Positions 1 through 43,694 of a stretch of 43,694 bases of DNA are shown one piece after another. The translations under genes were made by a program, and so were the position numbers. The notes under the pieces are model-generated. The model was not told the origin of the DNA, did not search any database, and was given only the letters and a program-made list of their open reading frames with translations. Source of the DNA: a bacterium (lineage in GTDB: Bacteria; UBP6; UBA1177); assembly GCA_017961325.1 (NCBI GenBank), contig JAGCXM010000038.1:1-43694 (forward strand). The letters run 5' to 3'. How positions within the stretch are numbered: the stretch's first letter is position 1; every line of letters starts with the position of its first letter.

Positions 1-18
1 CATCAAAAGGAGAGAAAG

Positions 19-537
19 ATGAAAAAAGGATTCACACTTATCGAGCTCATGATTGTTATCGCAATCATCGGTATTCTTGCAGCAGTTGCTATTCCTATGT
101 ACAGCGACTACACGAAAAAATCGAGAACTTCTGAAGTTGCAACTAACCTCAAAGAAGTTGTAAAAATGCAGATTCTTTGGAAACAGGATCCCAATCTGGG
201 CGGAAAAACAGACCAGCAGTTTTCGAAAGGTTTAGCTTCAATCGGATACAAAACCAGCACTGGCAAATTTGCTTCTGACGTAAATGGTTGTAAGCCAAAC
301 GGGTCACAAACAGATAAAGCCACAACTGACGATGACTTTGCATGCGGAAAATTCTATGCTTATACTACCAATAACAGCAATGTCTGTCCTGCTACTGGTA
401 TGAGCGCCACTGCTTCTTTGGCTTATGCTCAAGCTATAGACCCCGATACTGTTCCCAATGACGGCAGCAGCAACGCTACCGCATGGGTAAGAGCATGCAT
501 GGATAATGCTTTCAATATGAACCATGATGTAATGTAA
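19..537 (+). CDS. Type IV pilin-like major subunit
   Basis: A 172-residue prepilin. The N-terminus has a short basic leader (MKKG) followed by [22 protein letters not shown], the class III signal peptide cut and N-methylated by the prepilin peptidase; cleavage should fall between Gly4 and Phe5, with Glu at mature position 5. The hydrophobic helix anchors the subunit in the inner membrane before assembly and forms the pilus core afterwards. The rest is a soluble globular domain with four cysteines (around residues 91, 109, 123 and 160) that may form disulfides. A good ribosome site (aaaggagag) precedes the ATG. A strong terminator follows, so it appears to be a single-gene or last-gene transcript. 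Pilin length and motif are typical; whether it is the main pilus subunit or a minor or secretion pseudopilin cannot be decided here. A role in motility, adhesion or DNA uptake is inferred. Confidence 0.9.
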
Positions 538-562
538 AATAAAATTAATTTTACTTTTCAGA

Positions 563-586
563 CCCCGCTCCGGCGGGGTTTTTTTT
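563..586 (+). terminator. Rho-independent terminator of the pilin gene
   Basis: A perfect 6-bp GC stem (CCCCGC / GCGGGG) with a TCCG tetraloop is followed directly by eight T residues, 25 bases after the pilin stop codon. Confidence 0.92.
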
Positions 587-600
587 GTATCTAAACCAAA

Positions 601-759
601 CCCCTTATTCCCTCTCCAGTGTGGAGAGGGGATTTTTGTAGCCGCAGCAGGAGTAAGGTTCTTTAAGGAATTTAAGGTATTAATGGCCTTAGGATCCTTA
701 AGAACTTCGGGATCTTGGAAACCTTATCTCCCGGCCACACTGGAGAGGGGAATAAGGGG
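601..759. repeat. MITE-like long inverted repeat
   Basis: Bases 601-624 and 735-759 are inverted copies of each other, differing by one extra C in the right arm. Between them are further nested inverted pieces (for example ttctttaagg near 659 against ccttaagaac near 697, and taagg/cctta around 674-693), so the whole 159 bases can fold into one long imperfect hairpin with its tip near 680. The left arm by itself also forms a stem (CCCTCTCC / GGAGAGGG) followed by Ts. No protein start is credible inside it. The shape is that of a miniature inverted-repeat element or a REP-like repeat. Mobility is inferred, not shown, because no second copy exists in the window. Confidence 0.7.
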
Positions 760-877
760 TGAGGCTTTAAATTACTTTCTTCACGCTGCAGAGAGTCAGA
801 GTGAGTTCGTTTTACTTGACCTCCACGGAAAATCCGATATTTTTTCAAGTTTATCAATCTTGTTTTACGGAGGAAAA

Positions 878-1426
878 ATGACAACGGTCGACCCTATCAG
901 AAAAAGAACCGATATTGAAAAAATCAAATCTGTTCTGCTGGAGAACAATTACCGCGATTACCTTTTTTTCGAGGTCGGAATAAACACAGGACTGCGTATT
1001 TCCGACATTTTAAAACTGAAGGTTTCCGATATCAGGGGAAAATACTACATCGAGCTGAAGGAGCAGAAAACGGGAAAACTGAAAAAGTTCAGGATGAACA
1101 ATATTCTGAGGTCGGAACTTGAAGACTATATTCTGGCGAAAAACGACAACAACTATCTTTTTGAAAGTTTCAGAACCAGCGGAAATCCGCTTGAACGGAC
1201 GCGGGCTTACTGCATTTTGAACCATGCGGCAAAGGTCGCCGGAGTCAAAATAAAGATGGGGACTCACACGATGAGAAAAACTTTCGGTTTCCACTTTTAC
1301 CAGCAGACAAAAGATATCGCGCTGCTGCAGGTACTCTTCAACCACTCTTCGCCGAGCGTGACTCTGCGCTATATCGGGATAAACCAGAACATTCTCGACA
1401 AGGCGACGGAAAGATTTGTCCTTTGA
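878..1426 (+). CDS. Minimal tyrosine recombinase (integrase catalytic domain only)
   Basis: A 182-residue protein of the phage-integrase/XerC-D family that cuts and rejoins DNA through a covalent phosphotyrosine. All six catalytic positions are visible: Arg40 (NTGLRISD), Lys64 (EQKTGK), His130 and Arg133 (GTHTMRKTF), His156 (LFNHSS) and the nucleophile Tyr165 (LRYIG). The N-terminal core-binding (SAM-like) domain of full-length integrases is missing, which is normal for a family of about 180-residue stand-alone recombinases known from Firmicutes and others. The start at 878 is chosen because ACGGAGGAAAA lies just before it; an earlier in-frame start at 683 would lie inside the inverted repeat. 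Neighbouring the MITE-like repeat, it may act on that element or on an unseen target; no attachment site can be named. Confidence 0.88.
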   Translation: MTTVDPIRKRTDIEKIKSVLLENNYRDYLFFEVGINTGLRISDILKLKVSDIRGKYYIELKEQKTGKLKKFRMNNILRSELEDYILAKNDNNYLFESFRTSGNPLERTRAYCILNHAAKVAGVKIKMGTHTMRKTFGFHFYQQTKDIALLQVLFNHSSPSVTLRYIGINQNILDKATERFVL

Positions 1427-1473
1427 TTAAAAAATTCAATGATTACACGGTGCTGAGAATATGAATTGTATGC

Positions 1474-3087
1474 CTATTTCGGAGCGATACCCGGTCTTCC
1501 GGCCGATTCGTACCATGTGAAGTGGTCAAGGAGAACCATGCTGTCAAGCTGATGGTCGTTCGTGTCCCAGAGCGCCAGTCTGAGTTTGAAATCTTCTTTC
1601 GGCACGATGTTGCCGCGGACCGTGAGCCATCCGGTTCCGCCGTGAGCGTCACCTATCGTGAGAGCGTTGCATGCTGCCGTGGTGAAAGGAGTTCCTTTAA
1701 GTTCTTCGTCGCTGATGCAGCTCGGATAGTTGTTTCTCGGACAGCAGACATTGAAAAGTCCCGATTTTGCAAGGTTTATACCGAGCGGATTGCCGATGCT
1801 GTCCATTGCAATGTTCTTGTCTGCCGGATTCTGGAGTTCGATGTTGTCCGTTGTAAATGAGGAGTCGAGAAGCATTACGAAAAAGTCGTTGAACTGGCAG
1901 ACATACTGTGGAAATTCGGCTGAAATGTAGTATACGTCGACGCTGAAAGCCTCTGCATTGTTCGGAGCGCGGATTTCGAGCTCGAGCATAATCGGATCGT
2001 TTACCGGCGGTTTTCCCGGATCGCTTTGCTGTATTAGACCGCCTTTACATCCCGGAGAATCGGGAAAACTTTGACCTCCGTTTGCCTGGAACCAGTCCTG
2101 CGGAGGCTGGCTTGAAGTTTCGTAAGTGGTTGACGTCGAAGAGCTGGTAAGGTCTCCTGTCGAAAAAGCGAGGAAAGTCATTCCTGCTTTCGGAGTCAGG
2201 TTGTTGCCGTAAGCCGACATAACGCTGTACTGGTTTTTCGGAATGTCGCCTGTCGTGCCGTCGGGGAAAAGAAGTTTCGCGTTTATTACGCCGTAAGTCG
2301 TGATTTGAACGGGGCACAGATCTATCGAAGCCGCCATATCCAGAGGATTCGTCGTGTCCGGATTTATGCCTGAATCGCATATTGACAGAACTTCCTCGTC
2401 AATATGTCCGTCGCAGTTGTCATCGACTCCGTTCCCTGCGATTTCAAACGAAACGGGGCTTATTCTTGCCGGATCCTTGCCCTGACATTCCCAGCCGGTT
2501 TCGCAGCAGTCGCCGGTGCAGTAGGTGAAGCCGTCGCCGTCAATGTCTGTCGCCTCTCCGGCCGTCAGGTCTTTGCCGTCGCAGTCCTGATCCAGGCCGT
2601 CGCCGCATATTTCAGCTTTCGGCAGAACCTGACCGACGCATTCGCTCCAGTCGCTTCCGTCTTCAACGCAGGTTGAAACGCCTGATTTGCATACGCCGAC
2701 ATCCTGAGTGCCGCTCGGGCCTTCATAGCATGGACGGGTTTCGCCCGGAGTGCATGTGACGTAAATTCCGCCTTGTTCGGAATCTGGTTCGCCGTTGTTG
2801 CCGCCGTTACCGCCGTTGTTGCCGCCGTTACCGTCGTCGTTGCTGCCTCCTTGGTTCCCGTCGTTCTGACTGCCGGAAGAACCGTTGTTTCCTCCGTTAC
2901 CGTTGTCGGTGTCTGAGCCGTTTTCCCTGACGCATTCGCTTTTTTCAGTATTGCAGATGTAGCCTTCACCGCAGTCTTCGTTCTGCGTGCAGTAAGTTCT
3001 GCTTTCACCGTCATCTTCGCCGCCGCCGCATGCCGCAGCGATGAAAACCAATGTAAACGCCATCAATCCAACCAGAAATTTTTTCAT
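1474..3087 (-). CDS. Cysteine-rich lipoprotein with MopRS-like metal-binding motifs
   Basis: A 537-residue outer-surface lipoprotein. The signal peptide MKKFLVGLMAFTLVFIAAAC ends in a lipobox with Cys20. Next come an acidic Cys-rich stretch (CTQNEDCGEGYICNTEKSEC), a low-complexity Gly/Asn/Asp linker at about residues 55-105, then a segment with EICGDGLDQDCDGKD and GVDDNCDGHIDEE. These are the 'putative metal-binding' D-x-D-C-D-G repeats frequent in Myxococcota surface proteins. The C-terminal 300 residues look like a beta-rich domain and are not recognised. The gene is divergent from the ComEC-like gene; the upstream region 3088-3267 holds both promoters. Ribosome site: CGGAGGATTTC on the minus strand. 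Calcium or other metal binding is inferred from the motif only. Confidence 0.82.
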   Translation of the reverse strand: MKKFLVGLMAFTLVFIAAACGGGEDDGESRTYCTQNEDCGEGYICNTEKSECVRENGSDTDNGNGGNNGSSGSQNDGNQGGSNDDGNGGNNGGNGGNNGEPDSEQGGIYVTCTPGETRPCYEGPSGTQDVGVCKSGVSTCVEDGSDWSECVGQVLPKAEICGDGLDQDCDGKDLTAGEATDIDGDGFTYCTGDCCETGWECQGKDPARISPVSFEIAGNGVDDNCDGHIDEEVLSICDSGINPDTTNPLDMAASIDLCPVQITTYGVINAKLLFPDGTTGDIPKNQYSVMSAYGNNLTPKAGMTFLAFSTGDLTSSSTSTTYETSSQPPQDWFQANGGQSFPDSPGCKGGLIQQSDPGKPPVNDPIMLELEIRAPNNAEAFSVDVYYISAEFPQYVCQFNDFFVMLLDSSFTTDNIELQNPADKNIAMDSIGNPLGINLAKSGLFNVCCPRNNYPSCISDEELKGTPFTTAACNALTIGDAHGGTGWLTVRGNIVPKEDFKLRLALWDTNDHQLDSMVLLDHFTWYESAGRPGIAPK

Positions 3088-3267
3088 GAAATCCTCCGTA
3101 CAAAAAATAAGACAAATAATTTTAGCGATAATCAGATTTATGTAAATTAAAAATGTTGAATTGTATCTGCGGCGGTTGAAGTTTTTATGGAGTCTGTTTT
3201 TTTTTTTTTTGATTTTTTGAATATTTTCAATTTATTATTAGATAATTTTTATAAAAGGTTCGTTTTT

Positions 3268-4581
3268 ATGGTGAACAGATTTATAATATTGCTTGCGGCA
3301 GTTATTTTTTGTGTTTCCGTTGCAAGAGATGTCTGTATTAAGGAAGAAAAACCTGAAACATATACTGTAAATTTTGTTAAAAATCTTCAGAAACGCTTGG
3401 AAAAGTCGTGCAGAACCCTGGAAAACAGCGAGTTCCTTCTCGCCCTTTCCACCGGGAAACGTGATTTTTCCCAAAAATTCAGAAACGCCCTCTCGGTGAC
3501 GGGAACGATGCATCTTGTGGCCATTTCGGCTTTTCACACCGGTGTTATGATACTGATTTTCGGCGTATTTTTCAAAACCCTGCTTTTTTTCGCGCCGCTG
3601 CGTCATCATATAAAAAACATCATTCTGTTTCTGCTGAAAACCGCCGCTTCTCTTTACTACTTTTTGATAACGGGGGCTTCGATTCCGACGCTGCGTTCGC
3701 TTGCATTCGTGCTTCTGCTGGATTGTTTTATAATTTCAGGCGGTTATCCGCATTCGGTCTTTATTTTTTTTCTGTCTCTTGCGGCAGTTTCCCTTTTTAT
3801 TCCGGGGAGTACGCTTTCGCTGAGTTTTTTTATGAGTGCGCTGTGCGTTGCGACGGTTATCAGAATCTGGAGATTTCTTCCCAGATCATCAATAATTTCA
3901 ATAATTTGTGTTTCAGTTTCCGTAAATTACGTTCTTCTTGCCGTTTCCGGCGGACTGACCGGAACGTTTTCGGTTTTTTCACCGTTCGTGAACTTTTTCG
4001 TGATTCCGACGGTGGCGTTGTCGGTTCCTTTCGTAACGCTTGCCCAGTTTCTGATTCCTTTTTCGGAAATTCTGGCGTCGGGTGCACTGAAAATTGCCGA
4101 TTTTATGATTTCTCCGGCATCTTTTTTAATCATGTTTTTTGCCGGTCCGGCTGAAAGAACTGCAGTACCGGTCGTTTCAGTTCCGCTTTTCGTGAAAGTC
4201 GTTTTCGTCTCATCATTTTTTGCGGCACTTTATTTTGATAAGAAAATCAAATACTTGGCGATTTTTATAAATGTTTTAAGCGCTCTCCTTTTCTTTTTTC
4301 CGGTTTCTGCTCAGGAGGAATTGAAAAGATCGGCCGCTTTTGACGGAAAAGTTTTCTGCATCCGTGAAAATTTCAGTTCCGGACGGCTTTTTTTCGACGG
4401 ATATTCGCGGAATCCCTCTTTCAACGGCTATTTTTATTCGCAGATCGAGCGCTTTTCGGCTGAGTGCGGCATCACTGAAGTTCTCTCGCTTCACTTCCCG
4501 GAAGCTGTTCCGGAATCTGAAAAAAATAGGCTCCGCAAAAAAATCAGGTTTAAAAACGCAAAATTTTATTCAAGAGAGTAA
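3268..4581 (+). CDS. ComEC/Rec2-like competence membrane protein, core domain only
   Basis: About 437 residues, highly hydrophobic, with roughly nine to ten predicted membrane helices. The stretch GTMHLVAISAFHTGVMI matches the 'HLLAVSGLHVG' signature of the ComEC/Rec2 Competence domain, the channel that carries transforming DNA across the inner membrane; LITGASIPTLRSLAFVLL is the second typical block. Full ComEC is 600-800 residues with an N-terminal OB-like domain (DUF4131) and a C-terminal metallo-beta-lactamase-like nuclease; here both are absent or reduced to about 85 soluble residues at the end. The start at 3268 (MVNRFIILL) is preferred because AAGG precedes it; an upstream in-frame ATG at 3187 would add a Phe-rich tail of doubtful reality. 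DNA uptake is plausible given the pilin gene nearby, but this could also be a diverged relative with another role. Confidence 0.75.
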   Translation: MVNRFIILLAAVIFCVSVARDVCIKEEKPETYTVNFVKNLQKRLEKSCRTLENSEFLLALSTGKRDFSQKFRNALSVTGTMHLVAISAFHTGVMILIFGVFFKTLLFFAPLRHHIKNIILFLLKTAASLYYFLITGASIPTLRSLAFVLLLDCFIISGGYPHSVFIFFLSLAAVSLFIPGSTLSLSFFMSALCVATVIRIWRFLPRSSIISIICVSVSVNYVLLAVSGGLTGTFSVFSPFVNFFVIPTVALSVPFVTLAQFLIPFSEILASGALKIADFMISPASFLIMFFAGPAERTAVPVVSVPLFVKVVFVSSFFAALYFDKKIKYLAIFINVLSALLFFFPVSAQEELKRSAAFDGKVFCIRENFSSGRLFFDGYSRNPSFNGYFYSQIERFSAECGITEVLSLHFPEAVPESEKNRLRKKIRFKNAKFYSRE

Positions 4582-4623
4582 ATTTTGTGGTATATTGCAC
4601 CGTTTTTTTTGAAGGAGGTTCAG

Positions 4624-4995
4624 ATGGGCAAAAAAAAGAGTTCCGGAAACGGCGGTTTGGGTTCGGTTTTTCTGACTATTGTCAGGATTCTCGTGTTTCT
4701 CTTCCTGATTGCCAACTTCTGCTATAACGGAAAACCGCTGTGGAGAAGCGTGATTCCGTCGGCGGAGCATGCCGTAGAAAAAAGCGGCAAAGTTATCAGA
4801 AAAGAGACCGAAAAAGCGGTGAAATTCGTTTCCGAAACGGCTGATGATGCGAAAAAAGCGGCCGGTAATGCGGTGGAAGAGACTAAAAAAGCGGCTGAAG
4901 AAACAAAGGATTCGATAAAAGGCAAGGCGTCGGAAATTTCCGAAGAAGACGAAAAAGAGCTTGAAGAGCTTATAGAAAAAAATATAAAAAAGTAA
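4624..4995 (+). CDS. Small membrane protein with a long amphipathic Lys/Glu/Ala helix (YtxH-like)
   Basis: A 123-residue protein: a basic N-terminus, one membrane helix at about residues 14-32 (SVFLTIVRILVFLFLIANF), then a highly charged helical tail with repeating AxEETKKAA-type 11-residue units, as in YtxH/LEA-like stress proteins and ATP synthase b-like stalks. The start at 4624 is set by a strong ribosome site (GAAGGAGG); a start further upstream would lie before that site. It precedes rpiB by 18 bases and probably shares its transcript. No enzymatic motif. An envelope-stress or membrane-tether role is only an inference. Confidence 0.75.
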   Translation: MGKKKSSGNGGLGSVFLTIVRILVFLFLIANFCYNGKPLWRSVIPSAEHAVEKSGKVIRKETEKAVKFVSETADDAKKAAGNAVEETKKAAEETKDSIKGKASEISEEDEKELEELIEKNIKK

Positions 4996-5013
4996 TAAAA
5001 TAAAGGTGTTGAC

Positions 5014-5451
5014 ATGATAATTTCAGCTGGAGCCGATCACGGCGGTTTTGAACTTAAAGACAGACTGGTCAGTTTTTTGCGTGAAAGGGGAGTTACGGTC
5101 ATTGACAACGGAACGAATTCACCGGAGTCGGTCGACTATCCCGATTTCGCCAAAGCCGTAGCATGCGACATCCTGGAAAAACAGGCTGATTTCGGTCTGC
5201 TCGTCTGCGGTTCGGGAATCGGGATTTCGATTGCGGCGAACCGTTTCAGGGGAATCCGCGCGGCACTTGTTACGAATGCCGATTACGCGAGACTTTCGAG
5301 ACAGCACAACAACGCGAACGTCATTGCCTTCGGCGGCCGTTTCACGACTTTTGAAGATGCTAAATCGTGGCTCGAAATCTTTCTCTCAACCGGTTTCGAA
5401 GGCGGCAGACACGAAAGGCGGGTCGCGAAACTGGACAAACTTGATTTTTAA
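5014..5451 (+). CDS. rpiB: Ribose-5-phosphate isomerase B
   Basis: 145 residues, the usual RpiB length. It interconverts ribose 5-phosphate and ribulose 5-phosphate in the non-oxidative pentose phosphate pathway. Diagnostic segments are all present: SAGADHGGFELK at the N-terminus, the catalytic-cysteine block LLVCGSGIGISIAANRFRGIRAAL around residues 63-86, and HNNANVIAFGGR, which helps bind the phosphate and opens the sugar ring. A ribosome site (AAAGGTG) lies before the ATG. It follows the small membrane-protein gene closely, suggesting one transcript, and is followed by the oxidoreductase operon after 59 bases. The related sugar-phosphate isomerases LacA/LacB share the fold, but a stand-alone single subunit argues for RpiB. 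Confidence 0.93.
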   Translation: MIISAGADHGGFELKDRLVSFLRERGVTVIDNGTNSPESVDYPDFAKAVACDILEKQADFGLLVCGSGIGISIAANRFRGIRAALVTNADYARLSRQHNNANVIAFGGRFTTFEDAKSWLEIFLSTGFEGGRHERRVAKLDKLDF

Positions 5452-5510
5452 ATTTCAAGGTGTTACATTGCTCCGCATTTTGGCTTATTACTAATATTTT
5501 GGAGGAGAAA

Positions 5511-5735
5511 ATGGCAGCAAAAGGTTTGGTTGAAATCTCAGTAGAGACCTGCAAAGGCTGCGGTCTGTGCGTTCACTACTGTCCAATGAAGTGCCTGGCT
5601 ATCAACGAAGCCGACACGAACTCTTACGGTCTGCATTACGCTCAGAGCGTTGAACCCGACAAATGCATCGGTTGCGCTAACTGCGCTGTAATGTGTCCTG
5701 ACGGCGCGATCACCGTTTACAAACAGTCTAACTAA
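5511..5735 (+). CDS. 2-oxoacid:ferredoxin oxidoreductase, delta (2x[4Fe-4S] ferredoxin) subunit
   Basis: A 74-residue ferredoxin with two C-x2-C-x2-C-x3-C-P clusters (Cys14/17/20/24 and Cys52/55/58/62), which carry electrons from the thiamine-diphosphate centre to free ferredoxin. It is the first gene of a four-gene operon (delta, alpha, beta, gamma) with 9-14 base gaps, the usual order of KOR/VOR-type 2-oxoacid oxidoreductases. The ATG at 5511 is chosen because GGAGGAGAAA precedes it directly; an in-frame upstream extension to 5460 has no ribosome site. Codons in this operon prefer C-ending forms much more than surrounding genes, as expected for strongly expressed central metabolism. Confidence 0.9.
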   Translation: MAAKGLVEISVETCKGCGLCVHYCPMKCLAINEADTNSYGLHYAQSVEPDKCIGCANCAVMCPDGAITVYKQSN

Positions 5736-5749
5736 TAATGGAGGCGGAC

Positions 5750-6829
5750 GTGGACAAAAAGATAGCTTTTATGAAAGGCAACGAGGCGCTTGCTGAAGCT
5801 GCTCTCAGAGCCGGTATGACCGGTTACTTCGGATACCCCATCACTCCCCAGACGGAAGTCATCGAGTATCTCTGCAAAGAGGCTCCGAAATATCCGAAAT
5901 TCACTGTTCTTCAGGCAGAAAGTGAAGTTTCTTCAATCAATATGGTTTACGGCGCTGCTGCTGCAGGCGGAAGAATCATGACGACGACATCGTCACCGGG
6001 TTTCTCCCTTATGCAGGAAGGCATCTCCTACATCGCATGTGCCGACATTCCGTGCGTAATCGCAAACGTTCAGCGCGGCGGCCCCGGCCTCGGAACGATC
6101 CAGCCCAGCCAGGGTGACTACTTCCAGTCCGTAAAAGGCGGCGGTCACGGTGACTACAAACTCATCGTTTTCGCTCCGAACTCGGTTCAGGAAGTCGTTG
6201 ACTACACATACAACGCATTCGACCTTGCAAACAAATGGATGTGCCCGGTCCTCATTCTTTCCGACGGCGCAATCGGCCAGATGATGGAAAAAGTTATCCT
6301 TCCGGAGCCGATTCCTGCAAGAACCGCTGAAGAAATGAGAGACGAAAAACCGTGGGCAACCAACGGCAAAGGCAAGAGAACGAAAAGAAATATCATCACT
6401 TCTCTCAACATCCAGTCGGATGCAATGGAAAGAAGAAACAATGAACTTCAGGAAAAATACAGAAAGATCGAAGGCGAAGAAGTCCGCTACGAAACCTACA
6501 AGGCTGACGATGCGGAAATCCTCATCACTGCTTACGGCCTTTCGAGCCGCGTCTGCAAGAAGGCAGTCGACATCGCACGTGAAGAAGGTCTCAAGATCGG
6601 TCTCGTAAGACCTATCACTCTGTGGCCTTTCCCGACCAAAGTCATCGACGAATTCGCTGCGAAACCGAACGTAAAATTCTTCATGGATGTCGAAATGAAC
6701 GTCGGCCAGATGATCGAAGACGTCAAACTCGTAGTCAACGGACGCAAACCTGTCTACTTCTACGGCAGAACAGGCGGTATCCTTGCTACGGCAGAAGAAA
6801 TCCTTGAACAAATCAAAGCTAAAATGTAG
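5750..6829 (+). CDS. 2-oxoacid:ferredoxin oxidoreductase, alpha subunit (VorB/KorA type)
   Basis: About 359 residues. It contains the pyrimidine-binding thiamine-diphosphate domain (KGNEALAEAALRAGMTGYFGYPITPQTEV at the N-terminus, QAESEVSSINMVYGAAAAG) and the transketolase C-terminal-like domain near residues 250-350. With beta, gamma and delta subunits it oxidatively decarboxylates a 2-oxoacid to acyl-CoA, reducing ferredoxin. Subunit makeup fits the 2-oxoisovalerate (Vor) or 2-oxoglutarate (Kor) enzymes; substrate cannot be fixed by eye. The start is taken as GTG at 5750: the in-frame ATG at 5738 overlaps the only good ribosome site (ATGGAGG), which is ideally placed for the GTG. Confidence 0.88.
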   Translation: MDKKIAFMKGNEALAEAALRAGMTGYFGYPITPQTEVIEYLCKEAPKYPKFTVLQAESEVSSINMVYGAAAAGGRIMTTTSSPGFSLMQEGISYIACADIPCVIANVQRGGPGLGTIQPSQGDYFQSVKGGGHGDYKLIVFAPNSVQEVVDYTYNAFDLANKWMCPVLILSDGAIGQMMEKVILPEPIPARTAEEMRDEKPWATNGKGKRTKRNIITSLNIQSDAMERRNNELQEKYRKIEGEEVRYETYKADDAEILITAYGLSSRVCKKAVDIAREEGLKIGLVRPITLWPFPTKVIDEFAAKPNVKFFMDVEMNVGQMIEDVKLVVNGRKPVYFYGRTGGILATAEEILEQIKAKM

Positions 6830-6838
6830 GGGGAAGAA

Positions 6839-7603
6839 ATGAAAGAAGGATATACACTCGTTTACAAAAGACCCGACACGCTTCTTAAAACAAGAATGCA
6901 CTACTGCCCGGGCTGTTTCCACTCGATTCTTCACAAACTCATCATGGAAGTTGTTGAAGAAATGGGTATCCAGAACGATGTTATCGGCGTCAGCCCGGTC
7001 GGCTGCTCGGTCTTCGCTTATGACTACATGGACGTTGACTTTCAGGAAGCTGCTCACGGAAGAGCTTGCGCTGTAGCGACAGGCATCAAGAGAACCCTTC
7101 CGAACCACCCGGTATTTACCTATCAGGGCGACGGTGACCTTGCTGCTATCGGTCTTGCAGAGACGATGCACGCATGCAACCGCGGTGAGAAATTCTCGAT
7201 CTTCTTCGTAAACAACGCGATCTACGGTATGACGGGCGGTCAGATGGCTCCGACCACTCTTGAAGGCCAGATCACCACGACGAGCCCCTACGGCAGAGAT
7301 CCGAAGAACGTAGGCTACCCGATGAAAATGGCTGAAATGGTCAGCCAGCTTCCGGGTGTCGCTTACTGCGAAAGAGTCTGCCTCAACACTCCGGCAAACG
7401 TCAGAAAGGCTAAAAAATCGATCCGCAAATGCTTCGAGATCCAGGCTCAGAACCTTGGAACGACTTTCCTTGAAGTTGTTTCCAACTGCCCGACGAACTG
7501 GAGACTTTCACCGATCAAAACACTTGACTTCGTTGAAAACAACATGCTCAAGTACTATCCGCTCGGTGTAAAGAAAGATGTAACCGCAACAGAAGAGAAA
7601 TAA
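6839..7603 (+). CDS. 2-oxoacid:ferredoxin oxidoreductase, beta subunit (thiamine-diphosphate binding)
   Basis: 254 residues. It carries the diphosphate/Mg binding block of thiamine enzymes: GDGDLAAIGLAE followed by NNAIYGMTGGQM. The N-terminal HYCPGCFHSI holds the Cys pair seen in KOR/VOR beta subunits. It follows the alpha gene by nine bases with GGGGGAAG as ribosome site. It forms the active site jointly with alpha. Length and motif order are standard. Confidence 0.92.
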   Translation: MKEGYTLVYKRPDTLLKTRMHYCPGCFHSILHKLIMEVVEEMGIQNDVIGVSPVGCSVFAYDYMDVDFQEAAHGRACAVATGIKRTLPNHPVFTYQGDGDLAAIGLAETMHACNRGEKFSIFFVNNAIYGMTGGQMAPTTLEGQITTTSPYGRDPKNVGYPMKMAEMVSQLPGVAYCERVCLNTPANVRKAKKSIRKCFEIQAQNLGTTFLEVVSNCPTNWRLSPIKTLDFVENNMLKYYPLGVKKDVTATEEK

Positions 7604-7613
7604 GGAGGGAAAT

Positions 7614-8150
7614 ATGTTAGCTGAAATGATTTTCGCAGGATTCGGCGGACAGGGCGTCCTTTCGATGGGCAAAAACCTGGCTTACGCTGCAATTGAAGAC
7701 GGCAAGGAAGTAAGCTGGATGCCTTCCTACGGCCCGGAACAGAGAGGCGGCACGGCAAACTGCATGGTAAACGTCAGTGACGAACCTATCGCAAGCCCGA
7801 TCGTTCAGGCTTATGACGCGGCAGTCGTTTTCAACCAGCCTTCACTTGAAAAATTCGAGTCGAAAGTAAAAAAGGGCGGCGTTCTTGTCTGGGAAAGCTC
7901 CACGATCAAAAAACACCCGACCCGCACGGATATCACAGTCGTTGCAATTCCGGCGATCGAGATCGCTACAAACGAGCTCAAAAACACTCAGGTCATGAAT
8001 ATGATCGCTCTCGGCGCACTGCTCAAACACCTTCCGGTCGTTCAGATCGAGACTGTTATCAAGGCTCTCGAGCACACTCTTCCGGAAAGACACCACAAAC
8101 TCATCCCGCTCAACGAGCAGGCAATGAGGATCGGCTGGGACAGAGCATAA
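7614..8150 (+). CDS. 2-oxoacid:ferredoxin oxidoreductase, gamma subunit
   Basis: 178 residues, the usual gamma length. The signature GFGGQGVLSMGKNLAYAA is near the N-terminus, and SYGPEQRGGTANCMVNVSD follows at about residues 42-60. In the family this subunit closes the CoA site. It is the last gene of the operon, ten bases after beta with AAGGAGGG as ribosome site, and is followed by a terminator at 8177. Confidence 0.93.
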   Translation: MLAEMIFAGFGGQGVLSMGKNLAYAAIEDGKEVSWMPSYGPEQRGGTANCMVNVSDEPIASPIVQAYDAAVVFNQPSLEKFESKVKKGGVLVWESSTIKKHPTRTDITVVAIPAIEIATNELKNTQVMNMIALGALLKHLPVVQIETVIKALEHTLPERHHKLIPLNEQAMRIGWDRA

Positions 8151-8176
8151 TTCAAAGTTTTTTTCATGGTAGCTCG

Positions 8177-8203
8177 GCGGCTCTTCGGAGCCGCTTTTTT
8201 TTT
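8177..8203 (+). terminator. Rho-independent terminator of the oxidoreductase operon
   Basis: A perfect 7-bp stem GCGGCTC / GAGCCGC with a TTCG tetraloop is followed by nine Ts, 26 bases after the gamma-subunit stop. Confidence 0.94.
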
Positions 8204-8221
8204 GCCTTTTTCATATTTTTA

Positions 8222-8249
8222 CTATTGAAATCAAAAAAAAACATATAAT
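8222..8249 (+). promoter_or_regulatory. Candidate sigma70 promoter for the cysteine-rich exported protein
   Basis: A consensus -10 TATAAT (8244-8249) sits 37 bases before the start codon, after an A-tract. The best -35 with normal spacing is weak (CTATTG at 8222, 16-base spacer). The placement between the operon terminator and the next gene supports it. Confidence 0.5.
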
Positions 8250-8285
8250 GCCGTGTTTTTGTTCAAACAAATTTGGAGGCTGATC

Positions 8286-9137
8286 ATGACTAAAAAAATT
8301 TTGATTTTTATCGCAATGCTTGCGCTTGCGATGACACTTTTTGCGGAAAATGAAACGGTATCGTGTGAATCGGACTATGGAAAATGTTCCTTTGAACTTT
8401 CTGACGAAACACTGTCTCAGAACTGTGTTTGCAGCAACGGACGCGAGTACAATTTTTCAGATCCTGTTTTTGAAGGATTTACTTTCCTGACAGAGGAAGA
8501 TTGCGAATACGAAATCGACAGATGGTGTAAAAAGATCCCTGCTAACTGCAGTAATGATGCAGGGGCTTGCAAAGTGGACAATAATGGAAAATACGAATGC
8601 TATTGCGACTATGTTGACGGTAAAAAAACCGGAAACGGGTATTTCGGTCAGGAAGGATGCACCGCTGTTTTGGAGAAAGAATGCGGAACAGGACTCCCGA
8701 CTCCAAGAAAAGTCTGCGCTGAAGAAATTCTCAATGAGTGTGCCTCCTATTTCAAAAGAATCAAGAGCAATTGTTCCAAAGAACCTGTCAACATTGAAGA
8801 AATTCTCGATACTCCGATTGATGCTTTCGATTATTCGACAGAATCAGCTGTAACGGCGCATGAATTCGCGGATTGCTGCCGCTCCGAATATTGGAGAAAC
8901 GAATACAAAAGAGAGTCAGACTGCATTGAAACCTTTGATTCATGTGAAGACCACGAGTGCTGCGAATGTACCATCCAAGTAGGCGGCGATGCTGCAAATA
9001 CCGAAGCTTCGACCGACGGTGCAGCTAAAGAAGACACTGCTGACGGCGATTCCGCAACTCCCGCAACCGATTCTGAAGCTTCTGCAGAAAACAAAGAAAA
9101 TAGCAAATCCGACGGCTGTTCAATGCTGTTTGTCTGA
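8286..9137 (+). CDS. Cysteine-rich exported protein, function unknown
   Basis: 283 residues. A Sec signal peptide (MTKKILIFIAMLALAMTLFA) is followed by a domain with more than 25 cysteines, many in pairs (CYCDYVDG, CCRSEYW, CCECT), so a disulfide-rich periplasmic or surface protein is likely. Two segments, CESDYGKCSFELS...NCVCSNGREY and CSNDAGACKVDNNGKYECYCDYVDGK, look like repeats of one Cys-rich unit. The last 45 residues are low-complexity Ala/Thr/Asp/Glu followed by a CSMLFV end. The start is set by TTGGAGGCTG. It is a monocistronic unit between two clear boundaries. No family is recognised; the style matches the other Cys-rich exported proteins in the window. Confidence 0.72.
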   Translation: MTKKILIFIAMLALAMTLFAENETVSCESDYGKCSFELSDETLSQNCVCSNGREYNFSDPVFEGFTFLTEEDCEYEIDRWCKKIPANCSNDAGACKVDNNGKYECYCDYVDGKKTGNGYFGQEGCTAVLEKECGTGLPTPRKVCAEEILNECASYFKRIKSNCSKEPVNIEEILDTPIDAFDYSTESAVTAHEFADCCRSEYWRNEYKRESDCIETFDSCEDHECCECTIQVGGDAANTEASTDGAAKEDTADGDSATPATDSEASAENKENSKSDGCSMLFV

Positions 9138-9181
9138 TTATTCGACAGTTCAACTATCACCAGTTACAACTTTAATTATTA

Positions 9182-9209
9182 TTGACAAAATTCATTAAAT
9201 ATTCATAAT
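9182..9209 (+). promoter_or_regulatory. Sigma70 promoter of the hipB-hipA locus
   Basis: TTGACA (9182-9187) is followed by a 16-base spacer and CATAAT (9204-9209), 33 bases before the hipB start. HipB family proteins repress their own promoter; a specific operator cannot be proven here. Confidence 0.7.
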
Positions 9210-9242
9210 AGCAAAAGTTATTTTTTGATTTGAGAGGCTGTT

Positions 9243-9566
9243 TTGAAAGGACACAGCATCGTTGTAATGCCTTCGACGCAGAAAATTTTGGAAGAAATGG
9301 GGGAGCAGATAAAACTTGCACGCCTCAGAAGAAAACTCAGCGCGGAACTTGTTGCGGAACGTGCCGGAGTAAGCCGCGTCACGCTCTGGAACATCGAAAA
9401 AGGCTCTTCTTCAGTCGCAATGGGTGCATACGCTGCAGTTCTCCACGCAATCGGCGGAATGGACAGAGATCTTCTTCTTGTTGCAAAAGATGACGAGCTC
9501 GGACGCAAACTTCAGGATCTGGGGCTTCTGCCTAAAAAACGGGCTCCGAAACGTGGAGAAGAATAA
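9243..9566 (+). CDS. HipB-like XRE-family antitoxin/repressor
   Basis: 107 residues with one helix-turn-helix of the Cro/C1/XRE type at about residues 20-75 (QIKLARLRRKLSAELVAERAGVSRVTLWNIEKGSSSVAMGAYAAVLHAIG). In HipBA systems this protein binds operator DNA and neutralises the HipA kinase. The TTG at 9243 is taken as start because GAGAGG lies before it; an ATG at 9267 is the alternative. Its stop overlaps the first base of the following hipA reading frame, the typical coupled arrangement. Since the hipA partner is wrecked, this is an orphan antitoxin that may still act as a regulator. Confidence 0.82.
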   Translation: MKGHSIVVMPSTQKILEEMGEQIKLARLRRKLSAELVAERAGVSRVTLWNIEKGSSSVAMGAYAAVLHAIGGMDRDLLLVAKDDELGRKLQDLGLLPKKRAPKRGEE

Positions 9567-10126
9567 TGGCGCAGGAAGAAAAGAAAATTTATGTTTATGA
9601 AAACTGGTCTTCCGAAATTCCGCGCGAGCTCGGCATCCTTTATGTCAGCAATGTCCGCGGAACGGAGATTTTTTCGTTCGAATACAACGAAGAATATCTG
9701 AAAAATCCTGCTTCATGCTGCATTGATCCTGAATTGGAACTTTTTCAAGGGAGACAGTTCACCTATCAGAAACCCAATTTCGGTATTTTTGCCGATTCCG
9801 CTCCCGACAGATGGGGCCGCACTCTGATGGATCGCAGGGAGCGCATTCTTGCAAAAGCGCAAGGCCGAAAGCAACAGTCCGCGATGTTGACGGCTCTCTG
9901 TGGATCGCCAAATTCCCGTCAAAACACGATGAAACCAATGTCGGATGCTGGGAGAAAACTGTTCACGATCTGGCAAAAATCTGCGGGCTGAATGTTCCCG
10001 AATCACGCCTCGAGACTTTTTCAAGGCAGGGAAGCACTTCAGCGCAAGCAGCTGGGGGAAAGTCTCGAAATGATTAAAGAAATCGATCGCATCTACGAAG
10101 AAAAAGAGAATACCTGCAAAAAATAG
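9566..10126 (+). pseudogene. Decayed hipA (serine/threonine kinase toxin) with two internal deletions
   Basis: The first ~90 codons encode a normal HipA start (KKIYVYENWSSEIPRELG ... FGIFADSAPDRWGRTLMDRRERILAKAQG). At about 9860 the text jumps, in another frame, to RPKATVRDVDGSLWIAKFPSKHDE and VHDLAKICGLNVPESRLETFS, which in intact HipA lies roughly 70 residues further on. A second jump near 10040 returns to the first frame and a C-terminal tail ending at 10126 (LGESLEMIKEIDRIYEEKE). HipA normally has about 420 residues; the kinase catalytic loop and Mg-binding region are gone. No kinase activity is possible. The stop codon touches the convergent DUF1566 gene. Confidence 0.85.
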
Positions 10127-11461
10127 CTAACGGCATTTCCCCGTTAACGAATCGCATCCCTCTTCGCAAAATTCATCGGGAATCCAGAAACCGTCCTTGC
10201 AGCGCAGCGACTGTGAGCGCAGGCATTGGTATTCGCCGGAAGCGCATCCGTCAGGGTCTTTATCCTTTCCCTTGCTCACGCAGCGGACATTGCATCCGTC
10301 AGCAGTGTAGTGCCCCTTTTCGTAAGAACCCACTTTGCCGTAGTAGAAATTGACCCCCCACGCAGAGTTTGGTTTGTCGGTCGGCACAGAAGATGACCAG
10401 AACCAGTTTATATCACCGAGTTTGCTGAACCTTCCGTCACCATAGAAATCCATAGCACTACAACTGTCCGAATCATAACAATCGTCATAACTGAGACAGT
10501 TGTCCGTCACGCCGCATTTCCCGTCGGGTTCAGTTTTAGGACGGTTTTGAATCAAAGTACGGAGCTCGCTGATCGTGGGCAGATGCCAGTCGGAAATTCC
10601 GCATTCATTCAGGTTGTCGCAATAGTCCACAGCTTCAGACCAAAACATCTTGACGCTATTTGACCATACTCTGCCGTCAACTTTAATGCAAACCTTGTCC
10701 GAAGCGCTGTTTTCGCCATCTTCACTGTTTTCACTGGAAGCATCCCTTACACAGCGGGCAGCGTAATACTCGTATGAACGATCAATATGCACACTGCCAT
10801 CGCTGAAATTCACAGACCAGTTGCAATCTGTCCAATCATCAGGCCATGAATCAGACCAAAGTATGTTACTGTCACCGAATTTGCTGTAATAACCAGTTGA
10901 ATTGGAAGAACATCCCGCGCAGTAGTCGTCTTCGCAACGGCTATCCCTGCACTCCTCTGAGGCTCTGCATGTCCCGCCTGTTTCCGTTTTACGACAATTC
11001 TCGATCAATGTTCTGAGTTCATCAATTGACGGCAGACGCCAGTCGGAATAACCGCCTTCCGAAAGGTCCAGGCAATAATAAGCGGCATCATGGGCATACA
11101 TTGTGCCGTTAGATTTTGATGACCATACGAGACCGCTTGATGGATCCAAGCACGGGGTTCCGCTTGTCGGACTGCATTCGGGAAACTCTTTCCTCTCTGT
11201 ATCCGGCTCCGGATCTTCTGAATCAGCATCATCACCATCGTTAACATCCTGATCCATGTCGGAATCGTCGTCATCCTGCTCCGAATCTTCCAAGTCAGCG
11301 TCTTCACTGTCGTCAACATCTGACACATTATCAGCGTCAATCGCATCATTGTCCGTAATTTCTCCGGTTTCGGTTTCTTTTTTTGAATGAGAGCAGCCGC
11401 TCATCAGAATAAAAAGCGCCAAAATTGCCAGAACATAAAAAAGTGTCGTGATTTTCTTCAT
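10127..11461 (-). CDS. DUF1566 lipoprotein with two Lcl-type domains
   Basis: 444 residues. Lipoprotein signal MKKITTLFYVLAILALFILMSGC, then an Asp/Glu/Ser-rich acidic linker at about 25-95. Two DUF1566 (Lcl C-terminal) repeats follow; each has the hallmark 'G-x-SDWRLPSIDELRTLI', found here as GGYSDWRLPSIDELRTLI and CGISDWHLPTISELRTLI, with the ending AARCVR / VRCVSKG. A final Cys-rich segment (CLRSQSLRCKDGFWIPDEFC) closes it. The start at 11461 is preferred over an upstream ATG because it begins a proper lipobox signal peptide and has GAGGTCGC before it. DUF1566 proteins are surface or adhesion-type proteins of uncertain ligand. A second, larger paralogue lies at 21603 inside the island. Confidence 0.85.
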   Translation of the reverse strand: MKKITTLFYVLAILALFILMSGCSHSKKETETGEITDNDAIDADNVSDVDDSEDADLEDSEQDDDDSDMDQDVNDGDDADSEDPEPDTERKEFPECSPTSGTPCLDPSSGLVWSSKSNGTMYAHDAAYYCLDLSEGGYSDWRLPSIDELRTLIENCRKTETGGTCRASEECRDSRCEDDYCAGCSSNSTGYYSKFGDSNILWSDSWPDDWTDCNWSVNFSDGSVHIDRSYEYYAARCVRDASSENSEDGENSASDKVCIKVDGRVWSNSVKMFWSEAVDYCDNLNECGISDWHLPTISELRTLIQNRPKTEPDGKCGVTDNCLSYDDCYDSDSCSAMDFYGDGRFSKLGDINWFWSSSVPTDKPNSAWGVNFYYGKVGSYEKGHYTADGCNVRCVSKGKDKDPDGCASGEYQCLRSQSLRCKDGFWIPDEFCEEGCDSLTGKCR

Positions 11462-11563
11462 TTGCGACCTCGGCGAGTCTCGATTTTTAAACCGAAGTAT
11501 TTTATAAAAATTCAATAAAAATACAAGCTTTTTCAAATTCGTTCGTCAAACGAAAGAAAAAAC

Positions 11564-11591
11564 TTGACATTCAAAAGTTTCTGACTATTGT
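11564..11591 (+). promoter_or_regulatory. Promoter of the tRNA cluster
   Basis: TTGACA (11564-11569), a 16-base spacer and TATTGT (11586-11591), 13 bases before the first tRNA base. Confidence 0.7.
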
Positions 11592-11604
11592 GCCGTCTGC
11601 CAGA

Positions 11605-11679
11605 GCGGGAATAACTCAGTGGTAGAGTGCTACCTTGCCAAGGTAGACGTCGCGGGTCCGAATCCCGTTTCCCGCTCCA
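11605..11679 (+). tRNA. tRNA-Gly (GCC)
   Basis: A full cloverleaf: acceptor GCGGGAA / TTCCCGC, anticodon loop CTTGCCAA reading GCC, T-loop GGTCCGAATCC and encoded CCA. First of three tandem tRNAs. Confidence 0.96.
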
Positions 11680-11717
11680 TTTTTTTATGTCCTTTTTCAA
11701 TCGAAATTCTTTTGGTC

Positions 11718-11791
11718 GGCACCTTAGCCAAGAGGTAAGGCAGAGGTCTGCAAAATCTCCATCTCCGGTTCGAATCCGGAAGGTGCCTCCA
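11718..11791 (+). tRNA. tRNA-Cys (GCA)
   Basis: Acceptor GGCACCT / AGGTGCC, anticodon GCA in GTCTGCAAAATC, T-arm CCGGTTCGAATCCGG and encoded CCA. Confidence 0.96.
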
Positions 11792-11808
11792 TTTTCAAAC
11801 TTATCTCC

Positions 11809-11896
11809 GCCGGAGTGGCGGAATTGGTAGACGCAAGGGACTTAAAATCCCTCGGGATAACCTCCTGTACCGGTTCGAGCCCGGTCTCCGGCACCA
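11809..11896 (+). tRNA. tRNA-Leu (TAA)
   Basis: Class II tRNA with a long variable arm (TCGGGATAACCTCCTG), acceptor GCCGGAG / CTCCGGC, anticodon TAA in GACTTAAAATC and encoded CCA. The Gly-Cys-Leu order matches the glyW-cysT-leuZ cluster of E. coli. Confidence 0.96.
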
Positions 11897-11968
11897 TTTT
11901 ACGAGCTTAAAAGAAGTCTTTTTCAAGGAATGATGGTCACATGTCGGCATAAATGCTTGAAAAAATTC

Positions 11969-11995
11969 TTGCAATTAAAAAAAAATGAATATAAT
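11969..11995 (+). promoter_or_regulatory. Candidate promoter of the cysteine-repeat lipoprotein gene
   Basis: TTGCAA (11969-11974), a 15-base spacer and a perfect TATAAT (11990-11995), 55 bases before the chosen start. It overlaps a possible upstream in-frame ATG at 11985, which argues against that ATG being used. Confidence 0.5.
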
Positions 11996-12050
11996 TGTCG
12001 GGTTTTCTAGTGTTTTTGACCTTTTTATTCATTTTTTCACGAGGTATGAA

Positions 12051-13859
12051 ATGAAGAAAATTACATTTTTAGTTTTAGCTTTTATTGCGGCATTTGCTGT
12101 TTCCTGCGGCGACGGAAACAAAGATAAGCCGGAATGTGTTGGAGATTACGACTGCACTGAAAATCAGGAGTGCAACAGTGAAGGTGTTTGTGTTGACAAG
12201 CCGGAACCACCGAAACCGGAGTGCGTAACTTCCGAAGATTGTTCTGACGGCAAGGAGTGCAAGGACGGTTCCTGCGTAACTCCTGCTCCCGTTGAGCCTG
12301 AAGAATACTGCGGCGACGGAATTGTCAACGGCGAAGAAGCCTGCGACGACGGAGCCGAAGCTAATGACGGTCACTACGGCGGCTGCAATGAAGACTGCAC
12401 TTTGGCGGCTTACTGCGGCGACGGAATTGTCAACGGCGAAGAAGCCTGCGACAAGGGAACGGAGGCAAATATCGGCGGCTACAACGGCTGCAAGGCAGAC
12501 TGCACGCTTGACGAAAGATGCGGCGACGGCGTTAAAAACGGCACCGAAGAGTGTGACGACGGCGAAAACAACGGTACTTACGGATACTGCAACGCTCTTT
12601 GCGCGGGTGTAGGCGACTACTGCGGCGACGGAATTGTCAACGGCGAAGAAGCCTGCGATGACGGCGAAAACAACGGAAAATACGGAAAGTGCAATACTGA
12701 ATGCACCGGTCTCGGCGACAGATGCGGTGATGCTGTTATTCAGAAAGCAGTATGCCCGGAACCTGCGGCAGAAGAAAGCGATGCCGACACTGAGACCCCT
12801 GACACCGAAACTCCTGATACTGAGACTCCGGATACGGAAACTCCAGATACAGAAGTTCCTGATACCGAGACTCCCGACACTGAAGCTCCCGACACTCCTG
12901 AAGCTCCGGCTGAAGAGTGTGTCGTAAAGGAAAACGCAAATGAAAACTGCGACGAAGGCGAACTCAACGGTGTTTACGGACACTGCAACGCTGAATGCAC
13001 CGGCTTCTACGGCTGCGGCGACGGTGTTCTTCAGGAAGACCAGGGCGAAGAGTGCGATTACGGCATAAACAACGGAACAGAATACTGCAATTACGGTGAA
13101 GAAGGGCAGGAAGGCGTTCCCTGCAAACGCTGCACGGTTGACTGCAAACTTTCCGAAGAAGATGCGACACTCAACTACTGCGGTGATGCGGCTATAGTCG
13201 GGCTTAACGGCGAAGTCTGCGATGACGGCAAGGCTACAAACGGAACGGTCTACGGACAGTGCAATGCTGACTGCACCAGCCTTATGGTTTGCGGTGACGG
13301 AGTCACTCAGCGTGTAAGCTGCTCCGGTTACGACAACTGTACCGAGGTCGCAGATGCAAACGAAATATGCGACAGCAATACCAAATCGTGCAAAGAGATT
13401 GCTCCCGTATTTTCGGCAGAAAGCGAAGCCCTTTGCAGCGAATGCTCATCCTGGGACGAATCGACATGCCAGTGCGAGGAATACTACTCCGGCAACGGCT
13501 GCCTCAGCTGCGACGGAGCTCACTTCTGCAACGGACACGGAACATGCACGGCTGACAGACAAACCGCTACTGTAACCTGCTCCTGCACGGATCACTTTAC
13601 AGGTCCGAACTGCAGCGAATGTGAAGACAAATACCATCTCAACGATGCAGGCACCATGTGTATCAAAGATTGCGACTCGTCATGCGGACAGGCAAGCTTC
13701 CTTATTAATCCGGCAAGCCACGGTCACTGTGATTATTCCGGTGAGAAAGGAGTCTGCGTTTGCGATCCATGCTGGATTACAACCGGTGTTGCACTTATTC
13801 TGCCGACATTCGAGACTCCCGAGTGCGCACAGTACACTCCGAACGTCCCCGGCTGCTAA
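12051..13859 (+). CDS. Large lipoprotein with Myxococcus-type cysteine repeats and EGF-like modules
   Basis: 602 residues. Lipobox signal MKKITFLVLAFIAAFAVSC, then short Cys pairs (CTENQECNSEGVC), then at least eight CGDGxxNGxExCDDG-type repeats from about residue 85 to 430, a Thr-Pro-Asp/Glu run (repeated TPDTE) at about 245-285, and EGF/laminin-like Cys modules (CSECSSWDESTCQC, CDGAHFCNGHGTC, CSCTDHFTGPNC) toward the end. Such repeat proteins are tethered to the outer surface in Myxococcota-like bacteria; ligand unknown. At DNA level three nearly identical 41-base blocks start at 12306, 12411 and 12618, so recombination could change repeat number. The start at 12051 follows GAGGTATGAA and gives the lipoprotein signal. 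No terminator is obvious after it. Confidence 0.86.
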   Translation: MKKITFLVLAFIAAFAVSCGDGNKDKPECVGDYDCTENQECNSEGVCVDKPEPPKPECVTSEDCSDGKECKDGSCVTPAPVEPEEYCGDGIVNGEEACDDGAEANDGHYGGCNEDCTLAAYCGDGIVNGEEACDKGTEANIGGYNGCKADCTLDERCGDGVKNGTEECDDGENNGTYGYCNALCAGVGDYCGDGIVNGEEACDDGENNGKYGKCNTECTGLGDRCGDAVIQKAVCPEPAAEESDADTETPDTETPDTETPDTETPDTEVPDTETPDTEAPDTPEAPAEECVVKENANENCDEGELNGVYGHCNAECTGFYGCGDGVLQEDQGEECDYGINNGTEYCNYGEEGQEGVPCKRCTVDCKLSEEDATLNYCGDAAIVGLNGEVCDDGKATNGTVYGQCNADCTSLMVCGDGVTQRVSCSGYDNCTEVADANEICDSNTKSCKEIAPVFSAESEALCSECSSWDESTCQCEEYYSGNGCLSCDGAHFCNGHGTCTADRQTATVTCSCTDHFTGPNCSECEDKYHLNDAGTMCIKDCDSSCGQASFLINPASHGHCDYSGEKGVCVCDPCWITTGVALILPTFETPECAQYTPNVPGC

Positions 13860-13938
13860 GCTGACAGCATCTTATAAAACAAATCCTCAAATAAATCGCA
13901 TTATTATCTAAAAAATTCTTCTAAAAAATCTTTTTTTT

Positions 13939-13967
13939 GTCAACTCGGAAGTTTTCCAGCGCTTATA
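13939..13967 (+). promoter_or_regulatory. Repeated element E1 (putative alternative-sigma promoter)
   Basis: GTCAACTC (13939-13946), 13 bases, CGCTTATA (13960-13967), then AGTGTAAGG. It is the first of seven copies in this window and stands 80 bases after the previous gene, at the left edge of the accessory island. The next gene starts 278 bases further on, beyond a separate sigma70 promoter. Confidence 0.72.
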
Positions 13968-14025
13968 GAGAGTGTAAGGGTTCTTTGCGGCAAGAAGGCT
14001 TTTTAGTCGGTTACGAAAAAAATCC

Positions 14026-14053
14026 TTGACACGAAGTTCTATTTTTCTATAAT
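14026..14053 (+). promoter_or_regulatory. Consensus sigma70 promoter ahead of a structured leader
   Basis: TTGACA (14026-14031) and TATAAT (14048-14053), both perfect, with a 16-base spacer. Transcription should begin near 14060, immediately before the structured segment. Confidence 0.82.
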
Positions 14054-14059
14054 TATCCG

Positions 14060-14215
14060 CTTCGTTAGGTTCGTTAAGAGCGAAAGTCTTGAACAGGGTT
14101 TTGCTTCCCCTGTTATACTCCGCCTCATCGAAAGATGGACGGAGGGACTAACCTAATAAAAGTAAGCAAAGATCAGGAAATTTTCCCCAAAATTAAATTT
14201 CCTTCTTTGCAAGGT
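14060..14215 (+). ncRNA. Structured 5' leader / candidate regulatory RNA, type unknown
   Basis: Several perfectly paired stems are visible. TTAGGTT (14065-14071) pairs with AACCTAA (14150-14156) and encloses AACAGGG/CCCTGTT (14092-14098 with 14108-14114) and a CTCCG...CATC-GAAA-GATG...CGGAG hairpin (14118-14144) capped by a GNRA tetraloop. Then follows a separate 16-bp hairpin: GCAAAGA (14166-14172) with TCTTTGC (14204-14210) and AGGAAATTT (14075+100 to 14183) with AAATTTCCT (14195-14203). No T-run follows, so it is not a simple terminator. It ends about 25 bases before the ribosome site of the next gene. It does not match a riboswitch class I can name; a riboswitch, protein-binding leader or processed small RNA are all possible. 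Confidence 0.6.
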
Positions 14216-14245
14216 AAGTAACAACAGACTTTAAAGGAGGAAATC

Positions 14246-14434
14246 ATGTTTCATTTTCGTTTCGATGGCAAAAATTGCCTTGGGAGTGACGGCAAACCGA
14301 AAAACCGCTATTTGACTTATGCGAACGCAGAATCAGCCAGATTGTATAGAGAAAAGATGTCCGGCATTCGTTTGCGTGTGTATCAATGTGATATCTGCGG
14401 ATATTTTCATCTGACAAAAAAGCAAGAACTATAA
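14246..14434 (+). CDS. Small zinc-knuckle protein (CxxCGxxHLT family)
   Basis: 62 residues. Pattern: KNRYLTYANAESARLYREK, then YQCDICGYFHLTKK near the C-terminus. The spacing 'K-x-x-Y-x-T...A...Y-x-C-x2-C-G-x2-H-L-T' is seen in many short phage and mobile-element proteins and suggests one zinc ion bound by two Cys and His. Function is not known. The ribosome site AAAGGAGGAAATC is excellent. It is the first gene of module A, as related small proteins are for two other modules (21287, 27407) and a truncated one (36559). Confidence 0.75.
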   Translation: MFHFRFDGKNCLGSDGKPKNRYLTYANAESARLYREKMSGIRLRVYQCDICGYFHLTKKQEL

Positions 14435-14448
14435 CACAAGGAGGTTTG

Positions 14449-16659
14449 ATGCGCATACTCATAGTAATTCACGGATATCCGCCGTTTTATATGGCAGGTT
14501 CCGAGGTCTATACCTACAATCTTGCAAGAGAACTTGCGAAAACCAACGATGTCTTTGTGTTTCACCGAATCGAAGACAAAACGAAGCCGCTTTATTGGCA
14601 CAAAGATACGAGAGAAAGCGGCGTGAGCATCCGTTATATCAACAATTACGAGCCGGAAAACGCCACATTCTATGACAAATATCTCAATCCCGTGATTGAT
14701 GACGCATTCCGCGATTATGTAAAACTTATTCAACCTGATGTTGTCCATGTCGGCCACTTGTCGCATCTTTCAACACAGATCCCGATTATTGCAAAAATGG
14801 AATTCGGACTTCCGGTCCTGTTCACGATTCATGATTTCTGGATGTTCTGTCACCGAGGTCAGCTGATAAATCCGAAAGACTGGCAGATCTGCCCTCTGCC
14901 GAATATCAGCCAATGCACTGAATGCGCCGCTTTTCACTACAAAAAACCCGATTTCAGCACAGAACTTATAAAAGAGCGCGACGAGCATATCCGCAATGTT
15001 CTTGACTGCATCGATGTATTCTTCGCTCCTTCGCATACTTTGGAAAAATTCTTTATTGATATGGGTGTCAAACCGGAAAAAATCTTTTATTCAAAATACG
15101 GGTTCAACACTTCCAATATTCAAAAACATCCGAAATCACTGCACGAAAAGATCACTTTCGGTTTCACGGGGCGCATTATCTATACAAAAGGGGTCCATCT
15201 TCTGTGCGAAGCGTTCAGCAAAGTACAGGGCAATGCCGGACTTGTGATCTGGGGCGATACAGAGAGTGAATACGGTGAAAATTTGGTCAAAAAATATTCC
15301 TGCGAAAACATCGAATTCAAGGGGAAATATCACAATGACAAATTGCAGGAAGTCCTTGATTCTTTTGATGTTCTCGTCTGCCCTTCGATATGGCTTGAAA
15401 ATGCGCCGCTCGTAATTCAGGAAGCCCAGAGCGCAGAAATTCCTGTTCTTGTGAGCGACAAAGGAGGAATGGCGGAACTGGTGCATGACGGAATCGACGG
15501 TTTTACATTCAAACTCGGAGATACGGATGATCTGCGCTCCAAAATGCAGGATATTGTTGATGATCCGCAGAAGCTGCTTAACTTGAAAACTCCGATAGAA
15601 AAAGTCCGTTCCATGAAAGATGATGCCGCTTTCTGCATTCAGAAATACTCGGAACTGTCAAAGAAAAAAGTTACTTACCCCCACCGCCCGGCACCGTGGA
15701 GAGTGACTTTCATCACGAATCCCGACAAATGCAACCTTCACTGCAAAATGTGTGACACCTTTTCTGCCGACAACCGCATCAGGCTGAAAAAATCCAGTCG
15801 TCCGGAGATGGATTTCGCCGTTATCGAAAAGACCGTGAATCTTCTTGCCCCGCACGGACTCAAGGAAATAATCCCCTCAACAATGGGTGAGCCGCTTTTG
15901 TATTCGAACTTCGAAGATCTGATAGAGCTGTGCCGCAGGAACAACATAAAAATGAACCTCACTACAAACGGAACATTCCCGCAAAAAGGCGTGGATTTCT
16001 GGGCTCCGAAACTTTTGGAGGTGATTTCCGATGTAAAATTCAGCATCAACGGGATAAATCCTGAAATAAACGAAAGTATCATGTGCGGAATCGACACCGG
16101 AAAGCAGCTGCGGAACATTGAATATTATCTGAATCTCCGCAAGAAACTCGGCAAGAACAGCACCGTCACGCTTCAGTGCACCTTCATGAAGTCCAACCTT
16201 TACGAACTGAAGAACATCATTCTCTGGGGAGTCGAACACGGTGTAGACAGGATCAAAGGGCATCATTTGTGGAAAACGGCTGATTCTTTAGAAAGCGAAA
16301 TGCTCAGGACTAAGGAAAACGCTACGCTTTGGAACACTGTCTGCGAAGAATGCCGCCAAACCGCCGAAAGCAGAATCAAACTGGAGAATTTCACGCCAGT
16401 TGATTTGAACGAACCTGCCCTTGATGCAAGCGACACAATATGTCAGTTTCTCGGAAAAGAACTATGGATAGAATACGACGGCTCTTACCAGATCTGCTGC
16501 TGCCCGGACGAAGTACGCAGAGAGTTCGGAGACTTCGGCAACGTCGCTGAACTTTCCCCTCTTGAAATGTGGAACGGCGGGAAATACCGTGACTTTATCG
16601 CAAAATGGGGAGAAAGCGACAACTGCAAAAAATGCAATATGAGGAGGAAAAAATTATGA
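14449..16659 (+). CDS. Fusion of a GT4 glycosyltransferase and a radical SAM/SPASM enzyme
   Basis: 736 residues. Residues 1 to about 400 form a GT-B family 4 glycosyltransferase: MRILIVIHGYPPFYMAGSE at the N-terminus, GFTGRIIYTKGVHLLCEAF, and the donor-binding block SIWLENAPLVIQEAQSAEIPVLVSDKGGMAELV. Residues about 415-736 form a radical SAM enzyme with CNLHCKMC (Cys428, 432, 435) binding the [4Fe-4S]/SAM centre, a GEPLLYSN motif, and a C-terminal SPASM-like Cys set (CQFLGK, CCC, CKKCNMRRK) for auxiliary clusters. A single protein joining the two is unusual. The ATG at 14449 follows AAGGAGGTTTG. It likely modifies and transfers a sugar or a peptide-linked glycan together with the downstream carbamoyltransferase and epimerase; the exact substrate is unknown. 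Confidence 0.85.
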   Translation: MRILIVIHGYPPFYMAGSEVYTYNLARELAKTNDVFVFHRIEDKTKPLYWHKDTRESGVSIRYINNYEPENATFYDKYLNPVIDDAFRDYVKLIQPDVVHVGHLSHLSTQIPIIAKMEFGLPVLFTIHDFWMFCHRGQLINPKDWQICPLPNISQCTECAAFHYKKPDFSTELIKERDEHIRNVLDCIDVFFAPSHTLEKFFIDMGVKPEKIFYSKYGFNTSNIQKHPKSLHEKITFGFTGRIIYTKGVHLLCEAFSKVQGNAGLVIWGDTESEYGENLVKKYSCENIEFKGKYHNDKLQEVLDSFDVLVCPSIWLENAPLVIQEAQSAEIPVLVSDKGGMAELVHDGIDGFTFKLGDTDDLRSKMQDIVDDPQKLLNLKTPIEKVRSMKDDAAFCIQKYSELSKKKVTYPHRPAPWRVTFITNPDKCNLHCKMCDTFSADNRIRLKKSSRPEMDFAVIEKTVNLLAPHGLKEIIPSTMGEPLLYSNFEDLIELCRRNNIKMNLTTNGTFPQKGVDFWAPKLLEVISDVKFSINGINPEINESIMCGIDTGKQLRNIEYYLNLRKKLGKNSTVTLQCTFMKSNLYELKNIILWGVEHGVDRIKGHHLWKTADSLESEMLRTKENATLWNTVCEECRQTAESRIKLENFTPVDLNEPALDASDTICQFLGKELWIEYDGSYQICCCPDEVRREFGDFGNVAELSPLEMWNGGKYRDFIAKWGESDNCKKCNMRRKKL

Positions 16660-17315
16660 AGATAACTTGCATCTCCGGATTATACAAAAACATTTGCAGC
16701 GGAATTAAAAAGTCTTGTAAAAAGACATTAGAGGAAGTGCATAATTCTCTGCAAATAAACCCTCATTACCGCAAGCAATTGGTCTGTTATGCTGATTGCA
16801 CCGAAACATCAGACTTCCTAAAAAAAGAAGGGTGTTATGTTCACAAGGTATTTGATGATGCGCCTGCTGACATTATATTTGATACAAAACACAAAATGAA
16901 ACATTGGATAATGTATAATGCTGTCAAAGAGTTTAAAAATGTCCTTTGGATTGACTGGGATACATATAACAGAAAACCGATTGACGAACCGTTTATAAAC
17001 TACTGTCTTGCCACTCCAAATCCAAAATTTACTTGGATAAAAAATTATTGGGCCACAGTAAACTGCGCCGTATATTATTTGAATGAAAGTTCTTTGGAAC
17101 TTATGAAGAAAAGTTTTTCAGCAAAAGTATCCGAACCTAATGACGAGTTATTGTGGACAAGCGTACTCCCGCTGGACGTAAGGGAACAGAAAGAATATTG
17201 GTTAAACAGTTTTGTTGTAAATATCTGGGATGAAATAGATTTTCAAGATGTAACACCAGAAACATATTTCCTTCATTTGAAAAATTTTTCTATGTTAAAA
17301 AATTACAGAGGTTAA
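16656..17315 (+). CDS. Putative glycosyltransferase-like protein, family uncertain
   Basis: 219 residues. ATGA overlap with the previous stop shows translational coupling; the ribosome site is GAGGAGG. The segment KEFKNVLWIDWDTYNRKPIDEPF resembles the D-x-D region of GT-A fold enzymes, which binds a metal and the nucleotide sugar. The following WIKNYWATVNCAVYYLNES is like the 'acceptor' part of such enzymes. Overall similarity is too weak to name a family. Codon use is more AT-rich than in the gene before it, so it may have been acquired separately. Confidence 0.55.
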   Translation: MKITCISGLYKNICSGIKKSCKKTLEEVHNSLQINPHYRKQLVCYADCTETSDFLKKEGCYVHKVFDDAPADIIFDTKHKMKHWIMYNAVKEFKNVLWIDWDTYNRKPIDEPFINYCLATPNPKFTWIKNYWATVNCAVYYLNESSLELMKKSFSAKVSEPNDELLWTSVLPLDVREQKEYWLNSFVVNIWDEIDFQDVTPETYFLHLKNFSMLKNYRG

Positions 17316-17317
17316 GC

Positions 17318-17917
17318 ATGATTATAGAAAATTTATCAAAAACGGACCGTATTCAGGAAAAGAAAATCGCTGTTCTTCTCAGACATGCTGAAAGAGCCGA
17401 AATACCGGAAGGAACTTTCGGAAACGAAATTCTCCTGACAGAAAAAGGAAAACATGATTCAACGGAACTTGGGAAACAGCTCGCGGCTTATCGAATTAAC
17501 AAAATTTTCACCAGTCCCGTCAAACGTTGTGTGCAAACTGCAGAGATGATAAAAAAAGGTTTGAGACAGGATGTTAAGATAATTCTTTCGAATCAGCTTG
17601 GGAATCCCGGATTTCATATTTCTAACGGACATACAGCCGGGAAAGCTTTTTTGGATCACGGATGTTTCGGAGTTTTCGAGCGATTCTTACACAACGAGAA
17701 TATCGAAGGCGTTGCCGACGCAAATTCTCTTAGAACCGACGCTGTCAACTGGCTGTATAAAGAAACTACGGAAAATGGTCTGACCTTGTTTATAACACAT
17801 GACTCGTTGATTGCTCATTTCGCATTCGCAAACAACATAAGAGAATATTCAGCCGACAATTGGGTCGATTTTCTGGATGGTATAATATTAAATTTTTCAG
17901 AGGGAACGAAAAAGTGA
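17318..17917 (+). CDS. Histidine phosphatase family protein
   Basis: 199 residues with the histidine phosphatase (phosphoglycerate mutase-like) fold. The catalytic block is VLLRHAERAEIPEG, with His as phospho-acceptor and the following Arg. LTEKGKHDSTELGKQL and IFTSPVKRCVQTAEMI give the second Arg, and LFITHDSLIAHFAF the proton-donor His region. It removes phosphate from a small molecule or sugar phosphate; in glycan clusters such enzymes act on heptose- or sugar-phosphate intermediates (inference). It lies two bases after the previous gene and overlaps the next start by four bases. Confidence 0.85.
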   Translation: MIIENLSKTDRIQEKKIAVLLRHAERAEIPEGTFGNEILLTEKGKHDSTELGKQLAAYRINKIFTSPVKRCVQTAEMIKKGLRQDVKIILSNQLGNPGFHISNGHTAGKAFLDHGCFGVFERFLHNENIEGVADANSLRTDAVNWLYKETTENGLTLFITHDSLIAHFAFANNIREYSADNWVDFLDGIILNFSEGTKK

Positions 17918-19581
17918 AACCTACTCTCTCACTTTACGGCATAAAAGACCGCAACAACACAAAATATCCGGCTTTTGTCCACGATCACAATATTTGTCTA
18001 ATGCAGGACGGGGAAATTATTCAATACCTCCAGCTGGAACGCTACACGCGGCGGAAGTATGACAACCGGCTGGATCTCTTCATTGAAGAACTGACAGAGA
18101 ATCGAATTATCGATCTGCCCGAAGATTTTGACTTCGTGTGCGTCAATGATTTTACCGGAAACGCTTTCATTTCCTCTGGCGGAAGATGGCATTTCGAGTC
18201 CGATTTCCGGAAAACGCTTTCACCCGCACTGATTCCGGCGCGCGCTTACCTGAACAATGCCGGCGGTTTCGGCGGAAAAGAGTTGCAGGCTTTCTGCTGC
18301 CCGCATGAACTTGCACATATTTTTTCCACTGTTCCTTTTTACGGAGAGTTTAGGGAAAGCAGTCTTCTCGTTTCTTTTGACGGAGCATCAAGTCTCGGAA
18401 ACTATTCCGCTTTTTTGTATCGTGAAGGCAAACTCTCACTGATTGAAAACAATTGGAGCGATTTGGGATTTGCCTCGAAATTTTTCAACGACAACAAACT
18501 TTCGTTCAAAATGCTCGGAGCCGCTTCTTACGAACACTGTTCCGTTCCCGGAAAACTCATGGGGTTTGCAAGTTGGGGAAAGTACGATCCTGAGATTGAA
18601 ATCTGGCTCTGTGAAAACGACTTTTTCAACCGCTACAATAATTTCAGCGGAAGCGGAATCCTTGATTCAATCAGGACGCGTTTCGGTGACGTCTGTTCCG
18701 GCTTTGATACTCACAACGGTTTTTTGCAGGATTGTGCGGCAACCTTACAGCATATTTTTGAAAATGCAGTGCTTGAAAAACTCACTTCTCTTCAGGAAAA
18801 ATTTCATGCCGATTACCTCTATTACGGCGGCGGTTGCGCACTAAACATCGTTACGAACACGAAAATCGTCGAAAGCGGTCTCTTCAAGGATGTGTTTATC
18901 GCTCCATGCTGCAATGACAGCGGTCTGAGCATAGGAGCTGCCGCATTTCTGGAAATACAGAAAGGAAACAAAATTCAATTTCACAATCCGTATCTCTGCA
19001 ATATAGGACTTTCAGAAACAGAATATGAAGTTTCGGATTCTGAAATAAAGGCAACGGCAGAACTTCTTATGCAGCACAAAATTGCGGGAATCTGCAACGG
19101 AACAGCGGAAACCGGCCCCCGCGCCCTCGGGAACAGAAGCCTTGTCGCTCTTGCCGACAGCAGAGAACTGGCTCGGAAAATTAGCATGGAAGTAAAAAAA
19201 CGCGAGTGGTATCGTCCTGTCGCACCTATTATGCTGCTGGAAAATGCAAAAACAGCTGCCGAACAGAAAGTGTCGTCTCTAGCCCGTTTTATGCTTCAGG
19301 ACTTCACTGTCAAAAACGAATACCGTGAAAAAATGGCCGGAGTAGTCCATGCGAACAATACTGCGAGAATACAGACTGTTGCTGACAAATCAGAAAATCC
19401 GTTTATGTTCCGCCTTCTTTCTTTTCTGCATGAAAAATACGGAGTCAACGCACTTATCAACACCTCTTTCAACGCGCAGGGTGAACCGATAGTCCATACT
19501 GCGCAGCAGGCTTTACAGTCAGCGAAAAAGATGAATCTTGATGGCATAGTGATTAACGGAAAATTGGAGATTTTAAGATGA
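17914..19581 (+). CDS. NodU/CmcH-family carbamoyltransferase
   Basis: 555 residues from a GTG start at 17914, which overlaps the previous TGA and has AGAGGGA before it. It transfers a carbamoyl group from carbamoyl phosphate to a hydroxyl of a sugar or other metabolite, with an ATP-dependent adenylate step in known members. Motifs: HELAHIFSTVPF and SFDGASS in the N-terminal half (Kae1/YrdC-type metal-binding fold), GGGCALNIVTNTKI, CNDSGLSIGAAAFL, TGPRALGNRSLVALAD, WYRPVAPIML, and NTSFNAQGEPIV in the C-terminal domain. Length agrees with the family (about 550-600). In module A it suggests a carbamoylated sugar product. Confidence 0.92.
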   Translation: MKPTLSLYGIKDRNNTKYPAFVHDHNICLMQDGEIIQYLQLERYTRRKYDNRLDLFIEELTENRIIDLPEDFDFVCVNDFTGNAFISSGGRWHFESDFRKTLSPALIPARAYLNNAGGFGGKELQAFCCPHELAHIFSTVPFYGEFRESSLLVSFDGASSLGNYSAFLYREGKLSLIENNWSDLGFASKFFNDNKLSFKMLGAASYEHCSVPGKLMGFASWGKYDPEIEIWLCENDFFNRYNNFSGSGILDSIRTRFGDVCSGFDTHNGFLQDCAATLQHIFENAVLEKLTSLQEKFHADYLYYGGGCALNIVTNTKIVESGLFKDVFIAPCCNDSGLSIGAAAFLEIQKGNKIQFHNPYLCNIGLSETEYEVSDSEIKATAELLMQHKIAGICNGTAETGPRALGNRSLVALADSRELARKISMEVKKREWYRPVAPIMLLENAKTAAEQKVSSLARFMLQDFTVKNEYREKMAGVVHANNTARIQTVADKSENPFMFRLLSFLHEKYGVNALINTSFNAQGEPIVHTAQQALQSAKKMNLDGIVINGKLEILR

Positions 19582-20276
19582 ACTGGCGTGAAATAAAAGA
19601 CAATCAAACGGAAAAACGGTTTTATTTTAACGGAAAGCCCCTTTCCAAACAGTTCAAGTCGCTTCTTAAATTCCACGAACCGGGACTCGCACCTGTTGAG
19701 GATGAAAGCGGCTGGTATCATATTGATGTCAACGAAAATGCGATATATCCGGAACGTTACGAGCGGACTTTCGGCTTCTACTGCGGCCGTGCTGCGGTAA
19801 CATCAAAAGATGGTTGTTTTCACATCGGAACTGACGGAAAGGCGGTATATTCCGAACGATATGCATGGTGCGGAAATTTTCAGGAAAACATCTGCACTGT
19901 CCGTGACAAAAACGGCAGCTATTTTCACATTGATACGGACGGAAAACGGCTTTACGATGAAAACTACATTTATGCCGGTGATTTCCGCGACGGAATTGCC
20001 TGCGTAAAATGTTCAAACGGTTTTTGGCGGCACATAAAAGCAGACGGCACTTTTCTGAACTCAAAAGGCTTTCTGGATCTGGGAGTTTTCCACAAAAATA
20101 TCGCTCCTGCCCGCGACGAAAAGGGCTGGTTCCATTTGGATGCTTGCGGCAAACCTCTTTATGCCGAACGATATATGAACATTGAACCCTTCTACAACGG
20201 ATTCGCTTTGGTAACGAATTTCGACTGGTCGAAAAAAATAATAAATGAAAAAGGAGAAACAATCTTATGGGTATGA
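19578..20276 (+). CDS. WG/KWG-repeat-like protein
   Basis: 232 residues consisting of about six repeats of 25-30 residues with the pattern 'F...G.A.V...G..YHIDTDGK..Y..RY' (for example GWYHIDVNENAIYPERYERTFGFYCGRAAV and SYFHIDTDGKRLYDENY). This is the signature of WG beta-repeat proteins, which form a beta-solenoid or propeller for binding. ATGA overlap with the carbamoyltransferase indicates coupled translation. No signal peptide is seen, so it should be cytoplasmic. The role in the cluster is unknown; a scaffold or substrate-recognition protein is possible. Confidence 0.78.
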   Translation: MNWREIKDNQTEKRFYFNGKPLSKQFKSLLKFHEPGLAPVEDESGWYHIDVNENAIYPERYERTFGFYCGRAAVTSKDGCFHIGTDGKAVYSERYAWCGNFQENICTVRDKNGSYFHIDTDGKRLYDENYIYAGDFRDGIACVKCSNGFWRHIKADGTFLNSKGFLDLGVFHKNIAPARDEKGWFHLDACGKPLYAERYMNIEPFYNGFALVTNFDWSKKIINEKGETILWV

Positions 20277-21205
20277 AAGACAAAAAAATTCTGGTAACAG
20301 GAGCTCTCGGCTTCATCGGACGAACGCTTTTGGAGACTTTAATCGAACAAGACTGCGGTGCGGAACTTTACGGAATCGATATAAAAAAGTTCCCTGAAAA
20401 TGCGGACAAACTGAGATCCGTTCATTTTGAAAATATCGATATCCGCAATGAGAAAAAAATCAAATCATATATCCGCAGGAACCACTTTGACGGCGTGGTT
20501 CACCTCGCAGCGGTAAGCCGTGTAGCCGTAGCCGAAGAGGATAAAAAGAATTGTATCGAAACGAACTACAAGGGAACAAAATATATTGCCGAAGCCGTAA
20601 GTGAGAATCCCGATTCATGGATGATTTTCGGAAGCAGCCGCGAAGTTTACGGTGAACAGGAAAAATTTCCGGTTTCAGAGGATACGGAACTCCTTCCGTT
20701 AAACATTTACGGATTCTATAAACTTGAAGGAGAACGGATAGTCCGGAAAGACGTAAAAAAGTACTTTATTCTCCGTTTTTCAAATGTTTACGGCAATGAA
20801 TATGATATTCCGGAACGTGTGATTCCAAAATTTACAGCAACAGCCCTTGAAGGCGGCGAGCTGGTTCTGGAAGGCGGCGAACAAATAATAGATTTCACTC
20901 ATATAGATGACACAGTTTTTGCAATTATCCAATGCATGTCGGCTCTTGAAAAGAACGAATTTATGCAAGAAACCATGCATATCCTTCCAGGAATAGGGCG
21001 CAACATCACTGACATAATCGATATTTTGCGTAGCAACGGATTGAATTTTTCGGTAAAACGGAATGCTCCACGCAGTTATGATGTCCAAAAATTCATAGGA
21101 GACTCAAAAAAATGCAGAGATTTTTTAAAAGATCTCTCTTTTACGGACTTGGAAACAGGAATCCGGAAATTAATCGAAATCTACCAATCAAAAAAAAGAA
21201 AATGA
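20267..21205 (+). CDS. NAD-dependent epimerase/dehydratase (extended SDR)
   Basis: 312 residues. The Rossmann nucleotide site is ILVTGALGFIGRTLLE (G-x2-G-x2-G), followed by HFDGVVHLAAVSR; the active-site Tyr and Lys are in NIYGFYKLEGERI, and the upstream Ser is in FGSSREVYGE. The LRFSNVYG and DFTHIDDT blocks are those of UDP/dTDP-sugar epimerases and dehydratases. It probably makes the nucleotide sugar used by the glycosyltransferase in this operon. The start at 20267 fits AAAGGAGAAA; a second ATG at 20273 is possible. It is the last gene of module A, ending nine bases before element E2. Confidence 0.92.
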   Translation: MGMKDKKILVTGALGFIGRTLLETLIEQDCGAELYGIDIKKFPENADKLRSVHFENIDIRNEKKIKSYIRRNHFDGVVHLAAVSRVAVAEEDKKNCIETNYKGTKYIAEAVSENPDSWMIFGSSREVYGEQEKFPVSEDTELLPLNIYGFYKLEGERIVRKDVKKYFILRFSNVYGNEYDIPERVIPKFTATALEGGELVLEGGEQIIDFTHIDDTVFAIIQCMSALEKNEFMQETMHILPGIGRNITDIIDILRSNGLNFSVKRNAPRSYDVQKFIGDSKKCRDFLKDLSFTDLETGIRKLIEIYQSKKRK

Positions 21206-21214
21206 TAATTTTTT

Positions 21215-21243
21215 GTCAACTCTCTCATTTTCCACCCCTTATA
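21215..21243 (+). promoter_or_regulatory. Repeated element E2 (putative alternative-sigma promoter)
   Basis: GTCAACTC (21215-21222), 13 bases, CCCTTATA (21236-21243), then GTGTAGG. It lies nine bases after the epimerase stop; 43 bases separate it from the next start codon. Confidence 0.75.
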
Positions 21244-21286
21244 TGTCGTGTAGGCGTTTGATTGACAAGACAAATGGAGGGAAAAG

Positions 21287-21577
21287 ATGAAAGACGATTT
21301 CGGAAGAGATTTGAGATGCAAAAGCACGGGAAAGATCTGCTACACTGAAAGAGAAGCGGGAAACGCTCTCAACGGAGCAAAAAAATGCGGACACGCAAAC
21401 GAGATCCCGAAAAGGAAATATTACTGCTCAAAATGCGGCTGCTACCACCTTACGCACTATTCTTTCTACAAAAGTGACAAACCTCAGCGCGAATTCAGAC
21501 GAAAACTCAGAAACATTATCGCTTTTGAAGACGACAGAACATGGCACGAAGAATACCGTCTTCTTTGCGTTGCCTAA
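21287..21577 (+). CDS. Small zinc-knuckle protein, CxxCGCYHLTH family
   Basis: 96 residues. It begins MKDDFGRDLRCKSTGKICYTEREAGNAL, has a central KYYCSKCGCYHLTHYSFYKSDKPQR, and ends in a helical LRNIIAFEDDRTWHEEYR. Two Cys and two His in C-x2-C-x3-H-x2-H spacing probably bind zinc. It is close to the protein at 27407 and to a truncated copy at 36559, and more distantly related to the 62-residue one at 14246. The ribosome site is TGGAGGGAAAAG. It is the first gene of module B. Function unknown; it might be a nucleic-acid or protein-binding adaptor. Confidence 0.8.
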   Translation: MKDDFGRDLRCKSTGKICYTEREAGNALNGAKKCGHANEIPKRKYYCSKCGCYHLTHYSFYKSDKPQREFRRKLRNIIAFEDDRTWHEEYRLLCVA

Positions 21578-21602
21578 AACAACCACATAACGGAGGGAAA
21601 CG

Positions 21603-23336
21603 ATGAAAAATATCTCAATGATCTTACACTTTTGCATGATTACACTCTGCTTGATGTCCGGCTGTTCTTCAAAAGAAGAGGTTCAGAAACCAAAAAACGA
21701 AGACATAATTCTGCTTCAAGACACTGAAAATGATCCCGATCCAGTCATACGGCACGAGACGCAGTCTAGTGTAACAACCGATGCCAAACCGAATCTGATG
21801 TGGTCGCAGCCCTCTCCCGGACCGATGTATTACGATAGTACCTCAGAATACTGCGAAGAGTTGCGCGAAGGCGGTTTTTCCGACTGGAGACCGCCGACAA
21901 CCGAGGAATTGAAATCAATAATGAAAGATTGTTCAGGATTCAAGGAGGGAAGCGGCATATTCTACACAGAAAAAGAGGCGGACACATTGCGGACTTATGT
22001 CAACGGATTCCGCCTTTACGACAGCTGCTTCTGGTCTTTTAACGAAAAGGAAAATAACCAAGACTGGTTTAACGGTTACGGGATGGTTAGCGGAAAAAGC
22101 TGCCTTGCCGATCCTGACTGGCATCCGTGCCGTCCGTGTAAGTATGATCTCTGCAATGTTGCATGCGTCAGGGAATCTTCCCCGAAAGACTTTGCCGCAG
22201 AGAAAAAAATTGAAATGGAAAAAGCACTTGATCCTGACAAACTGCAGTGGTCTGAAAGCACGATGTCGAAAAAGAAAAATTACACAGCAACGCTGCTTGC
22301 AGAGCGGCACATTATGTACTCCGCAGCAAAAAAACTTTGCGATGAAAGCTGGATCTGTGAAGGAGACGAAGAACGGGAAATTCCCTGCGGATACCTGTAC
22401 CGTGACTGCATGGACGACACTTTCGGGGTGCATGATGCCTATTCATACTGCGAATCTTTAAGAGAAGGAGGTTTCAGCGACTGGCGCCAGCCGACAATAG
22501 AAGAATTAAAATCGCTGCACGGCAGATATAAAAAGCCGGAAAAAGATGCAGACGAAAGTTTTTTCCTTGCTGCAAGAAGCAGTCACGGGGTACGCGCTCT
22601 CACGGCAAACAGTATCTGGGACGGCTCTCATGCAAGGCCAGACCGGTTCGGCTGGACATACAGTCCGGTGCTCGACCTCGCTCTTTATGTGCCGGTGATA
22701 AACCACGATACAGATGTGATTTGCGTCCGTGACAGAAAAGATGACGATTTCAAGGTTAAACCTAAAAGGAAACCTGTGAAATCATTGCCGAATCCCAAGT
22801 CTTTGAAGTGGTCGTCCGTTGCAGCCGATCCGATGACATGGGAAGAAGCACAAAATTACTGCTCAAACCTTGCAGAAAACAACCATTCCGACTGGCGCCT
22901 GCCAAACATCGATGAATTGCGCACGCTCATTCAAAACTGCGACAAAACCAAAGCGGGAGGCAGGTGCAGAATCAGCGAAAACAGACAGTGCCTCGATGAA
23001 AAATGCTGGAGCAAAGACTGCAACGGGTGCGGCAGAATCAACACGCTGCCGGCAAAAACGGAATACTATGAGCTCGGAGAAGAAACAAAGAAACAACTCT
23101 TGGAAGAAATAAACGATCCCAAATTCAGCAAAATCAAATCAAAAGAGGCTTTCTGGTCGTCAACTCTCGACCCGGAAAACACTAAAGAAGCCTGGAGCGT
23201 TGACTTCTTGAATGCCAGAGTCGGTCACATGACGATGCTTGTTGACGCATACGATCGCGGAGGAGCACATTCGGCAGATTTTCCGTATATTCTCGACTAT
23301 AAACTCAAAGTTGTATGTGTAAGAAATAACCAATAA
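21603..23336 (+). CDS. DUF1566 lipoprotein with three domain copies
   Basis: 577 residues. Lipobox signal MKNISMILHFCMITLCLMSGC, then a short acidic linker and three DUF1566 units, recognised by GGFSDWRPPTTEELKSI (about residue 90), GGFSDWRQPTIEELKSL (about 290) and NHSDWRLPNIDELRTLI (about 430), with WSS/WSF and ACVRE / VICVRD / VVCVRN closings. It is the second gene after E2, with CGGAGGGAAACG before the ATG. It is likely to be surface-anchored and possibly sugar- or peptide-binding. It is a paralogue of the 10127 gene; the remnant of another copy follows the small zinc gene of module D. Confidence 0.85.
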   Translation: MKNISMILHFCMITLCLMSGCSSKEEVQKPKNEDIILLQDTENDPDPVIRHETQSSVTTDAKPNLMWSQPSPGPMYYDSTSEYCEELREGGFSDWRPPTTEELKSIMKDCSGFKEGSGIFYTEKEADTLRTYVNGFRLYDSCFWSFNEKENNQDWFNGYGMVSGKSCLADPDWHPCRPCKYDLCNVACVRESSPKDFAAEKKIEMEKALDPDKLQWSESTMSKKKNYTATLLAERHIMYSAAKKLCDESWICEGDEEREIPCGYLYRDCMDDTFGVHDAYSYCESLREGGFSDWRQPTIEELKSLHGRYKKPEKDADESFFLAARSSHGVRALTANSIWDGSHARPDRFGWTYSPVLDLALYVPVINHDTDVICVRDRKDDDFKVKPKRKPVKSLPNPKSLKWSSVAADPMTWEEAQNYCSNLAENNHSDWRLPNIDELRTLIQNCDKTKAGGRCRISENRQCLDEKCWSKDCNGCGRINTLPAKTEYYELGEETKKQLLEEINDPKFSKIKSKEAFWSSTLDPENTKEAWSVDFLNARVGHMTMLVDAYDRGGAHSADFPYILDYKLKVVCVRNNQ

Positions 23337-23370
23337 TTTTGTGCCTTTACACTTTTTGAGACAAATTTTT

Positions 23371-23399
23371 GTCAACTCGGAAGTTTTCCGACGCTTATA
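23371..23399 (+). promoter_or_regulatory. Repeated element E3 (putative alternative-sigma promoter of the viperin module)
   Basis: GTCAACTC (23371-23378), 13 bases nearly identical to those of E1, CGCTTATA (23392-23399). It lies 34 bases after the DUF1566 stop and 200 bases before the viperin start. The interval holds a possible 9-codon open frame at 23434 with a good ribosome site (GGAGG) and the repeat R1. Confidence 0.75.
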
Positions 23400-23495
23400 G
23401 ATAGGGCGAGAGGTTGAAAGGAGGAATAGGATAATGCTTCCAACTTATTTCCTGTCACTGTGAGGCGGATTCCAATTTGTGAAAAAACTCTAAGT

Positions 23496-23583
23496 TGTTG
23501 ATTTTATTGTCACAAAAAAAATGTCCTGATTCCTGCACTGTTTTTCGACTCAAACAAACAAAAATGGTCGAGTTTAAGGTTTT
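23496..23583 (+). repeat. Direct repeat R1 upstream of viperin
   Basis: About 86 bases that recur at 27271. They share tgttgattttatt, tcacaaaaaaa, tgtcc, gatt and acaaaaatg at matching positions, with roughly three quarters of the bases identical by eye. R1 and R2 bracket the whole viperin module. A promoter/leader or a recombination scar are both possible. Confidence 0.65.
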
Positions 23584-23599
23584 TTTAAGGAGAGAGGAT

Positions 23600-24460
23600 A
23601 TGGAAAAAACGAATTACGTTTTCAACTGGCATGTTACTTCAAAATGCAACTACCACTGCCGCTTCTGCTATTCAGAGTGGGAGAAGATGCCGGAAATCTG
23701 GGATGACCCGCAGAAAGTCGCTGCACTTCTGAAAAATCTTTCAGAGAGCAGACTTTTCGAAAAAGGCAAAACCCGCCTGAACATTGCAGGCGGCGAAGCG
23801 ACTATTAACATGAAAAAACTTGCACCGGTCATTGAAACAGCCTGGAATCAAGGTTTTGTGCTGTCTATCATCACCAACGGTTCTTATCTTGAAAATCTGA
23901 TGCCCTTCATCGGCAAATTCTCAATGGTCGGCATATCGGTGGATTCGGCCAGCGATGAAAACAACGTCAAAATAGGCCGCTGCACCGCTAAAGGGAAAGT
24001 AATGACATTTTCAGAACTTTGCAAAAAGGTCGATGCGCTCAAAGCTACAAATCCGGAACTGATTATCAAAATCAATTCAGTGGTCAATGTTCTCAACTGG
24101 AACGAGAATCTGCTCAGTCAGCTTAAGTCTGTCGGCGCACAGAAGTATAAAATCCTGCGCCAGATGCCTTTCAACGGCGATAAAGGCATAAGTGATGAGC
24201 AGTGGCGGCATTTCATCGAACTTAACCGTCACCCCGGACTAAATACCGTTATTGAAGACAATGAAGATATGACTCACAGTTACCTGATGATAGCCCCTGA
24301 CGGCAGATTCTTCCAGAACGGCGGCACAGAATACGCCTACAGTTCGCATTCTCTCTGGGAAAAACCTGCCGACGAACTGCTTGGCGAAATGGATTTTGAT
24401 GAAGAAAAGTTCAAAAGCAGATACAACCTGTCTGACGAAAAGAAAAATTCAAATTTTTAA
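23600..24460 (+). CDS. Prokaryotic viperin (antiviral radical SAM ddhNTP synthase)
   Basis: 286 residues. Radical SAM cluster site CNYHCRFC (Cys16, 20, 23) in NWHVTSKCNYHCRFCYSEW, which mirrors the CNYKCGFC of animal viperin. Further viperin-specific blocks are aligned in order: LNIAGGEATIN, SIITNGSYL, ISVDSASDENNVKIGR, FKINSVVN-type IIKINSVVNVLNWNENL, KYKILRQMPFNGDKG and DMTHSYLMIAPDGRFFQNGG. Known prokaryotic viperins convert CTP, GTP or UTP to 3'-deoxy-3',4'-didehydro nucleotides that stop viral RNA synthesis. No SPASM domain is present and length fits. The start follows AAGGAGAGAGG. The usual neighbouring nucleotide kinase is absent; instead a 37-residue peptide and an ankyrin protein follow. 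The main alternative is a MoaA-like enzyme, which the viperin blocks disfavour. Confidence 0.87.
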   Translation: MEKTNYVFNWHVTSKCNYHCRFCYSEWEKMPEIWDDPQKVAALLKNLSESRLFEKGKTRLNIAGGEATINMKKLAPVIETAWNQGFVLSIITNGSYLENLMPFIGKFSMVGISVDSASDENNVKIGRCTAKGKVMTFSELCKKVDALKATNPELIIKINSVVNVLNWNENLLSQLKSVGAQKYKILRQMPFNGDKGISDEQWRHFIELNRHPGLNTVIEDNEDMTHSYLMIAPDGRFFQNGGTEYAYSSHSLWEKPADELLGEMDFDEEKFKSRYNLSDEKKNSNF

Positions 24461-24471
24461 TGGAGGAATAT

Positions 24472-24585
24472 ATGTTGAATCCGGTGAAAATGAAAAGGGA
24501 ACTCAACAGTCTGTTTGCAGATGCAGCTATAATGAGGAAATCAATTCAAAACGGCGTCTTTGGCGCAGGAGTAAACCATGAGTGA
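24472..24585 (+). CDS. 37-residue peptide between viperin and the ankyrin protein
   Basis: A short open frame with a strong ribosome site (TGGAGGAATAT) 11 bases after viperin; its last eight bases overlap the start of the next gene. Product starts MLNPVKMKRELNSLFADAAI and ends FGAGVNHE. No membrane segment. The tight spacing, own ribosome site and overlap suggest it is translated; it could be a real small protein or a translational coupler for the large gene. No homologue is recognised. Confidence 0.55.
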   Translation: MLNPVKMKRELNSLFADAAIMRKSIQNGVFGAGVNHE

Positions 24586-27259
24586 AGACAACAAAACAAA
24601 GTTTGGAAACATGCCGCTCGGTATGATCAACAAAATGCTGGTTTCTTTTATCGGGGAAGATGCTTTTCTGGACTACTGTGAAAAGTATCATAAAGATTGG
24701 AAACTTGACTGGCAGTCAAGAGAAGCTTTCAGAAAACATCTTGACAGACTGTTTGAAGAAAAAGAGAGTTCCTATCGTGATTTGAACCCGCATTACGAAC
24801 AGTCGGTATACAGGATTGCCTTTAAAATTTTGGATGACTTTTGCAATAAGTATGGTTTGCCTCGGTATATTGCGGATACGATACTGGATTTTTACGATCT
24901 GTTGCGTCTCCGGCTCCGGCTTTCAGGAACCGAATATCCTGTTTTTGAAACTTATTACACACTTGATTCCGTAATTCGTGGATTTTTGCATATCTTTTTT
25001 GAAATTGATGAAATAGGCACAAACAATGATGCCGACTTTTCATATCGTGATGCAGAAACAAAATACAACATGGTTTTTGACGAATTGGGTAAAAAATTTA
25101 AGGACAAAAATGGGGAAAAGTCCAGTCTGGAAAAATTTTATACCAAATTGTCGAACTGGTATTCAGGTAAAATTAAAGGGCAAGTCCTCTCCGATCATTT
25201 CAAGAAAATCATTATCAACAACTGTAAAAAAGGTCAAAATCCAGCCAAATGGAAAGATATGAAAACCATTCTCGACTTCTGTAAAGAAAAAGGAAAAGAC
25301 TTGGAGGTGGCGCATTTAATTGAAGCTTATCTGACAGCAAATGTGAAGAATTTTATAGTGGAAATTCAGGAAGAAAATTGGAAGGAAATAGGATTCTGCT
25401 TCGAATATATAGAAAAAAATGTGTCCAACAAAACAGGCCTTTTGTATGAGTTTCATCAAAGGCTTTTTAATCCTTTGGGAGACAAATCCGAACCTATAGA
25501 TTCGGCTCTTTTGGAGATTCTTATAAAGCATGTTTACCTTCAGGATGAAAAGAGAGCGGAGGATTTAATCTCGAATATAAAAGAAATTGCTCCGGAAGCC
25601 TCCGATTTTTACTGCAACTGGCTTCGCGCCTATATTGCGGTAGCAAAATGCGAATTTGAGAATGCTAAAAAACTCTACAATGAAGCGTTCGGCAACATTC
25701 ACTTTGCAGGAATATGGGCCGAAGTTTTTTTGAAACAGGCGTTTGTTCTTTCCGTTTATTGTGATTTAAATCCGGATAGCGTCCGTAAGGTGATAGATCC
25801 TGAAAAGGATGCCGAAAATCCTTTGCCCCAGGATGGAAAAAGGTTTTGGGAATACGGCTACGCCATTGAAGTTTTTGATGAACCAGCTAAAAAGATACCT
25901 CCCAAACTTGTATATTGGAGAGAAAATTTTTTCGCTGAGTTTCCACAGGAAATGTTTTTCTCTGGCATAAAAATCGCTCCCGACAGAACAAAACCGACTC
26001 CAGCCGGGAATTTTGTCTTTTGTGCGGGAAACATTAAAGAAAAAATAAAAGAGTATTATAATAGTCTCTCAGCATTTAAAAAAGGGAGTATAAACAAACG
26101 TCTGAAAATCTTTGATGGGGACGCGCAAAGGAGGCCTCCGCTTTCTGCGGCTATATACCTCTTTACCAACTCTTCAAGAGAAAAGTTTACTGATTTGGAG
26201 GAAAAATTTCTTGACTTGATAGAAAAGTGGCTCGGACTCTCCGACCCGGAAACAGCGATCAAAGAGTTGGAATTCAATACTATCTCTGAATTAGGCGAAA
26301 CACCCTTGAATATGGCAACTATGGCATACAAGGATTTTTGTGCAAAGAACAGTGACCCTGAATCTCCTGTGAAGAAAAGACTGAGGAAAATAGTGACCCA
26401 CATTTTAGGCAAAACCGATAAAAATCACTTAAGGAAGGTCACCGAAAGAAAACGGATTCATCCTTTGCAGAATGTCATAGACTCATGCGATATTGAGTTA
26501 GTCAAAGAATTTGTCGAAAAATTTCTTGAAGTCAAGCTCGATATTGACAGCATTAGATTTACAACCGGCAAAGTATCTCCGGTATATTACACAATTGGCA
26601 GAATTTTCAACCTTCAACATCCCAAAGCAATATCTCATCCTGAAAATACGAATTGGAAATATGCGGATATGCCGAGAATAAATGCTGAAGACAAAAAAAG
26701 GAACTTTGACGACAAAATGAACTACCTCACTCTGGAAGCACAAGTCTTGCTTAACGAGTATGCCATAAAAGATGATTTGGGCGATGAAAGCACATACATG
26801 GAACAGATAAAAAAGCTGAAGGAAATATGCCTCTATCTTATAGATCATACGAAAGATCAGGACGCATATAAATTCAGCAATAACCGTGGAGCAGAAAGGA
26901 CAAGCCTTACTTTTGCAGCCGAAACCGATGATGCTGATATTTGCCGCGCATTGCTTAAGCACGGGGCTGATCCAAATATTTTTCTTGAAACAGAATGGGG
27001 AAATGAAATCCCGAATACATTTCTGCATAGATGTATTCAGCATGAAGCATGGAATGTGCTTGAAATGTTTTTGACGGAATTTAAAGAGAAAGCCGCAGAA
27101 ACAATCAAAAAATACAATAACTCGGGCAAATATGCGCCTTTTGTCTTTTTCTTTGAAAAAAACAAAGAAAAAAGGACGGGATTTATGGAAAAATTTATAA
27201 AACTGTTCGAATCATGCGGCGTTGATCTCACTATTATTCCAACCGATAAATTTAAATAA
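24578..27259 (+). CDS. Large helical protein with C-terminal ankyrin repeats
   Basis: 893 residues, AT-rich codons. Residues 1 to about 600 are mostly predicted helix without a recognised catalytic motif; about 310-420 looks like a TPR/solenoid region (LRAYIAVAKCEFENAKKLYNEAF). Ankyrin-type repeats are clear at the end: TSLTFAAETDDADICRALLKHGADPN (about 773-798) followed by FLHRCIQHEAWNVLEMFLTEF, with a weaker one at about 628 (HPLQNVIDSCDIELVKEFVEKFL). No signal peptide. It overlaps the 37-residue frame by eight bases and is the last gene of the viperin module. It might be a sensor, partner or separate effector; nothing in it proves which. No frameshift is visible. Confidence 0.7.
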   Translation: MSEDNKTKFGNMPLGMINKMLVSFIGEDAFLDYCEKYHKDWKLDWQSREAFRKHLDRLFEEKESSYRDLNPHYEQSVYRIAFKILDDFCNKYGLPRYIADTILDFYDLLRLRLRLSGTEYPVFETYYTLDSVIRGFLHIFFEIDEIGTNNDADFSYRDAETKYNMVFDELGKKFKDKNGEKSSLEKFYTKLSNWYSGKIKGQVLSDHFKKIIINNCKKGQNPAKWKDMKTILDFCKEKGKDLEVAHLIEAYLTANVKNFIVEIQEENWKEIGFCFEYIEKNVSNKTGLLYEFHQRLFNPLGDKSEPIDSALLEILIKHVYLQDEKRAEDLISNIKEIAPEASDFYCNWLRAYIAVAKCEFENAKKLYNEAFGNIHFAGIWAEVFLKQAFVLSVYCDLNPDSVRKVIDPEKDAENPLPQDGKRFWEYGYAIEVFDEPAKKIPPKLVYWRENFFAEFPQEMFFSGIKIAPDRTKPTPAGNFVFCAGNIKEKIKEYYNSLSAFKKGSINKRLKIFDGDAQRRPPLSAAIYLFTNSSREKFTDLEEKFLDLIEKWLGLSDPETAIKELEFNTISELGETPLNMATMAYKDFCAKNSDPESPVKKRLRKIVTHILGKTDKNHLRKVTERKRIHPLQNVIDSCDIELVKEFVEKFLEVKLDIDSIRFTTGKVSPVYYTIGRIFNLQHPKAISHPENTNWKYADMPRINAEDKKRNFDDKMNYLTLEAQVLLNEYAIKDDLGDESTYMEQIKKLKEICLYLIDHTKDQDAYKFSNNRGAERTSLTFAAETDDADICRALLKHGADPNIFLETEWGNEIPNTFLHRCIQHEAWNVLEMFLTEFKEKAAETIKKYNNSGKYAPFVFFFEKNKEKRTGFMEKFIKLFESCGVDLTIIPTDKFK

Positions 27260-27270
27260 CAACCCTAACC

Positions 27271-27356
27271 TGTTGATTTTATTATCACAAAAAAAGTGTC
27301 CGGATTCTGGCAATGTTTTCTGCAAAAAATGAACAAAAATGATCGTGTTCGGGTTT
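27271..27356 (+). repeat. Direct repeat R2
   Basis: The second copy of the 86-base repeat seen at 23496. It starts 12 bases after the ankyrin gene stop and precedes the small zinc-knuckle gene of module D, which has no E element of its own. Confidence 0.65.
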
Positions 27357-27406
27357 CAAACTACGAAACCAGTTTATTTTTGTTCGTTAAAAAGGAGAAA
27401 GAAGAC

Positions 27407-27715
27407 ATGAAAAACAATTTCGGAAAAGACATTATTTGTGAAAGCGAGGGAAAAATCTGTTACACAAAAAGAGAGGCAGGAAACGCTATCAACGAAGCGA
27501 AAAAGCATCATTATTCCGGCGAGAGCAATTCAGCCAAAAAAATTCCCGTGAGGAAATACTTCTGCAAAAAATGCGGATGCTATCACCTTACACATCTGAC
27601 TTTTTATAAAAGTGACAAACCGCAGCGTGGATTCAAACACAGACTCAGGGAGCTTATCGCTTTCGAGAACGACAGAGCATGGTGCGAAGAACGTTCTCTT
27701 CTTTACGCCGCATAA
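27407..27715 (+). CDS. Small zinc-knuckle protein, CxxCGCYHLTH family (second copy)
   Basis: 102 residues, closely similar over the full length to the 21287 protein: KNNFGKDIICESEGKICYTKREAGNAINEAKK at the start, RKYFCKKCGCYHLTHLTFYKSDKPQRGFKHRLRELIAFENDRAW at the end, with a few extra residues in the middle. Same C-x2-C-x3-H-x2-H pattern. The start is set at 27407, after AAGGAGAAAGAAGAC; an upstream in-frame extension would run through repeat R2. It heads a module whose second gene is only a remnant. Confidence 0.8.
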   Translation: MKNNFGKDIICESEGKICYTKREAGNAINEAKKHHYSGESNSAKKIPVRKYFCKKCGCYHLTHLTFYKSDKPQRGFKHRLRELIAFENDRAWCEERSLLYAA

Positions 27716-27740
27716 CTCAACAACCAAAACAGGAGTAAAA

Positions 27741-27829
27741 ATGAAAAACACATCAATGATTTCACACCTTTTGCGCTGGAATTATCTGCATGATGCTTTG
27801 CAGTTGTTCTTTAAAAGAAGAAAAAGAGG
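27741..27829 (+). pseudogene. Remnant of a DUF1566 lipoprotein gene (signal-peptide end only)
   Basis: This 89-base stretch aligns with the first codons of the 21603 gene: same distance after the small zinc gene, same ATGAAAAA...TCAATGAT start, shared CTGC, TGATG, TGTTCTT and AAAAGAAGA pieces. Small insertions shift the frame and destroy the lipobox. The remaining ~1.6 kb of the gene is gone; 21 bases later element E4 begins. Its AGGAGTAAAAATG ribosome site is still there, so a nonsense peptide could be made. Confidence 0.7.
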
Positions 27830-27850
27830 AGTTTTTTCTGGAGAATTTCT

Positions 27851-27880
27851 GTCAACTCGAGTTGTTTTCCGACGCTTATT
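27851..27880 (+). promoter_or_regulatory. Repeated element E4 (putative alternative-sigma promoter of the Mokosh-like pair)
   Basis: GTCAACTC (27851-27858), 14 bases, CGCTTATT (27873-27880), then GGTGTGAG. It is the only copy with a 14-base spacer. The helicase start codon is separated from it by 42 bases. Confidence 0.72.
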
Positions 27881-27922
27881 ATGGTGTGAGTTGAAGGTCA
27901 ATTGTAACATGGAGGGTTTAAA

Positions 27923-30900
27923 ATGACTAAAATCTTGGGAAAATACGAGGTCATCAGTGAAGAATCAAAATCTCTCAAAATCGCGCGATACAACGATTGC
28001 GATTACCGCATAGAGATCGTGGCCAAGACCACGGCAAGCGGGAAATACTCTAATATCGCGAAAAACATCAACTTGATCTCGCACCAGAACATCAGCAATC
28101 TTAAAATCGAAGAAGATGACAGAAACTTCTATTTTGTTGACAGGGATTTCGGCGAAGGATATTCCGAATTGAAACCTGATTGGTTCGGTCAGAATTATGA
28201 GTCTCTCATAAAATGCTACCAGCAGATCGTTGATGCGGTTGACTATATTCACCAGAAAGGCTTCTATCACGGGAATATCAATCCTAAAAACATACTGATC
28301 GACAGGAACGATAACGCCTATCTGCTCGATTTCGGCAGATGCTATATTTATGCGATTCTGAGCGGTTCGCCCGACACACGCTACTATGCACCGGAACAAA
28401 TCGAGAAAAAAGAATGCTGCAAAGAAAGCGATGTATATTCGCTCGGACTTTGCATGCTGAAACTTTTATTGGAATCCCGCTTTGAGGAATTTTCTTTCGA
28501 GGATGAGTATTCGGATTTTGATTCTCTGGACGATATTTATAAATATATCGTATCTCAGGACGAGAAACTCGACCCGATCAATGCGGAATTATTTCAGCTC
28601 ATAAAAGCTATGCTGGCAAAACATCCGGAAGAACGCATGAAACTGTTCAATATCCGAAAGAATCTTGCCGATTTGTTAAGACTGGTTGCTCCCTGCAGGA
28701 CTTTTGCCATTCAGATATCCGGAAACGAACTTAAAAAATGGAGAGAAAACCACAATAGCGAGATGTATACTGAAAAGCATGAAATTCAGAGCAAAATCAA
28801 TGATTTCTACGCTTTTTGGGAATTCGGGAAAGACAAAAACGGACGCGATGAAGTAAAAATCGCAATAGGCGATTTGATATTCTGCTGTTCAGCAAAAGAA
28901 GAAAATCACGAATTTTTCTGCTTTGCCATTCTTGACAATCCGCCAAAAACCGAACTCCTGCAGAAATACGGACTCAAAACAAATGATCAATTCAAGATAA
29001 CAGGGTCAGGCGACTCTGTTTGGGGTTATGATGATGCAGGAAGTGTGATTGCCGAATTAAGGGAACGGTATGAACAGAAAAAGCGCGAAAACGAACGTTA
29101 TGAAACCGATAAAAAGAGCATCGATACCGAGGAAAAACTGCTTGAGGCCGAGAAAAAAACTATAGAAGAAAAGAAAAACACGAAAAAAGTGATTTTGCAG
29201 GAAATCAACTCCGGCCAGGATACTTTGACTCTGGAATACGCAGAGGATAATGACGAAGAAGACGAAGACGATGCAATAAACATCTTGGAAATCGACCCCC
29301 GAAAGGATTTTAAGCAGAAACAAAGAGTTATCCTCAAGGAAAAATTAGACAGCAAAGACGGACTCGAAGGCACTGTCGCATCCTCTAAATCGGGTTTTTC
29401 CGTGACCATGAAACTGGAGAAATATGAAGTTCTGAAATGCAAAGACTCTCTGCGGAAAGGCGGCGAATATTTTTTGAGTTATGATTATCAGGTAGAGGAG
29501 ATCATCTGGAGCAAAAGGAAAACGGCTCTTGACATGTTGCAAAACGGCAATGTCTATATCCCGAATTTCCTTAGAAAAATAAACCGTCCCACAGAATTCA
29601 TCAAAAACGATCTGGTTGATGTTGCCAAGTTCTACAATGAGCAGCTTGACGAGAATCAGAAAATGGCTGTGCGAAAGGCGCTGTCGCTGGATAACGAGTG
29701 CGAGATAATGGTTTTGCAAGGCCCTCCCGGAACAGGAAAAACTGTAACAATAACCGAGATCGTGACCCAGCTTTTAAAAACGCGGCCTCACGAGAGAATA
29801 CTGGTGGCGTCACAGAGCAATCAGGCTGTGGACAATGTTCTGGAAAAAATATGCGGGATCGAAGACAAAATCCTCAGAATCGGAAACGATCCCAGCAAAA
29901 TCAGCAAGACAGCACAAAATTATCTGCCCGGCAAAGTCCTCGATAAAATAATCAAAGAAAACATCAGGCGCATTGACGAGAACCCGATTGCGCACAACAA
30001 TGAGATCAAGAATAAAATGCAGGGGTGGCAGAAAGACTTCAGAGAGAAACTGCAGCACATAACATCAAGTATGGGAAACAATCCTGTTGAAAATAAAGAC
30101 ACCGAACTGGCAACCCTTTTCATTCGGAATATAAGGCTGATTTTCGGCACTCTGATAGGCATTTCGTCATGGAAAAATTTCAGAGACATCGTTTTTGACA
30201 CCGTGATCGTCGATGAAGCCGGCAGAGCCACTCTTAGCGAACTCCTTGTTCCCTGTATCAAAGCAAAAAAACTGATCCTGGTCGGTGATCATAAACAACT
30301 GGCTCCCGTTATCGACGATGATGTAATAGAAAAAATCAAAGACAAAGACGAAGCGAAAACTTCATTCTTCCAGAGGCTGTTTGAACGCATAGAAAAAGCA
30401 GGCAGGAAACATCTTATCCACATGCTGGAATATAATTACCGTGCGGAACAAAGTATCTGCGACCTATACAGCATTCCTTTTTACGACGGCAGACTCAAAA
30501 CAACAGACGAAGTCAATAAAAGGAAACAGCACAATCTCCGCTCTTTCAGCTCAAGCGTTGTCTGGTATGATACCGGGAAACTGCATAACAAGGAAGATGA
30601 ACAGAAAGACACTGGAAAAATCAACAGATGCAACGCCGAATGCATTGAACGGATACTGCATAGAATAAACGACGACATGGCGCAGGGCGGACAAAATTAC
30701 GACATCGGAATCATCACGCCTTACAAAGCCCAGACGGAACTGCTCCGCAGCAAATTGTCTATAAAGAGAAACTTTCCTGACAGCAGGATCGACATCGGAA
30801 CGGTTGACAGCTTCCAGGGAAGCGACAGGGATATCATCATCTATGACTGCGTCCGTTCCGGAAAAGCAAACCAAAAAGCGAAGATAGACTTCATCGCGGA

Positions 30901-31075
30901 TGAGAAACGGTTAAATGTCTCGCTTTCAAGGGCAAAACTGCTTTTGATCATCGTTGGCGATATGAATTTTCTGCATGAAGCCCAGGTTTCCGACAAAGAC
31001 AACCCGTTTATAAGCATTATTGAACATATTGCACAAAACAGAGACCGATACGAAATAATAGATGCGGGAGAATAA
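27923..31075 (+). CDS. Kinase-like / SF1 helicase fusion, Mokosh type I MkoA-like
   Basis: 1050 residues. Residues 1 to about 265 have a Hanks-type protein kinase fold: YHGNINPKNILID (His116...Asn123) and LLDFGR (Asp136), then YYAPEQ and SDVYSLGLCMLKLL. The catalytic Asp of 'HRD' is Asn118 here and the glycine-rich loop is weak, so this may be a pseudokinase. A charged coiled coil runs about 375-430. The C-terminal half is a UPF1/COG1112-type SF1B helicase: Walker A GPPGTGKT (600-607), Walker B DEAG (764-767), GDHKQLAP, VDSFQGSDRDIIIYD and NVSLSRAK. The following PLD gene completes the make-up of the Mokosh type I anti-phage system, as I recall its description. The ribosome site is TGGAGGG. 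Confidence 0.82.
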   Translation: MTKILGKYEVISEESKSLKIARYNDCDYRIEIVAKTTASGKYSNIAKNINLISHQNISNLKIEEDDRNFYFVDRDFGEGYSELKPDWFGQNYESLIKCYQQIVDAVDYIHQKGFYHGNINPKNILIDRNDNAYLLDFGRCYIYAILSGSPDTRYYAPEQIEKKECCKESDVYSLGLCMLKLLLESRFEEFSFEDEYSDFDSLDDIYKYIVSQDEKLDPINAELFQLIKAMLAKHPEERMKLFNIRKNLADLLRLVAPCRTFAIQISGNELKKWRENHNSEMYTEKHEIQSKINDFYAFWEFGKDKNGRDEVKIAIGDLIFCCSAKEENHEFFCFAILDNPPKTELLQKYGLKTNDQFKITGSGDSVWGYDDAGSVIAELRERYEQKKRENERYETDKKSIDTEEKLLEAEKKTIEEKKNTKKVILQEINSGQDTLTLEYAEDNDEEDEDDAINILEIDPRKDFKQKQRVILKEKLDSKDGLEGTVASSKSGFSVTMKLEKYEVLKCKDSLRKGGEYFLSYDYQVEEIIWSKRKTALDMLQNGNVYIPNFLRKINRPTEFIKNDLVDVAKFYNEQLDENQKMAVRKALSLDNECEIMVLQGPPGTGKTVTITEIVTQLLKTRPHERILVASQSNQAVDNVLEKICGIEDKILRIGNDPSKISKTAQNYLPGKVLDKIIKENIRRIDENPIAHNNEIKNKMQGWQKDFREKLQHITSSMGNNPVENKDTELATLFIRNIRLIFGTLIGISSWKNFRDIVFDTVIVDEAGRATLSELLVPCIKAKKLILVGDHKQLAPVIDDDVIEKIKDKDEAKTSFFQRLFERIEKAGRKHLIHMLEYNYRAEQSICDLYSIPFYDGRLKTTDEVNKRKQHNLRSFSSSVVWYDTGKLHNKEDEQKDTGKINRCNAECIERILHRINDDMAQGGQNYDIGIITPYKAQTELLRSKLSIKRNFPDSRIDIGTVDSFQGSDRDIIIYDCVRSGKANQKAKIDFIADEKRLNVSLSRAKLLLIIVGDMNFLHEAQVSDKDNPFISIIEHIAQNRDRYEIIDAGE

Positions 31076-31076
31076 A

Positions 31077-32417
31077 ATGACAGAAGCGAGAACAAGCGAA
31101 GCGAAGAAAACGAACTTGATCCCTGATCTGAAGCTGATCGCTCACAAATACAGCGATTTTTATCCTGGTTTTATCAGGTATGATGTCCGGGAAATAGACT
31201 ACCCTGTTTATAAAGCGAAGGTAAAGTATTCGCTCACAAAAGCGCGTGAAGTTCATCCTGTCATCGTATCTGTGATGAAAATCATCCAGTTCCTAGAAAC
31301 TGTCAATAACGGGGTTTCTTATCTTCGTGAAATCACGCAGTTGGATGAAGAGATCCTGGACAGTATCCAGGCGGAGATAACGACAAAGGGTTATCTGAAA
31401 CAGGACGAGCTGAAACTTTCCAAAAACGGCAAGGAAATTTTGGAAAAAGAAAAAGAACTGGTTACAGAAAACGCTTCCTGCTATCTAAATTTTGACGGAA
31501 TATTCGGAACAGTTATGTCTGATTGCGGAAGACTTGATCAGAATGACAAAAAAAGGACTAATGCGATCGAGTTCAAACCCTATGTGAAATCGCGTCCGAG
31601 AATAGAACATTTGGATGACGACTTTTCCGAAAACAAAACTCTCAGACAACTTCTGATTGAAAATCTTCAGGACAATGATTTCGATATAACTGATATTTTG
31701 CAAATAGACACAAACAAGTATTTCAAAAGATATATCTGTTTGTTTTTCAAGGATGCCGAGAATAACGAAAAGTTTTTGGTCCTCAATCAGGAGCATGAAA
31801 TAGACTCGGAAGCTACGGACCTTTTCGATCGTCTCGTGACAGAGCAGAAATTCGACTATGACAATGTCTCTCACAAGAGCCAGGAATTGTTGGAGGAAAA
31901 TGTTAATAAATTTAACGGCACAACTCGCGAAACAATCATCGAGAGAACAAAACCTCTGGAATCACCTGCTATCACCGACGGGAAAACGATAGAGGTCGAT
32001 GAACACAAAAGATACTTCATTTATATTCTTGAAAATGCAAAAAGAAGCATCTGCATCCAATCTCCGTGGATCAACTGGCGGACACTTCAAATCTATAAAG
32101 GGTATATAGAAAATGCCGTTAAAAGAGGTGTGCGCGTTACAGTCAAGTATGGAATGAAACCGCGAAACAGGTTCGACAAGATCGGCATCGACAAAGAATC
32201 GCAGAAATTTTTTGACTCGCTCGGCAAAGACAACTTCCGCCTGATAAAAACTGACGACCACTCCAAGATCGTTATCTGCGACGATGATTTCATGATAATG
32301 GGAAGTTTCAACTGGTTGAGTTTCGGCGGCGGTGACGAGAAAGACGCAAGAGGCGAAACATCAACGATCAACATGAATAAGGTAGAGATAAGGAAACAAA
32401 TCGAGAAATTCAACTAA
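31077..32417 (+). CDS. PLD-family nuclease, Mokosh type I MkoB-like
   Basis: 446 residues; the ATG at 31077 lies one base after the previous stop TAA, with GGGAG as ribosome site. The C-terminal ~120 residues hold a phospholipase D-type active site: DDHSKIVICDDDFMIMGSFNW (H-x-K-x4-D followed by G-S-x-N-W), preceded by the typical SICIQSPWINWRTLQIYKGYIENAVKRGVRVTVKYG. Only one HKD motif is visible, so it should work as a dimer, as PLD nucleases of the Nuc type do. Residues 1 to about 280 are unrecognised. The pairing with a helicase/kinase fusion is the main reason for the Mokosh call; cleavage of nucleic acid is inferred. Confidence 0.8.
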   Translation: MTEARTSEAKKTNLIPDLKLIAHKYSDFYPGFIRYDVREIDYPVYKAKVKYSLTKAREVHPVIVSVMKIIQFLETVNNGVSYLREITQLDEEILDSIQAEITTKGYLKQDELKLSKNGKEILEKEKELVTENASCYLNFDGIFGTVMSDCGRLDQNDKKRTNAIEFKPYVKSRPRIEHLDDDFSENKTLRQLLIENLQDNDFDITDILQIDTNKYFKRYICLFFKDAENNEKFLVLNQEHEIDSEATDLFDRLVTEQKFDYDNVSHKSQELLEENVNKFNGTTRETIIERTKPLESPAITDGKTIEVDEHKRYFIYILENAKRSICIQSPWINWRTLQIYKGYIENAVKRGVRVTVKYGMKPRNRFDKIGIDKESQKFFDSLGKDNFRLIKTDDHSKIVICDDDFMIMGSFNWLSFGGGDEKDARGETSTINMNKVEIRKQIEKFN

Positions 32418-32425
32418 AATCCCTT

Positions 32426-32455
32426 TACAAATCTCTCTTTCTAACTATTCTTGTA
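32426..32455 (+). promoter_or_regulatory. Possible degenerate E-type element
   Basis: TACAAATC (32426-32433), 14 bases, TTCTTGTA (32448-32455). The -10-like part resembles E7 (TGCTTGTA) but the -35-like part matches poorly. It lies between the PLD gene and the exported small proteins, where an element would be expected. Confidence 0.25.
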
Positions 32456-32501
32456 TGAATTTGGCTGATCTAGGATCTAATTTTTCATGGAGGTAAAAAT
32501 T

Positions 32502-32915
32502 ATGAAGAAGTTTTTTGCGGTTTTGACAGTGTTGTTTCTTTTTGCCACCCTTTGGGCACAGAATCCGACAAAGGATTTTCCGTATTACTACTATGAGACA
32601 CCCGGCGGCCCCAATAATTGTTATGACAATATGCAGCGCAATGCCGGAAACGGCAAAGTGCTCGAAACTAACGATGAGTGGACTGTCATTTTATACAGAA
32701 GCGGCACGACGCATTATATTGTTCACAAATATGCGAACGGAAAAAACGAAAGTAGGAGCGAATTGAAACGTGTTCTGGCTGAGCACAAATCTGCTTACAA
32801 AGAACTGGATAGAAAAATAGATAAAGAAAAAAACAAGGATTTTCAGGTCTGTCTTGTTTTTATTGATGCATCCGGCCAATTGATAAGTTCGGCGCTTTAT
32901 AGTGAAGATTACTAA
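32502..32915 (+). CDS. Small exported protein, unknown
   Basis: 137 residues from ATG 32502, placed after TGGAGGTAAAAAT. Signal peptide MKKFFAVLTVLFLFATLWAQ, then a domain of about 115 residues with two cysteines (around 25 and 117), a Tyr-rich start (FPYYYYETPGGPNNC) and a charged middle (KSAYKELDRKIDKEKNKD). No family recognised. It follows the PLD gene by 84 bases and precedes a second small exported protein by 14 bases; the two are probably cotranscribed. Confidence 0.68.
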   Translation: MKKFFAVLTVLFLFATLWAQNPTKDFPYYYYETPGGPNNCYDNMQRNAGNGKVLETNDEWTVILYRSGTTHYIVHKYANGKNESRSELKRVLAEHKSAYKELDRKIDKEKNKDFQVCLVFIDASGQLISSALYSEDY

Positions 32916-32929
32916 AAACAGAGGGAAAA

Positions 32930-33235
32930 ATGAAAAAAACAGTTTCTGTATTTTTAATTGTTTTCTTAACAACTTTCAGCATTTTTCCTTTGTCGCAGGA
33001 TAAATACACAAAAATTGCCAACGAAGCATATCAGGCAATAGTGCAGGACACATCTTCAGAAGCCGCACCCTCTAAAAAAGAATCCGGACTTACGACAGAG
33101 GAAAAAATAGCAATCGGTGCAGCTGTAGGAACTGCCGCAGTAGCTGCCGGAACCTGGTTGTGGAATAAATTTTCAAAAGACAAATACGAAAAAGTAGCCG
33201 AAAAAGCTTTTGAAGCTGTGAAAGATACGAAATAA
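32930..33235 (+). CDS. Small exported/membrane protein with a duplicated helix motif
   Basis: 101 residues. Signal peptide or first membrane helix MKKTVSVFLIVFLTTFSIFPLS, then DKYTKIANEAYQAIVQDT, a Gly/Ala-rich membrane segment IAIGAAVGTAAVAAGTWLW (about 62-80), and a second copy of the first motif, DKYEKVAEKAFEAVKDT. The two amphipathic repeats thus flank a glycine-zipper helix, a layout that could insert in or disrupt a membrane. Ribosome site AGAGGGAAAA. No family recognised. Confidence 0.65.
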   Translation: MKKTVSVFLIVFLTTFSIFPLSQDKYTKIANEAYQAIVQDTSSEAAPSKKESGLTTEEKIAIGAAVGTAAVAAGTWLWNKFSKDKYEKVAEKAFEAVKDTK

Positions 33236-33248
33236 ATCCTTAAAAAAT

Positions 33249-33277
33249 GTCAACTTCTCCTTTTTTTACCGCTTATA
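33249..33277 (+). promoter_or_regulatory. Repeated element E5 (putative alternative-sigma promoter)
   Basis: GTCAACTT (33249-33256), 13 bases, CGCTTATA (33270-33277). It lies 13 bases after the previous stop and 46 bases before the start of the RNxxxH protein. Confidence 0.72.
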
Positions 33278-33323
33278 TTCTGCGGGTTTGAAGAACCGGC
33301 TGATGTTTTGAATGGAGAATACA

Positions 33324-34838
33324 ATGAGATCGAGAAAAGAACTTCAAAAAGTTATTGCTGAAATCACGGCGGAGAAAGAGGCTCTGCGCGGCAGTTTCAG
33401 CGAAAATCCGGATAAAGTTCTCGCTTTTTACAACTCGCTAAAAGGTTTGGATCTCGAGTCTCTGAAAAAGATCTTTCATGCGCCCGAAACTGTTGTGGAA
33501 AAGAATATTTTTAATATTACAAGCGTGATTATTTCAGCAGATGAAATTACCGCTCTCCGTGCCGCAATAGCACCTTTCCATCCCGGGAACATTAAACTGA
33601 CCAGCCCTGAACTTTTCAAACAGGATATGCAGCTCATGCAGGGAATCTTTTTCTTTCTGTTGCGCGACATCTGCGAGACCGGTACTTTTTTCGCCCCAGA
33701 CGAGCAAAAATTGAAAATTAAAAAGCTTTTTGACTCGGCTTTGGAAGAAAAATCATGGTATCTGCCTGAAAAACAGAGCGAAATACTTAATAAGATCAGC
33801 AAAGAGCTGCGATTTTTGAGAGAAAATCCTTTCACCGACATCGATTTTACCAAATTCGAAGGGAACTATTTCAAGGCGAATGAAGGCGTTCTACGCATTC
33901 TGGCAAATTTTATGCCGCCCGCAAACGAAGCTGTTCCGAGGGAAAAACTCATAAACGTGGTGAATTTCGTGCGGGAACATCAGGAATCTATCCTCAAGAT
34001 CTTTCCGAACAGAAAAAAAACGAATTATACCGATACAGAAGCAAACGAAGAAATAACAAAAGTTTCCAGGAATCTCGAAAAACTGAAAGATCTGGATTTC
34101 GGTTTCAAGGATCCTGACTTTACACAGATATTTTTTGCCGGCGATGAAAAATTCCATAGGGAAATAACCTGCAAATTTTTTGAAGAATCCGAAATGAAAT
34201 GGCACGACGGACAGCCTGCGCTCGAAGGCCAAACGATCAAAGCCAACAAAAATGACCGTTTTACGAACAGAAGCGCTTTGAACCACAAATTTTTATATCC
34301 GGAACGCAACAGAATCACCCACCTGGGTGCAAATGTCGCCGTCTATAAACTGTTCGACAAATACAGCGATTTCCAAATGTTCAATGATTTCCAGATATTG
34401 TATTGGGAAAAGCTGTTCTTGTACGCTTTTTTTGATTCTTACAAATATCTCTGCGATCTTAAGAAAAAAGCGGCTAAAAAAGGCCATGCGGAAAAACTTC
34501 TCACAATTCTGGAGCATTATTTCAAAAAGATCTCGGTGCCTTTGAATATCAATGCGGCAAACAATGAAAAATTATGGCGCAAAGTCTTCAATTTTGACAA
34601 TAAAGACGGCTATCTCAAGATCCCGAAAGAGGAAATCGACAAAACAAATATCTACAACAACAATGTTTTGAATGAAGATGAAATCACTCATCTGAAAAAA
34701 TTCATGAGTTTTCTCTACTGCTCCGAAAACGAAGAGATCGATTTCTTTGAAAATCACGCTTTTGCGATCCAGATTTATTTAATTTATCTTACTTTCGAAC
34801 TTGCGAAAATGGATAAATCTGAAGAAAAACATCAATAA
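33324..34838 (+). CDS. Unknown 504-residue protein with a HEPN-type RNxxxH motif
   Basis: 504 residues, nearly all predicted helix, no signal peptide. YPERNRITHLGANVAVYKLF (Arg328, Asn329, His333) has exactly the R-N-x3-H spacing that marks HEPN ribonucleases such as Csm6/Csx1, RnlA and many abortive-infection toxins. The motif lies in a helix followed by another long helix (WEKLFLYAFFDSYKYLCDLKKK), as in HEPN domains. The N-terminal 300 residues are not recognised. The start at 33324 is chosen for the TGGAGA at 33313; an in-frame ATG at 33312 overlaps that site. It stands alone between E5 and E6. The next operon has a CARF-like gene, and Csx1-type proteins fuse CARF with HEPN; a split arrangement is conceivable. 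A single motif is not proof. Confidence 0.6.
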   Translation: MRSRKELQKVIAEITAEKEALRGSFSENPDKVLAFYNSLKGLDLESLKKIFHAPETVVEKNIFNITSVIISADEITALRAAIAPFHPGNIKLTSPELFKQDMQLMQGIFFFLLRDICETGTFFAPDEQKLKIKKLFDSALEEKSWYLPEKQSEILNKISKELRFLRENPFTDIDFTKFEGNYFKANEGVLRILANFMPPANEAVPREKLINVVNFVREHQESILKIFPNRKKTNYTDTEANEEITKVSRNLEKLKDLDFGFKDPDFTQIFFAGDEKFHREITCKFFEESEMKWHDGQPALEGQTIKANKNDRFTNRSALNHKFLYPERNRITHLGANVAVYKLFDKYSDFQMFNDFQILYWEKLFLYAFFDSYKYLCDLKKKAAKKGHAEKLLTILEHYFKKISVPLNINAANNEKLWRKVFNFDNKDGYLKIPKEEIDKTNIYNNNVLNEDEITHLKKFMSFLYCSENEEIDFFENHAFAIQIYLIYLTFELAKMDKSEEKHQ

Positions 34839-34872
34839 AACCATGCAATTATGAAGTTTTTACAAAATTTTT

Positions 34873-34901
34873 GTCAACTCTCCGGATTTTCGCCGCTTAT
34901 A
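34873..34901 (+). promoter_or_regulatory. Repeated element E6 (putative alternative-sigma promoter of the CARF-sigma operon)
   Basis: GTCAACTC (34873-34880), 13 bases, CGCTTATA (34894-34901), then AGCGTGAATGG. It lies 34 bases after the previous stop; the CARF-like start is 85 bases beyond it. Autoregulation of the sigma-like gene is implied if the element is its promoter. Confidence 0.75.
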
Positions 34902-34986
34902 TATAGCGTGAATGGTTCTTTTAGTTGCGAAAAATTTACAAACTTATAAAGACAGACAGATTTATTTGTCTATTTGAGGTGAAAAA

Positions 34987-35607
34987 ATGAAAAAAATCGT
35001 ATTTGTGACACTCCCGCTTAAAGGCAATTTGGAAAAACGCATCTACCCGGTTGACGGCAACTCTTTGCTTGAGATCAAGGAGCCGATCTGTTTTGCAGCA
35101 ACAGCTGCTCTGGTCAGCAAACTTAAAGCTGATGACGAAGTAAAGATCATACTTATCGAGACAGAAGGCGGCGAGAATGCCGGGGACGAAAACGCAAAAC
35201 TTTTCAAAGAAGAACTTAACCGTTTTAACACTGTCGGTGCAAAAATAAGTTACGAAACGCTTTCCAACACTTTCGATCCTTCAAAAACAAACTTCCAGTT
35301 CACATTTAAAACCCTGATAAAAAAACTGGAAGAAGGAGCTGAAATTTATGCCGATATCACTTTCGGACCGAAACCTCTGGCATTCCTTCTTTTCTCTGTT
35401 TTCCAGTTTGCCGAAAAATTTTTCAACAGCTCTATCGGCAATATCGTCTACTCCAAAGTAGAATTTAAAGCAGGCAAAATAGCAGACGGATCTGAAATGA
35501 TTTACGATGTTACCCCGCTCTATCTGATGAGCAGCATTACCAACTTGATCGAAGCTCCAAGCAGTGAACGCGCAATCCAGACGGTTGAAACATTGTTTGA
35601 GGAGTAG
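34987..35607 (+). CDS. CARF-like protein of the TM1812/Csx2 type (N-terminal sensor domain only)
   Basis: 206 residues. The layout is Rossmann-like: beta strand KIVFVTLPL, the helix LEIKEPICFAATAALVSKL, strand EVKIILIETEGGENAGDENAKLFKEEL, then EIYADITFGPKPLAFLLFSVFQFAEKF and NIVYSKVEFKAGKIADGSEMIYDVTPLYLMSSI. The ADITFG-PKPL block resembles the 'DxTHG-frs-lP' signature of TM1812-type CARF proteins, with Phe in place of the His, and the Y-x-V-T-P-L ending is also typical. CARF domains bind cyclic oligoadenylates or related messengers. No HEPN or other effector domain is attached. It is coupled (two-base gap) to the sigma-like gene. No CRISPR array or cas gene is in the window. Confidence 0.58.
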   Translation: MKKIVFVTLPLKGNLEKRIYPVDGNSLLEIKEPICFAATAALVSKLKADDEVKIILIETEGGENAGDENAKLFKEELNRFNTVGAKISYETLSNTFDPSKTNFQFTFKTLIKKLEEGAEIYADITFGPKPLAFLLFSVFQFAEKFFNSSIGNIVYSKVEFKAGKIADGSEMIYDVTPLYLMSSITNLIEAPSSERAIQTVETLFEE

Positions 35608-35609
35608 GC

Positions 35610-36479
35610 ATGGAACAGATATTTGAAAAAATAAACGAACTTTTTGATGAATATCTGAAAACTCTCAATCTTGCAAACACCGAAACCGCCAAACTGGCTA
35701 TAGAAGAGAAAATTATTCTCACTGTATGGAAAGCCAATAAAAATTACAGGGAATATTCTGTTGAAGTCATTGAAAAAGTTAAGGAATCTCTTAAATACTT
35801 TCCAGATTCCAAGGCAAGAAAAAATGGCGGCGAATTTAGTAAATATCTCTTTAACTCCTTGCAAAACTCGATTGGTTCAACCAAAGGTGAAGAATCTTTG
35901 GAACAAAAAACCGGATTATCAATATCTGATGAAGATCAAAAACTGATACGCAAAATAAACAAATGCATCAAAAGGTTACTTAAAATGGACCCTCTTTTAG
36001 ACAACGATGCAATCATTGGGAAAGTAGCTGCAATACTAAAAAAGGACGAATCTGAAATAACAGACCTTTTAAACTTGGCAAAAACTACTGCTCTCGGACT
36101 TGAAATGCAAAATCATGAAGACAACGAGAGTGTTATGATTGAGGAAGTCTTTGATATTGTTGGCAAAAACCCGATCGAAGACTGGTTTGCTTCGCTTGAG
36201 GCGCGGGAAAAAGCTCTTTTCTTAATAGATTCGGAATGGAACAAGAAACCCGATCAGATGCTTTCAGAACTTCTTACAATCAAAGTCTTAGATGCGAACC
36301 TGAATGTTGAAAATATGGAAAACTACACCTTTCTGAACAAAGAAATTTACGATAACTTTCGAAAAGATCCTGAACGCAAACTGCCGGAAGAATCCGAAAT
36401 CGCTGAAAAATACGGATTGACAAAATCTGCGGCGAGCAAAAAAATTTCCCGGTTTTTGAACCTTTTAAAAAATTTTTAA
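35610..36479 (+). CDS. Sigma-70-like transcription factor
   Basis: 289 residues, start two bases after the CARF-like stop (GAGGAGTAGGCATG). Residues about 60-95 (YFPDSKARKNGGEFSKYLFNSLQNSIGS) resemble sigma region 2 ('FDPSKG-x-F-xx-YL-xx-IxNxI'). About 125-165 (LLDNDAIIGKVAAILKKDESEITDLLNLAKTTALGLE) reads like the helix-turn-helix of region 3. The last 30 residues (LPEESEIAEKYGLTKSAASKKISRFLNLLKNF) form a region 4-like helix-turn-helix for the -35 element. Similarity is at the pattern level only; a non-sigma DNA-binding regulator is the alternative. It is the natural candidate to read the E elements, one of which drives its own operon. Confidence 0.58.
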   Translation: MEQIFEKINELFDEYLKTLNLANTETAKLAIEEKIILTVWKANKNYREYSVEVIEKVKESLKYFPDSKARKNGGEFSKYLFNSLQNSIGSTKGEESLEQKTGLSISDEDQKLIRKINKCIKRLLKMDPLLDNDAIIGKVAAILKKDESEITDLLNLAKTTALGLEMQNHEDNESVMIEEVFDIVGKNPIEDWFASLEAREKALFLIDSEWNKKPDQMLSELLTIKVLDANLNVENMENYTFLNKEIYDNFRKDPERKLPEESEIAEKYGLTKSAASKKISRFLNLLKNF

Positions 36480-36487
36480 AAATTTCC

Positions 36488-36516
36488 GTCAACTCGACCG
36501 TTTTTAACTGCTTGTA
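36488..36516 (+). promoter_or_regulatory. Repeated element E7 (putative alternative-sigma promoter, orphaned)
   Basis: GTCAACTC (36488-36495), 13 bases, TGCTTGTA (36509-36516), then TGTGTAGG. It lies eight bases after the sigma-like stop; 42 bases separate it from a truncated small zinc gene, so it now has no intact target. Confidence 0.68.
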
Positions 36517-36558
36517 TGTTGTGTAGGTAGTTGCTTTACAACAAACACGGAGGAAAAG

Positions 36559-36633
36559 ATGAAAGACGATTTCGGAAAAGATTTGAGATGCAAAAGCACG
36601 GGAAAGATCTGTTGCACTAAAAAAGGAGCGGGT
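36559..36633 (+). pseudogene. Truncated small zinc-knuckle gene at the island's right edge
   Basis: About 75 bases nearly identical to the start of the 21287 gene (MKDDFGKDLRCKSTGKIC...), preceded by the same type of ribosome site (GGAGGAAAAG) and element. The likeness ends at GGAGCGGG, and the next bases are the tail of ispE on the other strand. The CxxC and HLTH parts are lost. Confidence 0.82.
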
Positions 36634-36634
36634 T

Positions 36635-37477
36635 TTAGAACAGGATTTCTGTCTTTCTTACCGTTTTGAACCTTTTTGAAAATTCCGAAACGATTTTTCC
36701 GGCAGTATCTCCGTTTTTCGTCATAGCGATGAGCGTCGAACCGCTTCCCGACATGAAGACTTTGTGTGCGCCGGCTTTTTCAAGTTCGGCTTTGACGCGG
36801 GCGATTTCTGGAAATTCAGCGAAAACGATCTCTTCAAAATCGTTGAAAATATCTTCGTTGTTCCATGAAAATTGCTTCGGAACGCGGTTTGAAGTGTCGC
36901 AGTCAGGGTAAGTCTTGTCGAAAAGCGAGTAGGCGAGCCCCGTATTTACGTGGATTTCAGGATTTACGAGAACGAAAAAATCGTCGCTTTCCGGAAGATC
37001 GACCGGTTCGGTTTTTTCACCCAAACCTTTGACGATTGCAGGTTTGCCGTAAATGAAAAACGGCACGTCGCTTCCGATTCTTGAAGCAATTTCAATAAGT
37101 TGTGCCAAACTTAAATTGAACTGGCAGTATTCGTTCAGAAATTTCAGGAATGCCGCAGCGTTGCTGCTTCCGCCGCCGAGACCTGCTCCGCTCGGAATCG
37201 ATTTTCTGATTTTTATGTCAAATTTCGGAAGTTTTTTTCCGGCATAACCCTGCAAAGCTGCATAAGCCTTGAAAATTATGTTTTTTTCTGTCGGGATGTT
37301 TTCGGCGATTCCTTCCGTGACGACCGAAAACGAAGCGCTTTCTTCAATGTCGATTTCGTCAAAAAGGTCGATCGGAGCGAAAAGAGAGTTGATGAAGTGC
37401 ATTCCGCTCCCATTTTCGCGCCTTTCGATCTTTAGAAAAATATTGATTTTTGCCGGTGAATAAACTGTTGAAATCAT
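36635..37477 (-). CDS. ispE: 4-diphosphocytidyl-2-C-methyl-D-erythritol kinase
   Basis: 280 residues. It phosphorylates CDP-methylerythritol in the MEP pathway of isoprenoid synthesis. GHMP-kinase hallmarks: SPAKINIFLKIERR at the N-terminus, the ATP-binding PSGAGLGGGSSNAAAFLKFLN around residues 94-114, and KVFMSGSGSTLIAM near the C-terminus. Normal length. The gene lies 16 bases after the M3 peptidase gene on the same strand and likely shares its transcript. The accessory island ends within its stop region but the last codon is intact. Confidence 0.94.
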   Translation of the reverse strand: MISTVYSPAKINIFLKIERRENGSGMHFINSLFAPIDLFDEIDIEESASFSVVTEGIAENIPTEKNIIFKAYAALQGYAGKKLPKFDIKIRKSIPSGAGLGGGSSNAAAFLKFLNEYCQFNLSLAQLIEIASRIGSDVPFFIYGKPAIVKGLGEKTEPVDLPESDDFFVLVNPEIHVNTGLAYSLFDKTYPDCDTSNRVPKQFSWNNEDIFNDFEEIVFAEFPEIARVKAELEKAGAHKVFMSGSGSTLIAMTKNGDTAGKIVSEFSKRFKTVRKTEILF

Positions 37478-37493
37478 TTAGAAATCTTGAATT

Positions 37494-39572
37494 TTACTGG
37501 TTGAGCCACTTTTCGAACTCTTCAAACGAAAGGTCTCTTCCGAGGAAGTCGCGAACCATTTCCATACCCGATTTCGCGCCGCCCGCTTTGAGAACCTGAT
37601 CTCTGTATTTGCCCATGAATTCAGGGTTCATAAGGCCGCCGTTCTGTTTGATGTAGCCGTAGAAGTCTTTTGCAATCGAAAGCGACCACATGTAGGTGTA
37701 GTAGTTCGAGCTGTATCCTGCAAGGTGTCCGAAATTCTCGATCTGGTGCGTTTCTTCGTAGGTTTTCCACGGAGAATATTCCCTTTCGGTCTTCTTTTCG
37801 AAAGCGTGGTGATCGAAATTCTCGGGATCCTGAAGGTAGACTTCGAGCGAAAGGATGGCAAGGTAAAGCTGTCTCGAAGTGTGGAGACCTTTGCCGAATT
37901 CATCCGATTTTTTCATCTTTTCTACAAGTTCGGCAGGAATCGGTTCGCCAGCGTCATTCGTAGCCCAGAGCTGGAGAATCGAAGCGTCCCATACGTATTC
38001 TTCCATGAACTGCGACGGAACTTCGACGAAGTCTCTCTGGCAGTTAGTTCCGGCGAAACGGACGTATTTGTTGTCTTTTGCAAGGATTCCGTTGATGAGG
38101 TGTCCGAACTCGTGGAAAAGTGTCTGGACGCTGTCGTGACCGACGTAAGCCTTTCCGTTTACGGGTGTCGGGAAGTTGCCGACGATAGCCATTCTCGGAA
38201 GTCTTCCCTTGATTCCCTGCTCGTTCGTGAACATTGCAAAATGTTTGTACTTGTTTTCACGCGGATAGAGGTCAAGGTCAAAGGTTCCGATTTTTTCGCC
38301 GTTCGAGTAGACGTCGTATGAAAGAATGCTCTCGTGCCAAACGTCTTCGCGCTGGATTTTCTTGAACTCAAGACCGAAAATCTTTGAATTTACCGTGAAA
38401 ATTCCGTTCAGGACTTTCTCGATTTCAAAGTAGGGTCTGACATCTTCGGGGTTATAGTTGAACTTTTCCATTCTGACGAGACGCGGATAGTAGAATCTGT
38501 CCCACGGCTCGATTTCAACGTCTTCGCGGCCGAGAACTGCTTTTTTCTTAGCAAGAAGGACTTCTGCCTCTTTTCTGGCGTAAGGCATTGACATTGCTGC
38601 GATTTTCTTTACGAAGTTTTCCGCATTTTCCGGGTTCCCGATCATAAGTTTTGCTTCGGAGTATTCAGCCCAGTTTTTGTAGCCAAGAAGGTTTGCGAGT
38701 TTCTTTCTTGCTTTGAGGAAATTTGCAAAAACTTCGGTGTTTGAAGGATATGCAACGGTCTGGGCAAGGAAATACATCTCTTTTCTCAGAGTTTCGTCGT
38801 CAGCCGATTCCATTACCGGGAAATAGTCCGGATAGTCGGTCGTCAGCGTGATCATGCCGTTTTCGTCTTTTGCATGACCGTTGATGAAGTCTTCGGGAAG
38901 TCCTTTGAGCCTTTCAGCAGTAACTTTGAGAGTTCTTCTGTCGCTTGCGATGTTTGCATAGAATTTTTGTTCGATTTCAACAAGTTCAGCCGTTATTTTT
39001 TTGATTTCTTCGCGTGTTTTTTCATCTTTGTCAACGCCGGAACGCTTGAAATCGTCGATAACGTCTTTGAGGAAGTGCTTGTCTTCCGCATCGAACGCAG
39101 GATCGTCAGCCGGAATTGCAACCATGACTTTGTAAAGGTCTGCATCAAGGTTGATTTCCGTGAGAAGCGCCATGAGTTCGCTTTCAGCCGCCATAGCCGC
39201 GTTTCTCATTCCTCCGTCGGGGTGGTTCATCTGGTAGATGCCGATTTTGCCCCATGCGTCTTCAACTTTTACTTCAAAACTGTTGAAAAGCTGAAGTTTT
39301 TCGATGTTCGTTCTTCCTTCCGGATTTGCCTTGATGTCGGCGATGATTGCCTTTATGGCAGCCATCTCATCAGTGCAGTGCTTGTAAAAACCGTTTCCGA
39401 TTGTTCCGAAATCGGGAGCTTTAGCTTCCGTTTTTTCGGGCTGTGCAGCCTGTTCCGCAGCAGCCGGGGTTTCCGACTGTTTCGCGGGTTCTTCATCTTT
39501 TGCCGGCTGGCTTCCGCAAGAAGCGAAGAACAATCCGGCCAAAACCGTTAAAACGACCAATCTTTTTTTCAT
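37494..39572 (-). CDS. M3-family oligopeptidase, predicted lipoprotein
   Basis: 692 residues. Zinc peptidase signature LFHEFGHLINGILA (H-E-x2-H), with the third ligand Glu in the downstream FVEVPSQFMEEYVWD region, as in PepF/oligopeptidase A/Dcp. Unlike the cytosolic relatives it starts with a lipobox signal peptide (MKKRLVVLTVLAGLFFASC), followed by an Ala/Pro/Glu-rich linker to about residue 55, so it should be anchored at the membrane and degrade peptides in the periplasm or outside. The start at 39572 follows AGGAGGTAAAAATG on the minus strand; an earlier in-frame start would lack a signal. It lies 28 bases after citF. Confidence 0.9.
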   Translation of the reverse strand: MKKRLVVLTVLAGLFFASCGSQPAKDEEPAKQSETPAAAEQAAQPEKTEAKAPDFGTIGNGFYKHCTDEMAAIKAIIADIKANPEGRTNIEKLQLFNSFEVKVEDAWGKIGIYQMNHPDGGMRNAAMAAESELMALLTEINLDADLYKVMVAIPADDPAFDAEDKHFLKDVIDDFKRSGVDKDEKTREEIKKITAELVEIEQKFYANIASDRRTLKVTAERLKGLPEDFINGHAKDENGMITLTTDYPDYFPVMESADDETLRKEMYFLAQTVAYPSNTEVFANFLKARKKLANLLGYKNWAEYSEAKLMIGNPENAENFVKKIAAMSMPYARKEAEVLLAKKKAVLGREDVEIEPWDRFYYPRLVRMEKFNYNPEDVRPYFEIEKVLNGIFTVNSKIFGLEFKKIQREDVWHESILSYDVYSNGEKIGTFDLDLYPRENKYKHFAMFTNEQGIKGRLPRMAIVGNFPTPVNGKAYVGHDSVQTLFHEFGHLINGILAKDNKYVRFAGTNCQRDFVEVPSQFMEEYVWDASILQLWATNDAGEPIPAELVEKMKKSDEFGKGLHTSRQLYLAILSLEVYLQDPENFDHHAFEKKTEREYSPWKTYEETHQIENFGHLAGYSSNYYTYMWSLSIAKDFYGYIKQNGGLMNPEFMGKYRDQVLKAGGAKSGMEMVRDFLGRDLSFEEFEKWLNQ

Positions 39573-39600
39573 TTTTACCTCCTGATTTATAAAAAAACGC

Positions 39601-41166
39601 TTATTTCGGCATAGCCCTTTTGATGGTGTCGAGAAGGGTTCCGTCACGCCATTCGATAACATGAACGACCTCGTCTGTAGTGGGTTTCGGCTTCGGAATT
39701 ACGCCGAAGCTTTCTGCTTTTTCTTTCGATTTTGCAAGAAGTTCGTCCATCGGAATGATGTTGAGTCCGTATTTTTTGCCGTTCTCAAGGATCGCTTCTT
39801 TGTATGAAGAGCGGCTCTTCGGGTTGACGCAGACAAAATCTTCGGTGACAACGACGTCGATGACCTCTCCCGGAGTGGTGCGAGTATAGACTTTCTCGAC
39901 GATCTTCGGGAAACCTTTTCCGTCCTTTCCCGTAGCGAGAGGAACGAACATGATCGTGAGATCCGCACCTGCCGCGACATCCTGACCTCCGCCGATTCCG
40001 CCGATGATCCTGCCGGAAGCGCAGACGGTGTTGACGTTGAAGTCTCTGTCGACTTCGAGAGCCGAAAGAACTGCGACGTCAAGCATGTTGACTGCACATT
40101 CCTTGTTTGCGATGGACGCATAGAAACCGGTCGAAATAGCAATATGGAACGGGTTCATGAGAAGCGATTTTATTACTTTTTCGCTCGGCTCGAAAAGCTG
40201 TCCGTGGAAAATGTGGCGCAGCGTCCCTTCTTCAAGCATTTCGACGTGCATCGAAGTGATTCCGCCGATAGCGAAGTTCGCCGTGATGTTGTTTTCCTTG
40301 AGATACTGCCTGATGTTGTCGAGAACGATGAGGCCTGCGCCGCTTCCTACCTGAAAAGCAAAACCGTCTTTCATGACGCCCGCAGCCTTCATGATGTTGG
40401 TGACGTTCTCAGCGATCTGAGCGTTGAACTTGTTGGAGCGGATCTTCTCGAAATCGAGCGTTCCCGAGCCGATTCCTTCCGAAAGTCCCGGTTTTTCCAT
40501 CGGAACTACGAAATCGGTGAGTTCCATCGTGATTTCAGCGGGGATAAGAGTTTCTTCCGAAACCGTTCCCGCGAGAAGGCACGTGTAGTCGGCATATTCC
40601 GCATCGGCAGTCGCAAGTCCGAGCGGACCGCAGTATTCGTCGGGATTTCCCATGACGCCGTTCGCGTTTCCGTGGATATCAGCCATCGGAACGGGAAGGA
40701 AAGCGAGTTTTACGTGAACTTCGCCGACCTGAAGCTTGCGGACTCTGTTGCCGTGGCTGAGTCCCACGCCGACCCACGGAAGAAGGTCGCCGACTACGAG
40801 GTGGTTTCCCATCGCTCTGTAGATATTACCGTAAATACCTGTAATTATTCCGTCTTTAAATGCTTCATAAAGCCACGGATCAGTGTGGTCGAAAATAGCG
40901 TTTCCGTAAAGAACGATGTTTCTTTTGCCGTGTTCGCGGAGTTTTGAAACGACCGCCTCGAGACCTCTGTCGCCCGTTCTGTAGTAGTGCGGATAGCTGA
41001 TGACATCGCCGTCATTCAGGATTTCGATGACTTCATCAAGCGTCCTTACCTTGCTTCTGCCGCGCGGAATGAAGTTAGGAGTCTTTCTCGGAGCGAAATG
41101 GGTGAAAAGATTCGACTCGTCGAAAGCCGAAACGAAATTTTTGTACTCTTTGCCGTTGAATTTCAT
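39601..41166 (-). CDS. citF: Citrate lyase alpha subunit (citrate CoA-transferase)
   Basis: 521 residues, matching CitF. It moves the acyl-carrier thioester group between acetyl and citrate before cleavage by the beta subunit. Visible blocks: HYYRTGDRGLEAVV, PVPMADIHGNANGVMG, FAFQVGSGAGLIVLD, NFAIGGITSMHVEML, and the CoA-transferase signature GGIGGGQDVAAGADLTI. The start at 41166 is set by CGGGAGGGATTC. In known operons citD and citE (gamma, beta) stand before citF; neither is in this window, because upstream lies a different gene beyond 310 bases. It may act in another CoA transfer or with subunits elsewhere. Confidence 0.87.
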   Translation of the reverse strand: MKFNGKEYKNFVSAFDESNLFTHFAPRKTPNFIPRGRSKVRTLDEVIEILNDGDVISYPHYYRTGDRGLEAVVSKLREHGKRNIVLYGNAIFDHTDPWLYEAFKDGIITGIYGNIYRAMGNHLVVGDLLPWVGVGLSHGNRVRKLQVGEVHVKLAFLPVPMADIHGNANGVMGNPDEYCGPLGLATADAEYADYTCLLAGTVSEETLIPAEITMELTDFVVPMEKPGLSEGIGSGTLDFEKIRSNKFNAQIAENVTNIMKAAGVMKDGFAFQVGSGAGLIVLDNIRQYLKENNITANFAIGGITSMHVEMLEEGTLRHIFHGQLFEPSEKVIKSLLMNPFHIAISTGFYASIANKECAVNMLDVAVLSALEVDRDFNVNTVCASGRIIGGIGGGQDVAAGADLTIMFVPLATGKDGKGFPKIVEKVYTRTTPGEVIDVVVTEDFVCVNPKSRSSYKEAILENGKKYGLNIIPMDELLAKSKEKAESFGVIPKPKPTTDEVVHVIEWRDGTLLDTIKRAMPK

Positions 41167-41210
41167 GAATCCCTCCCGAAAAATTAGTTCAAAAAACTTA
41201 AAAACGGGCA

Positions 41211-41238
41211 ATCATAGCGTTTTTAAAGGCAATAGCAA
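41211..41238 (-). promoter_or_regulatory. Candidate citF promoter
   Basis: On the minus strand TTGCTA (41238-41233), a 16-base spacer, TATGAT (41216-41211), about 45 bases before the citF start. Confidence 0.45.
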
Positions 41239-41476
41239 TTTATCATTCAGCTGTTTTTCAGACTTTTTTTCGAAGCAGATAAAACAAAACAATCGGCGAA
41301 AAAATTTGTTTGAACAACATAAATTCGCCTGAAAGTTTGATTTCGGTGAAAAACATTTTGGAAACTGTGTCTATATTTCATTCTACAACAACAGAAAAAT
41401 GGCGGAAATACAAAAATGGTAGTTTCCGGCAAATAAATTGCCACATTTGAAGGCTGAAAACAGAAAGGATTTCGCG
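41239..41476. other. Non-coding interval with no recognised feature
   Basis: AT-rich region between the end of the DUF6273 gene and the citF promoter. No tRNA, clear terminator, repeat copy or plausible gene was seen. Confidence 0.5.
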
Positions 41477-43694
41477 TTAGAATTTCACCCACATCGCGGG
41501 ACGGATTCCGGAAGGGAGATAAACCTTGAAATACGAGCTTGTACCGTCATATTCAATTCTTTCAGCGGAATTATCTTCATAGCCGGGCGAACGCAGCCAC
41601 CAGTAGGTCGCCCCCGAAGACTGCCCTTCACAAAACGAGTATGTGCTTTCATAAGCACCTTGTTTAACCGCGTAAGGTGTCGGATAGGCTATCCGCTGAC
41701 ATGCGTCACGGAAATAGAGGTATGCATCATCTCCGCTCAAAAAGAAAATTTTATCTTTTGTTACTTTCGGCAGCTCATTGCTGTAAACAGAAGCGTTTGT
41801 AGTGATATCGACTTCGGCGATCTTCTTTTTTTCATCGCTGCTGAAGGCTGTCTCGTAAAAATCTCCGGCTTCCGTGCCGTTGAGCCATGCTCTGCTGTCG
41901 CTTGTCGCCCAATCATTGGTGCTGTCCGACTTGTTCCAGTAATGGAGATCCAAAACAGACTCGCTGAATAAAAGAGCCAAGCCGTTTTTTACCTCCAGAA
42001 CCTTCCACGAAATAGGCTCTTTGCCGTTCAACAGGTCGCCGTCCTGCTCATAACTGCCGAAGGTTACAGTGTTTCCTATGATATAGCCGGTTTCGGAGCA
42101 TTTTCCGGTTCCGGTTTCGCAGCCTTTGCCGCACTCTGTCCCTTTGTCCCAGTAGCCGTCGACGCACTTCCGGCTTTTGCCGCCGTCACAGAGATAGGTC
42201 CCGGGCGTGCACTCCGTGCATTCGTTCGTTCCGGCAGTGCACTCGCCGCAAAGCTTCTCCTGATTCCAAAAGCCGTTTCTGCATATTTCGCGGATCGAAC
42301 CGCTGCACCTGTAGGCCTCCTCCTCGCATTCGGGGCTGTCTCCGAGCCACGCCCACACCGCCGGACGGATGACATAGCCGGAGCTGCTGTTGCTGTCGAG
42401 TCGGACCTGCCCGAAAATCCCCTGATAATCTACAATCGCCTGGTATGTTTCGTAGTACGTGGCGTCGGCTCCCTGCGAACGCAGCCACCAGTAGGCCGTT
42501 CCGGCATTCGCCCTGTCGCACTCGCTGTCAACTAAAAAGAATATTTTGCCATTTTTATTTTCGACATACTGCGAAGGGAAGAGTACTCGGTCGCACTTCC
42601 CGACAAGATAGCGTTCGACCTCCGCCTCGCTCAGAAGAAAGACCTTGTCCTCCGTCAGACTATCCCTCGACTCCGCAGCATTTGCCGTTAAATTCAGCGT
42701 AGTCGATACTCTTTTTTTCTCCTCATCGTCAAAAGCGTTGTTGAAGAATGTTTCATTGAGCCAGGTACGGATTCCGCTGTCACGCCAGATATTCGTATTA
42801 CTGTCGAAATTACCTATATCCAGCCCTTTTTCGCTCAACAAAAGTGCCTTTTTGCCCTTTGCGGCAATCACCCTCCAGACAATCGGTTCCCTGCCGTTGT
42901 CCGAAACGGCGTCCTGCTCGTATTTTCCGAGCGTGACCAGATTTCCGTATGAAAACTTTTCGGCACACCTTCCTGTTTTCGGGACACATCCGTAAACGCC
43001 GCACTCGGTTCCGGCCTCCCAGCTGCCCCTGTCGCACCTTTGGCTTAGGCTTCCGTCACATCGGAAAGTGTCGTCCGCACAGTATTCGATCCACATCGCC
43101 GGACGCACCGAAATATCGGATCTGCGGGGGTTTTCCAGCTCAATCTCTCCATTGCTGTCAACATATTCCGAATAAGAATTATTTCTTTCCGGATAGATCC
43201 ACCAGGCGCCTGCCGCTCCTGCTTCGCCGCAGCTCTCGCTCACTGTCATCAAAGCGCCCTTCGCGTTTGCGTAGGGAGTCGGATAGACGAGGCGGTCGCA
43301 CTTTTCACCGAAATATTGCTCGATCTCTGACCGCTTCAAAAGGAAGATCTTGTCTGCAATATAGCTGTAAGAATTATACGCCGAGTTTACACTCAAGCTG
43401 GTTTTTGTCTCCAGAATTTTCGCCCTCTCGCCGTCACTGAAGGCCTCCGTGTAGAAGTATTCGTTAAGCCAGCTCTGTATATCGCTTCCCCTCCAGCCCG
43501 TGTAATTTTCATCGAATCTGTAGGCGTCCAGACCGTATTCGCTCAGCAGGAACGCCCTGAATCTCTCCACTTTGAGGAAGCGCCACTCAATCGGTTCTTT
43601 GCCGTTCAAAATGTCTTTGTCCTGCTCATAAGTGCCGAAATAGACCGGATTCCCGGGCAGAGGCAGCTCGATATCGGTATCGACCGAGTCGTAA
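41477..43694 (-). CDS. DUF6273-repeat protein, N-terminus beyond the window
   Basis: At least 738 residues, open to the right edge of the window, so the true start is outside (a TTG at 43609 is internal: the upstream frame VYFGTYEQDKDILNGKEPIEW repeats the domain start). Three DUF6273 units occur, each with 'V-x-FG-x-YEQD...NGKEPI-x-W', '-x-LL-S-x-x-LD-', 'WLNE-x-F', 'D-K-x-F-L-S', a 'YWWLRS' or 'AWWIYP' motif and an 'IRPA-x-W' ending. They are separated by short Cys-rich linkers (CDGSLSQRCDRGSWEAGTECG, CDGGKSRKCVDGYWDKGTECG) like the end of the DUF1566 proteins. Probably an exported surface protein; its signal would be in the missing part. Function unknown. Confidence 0.82.
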   Translation of the reverse strand, partial: YDSVDTDIELPLPGNPVYFGTYEQDKDILNGKEPIEWRFLKVERFRAFLLSEYGLDAYRFDENYTGWRGSDIQSWLNEYFYTEAFSDGERAKILETKTSLSVNSAYNSYSYIADKIFLLKRSEIEQYFGEKCDRLVYPTPYANAKGALMTVSESCGEAGAAGAWWIYPERNNSYSEYVDSNGEIELENPRRSDISVRPAMWIEYCADDTFRCDGSLSQRCDRGSWEAGTECGVYGCVPKTGRCAEKFSYGNLVTLGKYEQDAVSDNGREPIVWRVIAAKGKKALLLSEKGLDIGNFDSNTNIWRDSGIRTWLNETFFNNAFDDEEKKRVSTTLNLTANAAESRDSLTEDKVFLLSEAEVERYLVGKCDRVLFPSQYVENKNGKIFFLVDSECDRANAGTAYWWLRSQGADATYYETYQAIVDYQGIFGQVRLDSNSSSGYVIRPAVWAWLGDSPECEEEAYRCSGSIREICRNGFWNQEKLCGECTAGTNECTECTPGTYLCDGGKSRKCVDGYWDKGTECGKGCETGTGKCSETGYIIGNTVTFGSYEQDGDLLNGKEPISWKVLEVKNGLALLFSESVLDLHYWNKSDSTNDWATSDSRAWLNGTEAGDFYETAFSSDEKKKIAEVDITTNASVYSNELPKVTKDKIFFLSGDDAYLYFRDACQRIAYPTPYAVKQGAYESTYSFCEGQSSGATYWWLRSPGYEDNSAERIEYDGTSSYFKVYLPSGIRPAMWVKF

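What the first reader, a model, noticed from the sequence alone, without database searches (positions are those of the whole stretch)
27923..32417. Mokosh type I-like helicase-kinase plus PLD pair, with a degenerate kinase catalytic loop
Domain make-up (kinase-like fold + SF1 helicase of the COG1112 type, followed by a PLD nuclease) fits the published Mokosh type I system as I remember it. HGNINPKN replaces HRDxKxxN, so the catalytic Asp is an Asn, although DFG is kept. The kinase domain may have become a sensor or scaffold.
Basis: partly seen in the sequence, partly recalled or inferred. Interest (0 to 1): 0.66.

Follow-up and report, generated by a model that had tools for sequence, protein, structure and literature searches.

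The report
Mokosh phage defence with dead kinase
This is a two-gene bacterial anti-phage system of a known kind (Mokosh type I) in which the protein-kinase part has lost nearly all the residues needed for catalysis, yet has been kept and conserved in a lineage spread over three bacterial phyla, so the kinase part probably works there as a sensor or switch and not as an enzyme.

Summary
27923-31075 encodes a 1050-aa protein (N-terminal kinase fold, linker, SF1B UPF1/IGHMBP2-type helicase), and 31077-32417 encodes a single-HKD PLD nuclease. PADLOC matches are MkoA 5.6e-201 over nearly the full profile and MkoB 8.8e-59. It is a Mokosh type I pair by domain make-up, profiles and gene order.

HRD is HGN (Asp to Asn118), the catalytic-loop Lys is Asn120, the beta3 Lys is replaced and the alpha-C Glu is missing. 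Only the two metal-site residues (catalytic-loop Asn123, DFG Asp136) remain. Other kinases of the genus keep HRD.

This is not local decay. Fourteen MkoAs (4 from this UBP6 genus, 2 Spirochaetota, 8 Helicobacter/Campylobacter-type) share a broken catalytic site. In a tree from the helicase part alone they form one side of a single branch (88/96), next to Arcobacter MkoAs with every catalytic residue. The dead domain is under purifying selection (dN/dS 0.11-0.20) with its own conserved residues, while all 13 MkoBs checked keep the HKD motif.

Best reading: a pseudokinase subclade of Mokosh type I, the domain acting non-catalytically on helicase-nuclease activation. It is a new variant of a known kind. 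No activity was tested.

The parts
27923..31075 (+). mkoA: pseudokinase - linker - SF1B (UPF1/IGHMBP2/SETX-type) helicase, 1050 aa
   Evidence: PADLOC MkoA 5.6e-201; Pfam Pkinase, AAA_11, AAA_12; model matches SETX/IGHMBP2/UPF1 and, for the N-terminus, kinases such as 1fpu
27923..28687 (+). kinase-fold domain (about residues 1-255), catalytically degenerate
   Evidence: beta1-beta5, alpha-C, alpha-E pattern in the model (moderate confidence); homology to PknB/CIPK kinases
28007..28027 (+). beta3 segment RIEIVAK: position of the catalytic VAIK Lys is Glu31 or Ile32
   Evidence: alignments
28268..28291 (+). catalytic loop HGNINPKN (HRD Asp -> Asn118, Lys -> Asn120, Asn123 kept)
28328..28336 (+). 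DFG motif (residues 136-138), kept
   Evidence: coordinates follow from residue numbering
29633..31042 (+). helicase core with Walker A GPPGTGKT (29720-29743) and Walker B DEAG (30212-30223)
31077..32417 (+). mkoB: N-terminal winged-helix-like region plus C-terminal PLD nuclease (HKD at 32259-32282), 446 aa
   Evidence: PADLOC MkoB 8.8e-59; PLDc_2; model matches NucT, Nuc, Zucchini; start site

Best explanation
The pair is a Mokosh type I anti-phage system whose N-terminal kinase domain is a pseudokinase. Shown here: the gene pair, domains, profile matches, loss of four catalytic features, shared ancestry of the loss, purifying selection, intact helicase and nuclease motifs. Inferred: MkoA senses an abnormal nucleic acid, probably phage RNA or an RNA-containing intermediate, through its UPF1/IGHMBP2-like helicase core. 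MkoB is recruited and its PLD domain, working as a dimer of single HKD motifs, cuts that nucleic acid. The dead kinase fold acts without phosphotransfer, as a ligand- or protein-binding regulator that holds the complex off or on, possibly still binding a nucleotide through Asn123 and the DFG Asp.
For: PADLOC MkoA/MkoB profiles nearly full length. MkoB directly follows MkoA in every complete locus read of this clade. beta3 Lys, alpha-C Glu, HRD Asp and loop Lys are absent in window and siblings, and in most clade members. The 14 degenerate MkoAs are one side of a branch in a tree built without the kinase domain, 88/96, 89% of bootstrap trees. dN/dS of the domain among siblings is 0.11-0.20, only slightly above the helicase. 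Clade-specific invariant positions exist, such as K3, I4, K7, S43, C98, M178. The HKD..GSFNW motif is kept in 13 of 13 MkoBs. Lone kinases of the same genus keep HRDLKPEN.
Against: Catalytic inactivity is inferred from sequence; some kinases lacking canonical residues still phosphorylate or catalyse other transfers. The sensor/switch role is not observed, and dN/dS cannot tell a regulatory from a purely structural role. The RNA substrate is taken from the published Mokosh description and from helicase kinship (the closest PLD fold matches also include the DNA nucleases NucT and Nuc). Structure models are of moderate confidence (pLDDT 65.6 and 67.1).
Confidence: 0.7

Rival explanations
1. The domain is an unconventional but active transferase: it still binds Mg-nucleotide through Asn123 and the DFG Asp and performs weak phosphorylation, AMPylation or glutamylation, as some former 'pseudokinases' do.
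For: Both metal-site residues are kept in nearly all clade members; HG[N/T][I/L]NPxN is itself conserved, suggesting the pocket is used.
Against: beta3 Lys, alpha-C Glu and HRD Asp are all gone; known unconventional kinases usually keep the Lys or replace it elsewhere (own knowledge). Lys35 is widely present but also in MkoAs with the normal Lys, so it is not a clear substitute.
Confidence: 0.12
2. The domain is decaying after loss of need for the kinase and has no function beyond folding support.
For: Campylobacterota G671 has lost the loop altogether and G694 has lost the HRD His and the DFG Asp; sibling G010 carries an MkoA-like protein without a recognisable catalytic loop.
Against: dN/dS 0.11-0.20 and non-synonymous divergence like the helicase; conserved clade-specific residues across phyla.
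Confidence: 0.12
3. Not an anti-phage system in this organism but a housekeeping RNA/DNA processing helicase-nuclease pair.
For: UPF1/SEN1-type helicases and PLD nucleases also work in RNA turnover (own knowledge); no phage assay exists here.
Against: Patchy within the genus, 4 genomes with full-length MkoA among 15; sits in a variable slot beside a viperin gene and between syntenic flanks; strong Mokosh profile matches.
Confidence: 0.06

Closest known systems
Mokosh type I (MkoA + MkoB; PADLOC PDLC03920/PDLC03922; described by Millman et al. 2022, summarised in PMC11672841)
   Same: Separate helicase and PLD genes in one operon, kinase-fold N-terminus on the helicase protein, COG1112/UPF1-like helicase, near full-length profile matches
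   Different: Kinase catalytic residues (Lys, Glu, HRD Asp, loop Lys) are lost, whereas MkoAs of Aliarcobacter, Parabeggiatoa, cyanobacteria and actinobacteria keep them
Mokosh type II (MkoC, PDLC03924)
   Same: Helicase and PLD homology (MkoC hits 6.9e-41 and 8.5e-20)
   Different: Type II is one fused protein without the kinase domain (PMC11672841); here two genes and a kinase fold
UPF1 / IGHMBP2 / SETX-SEN1 helicases
   Same: Same SF1B helicase core by sequence and model
   Different: No kinase domain, no PLD partner; eukaryotic RNA quality-control roles
Single-HKD PLD nucleases NucT, Nuc, Zucchini/MitoPLD
   Same: C-terminal PLD fold of MkoB
   Different: MkoB has a long N-terminal region with a winged-helix-like part and is coupled to MkoA

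Membership tests
Mokosh type I | Helicase of the COG1112/SF1B type in MkoA | tested here: met
   AAA_11/AAA_12, IGHMBP2/UPF1 matches, MkoA profile 5.6e-201
Mokosh type I | Serine-threonine kinase domain on the helicase protein | tested here: met
   Kinase fold present, Pkinase 6.5e-22. The fold is met; catalytic residues are not
Mokosh type I | PLD nuclease encoded by a separate adjacent gene (MkoB) | tested here: met
   MkoB profile 8.8e-59, starts 1 nt after the mkoA stop codon, HKD intact
Mokosh type I | Anti-phage activity | not testable with these tools
   No assay; only context (viperin neighbour, variable slot)
Mokosh type I | Direct homology to the experimentally tested E. coli MkoA | not tested
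   No E. coli MkoA sequence was retrieved (one search gave no match with a gammaproteobacterial probe); only PADLOC profiles were used
Active Ser/Thr protein kinase | beta3 Lys, alpha-C Glu, HRD Asp, DFG Asp | tested here: not met
   Only DFG Asp (and catalytic-loop Asn) kept
Mokosh type II | Helicase and PLD fused in one protein (MkoC) | tested here: not met
   Two separate ORFs

The most novel reading that the evidence does not exclude
A distinct, old and horizontally spread subtype of Mokosh in which the kinase has become a non-enzymatic, ligand- or phage-protein-sensing regulator of a helicase-nuclease complex: a bacterial immune pseudokinase that can be studied beside active-kinase relatives.
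Probability: 0.45. Interest if true: 0.62.

Novelty: new variant of a known kind. Interest (0 to 1): 0.44.

Why it matters
What the kinase domain does in Mokosh type I was not explained in any paper I could read. A natural clade that keeps the domain but has lost its catalytic residues, with nearest relatives that keep them all, separates 'kinase activity is needed' from 'the kinase fold is needed', and makes the question directly testable by comparing the two forms. No paper in the searched library mentions Mokosh together with 'pseudokinase'.

Tried and rejected
Viral contigs: no relatives. Phage records: only short helicase or kinase pieces. E. coli collection with a gammaproteobacterial MkoA-like gene at DNA level: no match, so the tested E. 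coli protein was not compared. The genome-contig scan used a pattern that contains the odd loop itself and is therefore biased; the tally rests mainly on PADLOC-profile searches of the groups to which the Treponema, Helicobacter, Algoriphagus, Parabeggiatoa and Lachnospiraceae hits belong, which do not select on the loop. CARF-HTH downstream as a third Mokosh component: rejected as unproven, because it also stands without MkoAB in siblings and is absent beside Treponema and Campylobacterota MkoAB. A type III CRISPR partner for CARF: no Csm1 in the genome. The original Millman paper is not held.

Full report
Observation. The first (27923-31075, 1050 aa) has a Pkinase match (residues 52-244, 6.5e-22) followed by AAA_11 and AAA_12 helicase halves. 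The second has a PLDc_2 domain. Its start is better placed at 31077: siblings start there, and TAA of mkoA, one base, then ATG with a GGGAG stretch upstream is read directly in the sequence. The loop HGNINPKN lies at residues 116-123 and DFG at 136-138.

Is it Mokosh? PADLOC gives MkoA 5.6e-201 over profile 6-1104 of 1112, MkoB 8.8e-59, and weaker MkoC matches to both. Published descriptions give type I as a helicase protein with a Ser/Thr kinase domain plus a separate PLD nuclease, and type II as one fused helicase-PLD protein (PMC11672841). The pair meets the type I make-up. I could not compare it directly with the tested E. coli protein.

How broken is the kinase? Against MkoAs with intact kinases, the window protein has Glu31/Ile32 at the beta3 Lys, no alpha-C Glu, Asn118 for the HRD Asp, Asn120 for the loop Lys; Asn123 and Asp136 stay (pairwise alignment to the kinase CIPK24 also puts the VAIK Lys at Glu31). 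Other protein kinases of the same genus keep HRDLKPEN. The fold is kept: the model has the expected strand-helix order, and the N-terminus finds kinases in the PDB, though model confidence is moderate (pLDDT 65.6).

Is it general? Profile-guided searches of several phyla, which do not select on the loop, plus a sequence-pattern scan (biased) and plasmid records gave 30 MkoA-like proteins to align. Fourteen have a broken HRD/loop and belong together: four of this UBP6 genus (record titles name UBP6 and rumen or gut bacteria), a Treponema and another Spirochaetota genome, and eight Helicobacter/Campylobacter-type genomes. Ten have Asn, two Thr, one has lost the loop, and one keeps the Asp but has lost the His and the DFG Asp. 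Intact K/E/D/N/D sets are in Aliarcobacter/Arcobacter, Parabeggiatoa, one Bacillota-type genome, cyanobacteria, actinobacteria and Aminobacter. Bacteroidota and one Spirochaetota form keep Lys, Asp, Asn and DFG but not the alpha-C Glu. Two distant MkoA-like proteins (G1255, G1654) are degenerate in another way (the 'Gamma' and 'Bacil' labels are of the searched groups).

One loss, long ago. A maximum-likelihood tree from the helicase part only puts the 14 on one side of a single branch (88 bootstrap / 96 SH-aLRT; 89% of bootstrap trees), next to the Arcobacter pair with all residues. Support is good but not decisive. The window protein's nearest kin after its own genus is a Treponema (65-68% identity), which suggests transfer between phyla.

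Kept for a reason. Among the four UBP6 genomes the dead domain has dN/dS 0.11-0.20 (helicase 0.06-0.12) and similar non-synonymous divergence. Across the clade it has its own near-invariant residues that differ from intact MkoAs. MkoB follows in every complete locus, and its HxKxxxxD...GSFNW motif is intact in 13 of 13. So the effector stays under strict constraint while kinase catalysis is dispensable. In two rhizobial plasmids with an intact or near-intact kinase, mkoAB is followed by a PP2C phosphatase gene, as one would expect if phosphorylation matters there; two cases only.

Setting. In four UBP6 genomes mkoAB occupies one slot, between a syntenic upstream stretch (glycosyltransferase-radical SAM, carbamoyltransferase, Lcl-domain gene) and CARF-HTH genes. 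A viperin gene and an ankyrin-repeat gene stand between the Lcl gene and mkoA only in the window genome. Sibling G010 has in that slot an MkoA-like protein with no recognisable kinase loop, and a MkoB-like protein without the PLD half. This is a defence hotspot, not a fixed core locus.

Mechanism. Shown: anatomy, loss, conservation. Inferred: the helicase senses abnormal nucleic acid, MkoB cuts, the pseudokinase regulates. The published view is that Mokosh degrades viral transcripts (PMC11291487). Fold matches of MkoB include NucT and Nuc (DNA nucleases) as well as Zucchini, so the substrate is open.

Verdict. The finding is real and somewhat stronger than described: a pseudokinase subclade of Mokosh type I, a new variant of a known kind.

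Noticed in passing
window 23600-24460 (+): Prokaryotic viperin (pVip 2.1e-80; NCBIfam viperin_w_prok above cut-off), inserted with an ankyrin-repeat protein (24578-27259) only in the window genome; siblings have the Lcl-domain gene directly upstream of mkoA.
   Followed up: partly
window 27851-32417: Mosaic mkoAB: about 0.9-0.97 DNA identity to sibling G008 at both ends (kinase N-lobe, PLD end), 0.60-0.82 in between, while two siblings are about 0.9 alike throughout. Suggests homologous exchange inside the operon.
   Followed up: partly
window 34987-36479 (+): CARF-only protein (PADLOC CARF2 3.1e-73) followed by a fast-diverging HTH-like protein (29-50% identity among siblings), with or without mkoAB nearby and no Csm1 in the genome: a CARF pair apparently without type III CRISPR (other Cas10 types not searched).
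   Followed up: partly
L262 9069-12912 (sibling G010): In the mkoAB slot, an MkoA-like helicase without a kinase loop and a MkoB-like protein that lacks the PLD half.
   Followed up: partly
L217 and L220 (Agrobacterium, Aminobacter plasmids): mkoAB with intact or near-intact kinase is followed by a PP2C phosphatase gene, a possible third component of kinase-active Mokosh.
   Followed up: no
window 14446-16659 (+): Fusion of a GT4 glycosyltransferase and a radical SAM/SPASM domain next to a histidine phosphatase and a carbamoyltransferase; looks like a surface-sugar or small-molecule cluster.
   Followed up: no
L210 (G1255) and L214 (G1654): Distant MkoA-like proteins whose kinase domain is degenerate in another way (DFG lost), suggesting that loss of kinase catalysis happened more than once.
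   Followed up: no
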